Source of the DNA: Candidatus Gastranaerophilales bacterium
GTDB taxonomy: Bacteria; Cyanobacteriota; Vampirovibrionia; Gastranaerophilales; Gastranaerophilaceae
Length of the DNA: 40,025 nucleotides
Assembly (NCBI GenBank): GCA_944322865.1
Contig: CALUQJ010000008.1
Location: forward strand, 1-40,025
Direction of reading: 5' to 3'
A program made the position numbers and the translations under genes. Numbering within the stretch: position 1 is the first letter of the stretch; each line of letters opens with the position of its first letter. Below the pieces are notes generated by a model. It worked only from the letters and a program-made list of their open reading frames with translations, searched no databases and was not told where the DNA came from. Below are positions 1 through 40,025 of the stretch, piece by piece.

Positions 1-1
1 G

Positions 2-301
2 CCGGAAGAAAGTGCAAAATATATATCTGATAATCTTAATGTACCGACAATTTCCTGCGGGGCAGGAAGATATTGCACGGGACAGGTTATGGTTTGCGAT
101 GACCTGTTTGGAAAATTCTCTGACTTTAAACCAAAATTTGCGCGCCGCTACGGTGATATGAAATCACTTATTCTTGAATGTGCGCAAAAATATAATGCAG
201 ATGTTAAATCAGGCAATTACCCTAATGATGAAGAAGTTTTTAAACTGAGTGAAGAAGAACTGCTGAATTTTTCTACAGCCATTAATTCGAAACATAAATA
301 A
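2..301 (+). CDS. panB: 3-methyl-2-oxobutanoate hydroxymethyltransferase, C-terminal part
   Basis: Partial gene; the 5' end lies outside the window and the frame is open from base 2 (99 residues visible). PanB transfers a hydroxymethyl group from 5,10-methylene-tetrahydrofolate to alpha-ketoisovalerate, the first committed step of pantothenate synthesis in the cytoplasm. The visible part contains the family's late signature: VPTISCGAG followed by GQVMVCDDLFG corresponds to the usual PTIGIGAG...GQVLVxHDxLG. It is followed by KPKFARRYGD and a short acidic tail, as in full-length PanB ends. The Gly-Ile of the usual GIGAG is Ser-Cys here, a mild deviation. An ATG exists at 89 but the homology starts well before it, so it is internal. 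panC follows after 50 bp, the classic pan pairing. Confidence 0.93.
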   Translation, partial: PEESAKYISDNLNVPTISCGAGRYCTGQVMVCDDLFGKFSDFKPKFARRYGDMKSLILECAQKYNADVKSGNYPNDEEVFKLSEEELLNFSTAINSKHK

Positions 302-351
302 CTACTAATTCCTTGATTTTTTGTGGTATTATGTAGGCAGGAGATGAGGTT

Positions 352-1206
352 ATGTTATTACATACAATCAGCGAAGTAAGAGAGCAAATTAAAAAATGGA
401 AAAAAGAAGGCTTAACCATAGGACTTGTTCCCACAATGGGCGCATTGCATGCCGGTCATTTAAGCCTGATTAAAAAAAGTGTGGAAAAATGTGACAGAAC
501 AGTTGTTTCTGTTTTTGTAAATCCGATACAGTTTTGCCCGGGAGAAGATTTAGATAAATACCCGCGCACACTTGAGGCTGATGAAAAATTGTGTGCTGAA
601 GCAGGGGTTAATATTGTTTTTGCCCCATCACCAAAAGAAATGTATGGTGAAGGTCATATTTTATCAAATGACTTTTTAACTTATGTTATTCCGCCGTATT
701 TTTATACGGACAAACTGTGCGGCAAATCCCGTGTTGGACATTTTGACGGCGTCTGTACAGTTGTTAACAAATTGTTTAATATTGTTCAGCCGGATTATGC
801 TTTCTTTGGACAAAAGGATGCTCAGCAATTAATTATTATCAAAAAAATGGTTAAGGATTTGAATATACCGGTTGAAATCATACCTTGCCCTATTGTAAGA
901 GAAGAAAGCGGGCTTGCGCTGAGTTCCCGTAACAAGTACCTATCAGAAAGTGATAAAAAAGAAGCGCTTGCTTTGAGCAAAATTCTATTCAATATAAAAG
1001 CATGCTATGATAAAGGTATTACGGATGTAAAAGCTTTGACAGAAACAGCATACAGTTTTTTGAACGGGCATCATTCCCTTGAGTATCTTGAATTTAGAGA
1101 TAAAGATAATCTGGAAGAAAAAAATGTTGCAGACTGCAATACACAAGTTTTTATTGCTCTTAAAATAGGTAATGTAAGACTTATAGATAATATTTTGTTA
1201 GGTTAA
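352..1206 (+). CDS. panC: pantothenate synthetase (pantoate-beta-alanine ligase)
   Basis: 284 residues, normal length for PanC. It condenses pantoate with beta-alanine using ATP in the cytoplasm, the last step of vitamin B5 synthesis. The nucleotidyl-transferase HIGH-type motif is present as PTMGALHAGH (about residues 27-36), with FGQKDAQQ near 154 and the SSRNKYLS loop near 188 that closes over the adenylate. A Shine-Dalgarno-like GGAGATGAGG (341-350) sits just before the ATG. It directly follows panB, so both substrates' branch enzymes are co-transcribed; panD is not in the window. No sign of damage. Confidence 0.97.
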   Translation: MLLHTISEVREQIKKWKKEGLTIGLVPTMGALHAGHLSLIKKSVEKCDRTVVSVFVNPIQFCPGEDLDKYPRTLEADEKLCAEAGVNIVFAPSPKEMYGEGHILSNDFLTYVIPPYFYTDKLCGKSRVGHFDGVCTVVNKLFNIVQPDYAFFGQKDAQQLIIIKKMVKDLNIPVEIIPCPIVREESGLALSSRNKYLSESDKKEALALSKILFNIKACYDKGITDVKALTETAYSFLNGHHSLEYLEFRDKDNLEEKNVADCNTQVFIALKIGNVRLIDNILLG

Positions 1207-1218
1207 TGAGGGTTAAAC

Positions 1219-2139
1219 ATGCTAAAATTCTATTATGCACAAAAGAAAATGTGGCAGATGTTAATAAATATAGTATTCATTATTCAAATTATACTATTTA
1301 TTATAATATTTCTCGTTACATTGTACTGGTTTTTAGATCTTATTGACAAACAGTTTTTGACCTTTATTAATCCTTTAGCAAATTTTGTATCCGGATTAGT
1401 CAAAATATTCTATAGACGGATGATAGAAGTAGGCGGCGTAAAAATCGACGGTTCGATTCTGTTGTTTGATATTTTTGCTCTGCTTGTTATCTGGGGCGGC
1501 ACGCAATTAAAAGATTTTTTTGATAAACAGATAACCAAAATAGATATAATAATTGATAAAGTAGCCAGAGATCAGGAAGACCTGTTTAACAAGCAATTAC
1601 AGGAAGATTATGAAAAACAGCAGTTGAAAAATTCCAATCTGGCAATACTTATAAGTTATTCACTGAACAATGTTCTTGGTAATGCTTTTTGGTCAGAGCA
1701 GAGTAATGATTCTATGGAAGCTAAAGAAAAAGAAGTTGATAAACAGATGTATTATGCGCTGTCAAAAATTCCGGGCTGTAAAGTTGCAAAATCCGGAAAG
1801 CAGTTTTTAATCCTGAGTGATAAATTTGAACAAGTTGATTACTTATTGGATTATCTAAAAAAATTGCTTGCGCAAATGGATGAGTACGTACTTAGAAGTC
1901 AGATGACGCTTACCACATATATTGCGCTGGAGCCGTATGAGAAAAAGGCGGACATCAAAAAGATATTTACAACATTAAACAAGCTTTTATCTTTAAAAAT
2001 GCCTGGTGAGATAATTTGTCTTGGCAGTTTTCAACTCCGGTATGAATTTATAAAAGACAGGAAGTACACACCGGTTTTAAAAGGTACATATTCAATAGAT
2101 GAGAGTGACAAAGTTTGGACATTAGTTAAGAATAATTAA
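1219..2139 (+). CDS. predicted membrane protein, unrecognised
   Basis: 306 residues that I do not recognise. The N-terminus has a long hydrophobic segment (about residues 13-41, rich in Ile, Leu and Phe) and a second one around residues 80-96. A charged, helix-prone stretch follows (about 100-140, with many Lys, Gln, Asp and Glu), likely a coiled coil on the cytoplasmic side. The C-terminal 150 residues look soluble and have no motif I can name. It starts 12 bp after panC with a GAGGGTTAAAC stretch serving as ribosome-binding site, so it is probably co-transcribed with panBC. The L10 leader promoter follows it. The link to pantothenate synthesis is positional only. Confidence 0.75.
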   Translation: MLKFYYAQKKMWQMLINIVFIIQIILFIIIFLVTLYWFLDLIDKQFLTFINPLANFVSGLVKIFYRRMIEVGGVKIDGSILLFDIFALLVIWGGTQLKDFFDKQITKIDIIIDKVARDQEDLFNKQLQEDYEKQQLKNSNLAILISYSLNNVLGNAFWSEQSNDSMEAKEKEVDKQMYYALSKIPGCKVAKSGKQFLILSDKFEQVDYLLDYLKKLLAQMDEYVLRSQMTLTTYIALEPYEKKADIKKIFTTLNKLLSLKMPGEIICLGSFQLRYEFIKDRKYTPVLKGTYSIDESDKVWTLVKNN

Positions 2140-2146
2140 GTACCTA

Positions 2147-2177
2147 TTGCATTTTATAATTTTTCTGTTACTATAAA
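2147..2177 (+). promoter_or_regulatory. candidate promoter of the rplJL unit
   Basis: TTGCAT at 2147-2152 and TATAAA at 2172-2177 are separated by 19 bp, and the L10 leader begins directly after. Spacing is longer than ideal and other AT-rich hexamers nearby (TATAAT at 2155) could serve instead, so the exact boxes are uncertain. Confidence 0.4.
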
Positions 2178-2180
2178 ATT

Positions 2181-2292
2181 ACAGCCGCAGACAGCAAGCG
2201 GGCTGGTGCAAGAAGAACAGCCTACCTGAAAGGTAAAAAGGCTTTTCAAATAATCAGCAGCCAACCCTTAAAACAACAGCTTGCCGAGGTTA
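2181..2292 (+). ncRNA. ribosomal protein L10 leader (rplJL autoregulatory mRNA element)
   Basis: The stretch ahead of rplJ contains the recognisable conserved blocks of the bacterial L10 leader: CCGCAGACAGCAAGCGG at the 5' side and the terminal block CTTGCCGAGGTT. Several short stems lie in between. In other bacteria the L10-(L12)4 complex binds this mRNA structure and represses its own operon. The position, about 140 nt upstream of rplJ in the same direction, fits. Boundaries are approximate. Confidence 0.85.
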
Positions 2293-2338
2293 CACAAAAA
2301 TTACTGATACATAAAAAGTCGAAATATATTATTGTGTA

Positions 2339-2376
2339 AGATTTTGCGGTTAAATACATAATGCAAAGTCTTTTTT
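2339..2376 (+). terminator. attenuator-type terminator between L10 leader and rplJ
   Basis: AGATTTTGC (2339-2347) pairs with GCAAAGTCT (2363-2371) with one G-U pair and a 15-nt loop, and runs into six T residues. It is a modest intrinsic terminator located after the L10 leader and before the rplJ start. This suggests that L10 binding tunes transcription into rplJL as well as, or instead of, translation. Confidence 0.5.
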
Positions 2377-2428
2377 GTATGTGTATTAAAACTCAGGTCG
2401 ATAAAACAATAAAAACAAGGAGCTTAAA

Positions 2429-2950
2429 ATGGCAACAAAAGCATTTAAATCAGAAAAAATAGATGCAATCAAAGCAAAAGTTGAAAAAGCTCAGGTCGCT
2501 ATCCTGACCGAATACAAAGGCTACAGTGTTGATGAAATTACTAAATTAAGACGCGCTCTCCAAAAAGAAGGCGGCGATTATATGGTAACTAAAAATACAC
2601 TCGCTAAATTAGCAGTTAAAGGTACTGAATATGAAATCCTCGCAGATTTATTGAAAGGTCCTGTTGCTATTGCTTTCGGTTACGAAGATCAGGTAAGCCC
2701 TGCAAAAGCAGTTTCAAACTTTATCAAAGAATCTAAAAAAGGCGTTATTTTAGGCGGTGCTCTTGACGGTAAATTGTTATCAGCTAAAGAAGCTGAGGAT
2801 TTGGCAAAATTACCTTCAAAAGAAGAACTTTACGCAAAAATTCTTGGTTCTATCAACTCACCTGCTTCAGGTATCGCAAACTCTATCAATGCGGTTATGG
2901 CTCAACTTACGCGTGCTATGGCTGCTGTTAGAGATAAAAAAACAGCATAA
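2429..2950 (+). CDS. rplJ: 50S ribosomal protein L10
   Basis: 173 residues, normal length. L10 anchors the L7/L12 stalk to 23S rRNA on the large ribosomal subunit. The sequence shows the family N-terminus (ATKAFKSEKIDAIKAKVEKA), the AILTEYKGYSVDEITKLRR block, and the YMVTKNTLAKLAVKGTE block. A C-terminal helix (SINSPASGIANSINAVMAQLTRAM) binds L12 dimers. It has a strong Shine-Dalgarno (AAGGAG) before the ATG. It is paired with rplL downstream, and the upstream L10 leader gives feedback control. Confidence 0.98.
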   Translation: MATKAFKSEKIDAIKAKVEKAQVAILTEYKGYSVDEITKLRRALQKEGGDYMVTKNTLAKLAVKGTEYEILADLLKGPVAIAFGYEDQVSPAKAVSNFIKESKKGVILGGALDGKLLSAKEAEDLAKLPSKEELYAKILGSINSPASGIANSINAVMAQLTRAMAAVRDKKTA

Positions 2951-2953
2951 CGG

Positions 2954-3000
2954 ATTTGGACTTGCGGCAAATTCTTGAGGCAAGAACTATCAATCCAAAT
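2954..3000 (+). other. rplJ-rplL intergenic hairpin
   Basis: ATTTGGA (2954-2960) is complementary to TCCAAAT (2994-3000). Inside the loop a second stem, TTCTT/AAGAA (2972-2986), can form. No T-run follows, so it is not a terminator. It may be a processing or stability element that lets rplL be produced in excess over rplJ, which is my inference from L12 being four- to six-fold more abundant than L10. Confidence 0.35.
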
Positions 3001-3044
3001 TTAATTTGAAATTTACATTACAAAAAATAACAAGGAGAAAAACA

Positions 3045-3422
3045 ATGAGTAACGTAGAAACTATTTTAGAATCAATTGAAAAATTAACTTTATTAGAAGC
3101 AGCAGAATTAGTAAAAGCTATGGAAGAAAAATTCGGCGTATCAGCAGCAGCTCCTGTAGCAGTTGCAGCAGCAGCTCCGGCAGCAGCTGGTGATGCAGCA
3201 GCTGAAGAAGCTTCTGAAGTTAACGTAATCTTAACATCAGCTGGTGCTAACAAAATCGCTGTATTGAAAGAAGTTCGTGCTATCACAGGTCTTGGCTTGA
3301 AAGAAGCTAAAGATTTAGTTGACGGTGCTCCTAAAGCTGTTAAAGAAGGCATCAAAAAAGAAGATGCTGAAGCTATCAAAAAACAACTTGAAGCTGCTGG
3401 TGCATCTGTTGAAATCAAATAG
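3045..3422 (+). CDS. rplL: 50S ribosomal protein L7/L12
   Basis: 125 residues; the ATG at 3045 follows an AAGGAG site. An in-frame upstream start at 3006 would add 13 residues not seen in the family, so 3045 is preferred. L12 dimers form the flexible stalk that recruits translation factors. Visible are the dimerisation domain ([28 protein letters not shown], about residues 3-31), an Ala-rich hinge (about 33-52), and the conserved C-terminal domain ([20 protein letters not shown] and [11 protein letters not shown]). Synonymous codon choice is very uniform (GCA, GCT), typical of a highly expressed gene. Confidence 0.98.
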
Positions 3423-3450
3423 TCGATTATTTTTCAATAGAAATTTTGAA

Positions 3451-3479
3451 AAAGCTCTCGTTTACACGGGAGCTTTTTT
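3451..3479 (+). terminator. intrinsic terminator of rplJL
   Basis: AAAGCTCTCG and CGGGAGCTTT form a 10-bp stem (one G-U pair) with a six-base loop, followed by a run of T. The T-run overlaps the stop codon of the convergent XRE gene (3478-3480), so the two genes share the tail region. Confidence 0.9.
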
Positions 3480-3708
3480 ATAATACAAAATTAAATAACT
3501 CCCGTATATCCATTTTTAGTGCATTCGCAATAGATTCAAGATTTTTTACGGTAATATTTGTTTCGCCCCGCTCAACCATACCAATAAAATTTCTGTTAAG
3601 ATCTGACATTTCTGCAAGTTTTTCTTGTGAAATTTTTCTCTTTTGTCGTTCAATACGGATTTTTTGTCCGAGTTTTTCAACAGTATTCAGGTTTAGTTTC
3701 TCTTCCAT
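3478..3708 (-). CDS. XRE-family helix-turn-helix regulator
   Basis: 76 residues, almost entirely one HTH_XRE (Cro/C1) domain. It has a lead-in helix, then SQEKLAEMSDLNRNFIGMVE as the helix-turn-helix (about residues 28-47), and the closing helix ESIANALKMDIRELF. Such single-domain proteins usually bind short palindromes and repress their own promoter. Two inverted copies of an 11-bp AT-rich site flank its putative -10 box at 3750-3755 (see 3725-3775). No good Shine-Dalgarno precedes the ATG. It is convergent with rplL and sits next to a GC-rich gene remnant, so it may be part of a small acquired patch. Confidence 0.85.
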   Translation of the reverse strand: MEEKLNLNTVEKLGQKIRIERQKRKISQEKLAEMSDLNRNFIGMVERGETNITVKNLESIANALKMDIRELFNFVL

Positions 3709-3724
3709 TTTTCAATTTTATTAA

Positions 3725-3779
3725 CTAATATATTGACAATCTACACAATATTATAGTAAATACCCAATATATTAGGTAA
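3725..3779 (-). promoter_or_regulatory. XRE gene promoter flanked by paired operator-like sites
   Basis: On the minus strand TATAAT (3755-3750) lies 18 bp after TTACCT (3779-3774). CTAATATATTG (3725-3735) and CAATATATTAG (3765-3775) are exact reverse complements of each other. One overlaps the -35 region and the other lies just downstream of the start site. Each is itself nearly palindromic. The arrangement fits autorepression by the XRE protein; binding is inferred. Confidence 0.55.
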
Positions 3780-4069
3780 TTTGGGCAGGAGCAGTAAAAG
3801 CCTGCGGCGGAATCAAAAACATGCCAACTGAAGCCCAGCTAACCGCATTAGCAGAGTATATATATACAAGCAATCTAAACTGGGATGCTGATCGAGCTTC
3901 GCTCTTCACAGCCCAATCACCTTATTTAGACGCATTCTATGTTTGGTCCTGCCAGGAACACAACGATCGCAACGCGTACAATACCTTTTTCCGCCCTTTC
4001 AATCCCACGATGTGGAACCCCAACAGCCGCGCCGACAGCGACAAGCTCGCGGTTTGCGTTGACCAGTAA
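3776..4069 (+). pseudogene. C-terminal remnant of a lectin-like (DUF1566/FISUMP-type) surface protein
   Basis: The frame is open from 3776 to a stop at 4067; an ATG at 3821 would give 82 residues. The protein sequence makes sense upstream of that ATG (GAVKACGGIKNMPTEAQL), so the ATG is probably not the original start and the 5' part of the gene is missing. The pattern KACGG..MPTEAQL, then YVWSCQE, then LAVCVDQ at the end resembles C-terminal DUF1566/FISUMP-like folds. In these bacteria they often end pilin-like or adhesin proteins. The 3' half is visibly GC-richer than the neighbourhood. No promoter or ribosome-binding site is seen. The domain assignment is by pattern only. Confidence 0.5.
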
Positions 4070-4088
4070 GAGGCATGTTGCCTCTTAC
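4066..4088. terminator. perfect hairpin after the remnant gene
   Basis: GTAAGAGGCA and TGCCTCTTAC form a perfect 10-bp stem with a 3-nt loop, overlapping the stop codon of the remnant. No T-run follows, so it would be a weak terminator at best; it may have been one in the ancestral gene. Confidence 0.45.
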
Positions 4089-4091
4089 CGT

Positions 4092-4115
4092 GGTGACTAG
4101 GTGACTGAGTGATTA
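4092..4115. repeat. three tandem octamers RGTGAYTR
   Basis: GGTGACTA, GGTGACTG and AGTGATTA follow each other without gaps. The same octamer family occurs as four tandem units inside the mfd coding sequence at 34251-34282, so it is a dispersed repeat type and not a chance string. Confidence 0.7.
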
Positions 4116-4260
4116 TGTTACAAAATGTAAAATGTTTTAAAATGCCGCTATTTCAATAAAAATGGCTAGTTTCATTACTTTTAGAAATTGTTTAACTAGC
4201 AATTTAAAAATTTTTTATGATTTTATATTCTTGTAGGTAAAAAACAGAAAGGTAGTTTAT
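4116..4260 (+). other. AT-rich intergenic stretch before the 145-aa gene
   Basis: Contains a 7-bp inverted repeat GCTAGTT (4165-4171) / AACTAGC (4194-4200) and an AAAGGT ribosome-binding site just before the ATG at 4261. A TATATT hexamer near 4224 could be a -10 box. Nothing stronger is visible. Confidence 0.3.
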
Positions 4261-4698
4261 ATGGCAATTCCGCAGGTAAGTTTTCAAGGTACTTTTTTAA
4301 TCCCGTATTCTGAACTAAAAGGTGACAATGCCCATGCAAAAATGCGCGCTATCGGGCATGAAACCAGCAAATTCGCTGATCTTAAAGATATGCAGCAGAC
4401 TAAAGACGGGATTCTTGTTAATGTTGATGATAAAAAAGACAAAGAATATCAAGCTGTAATCGCAAAATACGGCGTTAATGTCCGTAAAGTAAATACTCCG
4501 GCATCAGGCAAAAATCAAGATGCGCTTTCTTACAGATATATGATATCTAAATTGTATCCGAATATCGCTGAAAAAGAAGCTAAAAGATATGAAAAATTGC
4601 CGGAAGGTGAATATAAAACAAAACTCTATTTAGATACTTATATAAAGTTCAAAAACAGCCCATATGCTTTTGAAAATGAGTTTGAACAAAATATTTAA
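4261..4698 (+). CDS. small hypothetical protein with N-terminal VSFQG motif
   Basis: 145 residues, not recognised. It starts MAIPQVSFQGTFLIPY, a beta-strand-like opening ending in F-x-G that I associate with orphan proteins of Gastranaerophilales. The rest is charged and soluble, with several Lys/Asp-rich helices, and has no signal peptide or membrane segment. The ATG is supported by AAAGGT 8 nt upstream. It is monocistronic, bounded by a clear bidirectional terminator shared with convergent ftsZ. Function unknown. Confidence 0.7.
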   Translation: MAIPQVSFQGTFLIPYSELKGDNAHAKMRAIGHETSKFADLKDMQQTKDGILVNVDDKKDKEYQAVIAKYGVNVRKVNTPASGKNQDALSYRYMISKLYPNIAEKEAKRYEKLPEGEYKTKLYLDTYIKFKNSPYAFENEFEQNI

Positions 4699-4732
4699 CT
4701 CTTTTTGATATTTTTTATAATAATAAATAAAA

Positions 4733-4767
4733 TAGGGAACAAGAAAAACTTGTTCCCTAATCTTTTT
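4733..4767. terminator. bidirectional terminator between the 145-aa gene and ftsZ
   Basis: TAGGGAACAAG and CTTGTTCCCTA make an 11-bp perfect stem around a five-A loop. T-rich tracts lie on both sides (ATCTTTTTA to the right, ATTTTATTTATT on the opposite strand), serving both convergent genes. Confidence 0.88.
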
Positions 4768-4798
4768 ATACTTCCAACCTTTTGTTAGGTTTGTTATA

Positions 4799-5974
4799 TT
4801 ATTTCTTTAAAAAGTCCGGAATTTCAATATTTGTGAAACTCGGAACACTTCTTGTCGGAGTGACACTTGGTGCTGATGTTGCAGGGGTAGAACTATTATT
4901 GAATGCGCCTGCAAAGAAATCAGATGCACTTAACTGTTTAGTTTCAGTTTTTTCTTGTTCTACAGGCTGATTTTTGAGTTCAAATCCTGTTGCAATAACA
5001 GTAACCTGAATTTCACCCTGAATATTTTCATTAACTGCTGTACCGATAATAACAGTTGCATCATCAAGTACAGAATTGTGAATAATATTTGCTGCATCAG
5101 ATATTTCATGAAGTGTCATGTCAGGACCGCCTGTGATATTAACGATAACGCCAGATGCGCCGTTAATAGATGTTTCAAGAAGCTGTGAATTAATAGCTAT
5201 TTCAGCCGCTTTAACCGCACGACCTTCTCCCTGACCGCGTCCGATACCCATTAATGCTGAGCCTGATGCCTGCATTACGTTCTTAACATCGGCAAAGTCT
5301 ACGTTGATAAGACCTGGTACTGTAATTATATCAGAGATACCCTGTACACCTCTTAAGAGGACTTCATCTACAATAATGAAAGATTCTGTCAGAGATACCT
5401 GTCTGTCTACTACCTGAAGTAATTTATCGTTTGGAATAACAATTACCGCATCAACTGCTTCTCTTAGTTTTTCTAAACCTTGAACAGCCTGATTTTGGCG
5501 TTTTTTACCTTCCCAAGAGAAAGGTTTTGTGACAACACCGATTGTCAAGATCCCTAATTCTTTTGCTATTTTAGCAATTATAGGAGCAGCCCCGGTGCCT
5601 GTTCCGCCGCCCATGCCTGCTGTAATAAATACCATATCTGCGCCGTCCAGAGCTTCTGTTATCTCCTGCTGCGCTTCTTCTGCGGCTTTTTCGCCTACCG
5701 CCGGATCTCCGCCTGCCCCAAGACCTGCTGTTGATTTTGCTCCTAATTGTATTTTGTTATTTGTTTGACCATATTCCAGAACTTGCATATCTGTGTTCAT
5801 CAACCAGAATTCTACACCTGACAGTCCGGCTTTTATCATTCGGTTAACAGCGTTTCCGCCGCCGCCGCCGACTCCGACTACTTTGATTTTGGTAGGATTT
5901 ATTGGTGATCTTCTCGGTTGAGTGTCTGCTGTTTCATCTTTTTTCGCAAAGATATCTGATACGAAATTTTCCAC
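4799..5974 (-). CDS. ftsZ: cell division protein FtsZ
   Basis: 391 residues. FtsZ is the tubulin-like GTPase that polymerises into the division ring under the membrane. Visible are the Gly-rich P-loop region ([14 protein letters not shown], near residues 33-46), the tubulin signature [10 protein letters not shown] (near 122-131), and the synergy-loop region. A linker of about 60 residues follows (Thr, Ser, Pro and Gln rich), then the conserved C-terminal anchor peptide ending [15 protein letters not shown] precedes the ATG. It is the last gene of a minus-strand series after nadK with 167 bp between. No ftsA or ftsQ lies beside it, so ftsZ is outside the usual dcw cluster. Confidence 0.98.
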
Positions 5975-6141
5975 TATTGTTACCTCTTTTATGTTGTATT
6001 TTATTGAAGTTTATTTTTGTTTGTTCGTCAGGTGAACTAATCCAATAATATAATAACATACTATTTTAAAATGAAAAAAAGTACAATAATTTATCGCTAA
6101 TTATGAACAAAAATTAAGAACAATCGCAATGAATACACTTG

Positions 6142-6963
6142 TTATGCGTTTTTGCCGGTAGCATTATCAATACATGCCGGAGAAACGCCCCAGTGAAGTT
6201 TATTTTTTAATATGCCGTAAAACTCGCTATCGTTTAGCAGTGCCAGTTTTGCGGCATATTTTGATTTTTTAATTTCTATTTTTTGTTTAAATTCTGAAAA
6301 TTCCTGTCCGTCAGCAGAGAACAGATATTTGCTCTGAGGATCAGTACCGCAGATTGTTATTTTTTCGTCATCTGGGATAACAAGCGGACGCGCTGTAAGT
6401 GTATGCGGGCAGATAGGAACTATTACAAAAGCGTTTAGATGCGGAGAAACAACCGGTCCTCCTGCTGATAACCCATAAGCTGTTGAGCCGGTCGGGGTAG
6501 CTATTATGATCCCGTCTGCCAGGTAGTCACAAAGTGGTTTATCGTTGATTTTCAGAGAAAATGCTGATGTTCGACCTGCAAGGGCTCCTTTTATTACAAT
6601 ATCATTTAATGCGATGTAATTCCCGCTTTCAAGCATTATTCTGTTTTCTGTGTAAAATTCATGATTCAGAATTTTTTCAACTGACATTTCCAGATTTTCT
6701 TTTGAGGCTTGTGACAAAAAGCCCAGACGTCCCAAATTAATCCCGAATACCGGAGTTTGCGTTTTTGCATAAAAACGTGCTGTTTTAAGAATTGTGCCGT
6801 CACCGCCGATAACAAACACAAAGTCATAACCCGTTTTCAGAGCGTCAATATCAAGAATATCCGCATTCATTCCTCTTATTCGTAATATTTGGGACAATTC
6901 ATCTTTTACATCAGCTGAATGCGAGATTTCTTTATTGTAACAAATAGCATATTTTTTATCCAT
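6142..6963 (-). CDS. nadK: NAD kinase
   Basis: 273 residues. Phosphorylates NAD+ to NADP+ in the cytoplasm. The diagnostic motifs are present: GGDGTILKTAR (about residues 54-64), NLGRLGFLS, and TPTGSTAYGLSAGGPVV, which together form the ATP and NAD binding sites. Length is at the lower end of the family, with an ordinary N-terminus (KKYAICYNKEISHS). It starts 10 bp after the O-methyltransferase gene and is therefore in the same transcript. Confidence 0.96.
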   Translation of the reverse strand: MDKKYAICYNKEISHSADVKDELSQILRIRGMNADILDIDALKTGYDFVFVIGGDGTILKTARFYAKTQTPVFGINLGRLGFLSQASKENLEMSVEKILNHEFYTENRIMLESGNYIALNDIVIKGALAGRTSAFSLKINDKPLCDYLADGIIIATPTGSTAYGLSAGGPVVSPHLNAFVIVPICPHTLTARPLVIPDDEKITICGTDPQSKYLFSADGQEFSEFKQKIEIKKSKYAAKLALLNDSEFYGILKNKLHWGVSPACIDNATGKNA

Positions 6964-6973
6964 TGGATATTCC

Positions 6974-7543
6974 TTATTTTAATTTTCTTGCAAGTGAAAG
7001 TCCTGCCGGTAATGCAAGTACAACATTTTCATAATTCGGATTTGCATCAATTGCTTCAATATATGGGCGGCATTTCTCTTCATGTGAAAGTACGTTATCA
7101 CACGCTATGTAGCCTCCTACACGTATGTGTGGATCTAAAATCTCAAAATATTTGATGTATTCACGTTTGTTGGCATCAATAAACGCAAAGTCTATTTTCA
7201 CATCTCCCGGCATGCTGTTTAAAATTTCGCATGCATCGCCCTGACGAGGAATTATTACATCTTCAAGTCCGCACTGTTTGAAATTCTCTTTTGCTACACT
7301 TAACCGTTTATCCCAGTATTCAATAGTTGTCAGATGTCCGCCTGTTTCTTTCAGAGCTTTCCCCAGCCAGATTCCTGAATATCCGTTAGATGTCCCTATT
7401 TCTATCGCATTTTTGATGTTTTCTTCTTTTATAAGAATATACATAAATTCGGCACTTACTCTGGCTATGTTCCAGAATTGCCGCTGCGTTTTTTCTAATT
7501 CAGTTAATATATTCTGCGTGGTTGTATCGAATTTGGTAATCAT
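6974..7543 (-). CDS. SAM-dependent O-methyltransferase (caffeoyl-CoA/YrrM type)
   Basis: 189 residues. Class I methyltransferase fold: AIEIGTSNGYSGIWLGKAL (about residues 42-60) is motif I, the SAM-binding glycine loop. TIEYWDKRLSVA supplies the acidic residue contacting the ribose, and DFAFIDANKREYIKYFEIL is the family's metal-binding IDxxK region. The bacterial substrate is not predictable; relatives methylate catechols or tRNA hydroxyuridine (TrmR). It is tightly packed between the propeller gene (2-bp gap) and nadK. Confidence 0.85.
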   Translation of the reverse strand: MITKFDTTTQNILTELEKTQRQFWNIARVSAEFMYILIKEENIKNAIEIGTSNGYSGIWLGKALKETGGHLTTIEYWDKRLSVAKENFKQCGLEDVIIPRQGDACEILNSMPGDVKIDFAFIDANKREYIKYFEILDPHIRVGGYIACDNVLSHEEKCRPYIEAIDANPNYENVVLALPAGLSLARKLK

Positions 7544-7545
7544 TT

Positions 7546-8967
7546 TTACTTAATCTTTTTCACTTTATTTGATACTGCAATACTGCTTACCGGGATATCA
7601 AGCGGATTAGTCGCAAGTATGTCGTTTGTATCAAGATTTATTATTGAGTATATTGAGGATTTTGAATCAGTTACGATAGCAAGATTTGAATCTCCGATGC
7701 GGTATATTCTTGTTGAAAAACCGTTGGTTTTTAAATCTATCTGATCAACAATTTTGTCGGTTGTAATATCTACAATTTGAATAGCGTTATTTCCTGCACT
7801 CAGAACAAAAACTTTGTTTTTATAACTCAGCATATCAACCGGTTTTGCACATACTTCAAGTTCTGTAATAAGATTAACTGTATCATAATCAATTATTGCA
7901 AGGTGATTTTTTGTACGGCTTGTAATATAAACTTTGTTGCCGGCGTAAACGATTCTTGAAACATTCGGGAAACGCCCGATATCTTTAAGTAAATACTTGT
8001 TATCAAGTTCTATAGCCCATATTTCCCGCGTGTTTTTGTCGTTATATAAAAGTTTTGTGCCGTCCTCACTCAAGAACATTTTTTCGCACATGCCGTTAAT
8101 TTTAATTTGTTTAGATAACGTCATATTCTCAAGGTTTACAACAAAAATACTTGCCGCTTCGCCGCTTGATACATAAGCTACTTTGCGCGGATTATCTATC
8201 AGTATTTCATCAGGCTGGTATTGGAAAACAATCTGTCTTATGACTGCATCATCGGCAAGTGAGATTACATCAAGCGTTTTTTTATCGTATGAAGTTACAA
8301 GAAGAAATTCATTGTTGTATGTCGCAATAGAAATAGGTGTGTTTTCCTGTTCCAGAGCAAAATCAGGTGTTTTATTACCCTGCGTCAGAACCTGAATATT
8401 CTTTGAATAAGGTGATGAAATATAGAAAACTTTGTCTTTTAATTCAGGTATTACAACTCCGGAAACAGATTCTACGGTATTTTTCGGTTTCATAACCTCA
8501 ACTTTTAAATCCGGAGTTGTCCCGATTACAAGGTTCCCAATAATGCCTTTTAGATTTTCCGGTATAACAAGTCCTTTCGGTACAAGCAAATCCTGAGGCA
8601 AAATCCCTGAACGCAGCTCATAAGGCGGAGTCGGGATATTCAATACAGTATTTTGTCCTTCTTTATTTTTTATCATTTTGAGGATGACAAAATTATTGTT
8701 GAAAACAACAGCATCAGGTTTGTCTGCTAATTTTTTGTTTTCAGGAATTGTGTATTTTATGCTTAATTCTGTATCATCGTAGAAGTTTGAAGGGAAAAGC
8801 GGAAGATAAACCGTGCTGTCCGGCAGCATTATGAGCCCGTCAAATCTGTATGTTGTTTTTGGAAAAGTTGTATCTACAAAACTCTTGACATTGTCAGGAA
8901 TTTTTGCCGCAAAAACATTTGAAGTGCAGCTTAACATCAACAACAGCACGATTAGTAATTTACGCAT
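7546..8967 (-). CDS. exported YVTN-type beta-propeller protein
   Basis: 473 residues. A signal peptide is clear (MRKLLIVLLLMLSCTSNVFA, then AKIP), so it is exported. From about residue 170 to the end the sequence is a chain of repeats of the YVTN/NHL propeller kind: KVFYISSPYSKNIQVL, KVAYVSSGEAASIFVVNLE, KVYITSRTKNHLAIIDYD, KVFVLSAGNNAIQIVDI. The N-terminal 170 residues form a separate beta-rich part. These folds usually serve as binding platforms in the envelope; the ligand is unknown. Its start overlaps the end of dnaJ by 8 bp, indicating translational coupling. Confidence 0.8.
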   Translation of the reverse strand: MRKLLIVLLLMLSCTSNVFAAKIPDNVKSFVDTTFPKTTYRFDGLIMLPDSTVYLPLFPSNFYDDTELSIKYTIPENKKLADKPDAVVFNNNFVILKMIKNKEGQNTVLNIPTPPYELRSGILPQDLLVPKGLVIPENLKGIIGNLVIGTTPDLKVEVMKPKNTVESVSGVVIPELKDKVFYISSPYSKNIQVLTQGNKTPDFALEQENTPISIATYNNEFLLVTSYDKKTLDVISLADDAVIRQIVFQYQPDEILIDNPRKVAYVSSGEAASIFVVNLENMTLSKQIKINGMCEKMFLSEDGTKLLYNDKNTREIWAIELDNKYLLKDIGRFPNVSRIVYAGNKVYITSRTKNHLAIIDYDTVNLITELEVCAKPVDMLSYKNKVFVLSAGNNAIQIVDITTDKIVDQIDLKTNGFSTRIYRIGDSNLAIVTDSKSSIYSIINLDTNDILATNPLDIPVSSIAVSNKVKKIK

Positions 8968-10093
8968 TGTTAAATACTCCCTTTACTTTATCTATCAATG
9001 TGTCCGGAGATTTTTTGCCGGAATTAAGTTCGTATAATTTTTTATACAAAGCTCGTTCTTCGTCCGTAAGTCGTGTCGGTATTTTGACCGATACAACTAT
9101 AATATGATCGCCTCTTTGTGACGGTCTGGATAAAATCGGAATACCTGCTGATTTAATTTTTATGGTATTACCGTTTTGAATGCCGGCATGGATCTGTACT
9201 TTTTGTTCTCCATCAAGAGTTTTTACAACAACTTCATCGCCAAGAACTGCCTGCGCCGGAGAGATTTCAAGTTTTGTGTAAACATCAGCTCCGTCACGCT
9301 GGAAGTATTCTGACGGTTTGACATGAATTACAACAAACAAGTCACCGTTCGGACCGCCATTTGAGCCGGCATCGCCTTCGCGGGAAACTCTTACTTTAGA
9401 AAGATTGTCAACACCTGCCGGAATTTTTATGGTGATTTTCTTTTCTTTTTCTACTTTACCGTAACCTTTGCAGTTTTTGCACGGGTTGCTTATTTTTTGA
9501 CCTGTACCATGACAATCAGGACAAACACTTATCTGTGAAAAAGATCCAAGCGGTGTTCTCATAACCTGCTGCACCTGACCCGTACCATGACATGTCGGGC
9601 AGACTATAGGGTTGGAACCTTTTTCCGCTCCTGTTCCGTTGCATTCAGGACAGGTTTCAAGGTGGTCAAATTTAATTTCTTTCTGAGTGCCGAATACAGC
9701 CTCTTCAAATTCCAACTGAATATCCAGTCTTAAATCTTCGCCACGCACAGGAGCATTCGGATCCTGATAACCGCCGCCAAATCCAAAACCGCCCAATCCG
9801 CCAAAAAACGAATTGAATATATCATTCAAATCGCCAAATCCTCCTGCAAACGGACCGCCTGTATCAAATCCTGCGTTTTTCAAACCGTCCTCGCCGTAAC
9901 GGTCGTATGTCGCGCGTTTATTATCATCCATTAACGTTTCATACGCCTTGCCAAGTTCTTTAAATCTTTCCTCTGCATCCGGTGCTTTATTCACATCGGG
10001 GTGTAATGTACGGGCTTTTTTGCTAAAAGCCGATTTCGTCTCTTACTTAGCAGCCGTTCTTGATACTTCCAATATTTCATAGTAATCTGTCAT
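8960..10093 (-). pseudogene. dnaJ: chaperone DnaJ interrupted by in-frame TAA at codon 17
   Basis: Read from an ATG at 10093 (with AAAGGA upstream), the frame gives a normal DnaJ N-terminus (MTDYYEILEVSRTAAK). Codon 17 is TAA (10043-10045), then the same frame resumes with ETKSAFSKKARTLHPDV and a complete type I DnaJ. That includes the G/F-rich region, four CxxCxGxG zinc motifs (CPECNGTG, CPTCHGTG, CPDCHGTG, CKNCKGYG) and the C-terminal substrate domains. Total length would be 377 codons. Without the stop everything looks functional, including HPD. Restart at the GTG at 9994 would lose helices I-II and the HPD motif and so could not stimulate DnaK. GAA to TAA by one base change is the simplest explanation; sequencing or assembly error is possible. 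Confidence 0.9.
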
Positions 10094-10122
10094 ATTTCCT
10101 TTTTCTCTGTTTGTCTGTATTG

Positions 10123-10701
10123 TTAACTAGCCTCTGTTGCAACATTTACAAGTGCAGGACGCAGTACTTTGTCGCCCATTTTGTAGCCTTTTTGCAGTTC
10201 GTTAATGATTGTGTGTTCAGGATAATCATTTGTAGGTGTCTGCATTACTGCATCATGAAAATTCGGGTCAAAAGTTTGACCTTCGGTTTCAATGATTTCA
10301 AGCCCAAGTTTTGCAAGTGTTTCCATTGTTTGTTTATGCACTAGATCAAAACTGTCTTTTACCTGCTGACAATCCTCAACTTTTTCCAGGGCTTTTTTGC
10401 CGCGTTCAAAATTGTCCAATACTTCTATAAGCTTTTTGAGTGCGTTTTCTGTTCCGTATTTTAACAGGTGCTCTCTTTCCTGTTCCTGACGTTTTCTGTA
10501 ATTGTCAAAATCCGCCGCAAGCCTTATATATTGCTGATTAAGCGCATCATATTTTTCTTGCAGCTCATTTGAACTTTTATTATCTGACTCATCCTCTTGA
10601 ACAGGTTGGTCATCAGTTTTTTGTTCCTGTTCTTCTTTGATTTTATCAAAATCTTCAGAGGATGTGTTTTTAAACGGGTTATTACTGTGATGTTTACTCA
10701 T
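10123..10701 (-). CDS. grpE: nucleotide exchange factor GrpE
   Basis: 192 residues, normal length. GrpE releases ADP from DnaK. It has an acidic disordered N-terminus (about residues 15-45), a long coiled-coil helix (about 46-110, with LAADFDNYRKRQEQERE, the family signature), and the C-terminal beta domain ending with the hallmark GYKMGDKVLRPALVNVA. dnaJ follows after 29 bp. No dnaK or hrcA lies in the window. A sigma-A-type promoter lies upstream, and I see no CIRCE element. Confidence 0.97.
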   Translation of the reverse strand: MSKHHSNNPFKNTSSEDFDKIKEEQEQKTDDQPVQEDESDNKSSNELQEKYDALNQQYIRLAADFDNYRKRQEQEREHLLKYGTENALKKLIEVLDNFERGKKALEKVEDCQQVKDSFDLVHKQTMETLAKLGLEIIETEGQTFDPNFHDAVMQTPTNDYPEHTIINELQKGYKMGDKVLRPALVNVATEAS

Positions 10702-10734
10702 ATCTCTACCTCACACTATACTATTAGTAATTAT

Positions 10735-10762
10735 ATTATAAGTTATCAAAAAAATTTAACAA
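10735..10762 (-). promoter_or_regulatory. promoter of the grpE-dnaJ series
   Basis: On the minus strand TTGTTA (10762-10757) and TATAAT (10740-10735) are separated by 16 bp, about 35 bp ahead of the grpE start codon. No CIRCE inverted repeat is present, so heat control, if any, works differently. Confidence 0.65.
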
Positions 10763-10880
10763 GAAAATTTATTATTTTTTAATAATTCAATTTTGGCTGT
10801 AAGCTTGTTTGCATATATATTTCACGGGATTTTTAAAAAATCTTATTGTAAAGAAATAACACAAATTTTAACTAAAATAG

Positions 10881-10931
10881 TTGACAAGGAAACAAAAATG
10901 AGTTATAATAAAATTGTTAACCGGTAAACAA
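10881..10931 (+). promoter_or_regulatory. consensus promoter and palindromic operator of the marR-CDF operon
   Basis: TTGACA (10881-10886), 17 bp, TATAAT (10904-10909): a full-consensus promoter. Immediately downstream lies TTGTTAACCGGTAAACAA (10914-10931), a near-perfect palindrome (eight of nine pairs match) covering the transcription start. It is the obvious binding site for the MarR-type repressor encoded next. Confidence 0.8.
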
Positions 10932-10942
10932 AAAGGTGAGCC

Positions 10943-11410
10943 ATGAACAATAAAATATACGATTTAATAGTTGAGTTATGCGAAAACGAACTTGCAATAG
11001 AGAAAGTTTACAAGCTTAAAACAGAAGGTATACTGGATGATTTTACGATAAGTGAAATGCACTGTCTGGATTTTATCGGAAGAATTGAAAATCCTAATGT
11101 AACAAAACTTGCCAGAAAAATGGATATTACAAAAGGCGGGGTAAGTAAAATGATTAAAAAACTTATCAAAAAAGATGCTGTCGAAACATATTCTTCTGAA
11201 AACAACAAAAAGGAAATATATTACAAACTCACTCCTACTGGCAAAGCAGTATTTTTAGCGCATGAAAAAATACATAATGACTGGTGTTTGAGGGAAAAAA
11301 CATTTTTTAATAATTTTAGCGACGAGGAATTGCATTCTACTGTGTATATTCTCGAAAAATATAATAATCACTTAAAATTGCGTCTTAAAGAGATTAATAA
11401 GGAGATATAG
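10943..11410 (+). CDS. MarR-family transcriptional regulator
   Basis: 155 residues. Winged-helix MarR domain: a first dimerisation helix, then NVTKLARKMDITKGGVSKMIKKLIKK as the DNA-reading helix-turn-helix (about residues 51-76). The wing (VETYSSENNKKEIYYKLTPTGK) and C-terminal dimer helices follow. A GGTGAG site precedes the ATG. It is co-transcribed with a CDF metal exporter whose ATG begins one base after the regulator's stop, so it is probably a metal-sensing local repressor acting on the palindrome at 10914-10931. Which metal it senses cannot be read from the sequence. Several Cys, His, Glu and Asp residues near the N-terminus (ELCENE, EMHCLD) could bind one, as in zinc-responsive MarR proteins. 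Confidence 0.88.
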   Translation: MNNKIYDLIVELCENELAIEKVYKLKTEGILDDFTISEMHCLDFIGRIENPNVTKLARKMDITKGGVSKMIKKLIKKDAVETYSSENNKKEIYYKLTPTGKAVFLAHEKIHNDWCLREKTFFNNFSDEELHSTVYILEKYNNHLKLRLKEINKEI

Positions 11411-11411
11411 T

Positions 11412-12086
11412 ATGTGCGAACATCATCATGAGATTTCAAATGAAAATGAAAAACGTACATTAATCGTAATTATATTTACGATAGTTGCAATGATTGCGGA
11501 AATTGCGTACGGTTATTTCACAAATTCTATGGCACTGCTTGCTGACGGGTATCATATGGGAACGCATGCGCTTGCGCTCGGGTTAACTTATGCGGCGTAT
11601 GTTCTGACCAGAAAGTTGGCAGATTCTGAATTATTTATTAACGGTACAGAGAAAATCGGGACATTAACTGCCTACACAAGTTCTTTGTTTTTAGGTTTGA
11701 CCGGTATCTGGATTATAGTTGAAGCATTTCAGCGCTTTATAAACCCGCTTGATATTAAGTTTAATGAAGCAATACTGGTTGCTATAATCGGGCTTGTTGT
11801 AAATACAGTATGTATATTTATTATGGAAAATAAACATGGCACGCATCATCATGAAGAAAAGATTGATGCGCACTCTGAAGATTACAACTATAAAGCTGCA
11901 TATTATCATATTCTTGCAGACGCATTAACCTCAATACTTGCGATAGGCGCGCTTGTTATCGGAAAATATTTCCAGGTTGTATATCTGGATGCTTTAATCG
12001 GTATACTTGGCGGTTTATTGATTTTGAGGTGGGCTGTCGGGCTTTTGAAAAACACCGTAAAAATCCTTGTGGACATGAAGATATAA
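11412..12086 (+). CDS. cation diffusion facilitator (DmeF-like Co/Ni/Zn exporter), lacking C-terminal domain
   Basis: 224 residues with six predicted membrane helices. A His-rich N-terminus (CEHHHE) and a His/Glu/Asp-rich loop between helices IV and V (HGTHHHEEKIDAHSED) are typical. The transport site is seen as ALLADGYHM in helix II and YYHILADALTS (HxxxD) in helix V. Overall it matches DmeF-type cobalt/nickel exporters best. The usual cytoplasmic ferredoxin-like C-terminal domain is absent: the protein stops at ILVDMKI right after helix VI. The next in-frame codons do not encode one, so this looks like a natural short form rather than a recent truncation. Its ribosome-binding site (AAGGAG) lies inside marR. 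Confidence 0.9.
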   Translation: MCEHHHEISNENEKRTLIVIIFTIVAMIAEIAYGYFTNSMALLADGYHMGTHALALGLTYAAYVLTRKLADSELFINGTEKIGTLTAYTSSLFLGLTGIWIIVEAFQRFINPLDIKFNEAILVAIIGLVVNTVCIFIMENKHGTHHHEEKIDAHSEDYNYKAAYYHILADALTSILAIGALVIGKYFQVVYLDALIGILGGLLILRWAVGLLKNTVKILVDMKI

Positions 12087-12155
12087 AATTTTCCGCTCTA
12101 AAATACACTCTAAGAGAATAGTTAAAATTGATACTCCGGTAAATAATTTTTTGTT

Positions 12156-12707
12156 ATGAAAAATCATTTAGCCAAAGTATCAATTTTACTGTTAATGTTA
12201 GTATTTTGCAGCGGTGTGGAGGGAAACAAAGTCGCTATGATGTCTGTTAATAAACCGGAATCGGAGCGTATGGAATCACTTTTCAGGGCTGTAATACCTT
12301 TGGATGATGAGTATATTATATACACAAAAGTTCCGCGCGGCTTGATTGTTAGTGTAAATGAACAGTTATTCTTTGACCGTGGAGCGATAAAAATAAGACA
12401 GAGTTCTCTGCCGGTATTGGATTCGATAATATCTGTTTTTAAAACATTAGATACATATTGCATAATCGAGGGGCATAGTGATAAAGACGGTGTTGATGAT
12501 AGTGCATATCAGGCAAATTGGGAGTTGACAATAGCAAGATCCTCAAACATTGTTCAGTATTTTATCCGATGCGGCGGGGTTGATCCTGATAAAGTTTTCG
12601 GCGTTGGTTTTGGAGAATTTATGCCTTTTCGTGATAATGTTTCTCAAACAGGCAATATGGACAACAGGATTGATTTTGTGTTCATTGATTACGAAGCAAG
12701 ACGATAA
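12156..12707 (+). CDS. exported OmpA/MotB-domain peptidoglycan-binding protein
   Basis: 183 residues. N-terminal signal peptide (hydrophobic stretch about residues 8-20; a Cys at 18 could alternatively be a lipobox remnant). Residues about 65-180 form an OmpA C-terminal-like domain. QLFFDRGAIKIRQSS is the opening strand, EGHSDKDG the conserved G-H-D-x-x-G turn, NWELTIARSSNIVQYF corresponds to N-x-x-L-S-x-x-R-A, and DNRIDFVFI to the final N-R-R strand. Such domains hold the meso-diaminopimelate of peptidoglycan. The ATG has no visible Shine-Dalgarno. The gene stands alone after the CDF gene. Confidence 0.8.
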   Translation: MKNHLAKVSILLLMLVFCSGVEGNKVAMMSVNKPESERMESLFRAVIPLDDEYIIYTKVPRGLIVSVNEQLFFDRGAIKIRQSSLPVLDSIISVFKTLDTYCIIEGHSDKDGVDDSAYQANWELTIARSSNIVQYFIRCGGVDPDKVFGVGFGEFMPFRDNVSQTGNMDNRIDFVFIDYEARR

Positions 12708-12751
12708 GAATACTGTAGAGACGCTCTGCTTACTTTTTAGTTTGTTTGTAT

Positions 12752-12757
12752 TATAAT
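12752..12757 (+). promoter_or_regulatory. -10 box directly before mgtE (leaderless type)
   Basis: TATAAT ends 6 nt before the mgtE ATG at 12764, which places the expected transcription start on or beside the start codon. No Shine-Dalgarno is present. The -35 box is weak (TTACTT near 12730). Confidence 0.5.
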
Positions 12758-12763
12758 AATGGT

Positions 12764-14134
12764 ATGATTAATATTCCTAATATTGTTGAACGTTTACGAG
12801 AAATAATGGATGACGAGACTCTTACACAGTTAAAGGAAGAACTCGCCAGCTATCACGTTGCGGATTTAGCGGATATATTTCAGGAATTGAAACCGGATGA
12901 ACGATTAAAGTGTTTCAAACTTTTGGACATTGAAGAAGCCGCTGATTTAATGGAATACCTTAATCCGCAAATGCAGGTAGAACTTCTCGGCGATATTGAT
13001 CAGGAAATGGCGTCTAAAATTATCACAAAACTTCCGCACGATGCTGCGGCTGATGTTTTGGGCGACATGGAAGAAGATGAAAGTGAAACTTATTTAGACA
13101 AATTACCGCAAAAATTTTCGGATGAAGTCAGAGAACTTTTAACATATAACGAGGATACGGCAGGCGGGATTATGAACCCTACTGTATTAACCGTAAATTC
13201 TGATATGACGGTTCAGGATGTGCTTAATCATATACGTATAAAAGCTGAAAAAGATAACATGGAACTTTATTATGTTTATGTTGTTGATAAACAAAATCAT
13301 CTTTTGGGTGTTGTATCTTTGCGTAAGCTTTTGACCTCTCCGATTACCAAAACAGTTGAAGAAATTATGATTAGTGATATAGTTAAACTTCACGTTGATG
13401 ATTACAGTGATTATATCACTGACGAATTTATGAAATATCAATACAGTGCACTGCCGGTTGTTGATCTTTATAACAGATTAAAAGGAATGATTACCTGGGA
13501 TGACGTACATGATTTGTTTGAAGAAGAAACAACAGAAGAAATCTATCAATCATCCGGTATTTCAACTGAGGTAGTAGATGAAGACGAAATTCTTTCCGGT
13601 AATATAATACAAGCAATAAGAGCGCGTACTCCTTGGCTTTTTATAACATTACTCGGAGAATTTGTAGCTGTAAATGTTGCAAATCATTTTGACCATACGC
13701 TGCATGCGCTTCCTATTATTGCAATATTTATGCCGCTGCTGGCAGGGTTAGGCGGGAATATCGGGACGCAAAGTATTACACTTATGGTGCGCGGGCTTTC
13801 AACCGGACAGGTAACTTTGAGTTCTGCTTTTCACCATATGATAAGAGAGATGTTTATAGGTATGGCTATCGGCAGTATTTTCGGCTTGCTTGTAACTCTT
13901 GCAACCTGGGGTTGGCAGCACAATATAGAACTCGGTATAATTGTTGGACTCGCAATGGCTGTTAATATGACTATGGCGACAGTTATCGGAACTTTCACTC
14001 CTTTCGCGTTGAAAAGTTTGAATGTAGATCCGGCGGTTGCTTCAGGTCCTGTGATTGCCACAACTATTGATGTTATTGGATTGGCAATTTATTTTACTCT
14101 GGTATCTACCTTCTTAATCTCAAAAGTTTTTTAA
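12764..14134 (+). CDS. mgtE: magnesium transporter MgtE
   Basis: 456 residues from the ATG at 12764; a TTG 18 bp upstream is also in frame but overlaps the -10 box. MgtE is a Mg2+ channel gated by intracellular Mg2+. Domain order: N domain of acidic helical repeats (about residues 1-125, ADLADIFQELKPDERL, KLPHDAAADVLGDME), two CBS domains (about 130-250), a connecting helix, and a five-helix pore domain (about 280-456). The pore signature LPIIAIFMPLLAGLGGNIGTQS is present, as is the late NMTMATVIGTFTPFALK helix. Length and all parts are normal. The start seems to be used from a leaderless transcript. Confidence 0.95.
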   Translation: MINIPNIVERLREIMDDETLTQLKEELASYHVADLADIFQELKPDERLKCFKLLDIEEAADLMEYLNPQMQVELLGDIDQEMASKIITKLPHDAAADVLGDMEEDESETYLDKLPQKFSDEVRELLTYNEDTAGGIMNPTVLTVNSDMTVQDVLNHIRIKAEKDNMELYYVYVVDKQNHLLGVVSLRKLLTSPITKTVEEIMISDIVKLHVDDYSDYITDEFMKYQYSALPVVDLYNRLKGMITWDDVHDLFEEETTEEIYQSSGISTEVVDEDEILSGNIIQAIRARTPWLFITLLGEFVAVNVANHFDHTLHALPIIAIFMPLLAGLGGNIGTQSITLMVRGLSTGQVTLSSAFHHMIREMFIGMAIGSIFGLLVTLATWGWQHNIELGIIVGLAMAVNMTMATVIGTFTPFALKSLNVDPAVASGPVIATTIDVIGLAIYFTLVSTFLISKVF

Positions 14135-14136
14135 AA

Positions 14137-14153
14137 TCATCAAATCATTTGAT
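14137..14153. other. small hairpin after mgtE
   Basis: CATCAAA and TTTGATG form a 7-bp stem with a 3-nt loop just after the mgtE stop. No T-run follows, so termination here would be weak. Confidence 0.3.
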
Positions 14154-14208
14154 GTAAACTAAATATATTAGCAATATAATTTTAATCTAAAAATTCAGGA
14201 TGAAAAAA

Positions 14209-15564
14209 ATGACAATAAAGAATATAAACGAACACGAAGAATACGTAAACCCGCGGGTTGCAACAGCACAGGAAGCAATAGAAAAAGCGCGTAAGGCAAG
14301 AGAAGAACAGCGTTCTTTTATGCGTGCTGTTATTCTAATGTGTATTATCTTTGTAGGAATACTTTTAAGTATTTTTATTCTGGCTGATAACGAGAATTTT
14401 TTAGCAAAACATTTCGGGGACAACTCACCTATAACAACTCTTTTTGTGAAGCTTTCCAAAAGCAGTAAAAACAAGGAACATGCGGATTTTGCGTGGCCTT
14501 TCGGTCCTAAAAGACAGAATATCCTGTTTTTGGGCGTAGATTCAAACAATGATAATGTAGCTGATGTTTGGAAAGGAACCAGAACTGATACCATAATACT
14601 TGTTAATATTGATCCGAAAACCAAATCTGTTAATGCATTATCTATCCCCCGCGACAGTAAAGTTTATCTTCCGCGAAATGCCGGCATAAATAAGATTAAT
14701 GCGGCGCATGCAATAGGCGGTATAGATATGATTAAGGAAACAGTAGAAGATACACTGGGCGTGCATATTGATAAATACATAATGGTGCATGACAGCGCTG
14801 TTAAAGAGATAGTTAATGCTATGGGCGGAATTGATATTTATGTTGAAAAAACTATGCATTACAATGATTATGCAGGGAACTTACATATAAACTTGTCTAA
14901 AGGCGAACATCATCTTTCTGGCGAAGAAGCGGTCGGATATTTGCGTTTTCGGCATGATGCGCTGGGTGATATCGGCAGAACCCAAAGACAGCAGTGGTTT
15001 ATGAGAGGGCTTATAGAAGCATTGAAAAGTCCGGAAACTATCACAAAAATCCCTGATATCGTAAATGTTGCAAGACAATATATTAAAACGGACTTATCTG
15101 TATACGAACTTTCTCAGTATGCGGCTATGGCAAAACATATTGATATGAATAAAATTGAAATAGCAATGCTGCCTGGGGCGCCAAATCAGCGCGGAGCTGT
15201 AAGCTATTGGATTTTGGATCCGGAAAAAACACAGGAAGTTGTCAATCGTGTTATTTATCGTGACAAAACTCCAATAGATGAAGCAACAGTGTATACGGCA
15301 AGTGTTATGCATTCATCTGATAGAGCGGAAGATGCAAGACAACTGGTTAACGCGTTTAAAAGTTTAGGGATAGAGGTTAAATGTACCGGCGAGTCAAACC
15401 GCTCGCATTCCCAGTTTATAGCTCATTCAAGTAAGGTTACGAACGAATATTATAACCGTTTAAGCCAAAAAGTTCCGGGATTTAGCGGAATACAGTTTGT
15501 ATATGATCCAAATAATTACTATTGCGGAGAAACTGATTTTACGATAATATTATCAGGTCAATAA
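14209..15564 (+). CDS. LytR-CpsA-Psr (LCP) family cell-wall ligase
   Basis: 451 residues from the ATG at 14209, which has CAGG 8 nt upstream; an ATG 9 bp earlier abuts the same CAGG and is less likely. One membrane anchor (about residues 38-60) follows a short cytoplasmic Lys/Glu-rich helix. The LCP domain covers about 100-310: ILFLGVDS, then GTRTDTIILVNIDP and LSIPRDSKVYLP with the catalytic Arg/Asp, and a later HDALGDIGRTQRQQ block. A LytR_C domain (about 355-450) ends the protein. LCP enzymes transfer undecaprenyl-phosphate-linked polymers to the cell wall from the outer face of the membrane. A tRNA gene starts one base after its stop. Confidence 0.93.
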   Translation: MTIKNINEHEEYVNPRVATAQEAIEKARKAREEQRSFMRAVILMCIIFVGILLSIFILADNENFLAKHFGDNSPITTLFVKLSKSSKNKEHADFAWPFGPKRQNILFLGVDSNNDNVADVWKGTRTDTIILVNIDPKTKSVNALSIPRDSKVYLPRNAGINKINAAHAIGGIDMIKETVEDTLGVHIDKYIMVHDSAVKEIVNAMGGIDIYVEKTMHYNDYAGNLHINLSKGEHHLSGEEAVGYLRFRHDALGDIGRTQRQQWFMRGLIEALKSPETITKIPDIVNVARQYIKTDLSVYELSQYAAMAKHIDMNKIEIAMLPGAPNQRGAVSYWILDPEKTQEVVNRVIYRDKTPIDEATVYTASVMHSSDRAEDARQLVNAFKSLGIEVKCTGESNRSHSQFIAHSSKVTNEYYNRLSQKVPGFSGIQFVYDPNNYYCGETDFTIILSGQ

Positions 15565-15565
15565 T

Positions 15566-15639
15566 GTGCCTGTAGCTCAGTTGGATAGAGCGTTTCCCTC
15601 CGAAGGAAAAGGTCGTGCGTTCGAATCGCATCAGGCACA
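15566..15639 (+). tRNA. tRNA-Arg (anticodon CCG)
   Basis: A complete cloverleaf can be folded. The 7-bp acceptor is GTGCCTG/CAGGCAC and the D-stem GCTC/GAGC. The anticodon stem TTTCC/GGAAA holds the 7-nt loop CTCCGAA (anticodon CCG), and the T-arm GTGCG/CGCAT holds loop TTCGAAT. The discriminator base is A and CCA is not encoded. It begins one nucleotide after the LCP stop codon, so it must be cut from a joint transcript or have a promoter within the LCP gene. Confidence 0.97.
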
Positions 15640-15658
15640 GTAAATCCCCGCAACATAT

Positions 15659-15692
15659 GCAACGCAAACATCTGCGCGTTGCGTTAGTTTTT
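15659..15692 (+). terminator. intrinsic terminator after tRNA-Arg
   Basis: GCAACGC (15659-15665) pairs perfectly with GCGTTGC (15676-15682), followed by GTTAGTTTTT. It ends the LCP-tRNA transcript. Confidence 0.8.
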
Positions 15693-15729
15693 ATGCAAAA
15701 TTGCATTTTGCTCACTCATTTTATAAATA

Positions 15730-16788
15730 TTATATTTTCATTGCATTTGCAATGGAATTTTTATAATCCGGTCGCAAAATACCTTTTTCTGTAATTATCC
15801 CGCTTATCAATTCGTGAGGCGTTACGTCAAAACCAGGGTTAATTACATTAACCTGCGGTGCACAGATGATTTTTCCGTTAATATGTGTAACTTCTTCGCG
15901 TGAACGTTCTTCAATTACAATTTCGTCACCGGTTTTAATACTCGTGTCAATAGTAGAAAGCGGAGCTGCTACATAAAATGGTATATTGTGATATTTCGCC
16001 GCTATTGCCACTGTATAAGTCCCGATTTTATTTGCGGTATCTCCATTCGCTGCAATTCTATCAGCCCCGACCACCACCATATTTATCATACCTTTTTTCA
16101 TAAAATAAGAGCACATACCATCTGTAATCAGTGTGGTCGGAATACCATCCATAGTAAGTTCAAGTGTGGTAATTCTTGCTCCTTGCTGACGAGGACGGGT
16201 TTCGTCTGCAAAAACCTGAATTGTCGGATCATTTGCAAACGCAGAACGCACAACTCCCAATGCTGTTCCGTAGCCGACTGTTGCAAGCGCTCCGGCATTA
16301 CAATGGGTTAAAATCGTTGCGCCTTTCGGGACAACTTCTGCCCCGTAATCCCCTATTTTTTTGTTTATTTCTATATCTTCATTTTCCAGTTTTATTGCAT
16401 TTTGTTTAAGTTCTTTGACAATCCCTGTAATATCAGATTTAGAATTATTAATGATTTCTTTTTGTTTTGCCACAGCCCACATCAGATTAACTGCTGTCGG
16501 ACGGGAACTCGCCATATAATCAGCTTTTTCGTTAAGTTTTTTTATAAATTCATCACGTGTGAGATTTTCTTTTTCAAGTTCCTGTGCATACAAAACAACG
16601 CCCTGCGCTCCGGCAACCCCTATTGCGGGTGCTCCGCGGACTATCATTGTTTTTATTGCGTCATACATCTGTTGACCGCCTGTTATATTCACATATTTAA
16701 ATTCTTCCGGCAGCAGAGTTTGATCCACCATTTTTGAATATGTATCTATCCATTCAATAGTTTTTATTTTTGATTTAAATTCAGACAT
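15730..16788 (-). CDS. mtnA: S-methyl-5-thioribose-1-phosphate isomerase
   Basis: 352 residues, family-typical. It isomerises methylthioribose-1-phosphate to methylthioribulose-1-phosphate in methionine salvage. Visible motifs: RGAPAIGVAGAQGVVL near the N-terminus, SRPTAVNLMWA, ILTHCNAGALATVGYGTALG with the catalytic Cys, VFADETRPRQQGARITTLEL, and VVGADRIAANGDTANKIGT with the catalytic Asp. It distinguishes itself from eIF2B subunits by these motifs. No other salvage genes lie nearby. It is third in a minus-strand run after ruvC and a membrane protein, 22 bp from the latter. Confidence 0.96.
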   Translation of the reverse strand: MSEFKSKIKTIEWIDTYSKMVDQTLLPEEFKYVNITGGQQMYDAIKTMIVRGAPAIGVAGAQGVVLYAQELEKENLTRDEFIKKLNEKADYMASSRPTAVNLMWAVAKQKEIINNSKSDITGIVKELKQNAIKLENEDIEINKKIGDYGAEVVPKGATILTHCNAGALATVGYGTALGVVRSAFANDPTIQVFADETRPRQQGARITTLELTMDGIPTTLITDGMCSYFMKKGMINMVVVGADRIAANGDTANKIGTYTVAIAAKYHNIPFYVAAPLSTIDTSIKTGDEIVIEERSREEVTHINGKIICAPQVNVINPGFDVTPHELISGIITEKGILRPDYKNSIANAMKI

Positions 16789-16810
16789 CTTTCCTCACTT
16801 ACTTTTCAAA

Positions 16811-17278
16811 TTATAATTTAAATTTATCGTTATCATTTTTTTCAAGAGTTTTCAAAAATTCAAGGACATAGAAAGTTATGAATGCGCTAAAAGCATTAAC
16901 CGTTGCACTCAAAATTGCAACAAATACCGTAAGCATAAAAATTACACCAAAACTTCCGACATTAAGCACAAGAGCAATACCGTAGAGATATTCGGGGTTA
17001 AAAAATTTTCCGATAAGACTGACAGCCGGCAGGTAAACAGCCGCAAACGCCATAAATGATATAAAGCCTATAATTGCGCCCAGAATAACGCTTTCTCTAA
17101 TTTCCATAATATCTATCAAATCGAGTTTAGCAAGCAAAACAATGACGAATACGGAAACAACTGACATCAAAATTATAAAAGCTATCTGTCCGACAAACGG
17201 TATCAGGGTTAACAAAGCGAGTATAATCCCTGCAATAACGCTTAATATGCTAATTTGTTTTAATAAAATTTTATTCAT
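16811..17278 (-). CDS. four-helix membrane protein, unrecognised
   Basis: 155 residues, strongly hydrophobic, with about four membrane helices (residues about 8-32, 34-52, 64-88, 95-140 as one or two segments). A short charged tail (KTLEKNDNDKFKL) is likely cytoplasmic. No motif I can name. It lies between ruvC (24 bp) and mtnA (22 bp) on the same strand, so it is probably co-transcribed with them. Function unknown. Confidence 0.7.
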   Translation of the reverse strand: MNKILLKQISILSVIAGIILALLTLIPFVGQIAFIILMSVVSVFVIVLLAKLDLIDIMEIRESVILGAIIGFISFMAFAAVYLPAVSLIGKFFNPEYLYGIALVLNVGSFGVIFMLTVFVAILSATVNAFSAFITFYVLEFLKTLEKNDNDKFKL

Positions 17279-17302
17279 AACATCTCTCCGGCAATTATAT
17301 TA

Positions 17303-17773
17303 TCACAAACAATTACGAGTGTGGCAAATTGCTATAGCAATGGAATCCACAGTATCGTCAAGTTTAGGTAAAGAGTCGCAATTAAGAGCAATTTTAACCA
17401 TTTGCTGCACTTCTTTTTTATCCGCACGTCCGTAACCTGTCAGGACTTGTTTAACCTCCATGGGAGTGTATTCAAAGATCGGTATTTTCGCCTTTTCAAG
17501 CACAGTAAGAATAACGCCTCGGGCATGTGCAACAGGCATAACGGTCGTCTGGTTTTTAAAGAAGAATAATTTTTCTATTGATGCAATATCGGGTTTGTAT
17601 TTGTCTATGATAGTTGTCATATCTTGAAAAATTTCAAGCAGTCTTGCGGATTCGGATTTTTCTTTTGCAGTTCTGATAGAGCCTGAATGTAAAAGCTGCG
17701 GCGTTTCGCCGTCAAATTCAACAATACTGTAGCCAACAATAGCCATTCCCGGATCTATACCAATAATCTTCAT
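17303..17773 (-). CDS. ruvC: crossover junction endodeoxyribonuclease RuvC
   Basis: 156 residues, slightly shorter than usual. RuvC cuts Holliday junctions symmetrically. The RNase H-like acidic residues are visible: Asp7 in IIGIDPG, Glu in IASIEKLFF (about residue 67), and the two Asp in KLDDTVDSIAIAICH (about 138-141). The KQVLTGYGRADKKEVQQMV block matches the family. It is the first gene of the minus-strand group with the membrane protein and mtnA. ruvA and ruvB are not in the window. Confidence 0.96.
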   Translation of the reverse strand: MKIIGIDPGMAIVGYSIVEFDGETPQLLHSGSIRTAKEKSESARLLEIFQDMTTIIDKYKPDIASIEKLFFFKNQTTVMPVAHARGVILTVLEKAKIPIFEYTPMEVKQVLTGYGRADKKEVQQMVKIALNCDSLPKLDDTVDSIAIAICHTRNCL

Positions 17774-17955
17774 ACATTAATTGTAGCGTGAGAATTAGAT
17801 TTAAGCAAGTGTTAGTTGATTTGTTTGACTAGCAGACATTGAAGTTATTAAAGCTTAGTCGAAATTTTGTAAATTTTTACTTTGACAGTGTATATTTAGC
17901 CATTTGGCTAATTGAATTTTGTGTCATTTTGTATAAGATTTTTTCTAAAATAGTG

Positions 17956-17984
17956 TTGACAATTCAAAATATTTGAAGTATTTT
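17956..17984 (+). promoter_or_regulatory. promoter of membrane protein copy 1
   Basis: TTGACA (17956-17961), 17 bp, TATTTT (17979-17984). The spacer holds the dyad TTCAAAATATTTGAA. The -10 ends 6 nt before the ATG at 17991 and no Shine-Dalgarno exists, pointing to a leaderless mRNA. The same arrangement recurs 563 bp later. Confidence 0.7.
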
Positions 17985-17990
17985 AAATTT

Positions 17991-18377
17991 ATGAAGATTA
18001 ATGATATTTCGCATATGTTTAATTATAAGAAAATTATAGCTGCATTGCTAACAATAATTCAAACCGTTTTCCTATTGCTCTGGTGTACATATGGGTTTAT
18101 TATTTGGTTATTTTTGGTATCACCTATGTATGATTGTGAAAATGTTAGTAATCCCAATTTTTTTAGTGGATTATTTTCTACAATCAAATTAAGTTTATTT
18201 GCTGATATAGCATATTTCCCTGTACTTGTTGCAGGTATAATTATTTTAATTCTTCTTATTAAATATTTAAGAAATATCAAATTAACCAAAAAGGACTATA
18301 AGATATTTGTCATAGCCCTTTTGGTTAAAATATTAGCCATTCTGTATTGCTTCCATTGTATATTGCATATTTTTTGA
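17991..18377 (+). CDS. four-helix membrane protein, copy 1 (possible immunity protein)
   Basis: 128 residues from the ATG at 17991; a TTG 18 bp upstream lies inside the promoter and is rejected. About four membrane segments (residues about 15-45, 62-70, 74-92 and 104-126) separated by short charged loops (KYLRNIKLTKKDYK). Not recognised. A second copy follows 563 bp downstream, and a possible toxin gene is convergent with that copy. Small multi-helix membrane proteins in tandem copies beside a toxin-like gene are often immunity proteins, but this is inference. Near the 3' end an inverted repeat of about 16 bp (AACCAAAAAGG...CCTTTTGGTT) lies within the coding sequence. Confidence 0.75.
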   Translation: MKINDISHMFNYKKIIAALLTIIQTVFLLLWCTYGFIIWLFLVSPMYDCENVSNPNFFSGLFSTIKLSLFADIAYFPVLVAGIIILILLIKYLRNIKLTKKDYKIFVIALLVKILAILYCFHCILHIF

Positions 18378-18518
18378 TAATATCTTTGAAATGTTACATT
18401 TTGGTATACTTCACCACCATACAATTTGAGATGCTGGTTAAGTAAAAGAATTATATATTTAGCCATTTGGCTAATTGAATTTTGTGTCATTTTGTATAAG
18501 ATTTTTTCTAAAATAGTG

Positions 18519-18547
18519 TTGACAATTCAAAATATTTGAAGTATTTT
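18519..18547 (+). promoter_or_regulatory. promoter of membrane protein copy 2
   Basis: TTGACA, 17-bp spacer with the TTCAAAATATTTGAA dyad, TATTTT, and 6 nt to the ATG at 18554, identical to the copy 1 promoter. Each copy therefore has its own promoter. Confidence 0.7.
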
Positions 18548-18553
18548 AAATTT

Positions 18554-18949
18554 ATGAAGATTAATGATATTTCGCATATGTTTAATTATAAGAAAATTAT
18601 AGCTGCATTGCTAACAATAATTCAAACCGCTTTACTGTTGTACTGGTGTACGTATGGATTTATTATGTGGTTGTTTTTTGTATCATTTATATATGATTGT
18701 GAAAAGCTTAGTAATCCCGATTTTTTTAGTGGATTATTTTCTACAATCAAATTAAGTTTATTTGCTGATATCGTATATTTTCCTGTACTTGTTTCAGGTA
18801 TAATTATTTTAATTCTTCTTATTAAATATCTAAGAAATATCAAATTAACCCAAAAGGACTATAAGATATTTGTCATAGCCCTTTTGGTTAAAATATTAGC
18901 CTTTCTGTATTGCATATTTTTTAATAATATCCTTGAAATATTATATTAA
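18554..18949 (+). CDS. four-helix membrane protein, copy 2 (possible immunity protein)
   Basis: 131 residues, paralogue of the gene at 17991. The first 25 residues are identical. Replacements concentrate in the next 40 residues (for example TVFLLLWC versus TALLLYWC, LVSPMYDCENVSNPN versus FVSFIYDCEKLSNPD), and the following part is nearly identical again. A 16-bp deletion shifts the frame at the end, so the last residues read CIFFNNILEILY instead of CFHCILHIF. The stop codon overlaps the stop of the convergent 375-aa gene: both use the TTAA at 18946-18949. Confidence 0.75.
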   Translation: MKINDISHMFNYKKIIAALLTIIQTALLLYWCTYGFIMWLFFVSFIYDCEKLSNPDFFSGLFSTIKLSLFADIVYFPVLVSGIIILILLIKYLRNIKLTQKDYKIFVIALLVKILAFLYCIFFNNILEILY

Positions 18950-20073
18950 ATGCGTGTCCATATATCTGCCGGTACTGATATTTCTGTAATTGTGTAGTAA
19001 TTTGTGATTAACCCATGTTCCTGTATATTGTATGCCCAATTTACCCGCCAGTCTGGATCATCTTCGTTAAAATCATATGTATCAATAACATAGGCTCTCA
19101 AATTATTATTTTCATCTAAATGCATATCTATTATATCTGCATGCCCCAAAGCTAAATGTAAATTATCACTTGTAAAATTTACACTTCCCTCGTTTATATT
19201 GTTACCGGCAGCCAATGCTTGTATATTTTTCCTTGCATATTGTTTTAATTCAGCACTATGACTTATTTCCTTTGATAAAGAACTATTGGTATGAAAATAA
19301 ACACCTTTACAATCAGATTTGTAAATTTGAGTTTTTATTTTTTTAGTTACAAAAGATTTTAACTTTGGTGGTAAATCAGATACACTACTTATAACTTTGC
19401 CATTCTTTTTTATATAGTCAGAATGGCTATCTAACCCTTGTACTGACAACTTCCATAAATTATTTGCATCATGACAATTTTTTGTTTTTTCAAGCTGTTC
19501 GAATTTGTTACTTATTAATATTATTTGCCAGTTCGGTTGCTTACTAAACAAAGATCTCCTATAATCGTGCAAATTATTATATCGTTGAATTTCTTCTTTA
19601 TAGATTGAAGTATATTCTTGGGTCGCTTCTTGTACTTCATGCTGGTTTCCTTTTTCATACCAATATAAAATTTTTCTCAGTTCAACATCGCTTTTTTTTA
19701 GAAAATTTCGTTGTCTAATATAGGTATTATGTAGGCGGGAATATTCTTTTTGGCTTTTAGTTGCGACCATTCTGTCTAAAATCTTTTTCATAACCATACT
19801 TTGCGAGTTATGAGCCGTTTGTAATTCTTGAATTACATAATCTAAATTGTTGTGATTTGGTATGTATTTAGATTTAGATAAAATTGCAGATAATTTTTCC
19901 GCGCAATTTACGGAATTTTTGGTTGCTTTTTCCATTTGGTCCTGCATTTGATTTGGAAAATCATCGTCCTGGGCATATTCCGCATCCGGCAGACCTCTGT
20001 AGTGTTCTTTTACATGTGTGCCGTCATCTTTTACGTATGCGCGTACGTGAACTTTTTCTTCATTGTTTTTCAT
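18946..20073 (-). CDS. 375-aa protein of unknown function, candidate toxin/effector
   Basis: 375 residues from the ATG at 20073, which has a good AAAGGAG site; an in-frame start at 20106 would add 11 residues and lacks one. Not recognised as a named family. The N-terminus carries the motif VHVRAYVKDDGTHVKEHYRG, which I know as a recurrent module in secreted or element-encoded proteins. Residues about 45-260 are helical and rich in Lys, Asn and Gln. The last 100 residues form a distinct block (LHLALGHADIIDMHLDENNN, then VIDTYDFNEDDPDWRVNWA, then GLITNYYTITEISVP) that looks like a compact alpha/beta domain and could be a toxin domain. No signal peptide. Two copies of a membrane protein gene end against it, which suggests a toxin-immunity locus. 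Confidence 0.7.
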   Translation of the reverse strand: MKNNEEKVHVRAYVKDDGTHVKEHYRGLPDAEYAQDDDFPNQMQDQMEKATKNSVNCAEKLSAILSKSKYIPNHNNLDYVIQELQTAHNSQSMVMKKILDRMVATKSQKEYSRLHNTYIRQRNFLKKSDVELRKILYWYEKGNQHEVQEATQEYTSIYKEEIQRYNNLHDYRRSLFSKQPNWQIILISNKFEQLEKTKNCHDANNLWKLSVQGLDSHSDYIKKNGKVISSVSDLPPKLKSFVTKKIKTQIYKSDCKGVYFHTNSSLSKEISHSAELKQYARKNIQALAAGNNINEGSVNFTSDNLHLALGHADIIDMHLDENNNLRAYVIDTYDFNEDDPDWRVNWAYNIQEHGLITNYYTITEISVPADIWTRI

Positions 20074-20111
20074 CTTAAAAACTCCTTTCTTTATTTTTGT
20101 ATACAAGATCT

Positions 20112-20168
20112 ATTTTAACCCCTGCCGGGTTTTGCCGCAAGTCCACAAATTCGTGTACACAAGTTTGT
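20112..20168 (-). promoter_or_regulatory. promoter and upstream palindrome of the 375-aa gene
   Basis: On the minus strand TTGCGG (20140-20135), 17 bp, TAAAAT (20117-20112). Just upstream (20145-20168) lies a 24-bp dyad centred on GTGTACAC with ACAAA...TTTGT arms (10 of 12 pairs match). A perfect TTGTATACAA palindrome (20097-20106) lies in the leader. These may be operator sites. Confidence 0.5.
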
Positions 20169-20328
20169 CTACATAAATTCACCTACGCCATATGGCTAAG
20201 ATACACCTCAAAAAGCCTATAATTTCAAGGGATTTGCCCAACCGTGTTTATCTGCTTAAACAGTATTTTTTACTCATTATTTTATCAATTTGCTTTATGT
20301 TGGCGGGCATCCCTTAAATAAATTTTCT
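20169..20328. other. intergenic stretch without visible gene
   Basis: Between the palindrome and the rpsA terminator I see no open frame, tRNA or strong structure. It is slightly less AT-rich than other gaps and may be decayed coding sequence. Confidence 0.3.
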
Positions 20329-20377
20329 AATAAATAAAGGCGGCTTATTTTAACAAAATAAGCCGCCTTTATTTATT
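20329..20377. terminator. terminator of ispH-rpsA, 23-bp perfect stem
   Basis: AATAAATAAAGGCGGCTTATTTT pairs perfectly with its reverse complement across a 3-nt loop. AT-rich ends make it work in both directions. It lies 14 bp after the rpsA stop (minus strand). Confidence 0.92.
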
Positions 20378-20391
20378 TAAAGTTTTTCTTA

Positions 20392-21507
20392 TTATACTTC
20401 AGCTGTTTCTGCTGCTTCAGTTGTTTCAGCAGATTCTTCAGTTTTGTTAATATCTTTTATGCTCAATGCAATTCTGTGTTCTTGCGGAGTGAATTTCTTT
20501 ATAAGAACTTCAACGCTGTCGCCGACTTTGAATTGATTGAACGGATTAACATTTTCTTCTGCCATTTCAGAAACAGGCAATAATGCTTCAACACCAGGGA
20601 AGATGTTAATAAATGCACCGAAACCGGTTACTTTATTTACTGTGCCTGTAATAATCTGACCTTCCTGGAATTGACCTTCTATTTGCTGCCATGGATCTTC
20701 ACCCATTCTTTTTAAAGAAAGTGAGATTCTTTTTAATTCCTGATCAATTTTAATGATTTTAACTTCGATAGTTTCGCCGAGTTTAATAACATCAGAAGGA
20801 TGTTTGATTCTTGACCAGGAAATTTCAGAGATAGGAAGTAATCCATCGATACCGTTGATGTCAACAAACGCACCAAAATCTGCGATTCTTACAACTTCAC
20901 CTTTAACAATCTGATCTTCTTGCAATTCAGAAAGAATGTTATCTACAACCTGATCGCGTTGTTCTGCAACAGCAAGTCTTTGAGAAAGGATTAATTTGTT
21001 TTTCTTAGGATCAGCTTCCAGAACTTTAACTTCCAGTTTAGTGTCAATCAAGCCGTCAAACGGTATTCCGGTTCTCAATTGAGAGGATGGGATAAAACCT
21101 TTTAAGTCTGCTACATCAACTAAAACACCGCCTTTAACAATAGAGATAACTTTTGCAAGGATAATGTCGCCCTGAATTTTAGCGTCATTAAGTTGTGCCC
21201 AGGCTTGCGCAAAAGATAATCTTTTTAATGATAGAAGCATGTTGTCATCATCATTTTCTTCTTTAAGAACGTAAAATTCTTTAACGTCGCCTACTTCAAC
21301 AGATTCAGCACCTTCCTGTGAGGAAATTTCTTTTTCAGGTAAAAAAGCTTCGCTTTTTGCACCTTTAACGCTTACAAGATAGCCGTCCTGTTCTTTTTTG
21401 ATAACTGTACCTTCAACGATATCAGCTACAGAGTAAGATTTTGCGAAAGATTCTTCGAGCAATCTTTCAAATTCATCCATTGATGTTTTTTCTAATGTTG
21501 TTGTCAT
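20392..21507 (-). CDS. rpsA: 30S ribosomal protein S1
   Basis: 371 residues with four S1 (OB-fold) RNA-binding domains, at about residues 30-95, 112-175, 200-268 and 282-350. Each ends in the family pattern (LSLKRLS, LSQRLAV, ISLSLKRM, IALSIKDIN). An acidic tail with Glu, Thr and Ala follows. S1 helps structured mRNAs dock on the 30S subunit. Four domains is the short form found in Cyanobacteria and Firmicutes-like lineages, compared with six in Escherichia. The start is 3 bp after the ispH stop, a neighbour pair seen widely (sometimes as fusion). Possible leaderless mRNAs in this window make the short S1 worth noting. Confidence 0.95.
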   Translation of the reverse strand: MTTTLEKTSMDEFERLLEESFAKSYSVADIVEGTVIKKEQDGYLVSVKGAKSEAFLPEKEISSQEGAESVEVGDVKEFYVLKEENDDDNMLLSLKRLSFAQAWAQLNDAKIQGDIILAKVISIVKGGVLVDVADLKGFIPSSQLRTGIPFDGLIDTKLEVKVLEADPKKNKLILSQRLAVAEQRDQVVDNILSELQEDQIVKGEVVRIADFGAFVDINGIDGLLPISEISWSRIKHPSDVIKLGETIEVKIIKIDQELKRISLSLKRMGEDPWQQIEGQFQEGQIITGTVNKVTGFGAFINIFPGVEALLPVSEMAEENVNPFNQFKVGDSVEVLIKKFTPQEHRIALSIKDINKTEESAETTEAAETAEV

Positions 21508-21510
21508 TAT

Positions 21511-22413
21511 TTATTCTCCTTTTTCCAGTTTATTTAACACTTTTTCAATAACGTTTTGCGGGGTTGAGGCTCCTGCTGTTATTGAAATATTTTGTGCATT
21601 ACTAATTAAATCTTTGTAATTATCGAGTTCATCGTCGTTTTCAATGTGAATAGTTTTTGTAATACCTTTGAGAATTTCTGCAAGGTGTGTTGTGTTAGCG
21701 CTTTTTTTAGACCCTACAACTATCATTAAGTCGCTGTTTTGTGCAAGTTCTTTTGCTTCTTTCTGCCGCATTGCAGTACTTGCGCAAATGGTATTCGCGA
21801 TGTGAAGTTCTTTTGAAATACTTGTGAGATATTCAACGATTTCGTTTAATGTAGTTATTCTTTGCGTTGTCTGTACAACAACACCGACGCGCTTATGCGA
21901 TTTAATCTCGTTTTCATAAGGTTTAAGCTGTTCTATTGAGGCGGCAACCACAACATTTTTACTCCATAATTCGGCATTTGCTTTAATAGCAATAACTTCA
22001 GGATGTTCTGATTTGCCGACGATTACGACAAAATAATCTTCTTTAGCGAGTTCTATGGCTTTTTGTTGAACTTTTTTAACATCAGGGCAGGTTAAGTCAA
22101 CCGGTGTAAAACCGGCATTTTTGATTTTTTCAATAACTTCCGGACTTTCGCCATGACTTCTTATAACACAAATACCTTCACCTGATCGGGGAATTTCTGT
22201 TAAGGTTTTTATTCCGAGCTTTTCTAATTCGTTAATAACCTGTGAATTATGTATAAGCTCACCTAAAACAAAAACATTTTTATCAGGGTTTTCGGCTTTT
22301 AATTTTTTAGCGGTTTCTACGGCTCTTTTCACTCCGTAGCAAAAACCTGCAAGTTTAGCTAATGTAATATTTTTCGGCAATTTGTAATTGTCTTCTTTCT
22401 TTAGAACTCGCAA
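21511..22413 (-). CDS. ispH: 4-hydroxy-3-methylbut-2-enyl diphosphate reductase
   Basis: Up to 300 residues. IspH is the last enzyme of the MEP isoprenoid pathway, a 4Fe-4S protein. The three cluster Cys are visible in AGFCYGVKRAV, DLTCPDVKKVQ and NTICASTAMRQ; HGES and SEHPEV blocks are also present. No ATG or GTG exists between the upstream in-frame stop and the AGFC motif. The start must be a TTG (at 22413 as annotated, or at 22380) or an ATT, and none has a convincing Shine-Dalgarno. It leads the ispH-rpsA transcript. The isoprenoid route links to uppS at 27883. Confidence 0.92.
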   Translation of the reverse strand: MRVLKKEDNYKLPKNITLAKLAGFCYGVKRAVETAKKLKAENPDKNVFVLGELIHNSQVINELEKLGIKTLTEIPRSGEGICVIRSHGESPEVIEKIKNAGFTPVDLTCPDVKKVQQKAIELAKEDYFVVIVGKSEHPEVIAIKANAELWSKNVVVAASIEQLKPYENEIKSHKRVGVVVQTTQRITTLNEIVEYLTSISKELHIANTICASTAMRQKEAKELAQNSDLMIVVGSKKSANTTHLAEILKGITKTIHIENDDELDNYKDLISNAQNISITAGASTPQNVIEKVLNKLEKGE

Positions 22414-22569
22414 AATATAATTTGCTGTAAAACTATTACACTATAAACAAAAATAAAAAGCAACATCACTGTCCAAACACGCTACAGAGCGGCTTATTAT
22501 TTTATGTTAACAAATCTAAATCATAATGTTGCCAAGGATACCTAAATTGATGTACAATTATAGAACAGC

Positions 22570-22586
22570 ATGTGGAAAGCATGCCG
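22570..22586. other. small hairpin ahead of the ribonucleotide reductase gene
   Basis: GCATG and CATGC pair around a 7-nt loop about 50 bp upstream of the start. The 208-bp gap between divergent ispH and nrdJ otherwise holds AT-rich promoter-like sequence (TTGCCA, 18 bp, TACAAT around 22532-22560). I see no cobalamin riboswitch or NrdR box. Confidence 0.3.
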
Positions 22587-22633
22587 TGTGGATAGTACAA
22601 ATTACATTATAATAAAGGGATATGGAGGTTAAT

Positions 22634-24619
22634 GTGAACACCACGGAAGAAAAACTTGACTTGAGCGAAAACGCCGTTAAAGTTTTGGAAAAACGTTATT
22701 TAAAGAGAGATAAAGACGGTAATTGTGTTGAAACACCGGCTGATATGTTTAGACGTGTATCTGATTTTATTGCCGCAGGAGATTTAAAATTTAATAGAAC
22801 GCAATCAGATGTGGATAAATTATCAGACAGATTTTATGATGCAATTACACACAGATATTTTATGCCAAATTCACCTACATTAATGAATGCAGGTCGCGAA
22901 TTAGGACAATTGGCAGCATGTTTTGTTTTGCCTGTTGAGGATTCTCTTGATAGTATTTTTGAAACAATAAAAAATACTGCATTAATACATAAATCAGGCG
23001 GCGGCACAGGTTTTTCTTTTTCCAGATTAAGACCGAAAAACAGTGTCGTAAGATCAACAATGGGCGTATCCTCAGGTCCTGTTTCGTTTATGGAAGTGTT
23101 TAATGCCGCAACCGAAGCTGTTAAACAAGGCGGTACAAGACGCGGTGCCAATATGGGGATTTTGAGAGTTGATCACCCTGATATATTGGATTTTATTGAA
23201 TGTAAATCAGATAACAATAAATTAAACAACTTTAATATTTCAGTTGCAATCACTGATAAATTTATGGAAGCTTATATGAAAGGCGAAGATTATGAGCTTA
23301 TAAATCCGCAAAATAATCAAGTTGCCGGAAAATTAAGTGCTAAAAAAGTGTTTGATATGATTATTGACGGTGCTTGGAGAAACGGTGAGCCGGGTATTAT
23401 CTTTATTGATCAGATGAATTACGATAACCCGACTCCGCAAATCGGTGCCATAGAATCAACAAACCCTTGCGGTGAGGTACCGCTTTTGCCTTTTGAAGCT
23501 TGTAACCTCGGGTCTATAAACTTAGGTTTAATGGTTAAAGACGGCGTTAACGGACTTGAAGTTGACTGGGATTTGCTGGCTAAAACAACAAGAACAGCAA
23601 TACGTTTTCTTGATAATGTTATTGCCGTTAATAATTATCCATTACCTCAGATTTCCGAAATGGTACAAAATAACAGAAAAATCGGACTGGGTGTTATGGG
23701 CTGGGCTGATTTGCTTATGAAATTAGGCATTCCTTATAACTCAGAAGAAGGCACTAAATTGGGCGGTCAGATTATGGAATTTATTGATTACGAATCTAAA
23801 TGCGAATCAATAGAATTGTCAAAAGAACGCGGTCGTTTCAATAACTTTGAAGGCAGTATTTATGATCAGGAAAATTATCTGTACAACAAATACAAAGGCA
23901 AATCAGCAGGTAAAATTTCTGACGACCAATGGAAAGAATTAGATGCATTGATAAAAGTTCATGGTATCAGAAACGCAACAACAACCTGTATTGCACCGAC
24001 CGGAACAATTTCAATGATTGCATCCGCATCAGGCGGTATTGAACCGTTATTCGGTCTTGTATTCTCAAGACTTATTATGGACGGAACTGAAATGCTTGAA
24101 ATCAATCCTATCTTCAAAGATTATATGATTGAACACGGTCTGTATTCAGAAGATTTGATGAAGGCAATAGCAAAAGACGGTTCTGTTGCGCATGTTGCAG
24201 GTGTACCGGAAGAAGTTAAACGTATATTCGTGACAGCTCACGATGTTTCGCCTTACTGGCATGTTAAAATGCAGGCTGCATTCCAACTTCACACTGATAA
24301 TGCGGTTTCTAAAACAGTTAACTTTGAAGAACATGCAACCAGAAAAGATATTGAAGAAGCTTATATTCTGGCTTACAAAAACCACCTCAAAGGCATTACT
24401 GTTTACAGAAACAATTCTCGTCAATTCCAGCCGATGAATCTGGATGCGAAGAAAAAGGAAGAAGAAGTAAAAGTTGAAGAGGTTAAGGTAGAAGAAATTA
24501 AATCAGAAGAACCAACCGGCGAAATTAAAACAGTAAAATGTCCTGAATGCGGAAATGAAATTCAAATGGCAGAAGGATGTTTTATCTGTCTGAATTGCGG
24601 TTATTCCGGTTGTTCATAA
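22634..24619 (+). CDS. nrdJ: adenosylcobalamin-dependent (class II) ribonucleotide reductase
   Basis: 661 residues from the GTG at 22634, which lies 5 nt after GGAGG; the in-frame ATG at 22622 lies upstream of that site and fits less well. It reduces ribonucleotides to deoxyribonucleotides using B12 radical chemistry, oxygen-independent. Motifs: [24 protein letters not shown] with one active-site Cys, [23 protein letters not shown] with the N-C-E thiyl-radical triad, and [18 protein letters not shown] in the phosphate-binding region. A Lys/Glu-rich linker leads to a C-terminal zinc-ribbon-like end ([20 protein letters not shown]) that supplies reducing thiols. The organism therefore needs cobalamin; synthesis or uptake genes are not in the window. 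Confidence 0.96.
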
Positions 24620-24639
24620 CCAAACTGCTTAGAATATTG

Positions 24640-24673
24640 ATAAAAAGCAGACTTTTAAAAGTCTGCTTTTTAT
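24640..24673 (+). terminator. intrinsic terminator of nrdJ
   Basis: A perfect 34-bp palindrome (17 + 17, with GCAGACTTTT and AAAAGTCTGC at the core) flanked by A-runs and T-runs, 20 bp after the stop. Confidence 0.92.
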
Positions 24674-24776
24674 GTAAATATTTATTAACATCGTTTTATA
24701 AAATAGCAACTTTTGTTTTTTTGAATTGTTATAGCAGATACAATAAGTGTGTGAATGCAGAAAGGTTTATTAAATT

Positions 24777-25268
24777 ATGGCAAAAGTAGAAGTAATCGGC
24801 AGACCGTTACAAGTAGGCGGTAATACAGCCCAATTAACAACTAATGGAAAAGTAAAAATTACTGATGCAAATGGCAAGACAAAAGTAATTTCGCAAAAAA
24901 GTTTCCAAAAACAGTTGATAAAAAATGCAGACAAAATCAACAATGGTGACAGCTTTGAATTTAAAAGCAACAGCACCGGCAAAAAGGTTGCGGCAGGAAT
25001 AGGCATAGCGGGTACTATTGCCGGCATTGCAGCTGCCGTAATTTATCGTAAAAATATCAGTAATTTCTTTAAAAATACAAAATTTAAAGAATTAGGCAAT
25101 GATTTGCTGGAAAGAGGCAAAAAGTTATGGTCAACCGGCATTGAACAAGGAAAAACACTCTGGGGCAGAGTAAAAAAAGCAGGAAGAAGTGTGCTTGATT
25201 ATATCAAAGATATTCCGAACAAATTTTCCAAAAATACAATGCACGCAGCTGAAAATAATGTACAATAA
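24777..25268 (+). CDS. small protein with Gly-rich membrane helix, unrecognised
   Basis: 163 residues. The N-terminal part (about 1-60) is beta-rich and polar (EVIGRPLQVGGNTAQLTTNGKV). A single membrane helix follows at about 66-88 (VAAGIGIAGTIAGIAAAVIY), then a basic amphipathic tail with repeated Lys/Trp helices (GKKLWSTGIEQGKTLWGRVKKAG). No named family. It resembles orphan proteins of Gastranaerophilales in style only. The start follows GAAAGG about 12 nt upstream. Monocistronic, with terminators on both sides. Confidence 0.7.
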   Translation: MAKVEVIGRPLQVGGNTAQLTTNGKVKITDANGKTKVISQKSFQKQLIKNADKINNGDSFEFKSNSTGKKVAAGIGIAGTIAGIAAAVIYRKNISNFFKNTKFKELGNDLLERGKKLWSTGIEQGKTLWGRVKKAGRSVLDYIKDIPNKFSKNTMHAAENNVQ

Positions 25269-25285
25269 TAAATAATTCCAAATAT

Positions 25286-25319
25286 AAAAAGCCTCCGAAA
25301 GATAATCCGGAGGTTTTTT
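25286..25319 (+). terminator. intrinsic terminator after the 163-aa gene
   Basis: CCTCCG (25292-25297) and CGGAGG (25308-25313) form the stem, followed by six T. Confidence 0.88.
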
Positions 25320-25349
25320 GTAACAAATTGCCGGCATGGGGTTGAAAAA
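25320..25349 (+). repeat. 30-bp direct repeat, first copy
   Basis: Begins GTAACAAATTGCCGGCATGG and is repeated base for base at 25640-25669. It contains the palindrome TGCCGGCA and ends on the TTGAAA -35 box of the antisense RNA promoter, so it looks like a fixed upstream activation or binding site. Confidence 0.85.
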
Positions 25350-25370
25350 CTTTCCGACATACGTTATAAT
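25342..25370 (+). promoter_or_regulatory. promoter of structured RNA 1 (putative antitoxin)
   Basis: TTGAAA (25342-25347), 17 bp, TATAAT (25365-25370). The predicted start is at about 25377, exactly where the closing stem GAGGGCG begins. Confidence 0.8.
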
Positions 25371-25376
25371 GTAAAA

Positions 25377-25578
25377 GAGGGCGTACGGATTGCTACTCCG
25401 TACATAAAAGCCTCTGGGTGATTTTATTTAAGAGCTAGTAATATCAAAAGAATTATAACTAGCTCTTTTTCAGTAATACTGAAAATCACATTATCTCACC
25501 TCCTTTCTGAAAACAGTGATACCGATTTTCAGTCCGTGCTGCTCAGATATGGATGTGGAAAAAGAGGCTTTCGCCCTC
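25377..25578 (+). ncRNA. structured RNA 1, putative type I antitoxin
   Basis: About 200 nt. The 5' end GAGGGCG (25377-25383) pairs with CGCCCTC (25572-25578). A hairpin GTACGGA/TCCGTAC (25383-25403) and a stem GAGCTAGT/ACTAGCTC (25432-25465) follow. TTTTCAGT/ACTGAAAA comes next, then an unpaired CACCTCCTTTCT (25497-25508) and CTGAAAA/TTTTCAG. In the second copy the GAGCTAGT stem becomes GAACTAAT/ATTAGTTC, two compensatory pair changes. It is fully antisense to the 21-codon ORF at 25424-25489 and covers that ORF's Shine-Dalgarno. The antitoxin role is inferred from this layout. Ends are estimated. Confidence 0.65.
25424..25489 (-). CDS. 21-aa hydrophobic peptide, putative type I toxin copy 1
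   Basis: GTG start at 25489-25487 with the perfect Shine-Dalgarno AGAAAGGAGGTG 9 nt upstream. The peptide starts MIFSITEKEL, continues as an all-aliphatic run of about ten residues (V, I, L, A) and ends in Lys. The second copy at 25738-25803 keeps the same length: nine codons differ, five silently, the others S/C, V/I, A/V and K/H. Such a short membrane-spanning peptide under an antisense RNA is typical of type I toxins (Ibs, ShoB and Hok are examples of the class), but I do not know this sequence. The 5' leader can fold (CTGAAAA/TTTTCAG next to the Shine-Dalgarno), which would slow translation. A possible -10 box TATAAT lies at 25588-25583. After the stop, the hairpin 25383-25403 and a T-run resemble a terminator. 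Confidence 0.6.
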   Translation of the reverse strand: MIFSITEKELVIILLILLALK

Positions 25579-25639
25579 ATAAATTATACTAATCAAAAAT
25601 TAATTTTACTTCTTCATATATTTGGAGTAAATCATAAAT

Positions 25640-25669
25640 GTAACAAATTGCCGGCATGGGGTTGAAAAA
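25640..25669 (+). repeat. 30-bp direct repeat, second copy
   Basis: Identical to 25320-25349, 320 bp downstream, again ending on the TTGAAA of a promoter. Confidence 0.85.
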
Positions 25670-25690
25670 GGATAAGAAATAAGTTATAAT
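25662..25690 (+). promoter_or_regulatory. promoter of structured RNA 2 (putative antitoxin)
   Basis: TTGAAA (25662-25667), 17 bp, TATAAT (25685-25690). The spacer sequence is entirely different from copy 1, yet both boxes and their distance are kept, which argues for selection on the promoter. Confidence 0.82.
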
Positions 25691-25695
25691 AAAAG

Positions 25696-25893
25696 TAAGG
25701 GCAGGGATGCGGTTACATCCCATTGAAAGCCCCTTGTTTAGTGGAGAACTAATAATATCAAAAGGATTATTATTAGTTCTTTTTCAGTTATACAGAAAAT
25801 CACATTATCTCACCTCCTTTCTGAAAACAGTGATACCGATTTTCCGTCCGTGCTGCTCAGATATGGATGTGAAAAAAGAGGCTTTCGCCCTTA
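25696..25893 (+). ncRNA. structured RNA 2, putative type I antitoxin
   Basis: Second copy, about 198 nt. TAAGGGC (25696-25702) pairs with GCCCTTA (25887-25893). The first hairpin is GGGATG/CATCCC (25704-25721), unlike copy 1 in sequence but alike in position. The stem GAACTAAT/ATTAGTTC (25746-25779) covaries with copy 1. The block with the unpaired CACCTCCTTTCT (25811-25822) and about 95 nt around it is nearly identical to copy 1 (two differences). The variable 5' hairpin and the constant 3' half suggest a recognition part and a Shine-Dalgarno-masking part. Confidence 0.65.
25738..25803 (-). CDS. 21-aa hydrophobic peptide, putative type I toxin copy 2
   Basis: GTG start at 25803-25801 behind the same AGAAAGGAGGTG site as copy 1. 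It starts MIFCITEKEL, then an aliphatic run of about ten residues, ending in His. The overlapping ATGTGA at the start is conserved: an ATG at 25805-25803 is followed at once by TGA, and the GTG lies two bases further in. Upstream, -10-like hexamers lie at 25898-25906 on the minus strand. Downstream, the GGGATG/CATCCC hairpin and a T-rich tail (GCCCTTACTTTTATT) could terminate the transcript. The function is inferred from the layout. Confidence 0.6.
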   Translation of the reverse strand: MIFCITEKELIIILLILLVLH

Positions 25894-25965
25894 TGTGTTT
25901 ATAATATAAAAAAATTAATATTATCTCCTCATGTATTCGGAGTAGATAATCTATTTTGCTTGCTA
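25894..25965. other. AT-rich gap with conserved CTCC/GGAG hairpin
   Basis: CTCCTCATGTATTCGGAG at 25926-25943 corresponds to CTTCATATATTTGGAG after copy 1; both can pair at the ends. It probably belongs to the duplicated unit as its last part. Confidence 0.4.
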
Positions 25966-25978
25966 TATAATAGTGATT

Positions 25979-26872
25979 ATGAAAATATCTATTATTACAG
26001 CAAGTTACAATTATGCAGATTATATTGGTGATACTATAAAATCAGTTTTAAACCAAACTTATTCCGACTGGGAATTAATCATTGTAGATGACGGTTCTAC
26101 AGACAATTCTGTTGATATAATAAAACAATACTGTAAGGAAGATAATCGCATAAAATTTTTTGCGCACGAAAATAACGAGAATAAAGGATTAAAAGACACT
26201 CTTCTGCTTGGAATTTCAAAGGCGCAAGGGGAATGGATTGCTTTTTTGGAAAGTGATGACTGCTGGCAGGAAAACTATCTTGAAAAGAAAATAGAAGTTA
26301 TAGAAAAATTTCCGTCTGTCGGACTTATTTTCAATGATGTTGAATTGTTTGGTGATGAGAAAAAAGTTTATATACAGTCGCCCATTTTCAACGATAACCA
26401 CAAATTTCTTATTAAAAAAACATATCCTTGTAATATGTTCAGAGATTTTAATATAACTAACAGGATTTTGACTTTTTCGACATTAATCGTGAAAAAAAAT
26501 ATTCTGCTGAATACTGATTTTAATACACCTGTAGACAAACTTCTTGATTGGTGGCTTTATATTCATATTGCATATGATACTGATTTTTATTATATTCCGG
26601 AAAAATTAACGCGCTGGCGTATGCACAGGGATAGTTATATTTCCAAAAATAAAAAGAAAACAAATTTCTTTTTAAGCATTCAGGCTTATCTTGATGTATT
26701 TAAAAATCATAAACCAACCCTTAATGATAAATGCTTTTTGATGTTCTCAAGTATTCATAAAATTTTCAACGTTATACCAAAAGATTTAAGGTTATACAAA
26801 ATTCTTGCAGTGAGAAAAGTCAAAAAACTTCTCGGACTGCCGTTAAAGGATTCTCCGTTATTTTATAATTAA
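25979..26872 (+). CDS. family 2 glycosyltransferase
   Basis: 297 residues from the ATG at 25979; a GTG 6 bp upstream is less likely. The GT-A fold is clear: SIITASYNYADYIGDTIKSVL at the start, then LIIVDDGSTDNSVDII for nucleotide-sugar binding, and IAFLESDDCWQENYLEKKIEV containing the DxD-like metal site. The C-terminal half includes LDWWLYIHIAYD and LTRWRMHRDSY, usual in this group. It transfers a sugar to an unknown acceptor, likely surface polysaccharide. The promoter's TATAAT (25966-25971) ends 7 nt before the ATG and no Shine-Dalgarno is present. The 3' end overlaps the convergent RgpF-like gene by 4 bp (TTAA shared by both stops). Confidence 0.9.
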   Translation: MKISIITASYNYADYIGDTIKSVLNQTYSDWELIIVDDGSTDNSVDIIKQYCKEDNRIKFFAHENNENKGLKDTLLLGISKAQGEWIAFLESDDCWQENYLEKKIEVIEKFPSVGLIFNDVELFGDEKKVYIQSPIFNDNHKFLIKKTYPCNMFRDFNITNRILTFSTLIVKKNILLNTDFNTPVDKLLDWWLYIHIAYDTDFYYIPEKLTRWRMHRDSYISKNKKKTNFFLSIQAYLDVFKNHKPTLNDKCFLMFSSIHKIFNVIPKDLRLYKILAVRKVKKLLGLPLKDSPLFYN

Positions 26873-27801
26873 TCCATAATCCATGGAATATAATTTTTAA
26901 CGATACAAGAGGCTTTGCGCTTCAAAATTCCGGGGAGAACTGACATTGTATTGAAACAGAAAATTTTCATCCATTTAGGCAGTTTTAACGGGTTGAAGTC
27001 ATAAACTTTTGTTCTTGCCTGATTATTTTTTATTAATTCAACAGGATAATTTGTGTACTTTTTAATAACGTCTTCCCAGCCTGCTATAGTTGTCAGATTG
27101 CGGTTAGCAAGCCTTATTACGCTGCATTTTAAAAACGGGGATTTAGACTTTGTAATTAACTGCCGCCAGAGTGAAAGCACAACATGATTAAAGCGGTAAT
27201 AATCTTTTATATAAACATCAGACGAAAAACCGTTTTTCGCAAGAAGTTCACTCAGACCTATTTCATATTTAATTACTACGGCATCTTTTGTTGATTCAGT
27301 TTTAACATTTTCGAAAAATTCACTAAAGCAGCCGGCAGTAAAAACCTTTTTGTCAAATACAAGAAAATAACTTTGAATATGAGGTCTTACACATACAATA
27401 TTTTTTGGTTTTGCAAAAGTCATGCCAAATCTGTTCCGGGTAATTCCCCAGAAATCAACCTGGCTTGCCTCCATTTGGGCAAAAATATTTTCTAAAGGAA
27501 AAAGCGGACCGTAACAGCTGTCATTGGCAAAAATAAGTTCATCAACTTGATTAAGTAACCCGTTATTTTTTAGATATAAAAATCCACGCTTGTATGAACC
27601 GAAATCATATTCATCATGGCGTTCTGCAATTATATAATCAGCAATACCGTTTAATTTTTCTTTTTCTTCTATCTGTAGCTCACCGCAAGAAACAAAAATT
27701 ACATTTTTGCAAATCTGTTTCAGAGCCTTTAGATAATAAACAACATAATCATCAATTATATTGTCTTTGTCGTAGTGCGCAAATACAGCTGCCCGTTTCA
27801 T
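26869..27801 (-). CDS. rhamnan synthesis protein F (RgpF)-like glycosyltransferase
   Basis: 310 residues. Matches the RgpF pattern: AAVFAHYDKDNIIDDYVVYYLKAL at the start, then GSYKRGFLYL, ELIFANDSCYGPLFPLENIF and VDFWGITRN, followed by HIQSYFLVFDKKVF. Family members polymerise or extend rhamnose-containing or other cell-surface polysaccharides. It is shorter than some RgpF proteins but contains the core domain. Convergent with the family 2 glycosyltransferase, with which it probably shares a surface-glycan role. Confidence 0.85.
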   Translation of the reverse strand: MKRAAVFAHYDKDNIIDDYVVYYLKALKQICKNVIFVSCGELQIEEKEKLNGIADYIIAERHDEYDFGSYKRGFLYLKNNGLLNQVDELIFANDSCYGPLFPLENIFAQMEASQVDFWGITRNRFGMTFAKPKNIVCVRPHIQSYFLVFDKKVFTAGCFSEFFENVKTESTKDAVVIKYEIGLSELLAKNGFSSDVYIKDYYRFNHVVLSLWRQLITKSKSPFLKCSVIRLANRNLTTIAGWEDVIKKYTNYPVELIKNNQARTKVYDFNPLKLPKWMKIFCFNTMSVLPGILKRKASCIVKNYIPWIMD

Positions 27802-27882
27802 AAGAACCTCACGTATAGTATTGTAACATAAATAGTTTACTATTCATATATTTGCAATATAATAAAAACAGCAGGAATAAAA

Positions 27883-28623
27883 ATGGCAGAAAAAATGATT
27901 ACCCGAACAGAAGATTTAATAGAGCAAGAAATAGTTAAAGAAACTAATTTGCAGCATATAGCAATAATAATGGACGGAAACCGCCGTTGGGCAAAACTGA
28001 GAAATTTGCCGTCAGCTTTTGGGCATAAAAAAGGTGTAGACAGTTTGAAGGCAACGCTTAGAGCTTGTAAGGATTTTGGAATAAAATATCTTACAGTATA
28101 TGCATTTTCAACCGAGAACTGGAACAGAAAACAGGAAGAAGTGGATTTTTTAATGGATTTGCTCGCAAATACAATTAAAAATGAACTGGCTGAAATGCAT
28201 GAAAACGGTGTCGTTATAAATTTTATCGGGGATTTAACACGTTTAAGTCCTAAGTTGCAGGAAATTTTAGCACACGCGGTTGAAGTCACCCAAAATAATA
28301 CAGGTGTAAGACTTCAAATTGCGTTTAATTACGGTGCGCGTGCAGAGATTACAAACGCTGTAAAAAAGATAGTTGCAAGCGGTGTAAAAGCGGAAGATAT
28401 TACAGAAGAATTAATTTCGGAAAACTTATATACATCTGATATTCCGGATCCTGATTTGTTAATCAGAACAGGCGGCGAATTGCGTATTTCAAATTATTTG
28501 CTCTGGCAGATAGCTTATTCAGAATTGTTAATTTTGCCTGAATACTGGCCTGAATTTAACAAACAATCACTATCAAATGCAATAAAAGAATTTCATAATC
28601 GTCAAAGACGCTACGGGCAATAG
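27883..28623 (+). CDS. uppS: isoprenyl transferase (undecaprenyl diphosphate synthase)
   Basis: 246 residues, normal length. It builds the C55 lipid carrier for wall and surface polymers by cis-condensation of isopentenyl diphosphate. IAIIMDGNRRWAK (about residues 27-39) holds the catalytic Asp. HKKGVDSLKATLRAC, YLTVYAFSTENWNR, the FNYGARAEI block and PDLLIRTGGELRISNYLLWQ are all present. CAGGA precedes the ATG. rdgB follows after 27 bp. The product feeds the LCP ligase and MurA-dependent wall pathway also encoded in this window. Confidence 0.97.
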   Translation: MAEKMITRTEDLIEQEIVKETNLQHIAIIMDGNRRWAKLRNLPSAFGHKKGVDSLKATLRACKDFGIKYLTVYAFSTENWNRKQEEVDFLMDLLANTIKNELAEMHENGVVINFIGDLTRLSPKLQEILAHAVEVTQNNTGVRLQIAFNYGARAEITNAVKKIVASGVKAEDITEELISENLYTSDIPDPDLLIRTGGELRISNYLLWQIAYSELLILPEYWPEFNKQSLSNAIKEFHNRQRRYGQ

Positions 28624-28650
28624 CGTTAGATCTATAAGGGAGTATTTCTT

Positions 28651-29226
28651 ATGAAAAAAATCGTTTTTGCAACATCAAACCCGCACAAATTAGAAGAATT
28701 GAAAGCAATTTGTGCCGAAAAATGCGATGTTGAATTTGTATTACCGCCAACGGGATTTGACCCTTTAGAAGACGGAACGACTTTTGAAGCTAATTCACTT
28801 AAAAAAGCAAAAGAGGCTGCATGCGTAAGCAAAATGCCTGCACTTGCGGATGATTCAGGGTTGTGCGTTGATGCTTTGGATGGAGGTCCCGGGATACATT
28901 CCGCAAGATATGCAGAAACAGCACAGAAAAGAATTGATAAACTTCTGGATGTCCTGAAAAATGTTGAAAACCGTCGGGCAAAGTTTGTCTGCGTAATGAC
29001 ACTTGTAGACGAAAACGGTAATGTTCTGGCGCAAAAACGCGGGGAATGTTATGGTGAAATTGCTCATTCTCAATCCGGTACCCACGGATTTGGATATGAT
29101 CCTGTTTTTATAGTGAAAGACACTGAAAAAACTATGGCAGAGTTGAGCGATGAGCAAAAGAATAAAATTTCGCACCGCGCAAAAGCTTTAGAACAAATGA
29201 TTGAATATTTGAAAGAATATAAATAA
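28651..29226 (+). CDS. rdgB: XTP/dITP diphosphatase (non-canonical purine NTP pyrophosphatase)
   Basis: 191 residues, normal. Hydrolyses dITP, XTP and ITP to keep them out of DNA and RNA. KIVFATSNPHKLEEL at the N-terminus binds the phosphates. LADDSGLCVDALDGGPGIHSARYA holds the metal-binding and catalytic Asp. GTHGFGYDPVFIV and SHRAKALEQM close the nucleotide pocket. AAGGGAG precedes the ATG. It is co-transcribed with uppS and followed by a hairpin overlapping its stop. Confidence 0.97.
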   Translation: MKKIVFATSNPHKLEELKAICAEKCDVEFVLPPTGFDPLEDGTTFEANSLKKAKEAACVSKMPALADDSGLCVDALDGGPGIHSARYAETAQKRIDKLLDVLKNVENRRAKFVCVMTLVDENGNVLAQKRGECYGEIAHSQSGTHGFGYDPVFIVKDTEKTMAELSDEQKNKISHRAKALEQMIEYLKEYK

Positions 29227-29251
29227 GGAGATGGGTTTATCCACCTCCTTA
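29224..29251. terminator. bidirectional hairpin between rdgB and the secreted protein gene
   Basis: TAAGGAG (29224-29230, including the rdgB stop) pairs with CTCCTTA (29245-29251), with an inner TGG/CCA. T-rich sequence follows on the minus strand, less so on the plus strand. Confidence 0.65.
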
Positions 29252-29255
29252 TTAT

Positions 29256-29573
29256 CTATTCTGCCCCTTCTTCCGGAACAAATTCTCCGCCCGGCAAGCA
29301 TACACCAAATTGGCAGTTGGAATTGTAATTTTGCGATTGGGACGGTTCTGTATTAATCAGCATGTCATAATATGGCGGCTGATATGACCGCTGAAATGCG
29401 TCTGTACGCTGTAAATTTCGTAAATTATCCGGCATGGCATCATCCAGAGCCGAAGTTTGAGAGATATTTGACGGCAAACTGTCAAAGGAGCATGCCCCGC
29501 CTGTTATACTACATACCGCAAGTGAGGGCAGCCCCAGGACTATTACACACAAGGAGATTATTGTCTTTTTCAT
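29256..29573 (-). CDS. small secreted protein, unrecognised
   Basis: 105 residues. A signal peptide is visible (MKKTIISLCVIVLGLPSLAV, with further small residues after). The mature part is about 80 residues, rich in Ser, Asn, Gln and Pro, with Cys in GACSFDS and in CQFGVCLPG that may form disulphides. An AAGGAAGGT site supports the ATG at 29573. No named family. Convergent with rdgB. Confidence 0.65.
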   Translation of the reverse strand: MKKTIISLCVIVLGLPSLAVCSITGGACSFDSLPSNISQTSALDDAMPDNLRNLQRTDAFQRSYQPPYYDMLINTEPSQSQNYNSNCQFGVCLPGGEFVPEEGAE

Positions 29574-29768
29574 TATTTTTACCTTCCTTTCTTTTATACT
29601 TCTTTATTATCATGTACGACAATGCTGCTTCTTGCATTGCCGGAAAGTCTAATCTTTTCAAGGAAGTTGCTGCTTGATTTGTATAACTTAACATTTTGGT
29701 TGCCATAATTTTTTACTCATGCTATATTGTTAGTAAGAGAAAAGTTATTTTAAAATTAGGGACGGGAT

Positions 29769-30317
29769 ATGAAAAGTTCAACTATAAGAAGATCGAATTT
29801 ATCCAAAGAAAAAATGGCTGTTTTAGAAGCACTTTCTAAATACAGACAAGATTCATACGATAATTCTCCGAATGTTTATGTAAGACCTAACAAAGAAAAA
29901 GAATTAGATGTTTTGTGGCAGAATTTCAAGCTGAACCAGAAAGCTGACAAAGCTCCGGGAGTTTATCTAGCAACAGGTTTTATCGCCGGTGCAATTGTTA
30001 TGCTTGCAGTTACAACTATAATTAGCTTTTCTACAAGAAACATTGCTGACAAGGCAAACCTTGCTGGTGCACAAAAAATAAAGAAAGAAAAAGCTGCATT
30101 GAATTTTATTCCGTCAGGCGGCGCGGTACAGGAAGAAACAGCTTCTTCTAACAACGAAATTTACACCGTACAAAGCGGTGATACAATGGAAGCCATTCTT
30201 ATAAGATTTTATGGCTCTTACAGTAAAGAAAAAGAAGATTTGGTATTAAAAACAAATAATATGACTAATCCTAATAAACTTTCTATAGATCAGAAATTGA
30301 CTATACCTATGGATTAA
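29769..30317 (+). CDS. membrane-anchored LysM-domain protein
   Basis: 182 residues. The N-terminal 65 residues are polar and cytoplasmic, then one membrane helix (about 68-88), a short linker, and a C-terminal LysM domain (about 130-180: YTVQSGDTMEAILIRFYG, KTNNMTNPNKLSIDQKLTIP). LysM binds peptidoglycan GlcNAc, so the protein tethers something from membrane to wall. The architecture is type II membrane. The ATG follows GGGACGGG. Monocistronic, ended by a strong hairpin. Confidence 0.82.
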   Translation: MKSSTIRRSNLSKEKMAVLEALSKYRQDSYDNSPNVYVRPNKEKELDVLWQNFKLNQKADKAPGVYLATGFIAGAIVMLAVTTIISFSTRNIADKANLAGAQKIKKEKAALNFIPSGGAVQEETASSNNEIYTVQSGDTMEAILIRFYGSYSKEKEDLVLKTNNMTNPNKLSIDQKLTIPMD

Positions 30318-30356
30318 AAAATCTTTTTAATTAATTTATTCAACATTTCCTTTCTT

Positions 30357-30390
30357 TAAAAGAGGCGGACTGTTAAGTCCGCCTCTTACA
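30357..30390. terminator. bidirectional terminator, LysM gene / parvulin gene
   Basis: AAGAGGCGGACT and AGTCCGCCTCTT form a 12-bp perfect stem around GTTA, with T-rich flanks on both strands. It serves the convergent gene pair. Confidence 0.9.
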
Positions 30391-30415
30391 TTTCTATTCA
30401 ATCTTTTAATTTTGA

Positions 30416-31585
30416 TTATTTCTTTTGTTCAGCCGGTTTTTTGTTCTGTGCCGGTTTTTCGGTTTTAGCTTCCGGTTTTTTATCGGCTCCTTTATTCATT
30501 TGCTCCTGTATTGTTTTATTTATATTTTCAGGATCGTATTCTGTATTTACATATTCAATCTTTGCATTTTTCTTCAAAGATTCGACAAGTTTGTCGATAG
30601 CTTCAAGTTGTTTTTGATTTTCAAGGAAAGTCATAATATCAGGTTTAGCTTTTTCAAAAGAATCCTGACCTGCTGCCATTCTGTCAACAACCATTATAAT
30701 ATGATAACCAAACTTGGATTTTACAAGGTTTTGTGAAATAGTATTAGGTTTCATAGAAAAGGCTGCTTTAGAAAATTCCGGAACCATTTCCTGCGCTGCA
30801 AAGAATCCTAAGTCACCGCCTTTAGCTGCTGTTGCAGTATCTTCAGAATTTTCTTTGGCAAGTTTAGCGAACTGTGTCGGATTTTGTTTTACCTGAGCCA
30901 GAAGTTGTTCGGCTTTTGCTTTTTGAGCATTAACTTTTTCGTTTACTTTTGCCTGAATTTGAGCATCTGTGAGTTCTTTATTGGCGTCATCAGATACAAT
31001 AATTTCTTTTATTTCTTCAGGATTTGCGCTGATTAAGATGTGAGATGCTCTAACCTTTTCAGGATATTTGAACTTGTCTATGTTTTGGTTATAGAAAGTT
31101 TTAGCTTCTGCTTCTGTAACTTTACCGGCGCCGAGGCTTTCAGCAAGTTTTTTCATCTTGACTTCTTCTTTTAAGTCATTTCTGAAATCGTTTACAGAAA
31201 TACCGTTTTGTTTAAGTATTTGGTCTAATTGTTCTTTAGAACCGACTTTGTCAATTACTTCTTTAACAGCCTGTTCTACATCAGCATTTGTAACTTCAAT
31301 TTTACGTTTTGCAATTTCTTCGTCAATAAGAGTGCGGATAACGAGTTCGTTAACAACCCGACCTTTAATCATAAGATAAAGGAAACTGTTCGGATCTTCT
31401 TTGATGTTAATTCCCATTTTAGCAAACATGCTGTTAGAAGCCTGTTTGTTAAAAATTTCGTCAAATTGACCTTGAGAAATTTTGTGATCGTTAACTTTAA
31501 TAATTGTTTCTCCGGATTTTAATCCACAGCCTGTGAATAACAATGCTGATATTGCCAATGTTGTTAGTAGTTTTTTACCTTTCAT
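30416..31585 (-). CDS. exported parvulin-type peptidyl-prolyl isomerase (PrsA/SurA-like), probable lipoprotein
   Basis: 389 residues. Signal peptide with a lipobox-like FTGC at about residues 17-20, so likely membrane-anchored outside. A SurA/PrsA N-terminal helical domain follows (about 25-160), then a rotamase domain (about 175-320: VRASHILISANPEEI, GGDLGFFAAQEMVPEFSKAAF, VKSKFGYHIIMVVD). A Lys/Pro/Glu/Ala-rich tail ends the protein. It helps fold exported proteins. The rotamase domain carries an inserted helical stretch after HILIS. Last gene of the murA-mfd series, 19 bp after mfd. Confidence 0.92.
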   Translation of the reverse strand: MKGKKLLTTLAISALLFTGCGLKSGETIIKVNDHKISQGQFDEIFNKQASNSMFAKMGINIKEDPNSFLYLMIKGRVVNELVIRTLIDEEIAKRKIEVTNADVEQAVKEVIDKVGSKEQLDQILKQNGISVNDFRNDLKEEVKMKKLAESLGAGKVTEAEAKTFYNQNIDKFKYPEKVRASHILISANPEEIKEIIVSDDANKELTDAQIQAKVNEKVNAQKAKAEQLLAQVKQNPTQFAKLAKENSEDTATAAKGGDLGFFAAQEMVPEFSKAAFSMKPNTISQNLVKSKFGYHIIMVVDRMAAGQDSFEKAKPDIMTFLENQKQLEAIDKLVESLKKNAKIEYVNTEYDPENINKTIQEQMNKGADKKPEAKTEKPAQNKKPAEQKK

Positions 31586-31604
31586 AATCTCTCTCTTTCT
31601 GTTT

Positions 31605-34600
31605 TTAATATTTAAATTCGCTGCTAACTTTATGTATATAATAAAACAAATCTGTCAAAATGTTAAATACTTCATCAAAGTTCATATAAGCATTATTCAA
31701 AAGTAGGATAGAATTTCCATCCTGACAAGAAGCCGGAGCAGGTGTAAATTTAATGCGTTTCAGAATATTACCCGGCAGGGCTTTTTGGATAATTTTCCAT
31801 TCCGGCTGTGTAAATGGGGTATAAATCCGGATATTATCCTGCGTTTCACGTATAAGAGTGATTCTTACCTCAGTTGCTGCAAGTCTTAACCTGATAAGTT
31901 TAATAAGATTGTCAACGCTTTCCGGCGGCTTGGCGAACCTGTCTTTCCATTCATCAACAATACTTTCAAGTTCTACGATTGAGGATACATCTGCAAGTCT
32001 TTTATATTCAATCATTTTTTGTTCACCGGAGCCTACCCAGTCATCAGGAATAAATGCCGTTACATTAATATCAACAATTGCAGGATTAATTTTTTCAACG
32101 ACATGCCCCTGTAATTCCTGAACTGTTTCTTCAAGTAACTGACAGTAGGTGTCAAAACCGACATTAATCATATGTCCATGCTGTTTTGTCCCGAGAATAT
32201 TCCCGACACCGCGTATTTCAACATCACGCAGGGCGATTTGATAACCGCTGCCAAGTGTTGTAAATTCCTTTATTGCACGAAGTCTTTGCAGTGCTTCTTT
32301 TGTTATATTCTTACTTTTTCTGTAGAAGCAGTAGCAATAAGCCTGTCTTTGAGAGCGTCCTACACGACCACGCAATTGATATAACTGTGCCAGCCCGAAT
32401 TTATCTGCGTCATGGATAATCATGGTGTTTGCATTCGGAATATCTATTCCGTTTTCAATAATAGTTGTTGCAAGCAGAATATCATATTCCTGATTTGCAA
32501 AATCCACAATTACTTTTTCAAGTGTCTTTTCATCCATTTGTCCGTGTCCGACGGCAATTCTGGCGTTCGGAACTAATTGATGCAGCTGATAACGGAATTC
32601 CTCAATGGTTTCAACGCGGTTGTAAAGATAGAAAACCTGTCCTTCGCGGTCAAGTTCGTGGATAATCGCGTTTTTAACCATGTTTTCATTCCATTCACCG
32701 ACATAAGTTTTTATTGGTAATCTGTTTTTTGGCGGCGTATTTATAACAGACATATCTTTTATCCCTGATAATGACATGTATAATGTACGTGGGATAGGCG
32801 TTGCGGACATCGTAATAATATCAATATTTTCACGCATCTGTTTAAGCCGTTCTTTATGCCGAACTCCAAACCTGTGTTCTTCATCAATAACGAGCAGTCC
32901 TAAATCCTTAAACACAATGCCGTCCTGCAAAAGCCTGTGAGTTCCGACAACGACATCACATTCTCCTGTAGCCAGCCGCTTTATTGTTTCTTTTTGCTCT
33001 TTAGCGCTTCTGAAACGCGACATCAGATCTACATTTACCCCAAAAGGCTTAAATCTTTCCGAAATAGTCTGAAAGTGCTGCAATGCAAGGATTGTTGTCG
33101 GAACAATAACAGCAACCTGTTTGCCGGATGTTACTGCCTTAAAAATTGCCCGCATTGCGACTTCTGTTTTGCCAAACCCTACATCTCCGCAAATAAGTCT
33201 GTCCATCGGCTTATCGCTTTCCATATCAGCCTTAACTTCATTTATAGCTTTCATCTGGTCAGGAGTTTCCGTGTATTCAAACGCTTCCTCCATTTCAACC
33301 TGCCATGTTGTATCCGGTAAAAACTGAATACCGGTCTGCATTTTACGTCTTGCATAAAGTCTTAACAGGTCATAGGCTACCTGTTCAACTTCTTTTTTAA
33401 CTCTGGCTTTGGTATTTTCCCAATCCTTTCCGCCCATTCTGGAAAGTTTGGGTTTAATCGAGCCAGAACCGCGGTATCTGCAAAGTAAATTTATCTGTTC
33501 AGCCGGAATATGCAGCCTGTCATTACTTGCGTATTCTATTGTCAAATAATCTTTTAACTGTCCGTCGATCTCCTGCTGCGTTAATCCGCGGTAAATACCA
33601 ACACCGTGTACAGTATGAACAACATATTCTCCGGGTTGAATATCATTTATATTCTCGATAAATTCCGGTTTTTCTTTGTAATAAGACCGTTTTGTAGATG
33701 TTACTTCCTTTGTCCTTTTATTAAACAGTTCTCTGTCAGTCAGAACAACTGTCTTAAAATCCTCTAATATTGCCCCCGGAGCCGCTATGCTCTCTGAAAA
33801 TTCAACATCAAATATCTCGCGTTCTTTCAAAATCTCTTTTACGCGTTCAGGATAATCCGTTGCTACTATAATTTTATATCCCTGTTTCGAATTAATAAAA
33901 TTAGCAATATCATCCAGATTAGCCCCAAAATTCTGTATTGGCTGAGAATCAAATTCAATAATCTCATCCATATCGCTGTCAATAAAATTATTCAAACCGA
34001 TACATTCAAAAGTTTCTATCCGTCTTACAAAATCCTCAAATGGTATATGATTTCTGCCTTTTAAATCCTCATTAAGTCCGAGTTTTAAATTCTCAGCCGC
34101 CTGTTTTTCAAAATTTTCATCTACAAATTCGTATTTTGAATAAATTTCTGAGCGTTCGTCAAAAACAAGCACATAATCATTAAGGTACTCAAATACATCC
34201 GTAAGCTCCGGATTAAAATAGTTTTGATAGATATCGATGCCTTCTTCGTAAGTGACTAAGTGATTAAGTGATTGAGTGATTAAGTTTGTAGCCACAAGTT
34301 GGTTTGAATCTGCTAAATCATCTTCCTTTTGGTCTTTTTCCAAAACTTCGTCAGGCAGAATAAACTTATAAACCGGCAGGATGTCGGCTTCCTTAACCTT
34401 TTCGACAGATTTTTGGGTTTCATTATTGAAATAGCGCAAATCTACAATTTCATCCCCCCACAATTCAATACGCAGAGGGTTTTTATCTAGCGAAAACACA
34501 TCTATTATATCGCCGCGTACGCTAAATTCCGCAATATCGCTAACCATAGTTGTTCTTTTATAGCCAAGTGCAACGAGTTTTTTTATAAAAGCCTTTAAAT

Positions 34601-35024
34601 CAATTTCGTCCCCGATTTTAACTTTTAAAGTATTTTCTTTGAAAAATTTTTCTTTCGGAAATTTTTCCAGCAGCACTTTAACAGGGGCTATCACAAGTTC
34701 CGGTTTTTCATGCAATATTCGAATTTGTTCAGCATAATCATATCTATTAGGTGAAACAGCCTCATACATTGAAATATTCTGAAACGGCAGCAGTTTTGCC
34801 TCCAGATCAAAGGCTTTTTTAAGGTCGTTCTGGTATCTGAGGGCATTTTGTTCGGTAGAAGTTATTACAAGAATTTTCTTTTTGGATAGTTTTTTTATTC
34901 TGTCAATAAGTAAAAGACGCAGAATAGTTGTTAATCCTGTAACGGCAAAAGATTGAGAGCGGGAAAGGTATCTCTCAAATAATGCAAAATTTTCTAAAGT
35001 TTCAGGATTTTTTATATCAAACAT
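31605..35024 (-). CDS. mfd: transcription-repair coupling factor Mfd
   Basis: 1139 residues, normal length. Mfd removes RNA polymerase stalled at DNA damage and recruits UvrA. Domain order: UvrB-like N-terminal part (about 1-330), the RNA polymerase-interacting region (about 460-530, EYVVHTVHGVGIYRGL), and the RecG-like helicase motor. Motor motifs include Walker A GDVGFGKTEVA, the DEEH box VIDEEHRFGVRHKE, SATPIPRTLY, and QLRGRVGRSQRQAYCY. The TRCF C-terminal domain is also present. Around residues 248-258 the coding sequence contains four tandem octamers (34251-34282), read as LITQSLNHLVT on the minus strand, probably an insertion in a variable linker. No clear Shine-Dalgarno precedes the ATG. 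Confidence 0.96.
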   Translation of the reverse strand: MFDIKNPETLENFALFERYLSRSQSFAVTGLTTILRLLLIDRIKKLSKKKILVITSTEQNALRYQNDLKKAFDLEAKLLPFQNISMYEAVSPNRYDYAEQIRILHEKPELVIAPVKVLLEKFPKEKFFKENTLKVKIGDEIDLKAFIKKLVALGYKRTTMVSDIAEFSVRGDIIDVFSLDKNPLRIELWGDEIVDLRYFNNETQKSVEKVKEADILPVYKFILPDEVLEKDQKEDDLADSNQLVATNLITQSLNHLVTYEEGIDIYQNYFNPELTDVFEYLNDYVLVFDERSEIYSKYEFVDENFEKQAAENLKLGLNEDLKGRNHIPFEDFVRRIETFECIGLNNFIDSDMDEIIEFDSQPIQNFGANLDDIANFINSKQGYKIIVATDYPERVKEILKEREIFDVEFSESIAAPGAILEDFKTVVLTDRELFNKRTKEVTSTKRSYYKEKPEFIENINDIQPGEYVVHTVHGVGIYRGLTQQEIDGQLKDYLTIEYASNDRLHIPAEQINLLCRYRGSGSIKPKLSRMGGKDWENTKARVKKEVEQVAYDLLRLYARRKMQTGIQFLPDTTWQVEMEEAFEYTETPDQMKAINEVKADMESDKPMDRLICGDVGFGKTEVAMRAIFKAVTSGKQVAVIVPTTILALQHFQTISERFKPFGVNVDLMSRFRSAKEQKETIKRLATGECDVVVGTHRLLQDGIVFKDLGLLVIDEEHRFGVRHKERLKQMRENIDIITMSATPIPRTLYMSLSGIKDMSVINTPPKNRLPIKTYVGEWNENMVKNAIIHELDREGQVFYLYNRVETIEEFRYQLHQLVPNARIAVGHGQMDEKTLEKVIVDFANQEYDILLATTIIENGIDIPNANTMIIHDADKFGLAQLYQLRGRVGRSQRQAYCYCFYRKSKNITKEALQRLRAIKEFTTLGSGYQIALRDVEIRGVGNILGTKQHGHMINVGFDTYCQLLEETVQELQGHVVEKINPAIVDINVTAFIPDDWVGSGEQKMIEYKRLADVSSIVELESIVDEWKDRFAKPPESVDNLIKLIRLRLAATEVRITLIRETQDNIRIYTPFTQPEWKIIQKALPGNILKRIKFTPAPASCQDGNSILLLNNAYMNFDEVFNILTDLFYYIHKVSSEFKY
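34251..34282. repeat. four tandem octamers inside mfd
   Basis: AGTGACTA, AGTGATTA, AGTGATTG, AGTGATTA without gaps; the same octamer family as at 4092-4115. It is read through in the mfd frame without a stop. Confidence 0.75.
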
Positions 35025-35031
35025 TGTTTAT

Positions 35032-35370
35032 TTACGAATCAGCATTCGGACTTTTGTAATCAATGCCCATTTCTTTTAGCGTTCTTATAAAGTTCTGAGC
35101 GCAGATTTTTTGGGCTTCCGGCGGCACAATTCTTAAAATTTCAACGGTTTTAGAGATAACAGGATCTTTGTCATACCAGCGGTTATTGGCATTAACAGGT
35201 TTTACCATTGCATAAAATTTATCAATGGTTTCTTTAGACACTTTTTCTTCAATTTTTTGCAAAAAGATTTCTGCCTGTGCTCTTAATTCGGTTTGATAAT
35301 TTCTTAAAAGCTCAATGACCTCTAACAGTAACGGATCGTGGTCATACCAGCGCTTATAAGTAGGATTCAT
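35032..35370 (-). CDS. 112-aa protein with duplicated RWYDxDP motif
   Basis: 112 residues, soluble, not recognised. It consists of two related halves: KRWYDHDPLLLEVIELLRNY (from about residue 6) and NRWYDKDPVISKTVEILRIV (from about 62). Each is followed by a helix. The start overlaps the end of murA by 17 bp and the stop is 7 bp from mfd, so it is tightly embedded in their transcript. The role is unknown; the duplicated motif suggests a symmetrical binding surface. Confidence 0.75.
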   Translation of the reverse strand: MNPTYKRWYDHDPLLLEVIELLRNYQTELRAQAEIFLQKIEEKVSKETIDKFYAMVKPVNANNRWYDKDPVISKTVEILRIVPPEAQKICAQNFIRTLKEMGIDYKSPNADS

Positions 35371-36679
35371 TACGTATACCCTCCGTTAGGTTGACAGGAG
35401 AAATTATATCCGCATCTTTTCTCTCTATCTTTCCACCTAACAATCTTATCTTACTTTCGAAATTTTCGTATCCTCTATCTATATGATGTAAGTTTTCGAT
35501 TGTGGAATTACCTTCTGCCATCAAAGCAGCGACAACGAGAGAAGCGCCGGCACGCAAATCACTTGCGGCAAGAGTTGCACCTGTTAGTTTTTTAACACCT
35601 TTAATAATAGCATGGTTTCTGTCCTGATGAATATCAGCCCCCATACGGCGGAGTTCAGGAACCTGCATAAATCTGTTTTCGTATAAACTTTCCGTAATTA
35701 TACCGACACCGTTTGCAGTTGTCAAAAGTGTCATTGCCATAGATTGTAAATCGGTCGGGAAACCCGGATAAGGCTGGGTTACAAAATTGATTGAATTTAA
35801 TCTGTTTTTACAGCTTACTTCCAGAGAATTTGGTTCAATAAGTTTTATATTAGCCCCCATTTTCAACAGTTTATCTGTAAAGAAAGTCAAATGCGCAGGG
35901 AACACATTTCTGATAATTGCCTTACCTTTAGTTGCAATAATTGCAGCCATAAATGTACCTGCCTCAATTCTGTCAGGAATTGTTGTGTATTCAATCGGAT
36001 GAAGTTGTTCTTGTTTTACCCCGTTGATAACAATTTCTGATGTGCCGGCACCTGAGATATCAGCTCCCATAGAGTTCAAGAAGTTTGCCAGATCAACAAT
36101 TTCAGGCTCCTGAGCGGCATTTTGAATACGTGTTGAACCTTCTGCAAGTACAGAGGCAAGCATGAGGTTTTCTGTTGCGCCCACTGATGGTATATCCAGA
36201 TAAATATCAGTTCCAACGAGTCTTGCCGCTTTGGCATGAACATAACCGTTTTCTATTTTGATTTTAGCGCCCAGTGCTTCCAATCCGCGGATGTGAAAAT
36301 CAACACGTCTTTCACCTATTGCGCATCCTCCCGGAAGCGCTACAATTGCTTCTTTACAGCGGGTTACGAGTGCACCCAGCACAATGAATGAGGCGCGCAT
36401 TTTGCTTACCAGTTCATATTTTGCCGTAATACTTGTAAGATCAGTTGCATCAATTGTAACAGATTTTTCATCTTTATTATAGTAAGTTTTTGCCCCCAAT
36501 TGCTCTATAACGCTAAGCATTATCTCAACATCCGTAAGTGCCGGAACATTATGGATTTTAGTCGCGCCTTTGGCAAGAAGAGCTGCTGCCATAAGTTTTA
36601 ATACTGAATTTTTTGCACCGCCGATTGAAACTTCGCCTTTAAGAGGGGTACCGCCTTTTATATAATATTTCTCTGTCAA
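35354..36679 (-). CDS. murA: UDP-N-acetylglucosamine 1-carboxyvinyltransferase
   Basis: 441 residues. MurA adds enolpyruvate to UDP-GlcNAc, the first committed step of peptidoglycan synthesis. GGAKNSVLKLMAAALLA near the N-terminus is the UDP-GlcNAc binding start. LPGGCAIGERRVDFHIRGLEALGA holds the Cys that fosfomycin modifies. PDRIEAGTFMAA and YPGFPTDLQSMAM are also typical. The start codon is TTG (36679), chosen because GGAGG lies 5-6 nt upstream and the family N-terminus begins there. It heads the minus-strand series with the 112-aa gene, mfd and the parvulin. Confidence 0.96.
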   Translation of the reverse strand: MTEKYYIKGGTPLKGEVSIGGAKNSVLKLMAAALLAKGATKIHNVPALTDVEIMLSVIEQLGAKTYYNKDEKSVTIDATDLTSITAKYELVSKMRASFIVLGALVTRCKEAIVALPGGCAIGERRVDFHIRGLEALGAKIKIENGYVHAKAARLVGTDIYLDIPSVGATENLMLASVLAEGSTRIQNAAQEPEIVDLANFLNSMGADISGAGTSEIVINGVKQEQLHPIEYTTIPDRIEAGTFMAAIIATKGKAIIRNVFPAHLTFFTDKLLKMGANIKLIEPNSLEVSCKNRLNSINFVTQPYPGFPTDLQSMAMTLLTTANGVGIITESLYENRFMQVPELRRMGADIHQDRNHAIIKGVKKLTGATLAASDLRAGASLVVAALMAEGNSTIENLHHIDRGYENFESKIRLLGGKIERKDADIISPVNLTEGIRNESYL

Positions 36680-36719
36680 TTTTTCCTCCGAAAAAAGAAC
36701 TGATCTTGTTACTATTATA

Positions 36720-36748
36720 ATAATACAACCAGAAAAGAAAGATGTAAA
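36720..36748 (-). promoter_or_regulatory. promoter of the murA-mfd series
   Basis: On the minus strand TTTACA (36748-36743), 17 bp, TATTAT (36725-36720), about 40 bp upstream of the TTG start. Confidence 0.6.
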
Positions 36749-36897
36749 TAAGTTAAATAATGTAAAGTTTTTTGTTTTTTGAATTTAATGCGTAGTTGGC
36801 GCAGATAAAAATACTTTACATGGACAGTTTCCTAAAAATAAATTATGTGATACTATATTATTGTTGATAAATACATTAGTTATAAAAAGGGAGCTTT

Positions 36898-37386
36898 ATG
36901 AAAAAAATTAAATATCTTCTTTTAATATTAGCGGTAGCATTAAGCGTAAGTGTTAATATGGACACAGTAAAGGCTCAGGCACCTATTAACCTTGAAAATC
37001 CAATGCAGGCAACTGTTTCTTATTCGCTTGTAAATCCTTTGGATATGCTGGCTAAACCGTCTTTTTATCTTAATAAAAATGTAAAAATCAAGGCTAAATT
37101 TGATAAATTTTCTACATTAGGGCTTGACTATACTCCGGCAATGAGGAGTTCAGAGGATTATATCTCCTTCCTTATCCAAAGACCTGATGTGCCAGATCAC
37201 AACATTCCGCTTTCAGAAATGAAAATTTTCCTGAAACGTTCTGAAGCTGAAAAGCATATTGACCTTGATGCAGGCGATCTAATTGAATTTAGCGGAAAAG
37301 TTTTTTCAACTGCACTTGGTGACATCTGGATGGATGTAGACAATTTTACAGTCCTTACTGAAAAAACTAAAACAGATAAAAAATAA
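36898..37386 (+). CDS. small exported protein, OB-fold-like, unrecognised
   Basis: 162 residues. A signal peptide is clear (MKKIKYLLLILAVALSVSV, cleavage near VKAQA). The mature part reads like a small beta-barrel of the OB type (NKNVKIKAKFDKFS, DLIEFSGKVFSTALGDIWMDVDNFTVL), a pattern seen in periplasmic nucleic-acid or small-ligand binding proteins. A GGGAG site precedes the ATG. Possibly co-transcribed with the GH57 gene 27 bp downstream. Confidence 0.7.
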   Translation: MKKIKYLLLILAVALSVSVNMDTVKAQAPINLENPMQATVSYSLVNPLDMLAKPSFYLNKNVKIKAKFDKFSTLGLDYTPAMRSSEDYISFLIQRPDVPDHNIPLSEMKIFLKRSEAEKHIDLDAGDLIEFSGKVFSTALGDIWMDVDNFTVLTEKTKTDKK

Positions 37387-37413
37387 TACTTATAATAAAC
37401 GGAGTTAAGATTA

Positions 37414-39915
37414 ATGGAAAATCCTAAAGCATTTTTAACAATACACGGACACTTTTACCAGCCGCCGAGAGAAAATCCATGGCTGGAAGCTATAGAATTG
37501 CAGGATAGCGCTCTGCCGTTCCACGATTGGAATGAAAGAATTAATAAAGAGTGTTACAATCCAAACTCCGTATCAAAGATAGTTGACAGCAGAAACAGAA
37601 TCCTTGATGTTGTAAACAATTATGAATACATAAGTTTCAATTTCGGTCCGACATTACTTTCCTGGATGGAAATTTATGCACCATTGACTTACGAAAGAAT
37701 TATCAAAGCAGATATAGAAAGTATAGCGGAGCACAACGGGCACGGCAATGCAATAGCGCAGGTTTACAACCATATGATAATGCCGCTTGCGAACGAACAA
37801 GATAAACAAACTCAGGTAATCTGGGGTATCAGAGATTTTGAATATCGTTTCGGACGCAAACCCGAAGGTATCTGGCTTGCAGAAACCGCTGTAGATGACG
37901 ACACTTTAAGGGTTCTTGAAGAACATGGCATCAAATTTACGGTACTTTCTCCTTATCAAGCTCTAAAAATCCGCAAAGAAGGCGACAAAGAATGGACTGA
38001 TGTAAGCTGGGGTAATGTTGATCCTGCAAGATCTTACAGATATTATATAAAATCAGCACCCGGCAAATACATTGATTTGTTCTTTTATGACGGCGCTATA
38101 TCACGTTCTGTCGCGTTTGACGAACTTCTGAAAGACGGTAACAAATTTAGTAAAAGATTAAAAGAAGGTATTTCTGATTGCAGAGATTATCCACAGTTAG
38201 TAAATATTGCAACTGACGGTGAAAGTTACGGGCACCATACCAAATTCGGCGATATGGCACTTGCTTATGTCTTAAAAGTAAAAGCTAAAGACGAAGGATT
38301 TACAATCACTAATTATGCCGAATACTTAGAGCTATATCGTAGTGATTATGAAGCAGATATTAAGCAGGCATCCTCCTGGAGTTGTTTCCACGGCGTCGGA
38401 CGCTGGAAAGAAGATTGCGGCTGTTCAACAGGCGGACATCCTGGCTGGAACCAGAAATGGCGTAAGCCGTTACGTGAAGCGCTTGATTATCTTCGTGACG
38501 AACTCGCAGTGATCTTTGAAGAAGAAGGCACAAAATACTTTAACCTTGACCCATGGGAGGTTAGAAATAAATATATAGATGTAATTCTTGACAGAAAGGA
38601 AACCAATATATTAAAATTCCAGGGTAAATATTTTCACCCGGGTCTGTCTGATGATCAAAAAGTTAAAGCAATGGAATTACTGGAAATGCAGCGTCAGGCA
38701 ATGCTTATGTACACAAGCTGCGGTTGGTTCTTCTCCGAAATTTCCGGTATAGAAACCGTACAGATTATGAAATACGCCGCACGCGCATTACAGCTTGCCG
38801 CAAGATTTTCCGCTAAAGATTTTGAAAGCAGATTTTTGGAAATACTTTCCCAGGCAAAAAGTAATATTCCTGAAAACGGCACAGGACGTGATATTTTTGA
38901 AAAATTTGTAAGACCTTCTGTCGTTACCGCTCGCCAAATAGCAAGTTTATGGGCGATATCTTCACTTTTTCATGAATTGGAAGATGAAGAAAATGTTTAC
39001 TGTTATACTTTAACAAAACATGCTTACAAAAAAGTTCAGAAAGGTAATTCAGCATTTGTTATCGGGCATATTGAAGTTAAATCTAAAATTACACTTGTAA
39101 GACATAATTTAGTTTTTGCTCTAATGCAATATTCAGGCGGGGATTTCCATTGCGCAATAAAACCTTATACTGATGAACTTGAGTTCAATAAGATTAAGAC
39201 CAATATGATAAAAACATTTATGATGAGTCCGCTTACCGAAACAATACGTGCGCTGGATGAATATTTCGGTAAAGAATATTACACATTGAAAGACATCTTT
39301 ATTGAAGAAAGAAGAAAAATATTGCAGATTATGCTGCGCGGCAAGTTGAAAAAATTTGCAGCAATTTACGAAGATATGTACGAAGCAGGTAAAAGCTCTA
39401 TTTACCACTTACAAACCCTCGGACTTAAAATCCCTGATGAATTTAAGATATCAGCAGGGTATGCTTTAAGTCGTAAATTTAACGATTTAATAGCGGGATC
39501 TAACGGATTTATTGATGAAGATATAATCCAACAAGCCGCTGATATCAATTTTGAAGCGGGTAAAATGGGCGTTACAATGGATAAAACACCGTCAAATGAA
39601 ATATTTGCGAAAAAACTACTACAAAATATAAACAGACTTGTCCATAGTTTTGAAATACAGCAGGCAGACGCTGTTCTGGATTTGTTCTATCAGATAGAAC
39701 AACTGGAATTGCAAATAGATATTGCAGAAGCACAAAATACATATTTCAATAAAATATATCACAGGATCGGAGATTTGATAAAAACAGATGAAACTAAAGC
39801 TGCCAAACGTAATAATATACGTAAATTCGTTATAATGTTGCTGGATATCGGCGATAAATTGAATATGAATACAGATTTTTACAGAAAGAAACTTGACACA
39901 ATGTCTGTAAAATAA
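37414..39915 (+). CDS. glycoside hydrolase family 57 protein with DUF3536
   Basis: 833 residues. The N-terminal about 350 residues are a GH57 (beta/alpha)7 domain: FLTIHGHFYQPPRENPW at the start, EGIWLAETAVDDDTLRVLEEHG holding the likely nucleophile Glu, and NIATDGESYGHHTKFGD with the likely acid Asp. A long C-terminal helical DUF3536 region follows. GH57 enzymes act on alpha-glucans (amylase, branching or 4-alpha-glucanotransferase activity). The combination with DUF3536 is common in Cyanobacteria and relatives, which supports the lineage guess. No signal peptide, so it probably works on intracellular glycogen. Confidence 0.92.
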   Translation: MENPKAFLTIHGHFYQPPRENPWLEAIELQDSALPFHDWNERINKECYNPNSVSKIVDSRNRILDVVNNYEYISFNFGPTLLSWMEIYAPLTYERIIKADIESIAEHNGHGNAIAQVYNHMIMPLANEQDKQTQVIWGIRDFEYRFGRKPEGIWLAETAVDDDTLRVLEEHGIKFTVLSPYQALKIRKEGDKEWTDVSWGNVDPARSYRYYIKSAPGKYIDLFFYDGAISRSVAFDELLKDGNKFSKRLKEGISDCRDYPQLVNIATDGESYGHHTKFGDMALAYVLKVKAKDEGFTITNYAEYLELYRSDYEADIKQASSWSCFHGVGRWKEDCGCSTGGHPGWNQKWRKPLREALDYLRDELAVIFEEEGTKYFNLDPWEVRNKYIDVILDRKETNILKFQGKYFHPGLSDDQKVKAMELLEMQRQAMLMYTSCGWFFSEISGIETVQIMKYAARALQLAARFSAKDFESRFLEILSQAKSNIPENGTGRDIFEKFVRPSVVTARQIASLWAISSLFHELEDEENVYCYTLTKHAYKKVQKGNSAFVIGHIEVKSKITLVRHNLVFALMQYSGGDFHCAIKPYTDELEFNKIKTNMIKTFMMSPLTETIRALDEYFGKEYYTLKDIFIEERRKILQIMLRGKLKKFAAIYEDMYEAGKSSIYHLQTLGLKIPDEFKISAGYALSRKFNDLIAGSNGFIDEDIIQQAADINFEAGKMGVTMDKTPSNEIFAKKLLQNINRLVHSFEIQQADAVLDLFYQIEQLELQIDIAEAQNTYFNKIYHRIGDLIKTDETKAAKRNNIRKFVIMLLDIGDKLNMNTDFYRKKLDTMSVK

Positions 39916-39933
39916 AGAATGAATAATAACGAC

Positions 39934-39962
39934 TTGAAATTTTTGGAACGATAGTGTATAAT
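39934..39962 (+). promoter_or_regulatory. promoter directly before the last gene
   Basis: TTGAAA (39934-39939), 17 bp, TATAAT (39957-39962), then 6 nt to an ATG at 39969: near-consensus with a predicted start at the ATG itself. Confidence 0.75.
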
Positions 39963-39968
39963 GGGAAT

Positions 39969-40025
39969 ATGAAAGACAAATTACCGAGGAAGTATAGAAT
40001 AATCAGTAGGGTGCGTCGTTCTGAC
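39969..40025 (+). CDS. start of a truncated gene at the window edge
   Basis: Nineteen codons are visible before the window ends, basic in composition (starting MKDKLPRKYRIISRVRR). Too short to recognise. It appears to be read from a leaderless transcript because the -10 box ends 6 nt before the ATG. Confidence 0.55.
   Translation, partial: MKDKLPRKYRIISRVRRSD

Follow-up and report, generated by a model that had tools for sequence, protein, structure and literature searches.

The locus at ~25319–25638 and ~25639–25950 of a 40,025-nt stretch of DNA from Candidatus Gastranaerophilales (the window, meaning the whole stretch analysed) raises the question of what two tandem units are, each of which sets a promoter on the plus strand against a 21-codon open reading frame (ORF) on the minus strand. 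The initial annotation had described plus-strand promoters and GTG-initiated ORFs behind AGAAAGGAGGTG in the two repeats, and these elements are present in both units (Table 1), whose 158-nt blocks are 91% identical at a spacing of 314–320 nt. It had also read the layout as type I toxin–antitoxin-like, with Ibs/Sib as the analogue; strong comparative evidence supports the former, but the analogue has to be replaced, as end pairing in the style of AapA/IsoA fits better. In the reading preferred here, to which we assign a probability of about 0.7, each unit is a compact type I toxin–antitoxin-like module with a locked mRNA and an antisense RNA.

Table 1. Features of the two tandem units in the window, and examples of a leader loop in homologous units.
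Feature	Position	Strand	Remarks
Copy 1, antisense RNA promoter TTGAAA-17-TATAAT	25342..25370	+	11/12 matches
Copy 1, predicted antisense RNA	25377..25470	+	~94 nt; 5′ hairpin and terminator hairpin; ends predicted
Copy 1, putative antisense terminator	25430..25470	+	AAGAGCTAGT ... ACTAGCTCTT + TTTT; within the peptide ORF
Copy 1, ORF	25424..25489	-	21 codons, GTG start; MIFSITEKELVIILLILLALK
Copy 1, Shine–Dalgarno sequence (SD)	25497..25508	-	AGAAAGGAGGTG; predicted fold pairs SD with leader
Copy 1, conserved leader hairpin	25496..25548	-	Reaches SD; leader model R1 match, E 1.0e-9
Copy 1, predicted peptide mRNA	25375..25577	-	~203 nt; fold z -7.6
Copy 1, intrinsic terminator of mRNA	25372..25404	-	Also 5′ hairpin of antisense RNA
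Copy 1, mRNA -10-like TATAAT	25583..25588	-	-35 weak; sequence reading
Copy 2, antisense RNA promoter TTGAAA-17-TATAAT	25662..25690	+	11/12 matches
Copy 2, predicted antisense RNA	25697..25784	+	~88 nt
Copy 2, putative antisense terminator	25745-25757 / 25768-25780	+	Stem, then TTTTT
Copy 2, ORF	25738..25803	-	21 codons, GTG start; MIFCITEKELIIILLILLVLH
Copy 2, Shine–Dalgarno sequence	25811..25822	-	AGAAAGGAGGTG
Copy 2, conserved leader hairpin	25810..25862	-	Reaches SD; leader model match, E 1.7e-7
Copy 2, predicted peptide mRNA	25693..25896	-	~204 nt; ends paired; fold z -7.2
Leader loop CUnnAAA, examples	L006:1530-1582; L219:219-270

That the short ORF is translated into something selected for was already suggested by the nine codons that differ between the two copies, five silently and four by replacement (S/C, V/I, A/V and K/H), a count that was confirmed. 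A coding test was carried out on units found by DNA similarity alone (36 distinct core segments, 18 disjoint pairs), in which the similarity of the encoded proteins, for a given amount of nucleotide change, was compared with that under random change. The true frame passed clearly (z 6.3, 0/1000, no stops) and was the only one to do so, the other five frames lying between -2.8 and +2.4; the constraint on the peptide proposed from the window alone is thus borne out as coding selection. In a larger collection of 119 units, some of them chosen by a peptide motif, z was 17, with no in-frame stops, interchanging start codons (GTG in 62, ATG in 40, TTG in 17) and stop positions that vary in frame. 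Places chosen by SD and hairpin rather than by ORF had an open frame in nearly every genuine unit, and a check for relatives with stops or frameshifts beside a preserved RNA, which the initial annotation had named as evidence for a non-coding RNA only, did not overturn this result. Judged from these substitution patterns, the minus-strand ORF is under coding selection, and its product is typically a peptide of 21–25 aa with one hydrophobic stretch, within the size of less than 60 aa expected in a type I toxin–antitoxin system. One unit (L107, near 4468 on the plus strand) has an intact chassis and has apparently lost its start codon; it is possibly decaying. An overlapping minus-strand ORF of 29 aa upstream (25580-25491) is not conserved among relatives, so there is no leader peptide of the hok/mok kind.

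Both strands fold far beyond chance, the minus strand (z -7.6 and -7.2 for the two copies) better than the plus strand over the same span (-6.1 and -5.1). In the predicted folds of both window mRNAs, the two ends pair with each other and the leader with the SD; in copy 1, the ends pair at 25573-25578 with 25377-25382 (GAGGGC/GCCCTC), and also at 25564-25569 with 25409-25414. Because the flanks align poorly, RNAalifold did not recover the leader stem or the end pairing from the full alignment, and helices were therefore assessed by dealing their arms anew between units (2000 shuffles). By this measure, five helices are supported, with no shuffle in 2000 reaching the observed value: the hairpin at ORF codons 2-7 (z 7.6), the ORF-spanning stem (z 14.1), the leader stem directly before the SD (z 12.3), the inner 5′–3′ end pairing of the mRNA (z 11.5) and its 3′ terminator hairpin (z 14.6); these counts are not probabilities, because related units share ancestry. 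For the outermost four end pairs, which hardly vary, shuffling gives no support (z 1.7). For the two ORF helices, a fixed alignment contained 72 double-change cells, whereas shuffles gave 24.6 and slid controls no more than 12. Individual exchanges agree with these statistics: the compensatory stem pairs GAGCTAGT/ACTAGCTC and GAACTAAT/ATTAGTTC, reported earlier for the two window copies, were found there; among copies of L034, the end pairing changes from GGGC/GCCC to GGAC/GTCC; and the SD variant GGTGG is accompanied by CCACC in the leader in 13/18 cases as against 1/89 of the others, although these units may be related. The idea that the leader loop pairs with the beginning of the ORF suited window copy 1 only and was dropped.

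Which strand each stem serves can be read from its tolerated wobbles, since G-U pairs whereas its complement, A-C, does not. The ORF-spanning stem, written as mRNA, has 2 G-U against 24 A-C (control fraction 0.30), and is thus kept on the plus RNA, although silent third positions could explain part of this bias. The preference is the other way for the leader stem (32:8; control 0.46) and for the end pairing (51:10; control 0.65), both of which are kept on the mRNA. Sorted by strand in this way, the wobbles support transcripts from both. Together with the T run that follows it, the ORF stem reads as a terminator of the antisense RNA lying inside the ORF. As this terminator and a second hairpin both occupy codons, residues of the peptide covary through the RNA, at its start (F-S-I-T-E, F-T-I-S-E, F-A-I-S-E or F-C-I-T-E) and further on, where E/A near position 9 varies with A/V/T near position 19.

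These observations change the earlier picture of the plus-strand transcript, which had been put at about 200 nt and taken to overlap the ORF fully. With the covarying stem and the TTTTT behind it acting as a terminator, the plus RNA is predicted at ~90 nt, probably with two hairpins, starting beyond the 3′ end of the mRNA and ending within the ORF, which leaves the SD uncovered; the structured RNA of ~205 nt is, in the predicted folds, the minus-strand mRNA itself, with its 5′ and 3′ ends paired and its leader paired to the SD. At the level of sequence, the antisense RNA is complementary to the mRNA and has its own conserved promoter on the opposite strand, found in 98/109 homologous units. 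The two window copies are unlike in the 5′ hairpin of their predicted antisense RNAs. By contrast, the mRNA promoter is weak and variable, with no conserved motif at the -10-like box across homologous units, and this counts against the module. A plus transcript running past the ORF terminator would carry a copy of the 16S rRNA 3′ end, TCACCTCCTTTCT (25497-25508 and 25811-25822), which is simply the complement of the SD.

Relatives were searched, as had been proposed, with a covariance model of the leader and a profile of the peptide, and homologous units were found within the order. An initial DNA search gave matches in 21/59 genomes, counting the window's own; among the matches listed for the DNA pattern, most of the named records belong to metagenome-assembled genomes of Candidatus Gastranaerophilales and Melainabacteria, and some bins are probably misnamed. 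The peptide profile, built from 34 peptides, matched 119/383 genomes of the order Gastranaerophilales over 25 genera, with six copies in the window's own genome and up to nine units per genome; the matches listed all fall in one family of the order, and a phylum-wide sample gave none outside it. With the leader model, a second family of the order proved to have units as well, up to eight per genome, and a sample of the class yielded nothing beyond the order. Homologous units were thus found only in Candidatus Gastranaerophilales. A match in Sodalis (L118) lacks the chassis, and two pattern matches in viral contigs, without SD or chassis, look like chance. The window locus is adjoined by a small conserved gene and a glycosyltransferase, between which congeners carry one, two or three units; one genome, G005, has an empty site there (L256, G005:C21:17050-17750), with both flanking genes and only a terminator-like hairpin between them. 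Tandem arrangement, multiple copies and patchy presence of this kind are usual for type I modules. Elsewhere in the window, two ORFs for membrane proteins of 134 and 137 aa, very similar to each other, also stand in tandem (17973-18377 and 18536-18949), and a perfect 17-bp palindrome at 24640-24673 is probably a terminator after a 665-aa ribonucleotide reductase-like ORF.

The units of the second family (L219-L235, from G043, G047, G050, G052, G055 and G057) share leader, end pairing and antisense layout with the first family, and carry different peptides of about 25–42 aa, for example MKVKFALSERELLILVIVVLLMISKKDLAEILSLLTSI, MRVAVNKTDWFAIIVILLLLTATKKELVDILTLFLQK and MIQDKTEQALVILELILKIILELIK, some of which look amphipathic rather than purely hydrophobic. 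Two of these units, L230 and L235, have no ATG, GTG or TTG in the usual place and may start at CTG. The leader itself often carries a 7-nt loop, CUnnAAA, on the covarying stem directly before the SD: it occurs in 68/117 first-family leaders and also in the second-family leaders read, and with at least three closing pairs it is found in 73/142 distinct leaders, compared with 0.36 expected after shuffling. A second leader type lacks this loop, and the two window copies, including the anticodon-arm-like loop of copy 1, have imperfect versions. A CUnnAAA loop on a stem is shaped like an anticodon arm bearing A36-A37-A38, the element that tRNA isopentenyltransferases recognise (PMC7200024), and miaA is encoded in the genome. 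Motif and gene together raise the thought that a tRNA-modifying or tRNA-binding factor might gate translation through a functional mimic of the anticodon arm, a long shot; if true, such a mimic would link peptide release to how tRNAs are modified.

The closest known analogue is AapA/IsoA of Helicobacter, although the locus appears to be a separate family. In aapA3/IsoA3, a 225-nt mRNA with paired ends encodes 30 aa and faces an 80-nt antisense RNA (PMC6733600). Shared features are a compact chromosomal locus, an mRNA of ~200–225 nt with paired ends, an SD that is paired in the inert form, a short antisense RNA from the opposite strand, several copies per genome and a short peptide (30 aa for AapA, 21–25 aa here). 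The antisense promoter, by contrast, lies inside the toxin ORF in AapA/IsoA, where the -10 box of aapA3 has been mutated with the toxin amino acids kept (PMC6733600), and beyond the mRNA 3′ end here; the units described here differ further in the terminator inside the ORF and the conserved leader hairpin before the SD, and they belong to another phylum. Ibs/Sib shares the very short aliphatic peptide, the opposite-strand RNA and the tandem copies, but Sib pairs over the ribosome-binding site of ibs (PMC12390103), whereas in the present units the predicted antisense RNA ends within the ORF and the mRNA ends pair; the Rfam model SIB_RNA (RF00113) scored 15.1 bits against a gathering cut-off of 56. 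From the wider cyanobacterial phylum, MsoT1/MsoA1 of Microcystis aeruginosa is likewise type I-like, with a cis antisense RNA of two hairpins over the 3′ part and 3′ UTR of the toxin gene, but MsoT1 has 63 aa and two predicted membrane helices (PMC12390103) in place of 21–25 aa and one hydrophobic stretch, and the chassis is undescribed for it.

The peptide matched no family in Pfam or NCBIfam. In hok/sok, a stable toxin mRNA with a 5′–3′ fold-back is silenced by an antisense RNA; the present locus would share both properties, but is much smaller and has no Rfam match. At gathering score, Rfam returned only tRNA and a ribosomal protein L10 leader (RF00557, 50.8 bits; window 2167-2386, upstream of the L10 gene), the matches to RT-14 and SIB_RNA being below the cut-off. 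In the library searched, no paper on a system from Gastranaerophilales was found, and the candidate from the cyanobacterial phylum is the different 63-aa system. The units appear to form a new family of the type I-like kind, distinguished by the terminator inside the ORF and by exchangeable peptides on one chassis.

Comparison of the units' sequences shows that the ORF is coding, that two RNAs are structured, that the mRNA ends pair, that a promoter serves the antisense RNA and that its terminator lies inside the ORF; from these we infer expression and a cycle of locking, release, duplex decay and toxicity. The minus-strand mRNA (~205 nt), which would encode a hydrophobic peptide of 21–25 aa, is probably locked against translation at full length, its 5′ end paired with its 3′ end and a leader stretch with the SD. 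The antisense RNA (~90 nt) would be made from the strong conserved promoter right beyond the mRNA 3′ end, would extend through the 3′ UTR and over the greater part of the ORF, and would stop at the hairpin written in the ORF codons. As predicted, it leaves the SD uncovered, so silencing must go through duplex decay or refolding: pairing, probably seeded at the antisense 5′ hairpin, would mark the mRNA for degradation. Should antisense synthesis fail, 3′ trimming would free the mRNA for translation; the resulting peptide, most likely a toxin that inhibits growth, would act at the membrane. After the example of aapA3/IsoA3 (PMC6733600), an inert full-length mRNA, its antisense removal and a 3′-shortened translated form should be found.

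Toxicity of the hydrophobic peptide is suggested by analogy, and the comparative evidence bears on circuit and coding, not on effect. All of it would fit equally well with a small, benign membrane peptide under antisense regulation, which would be harmless at natural levels and have a physiological role, such as tuning a membrane enzyme during stress; non-toxic small membrane peptides connected with stress do exist, and the amphipathic character of some second-family peptides also points this way. We nevertheless consider a benign peptide rather unlikely: double locking through end and SD pairing, together with a dedicated antisense RNA, tandem duplication, patchy presence and the exchange of peptides on one chassis, suits a toxin better than a conserved physiological factor. 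Very improbable is a selfish repeat family that spreads by copying and whose peptide serves only its own maintenance. Units are multi-copy, in tandem, at several places per genome and missing from some relatives, as such a family would have it, but no transposase or terminal repeats were noticed around them, peptides and stems diverge under constraint, and a search of phage and plasmid collections and the PDB with the peptide gave no match, the viral-contig matches looking like chance only; the overlap with the toxin–antitoxin reading is real, since addiction modules are themselves partly selfish. That the plus RNA is the functional product, regulatory perhaps via TCACCTCCTTTCT, and the minus ORF fortuitous, has the slightest chance of all and is already largely refuted. 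In its favour are the good fold of the plus strand, a promoter conserved better than any other and the likeness of the SD's full antisense to the 3′ end of 16S rRNA. Against it stand coding selection in the minus frame, the interchange of start codons, ends that vary while the stop stays in frame, wobbles that preserve stems on the mRNA strand and the better fold of the minus strand.

Type I systems were known only from Proteobacteria, Firmicutes and Tenericutes until the Microcystis candidate of 2025 (PMC12390103). ORFs this short escape gene finders but are picked up by the peptide profile and the leader model built in this analysis. The overlap between the strands is unusual in that the terminator of one is written in the codons of the other, with amino acids that covary via RNA pairing, and one conserved RNA chassis bears interchangeable short peptides. 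If the units are type I modules, they would constitute a large family, with multiple copies per genome, from a gut lineage without a described example in the library searched.
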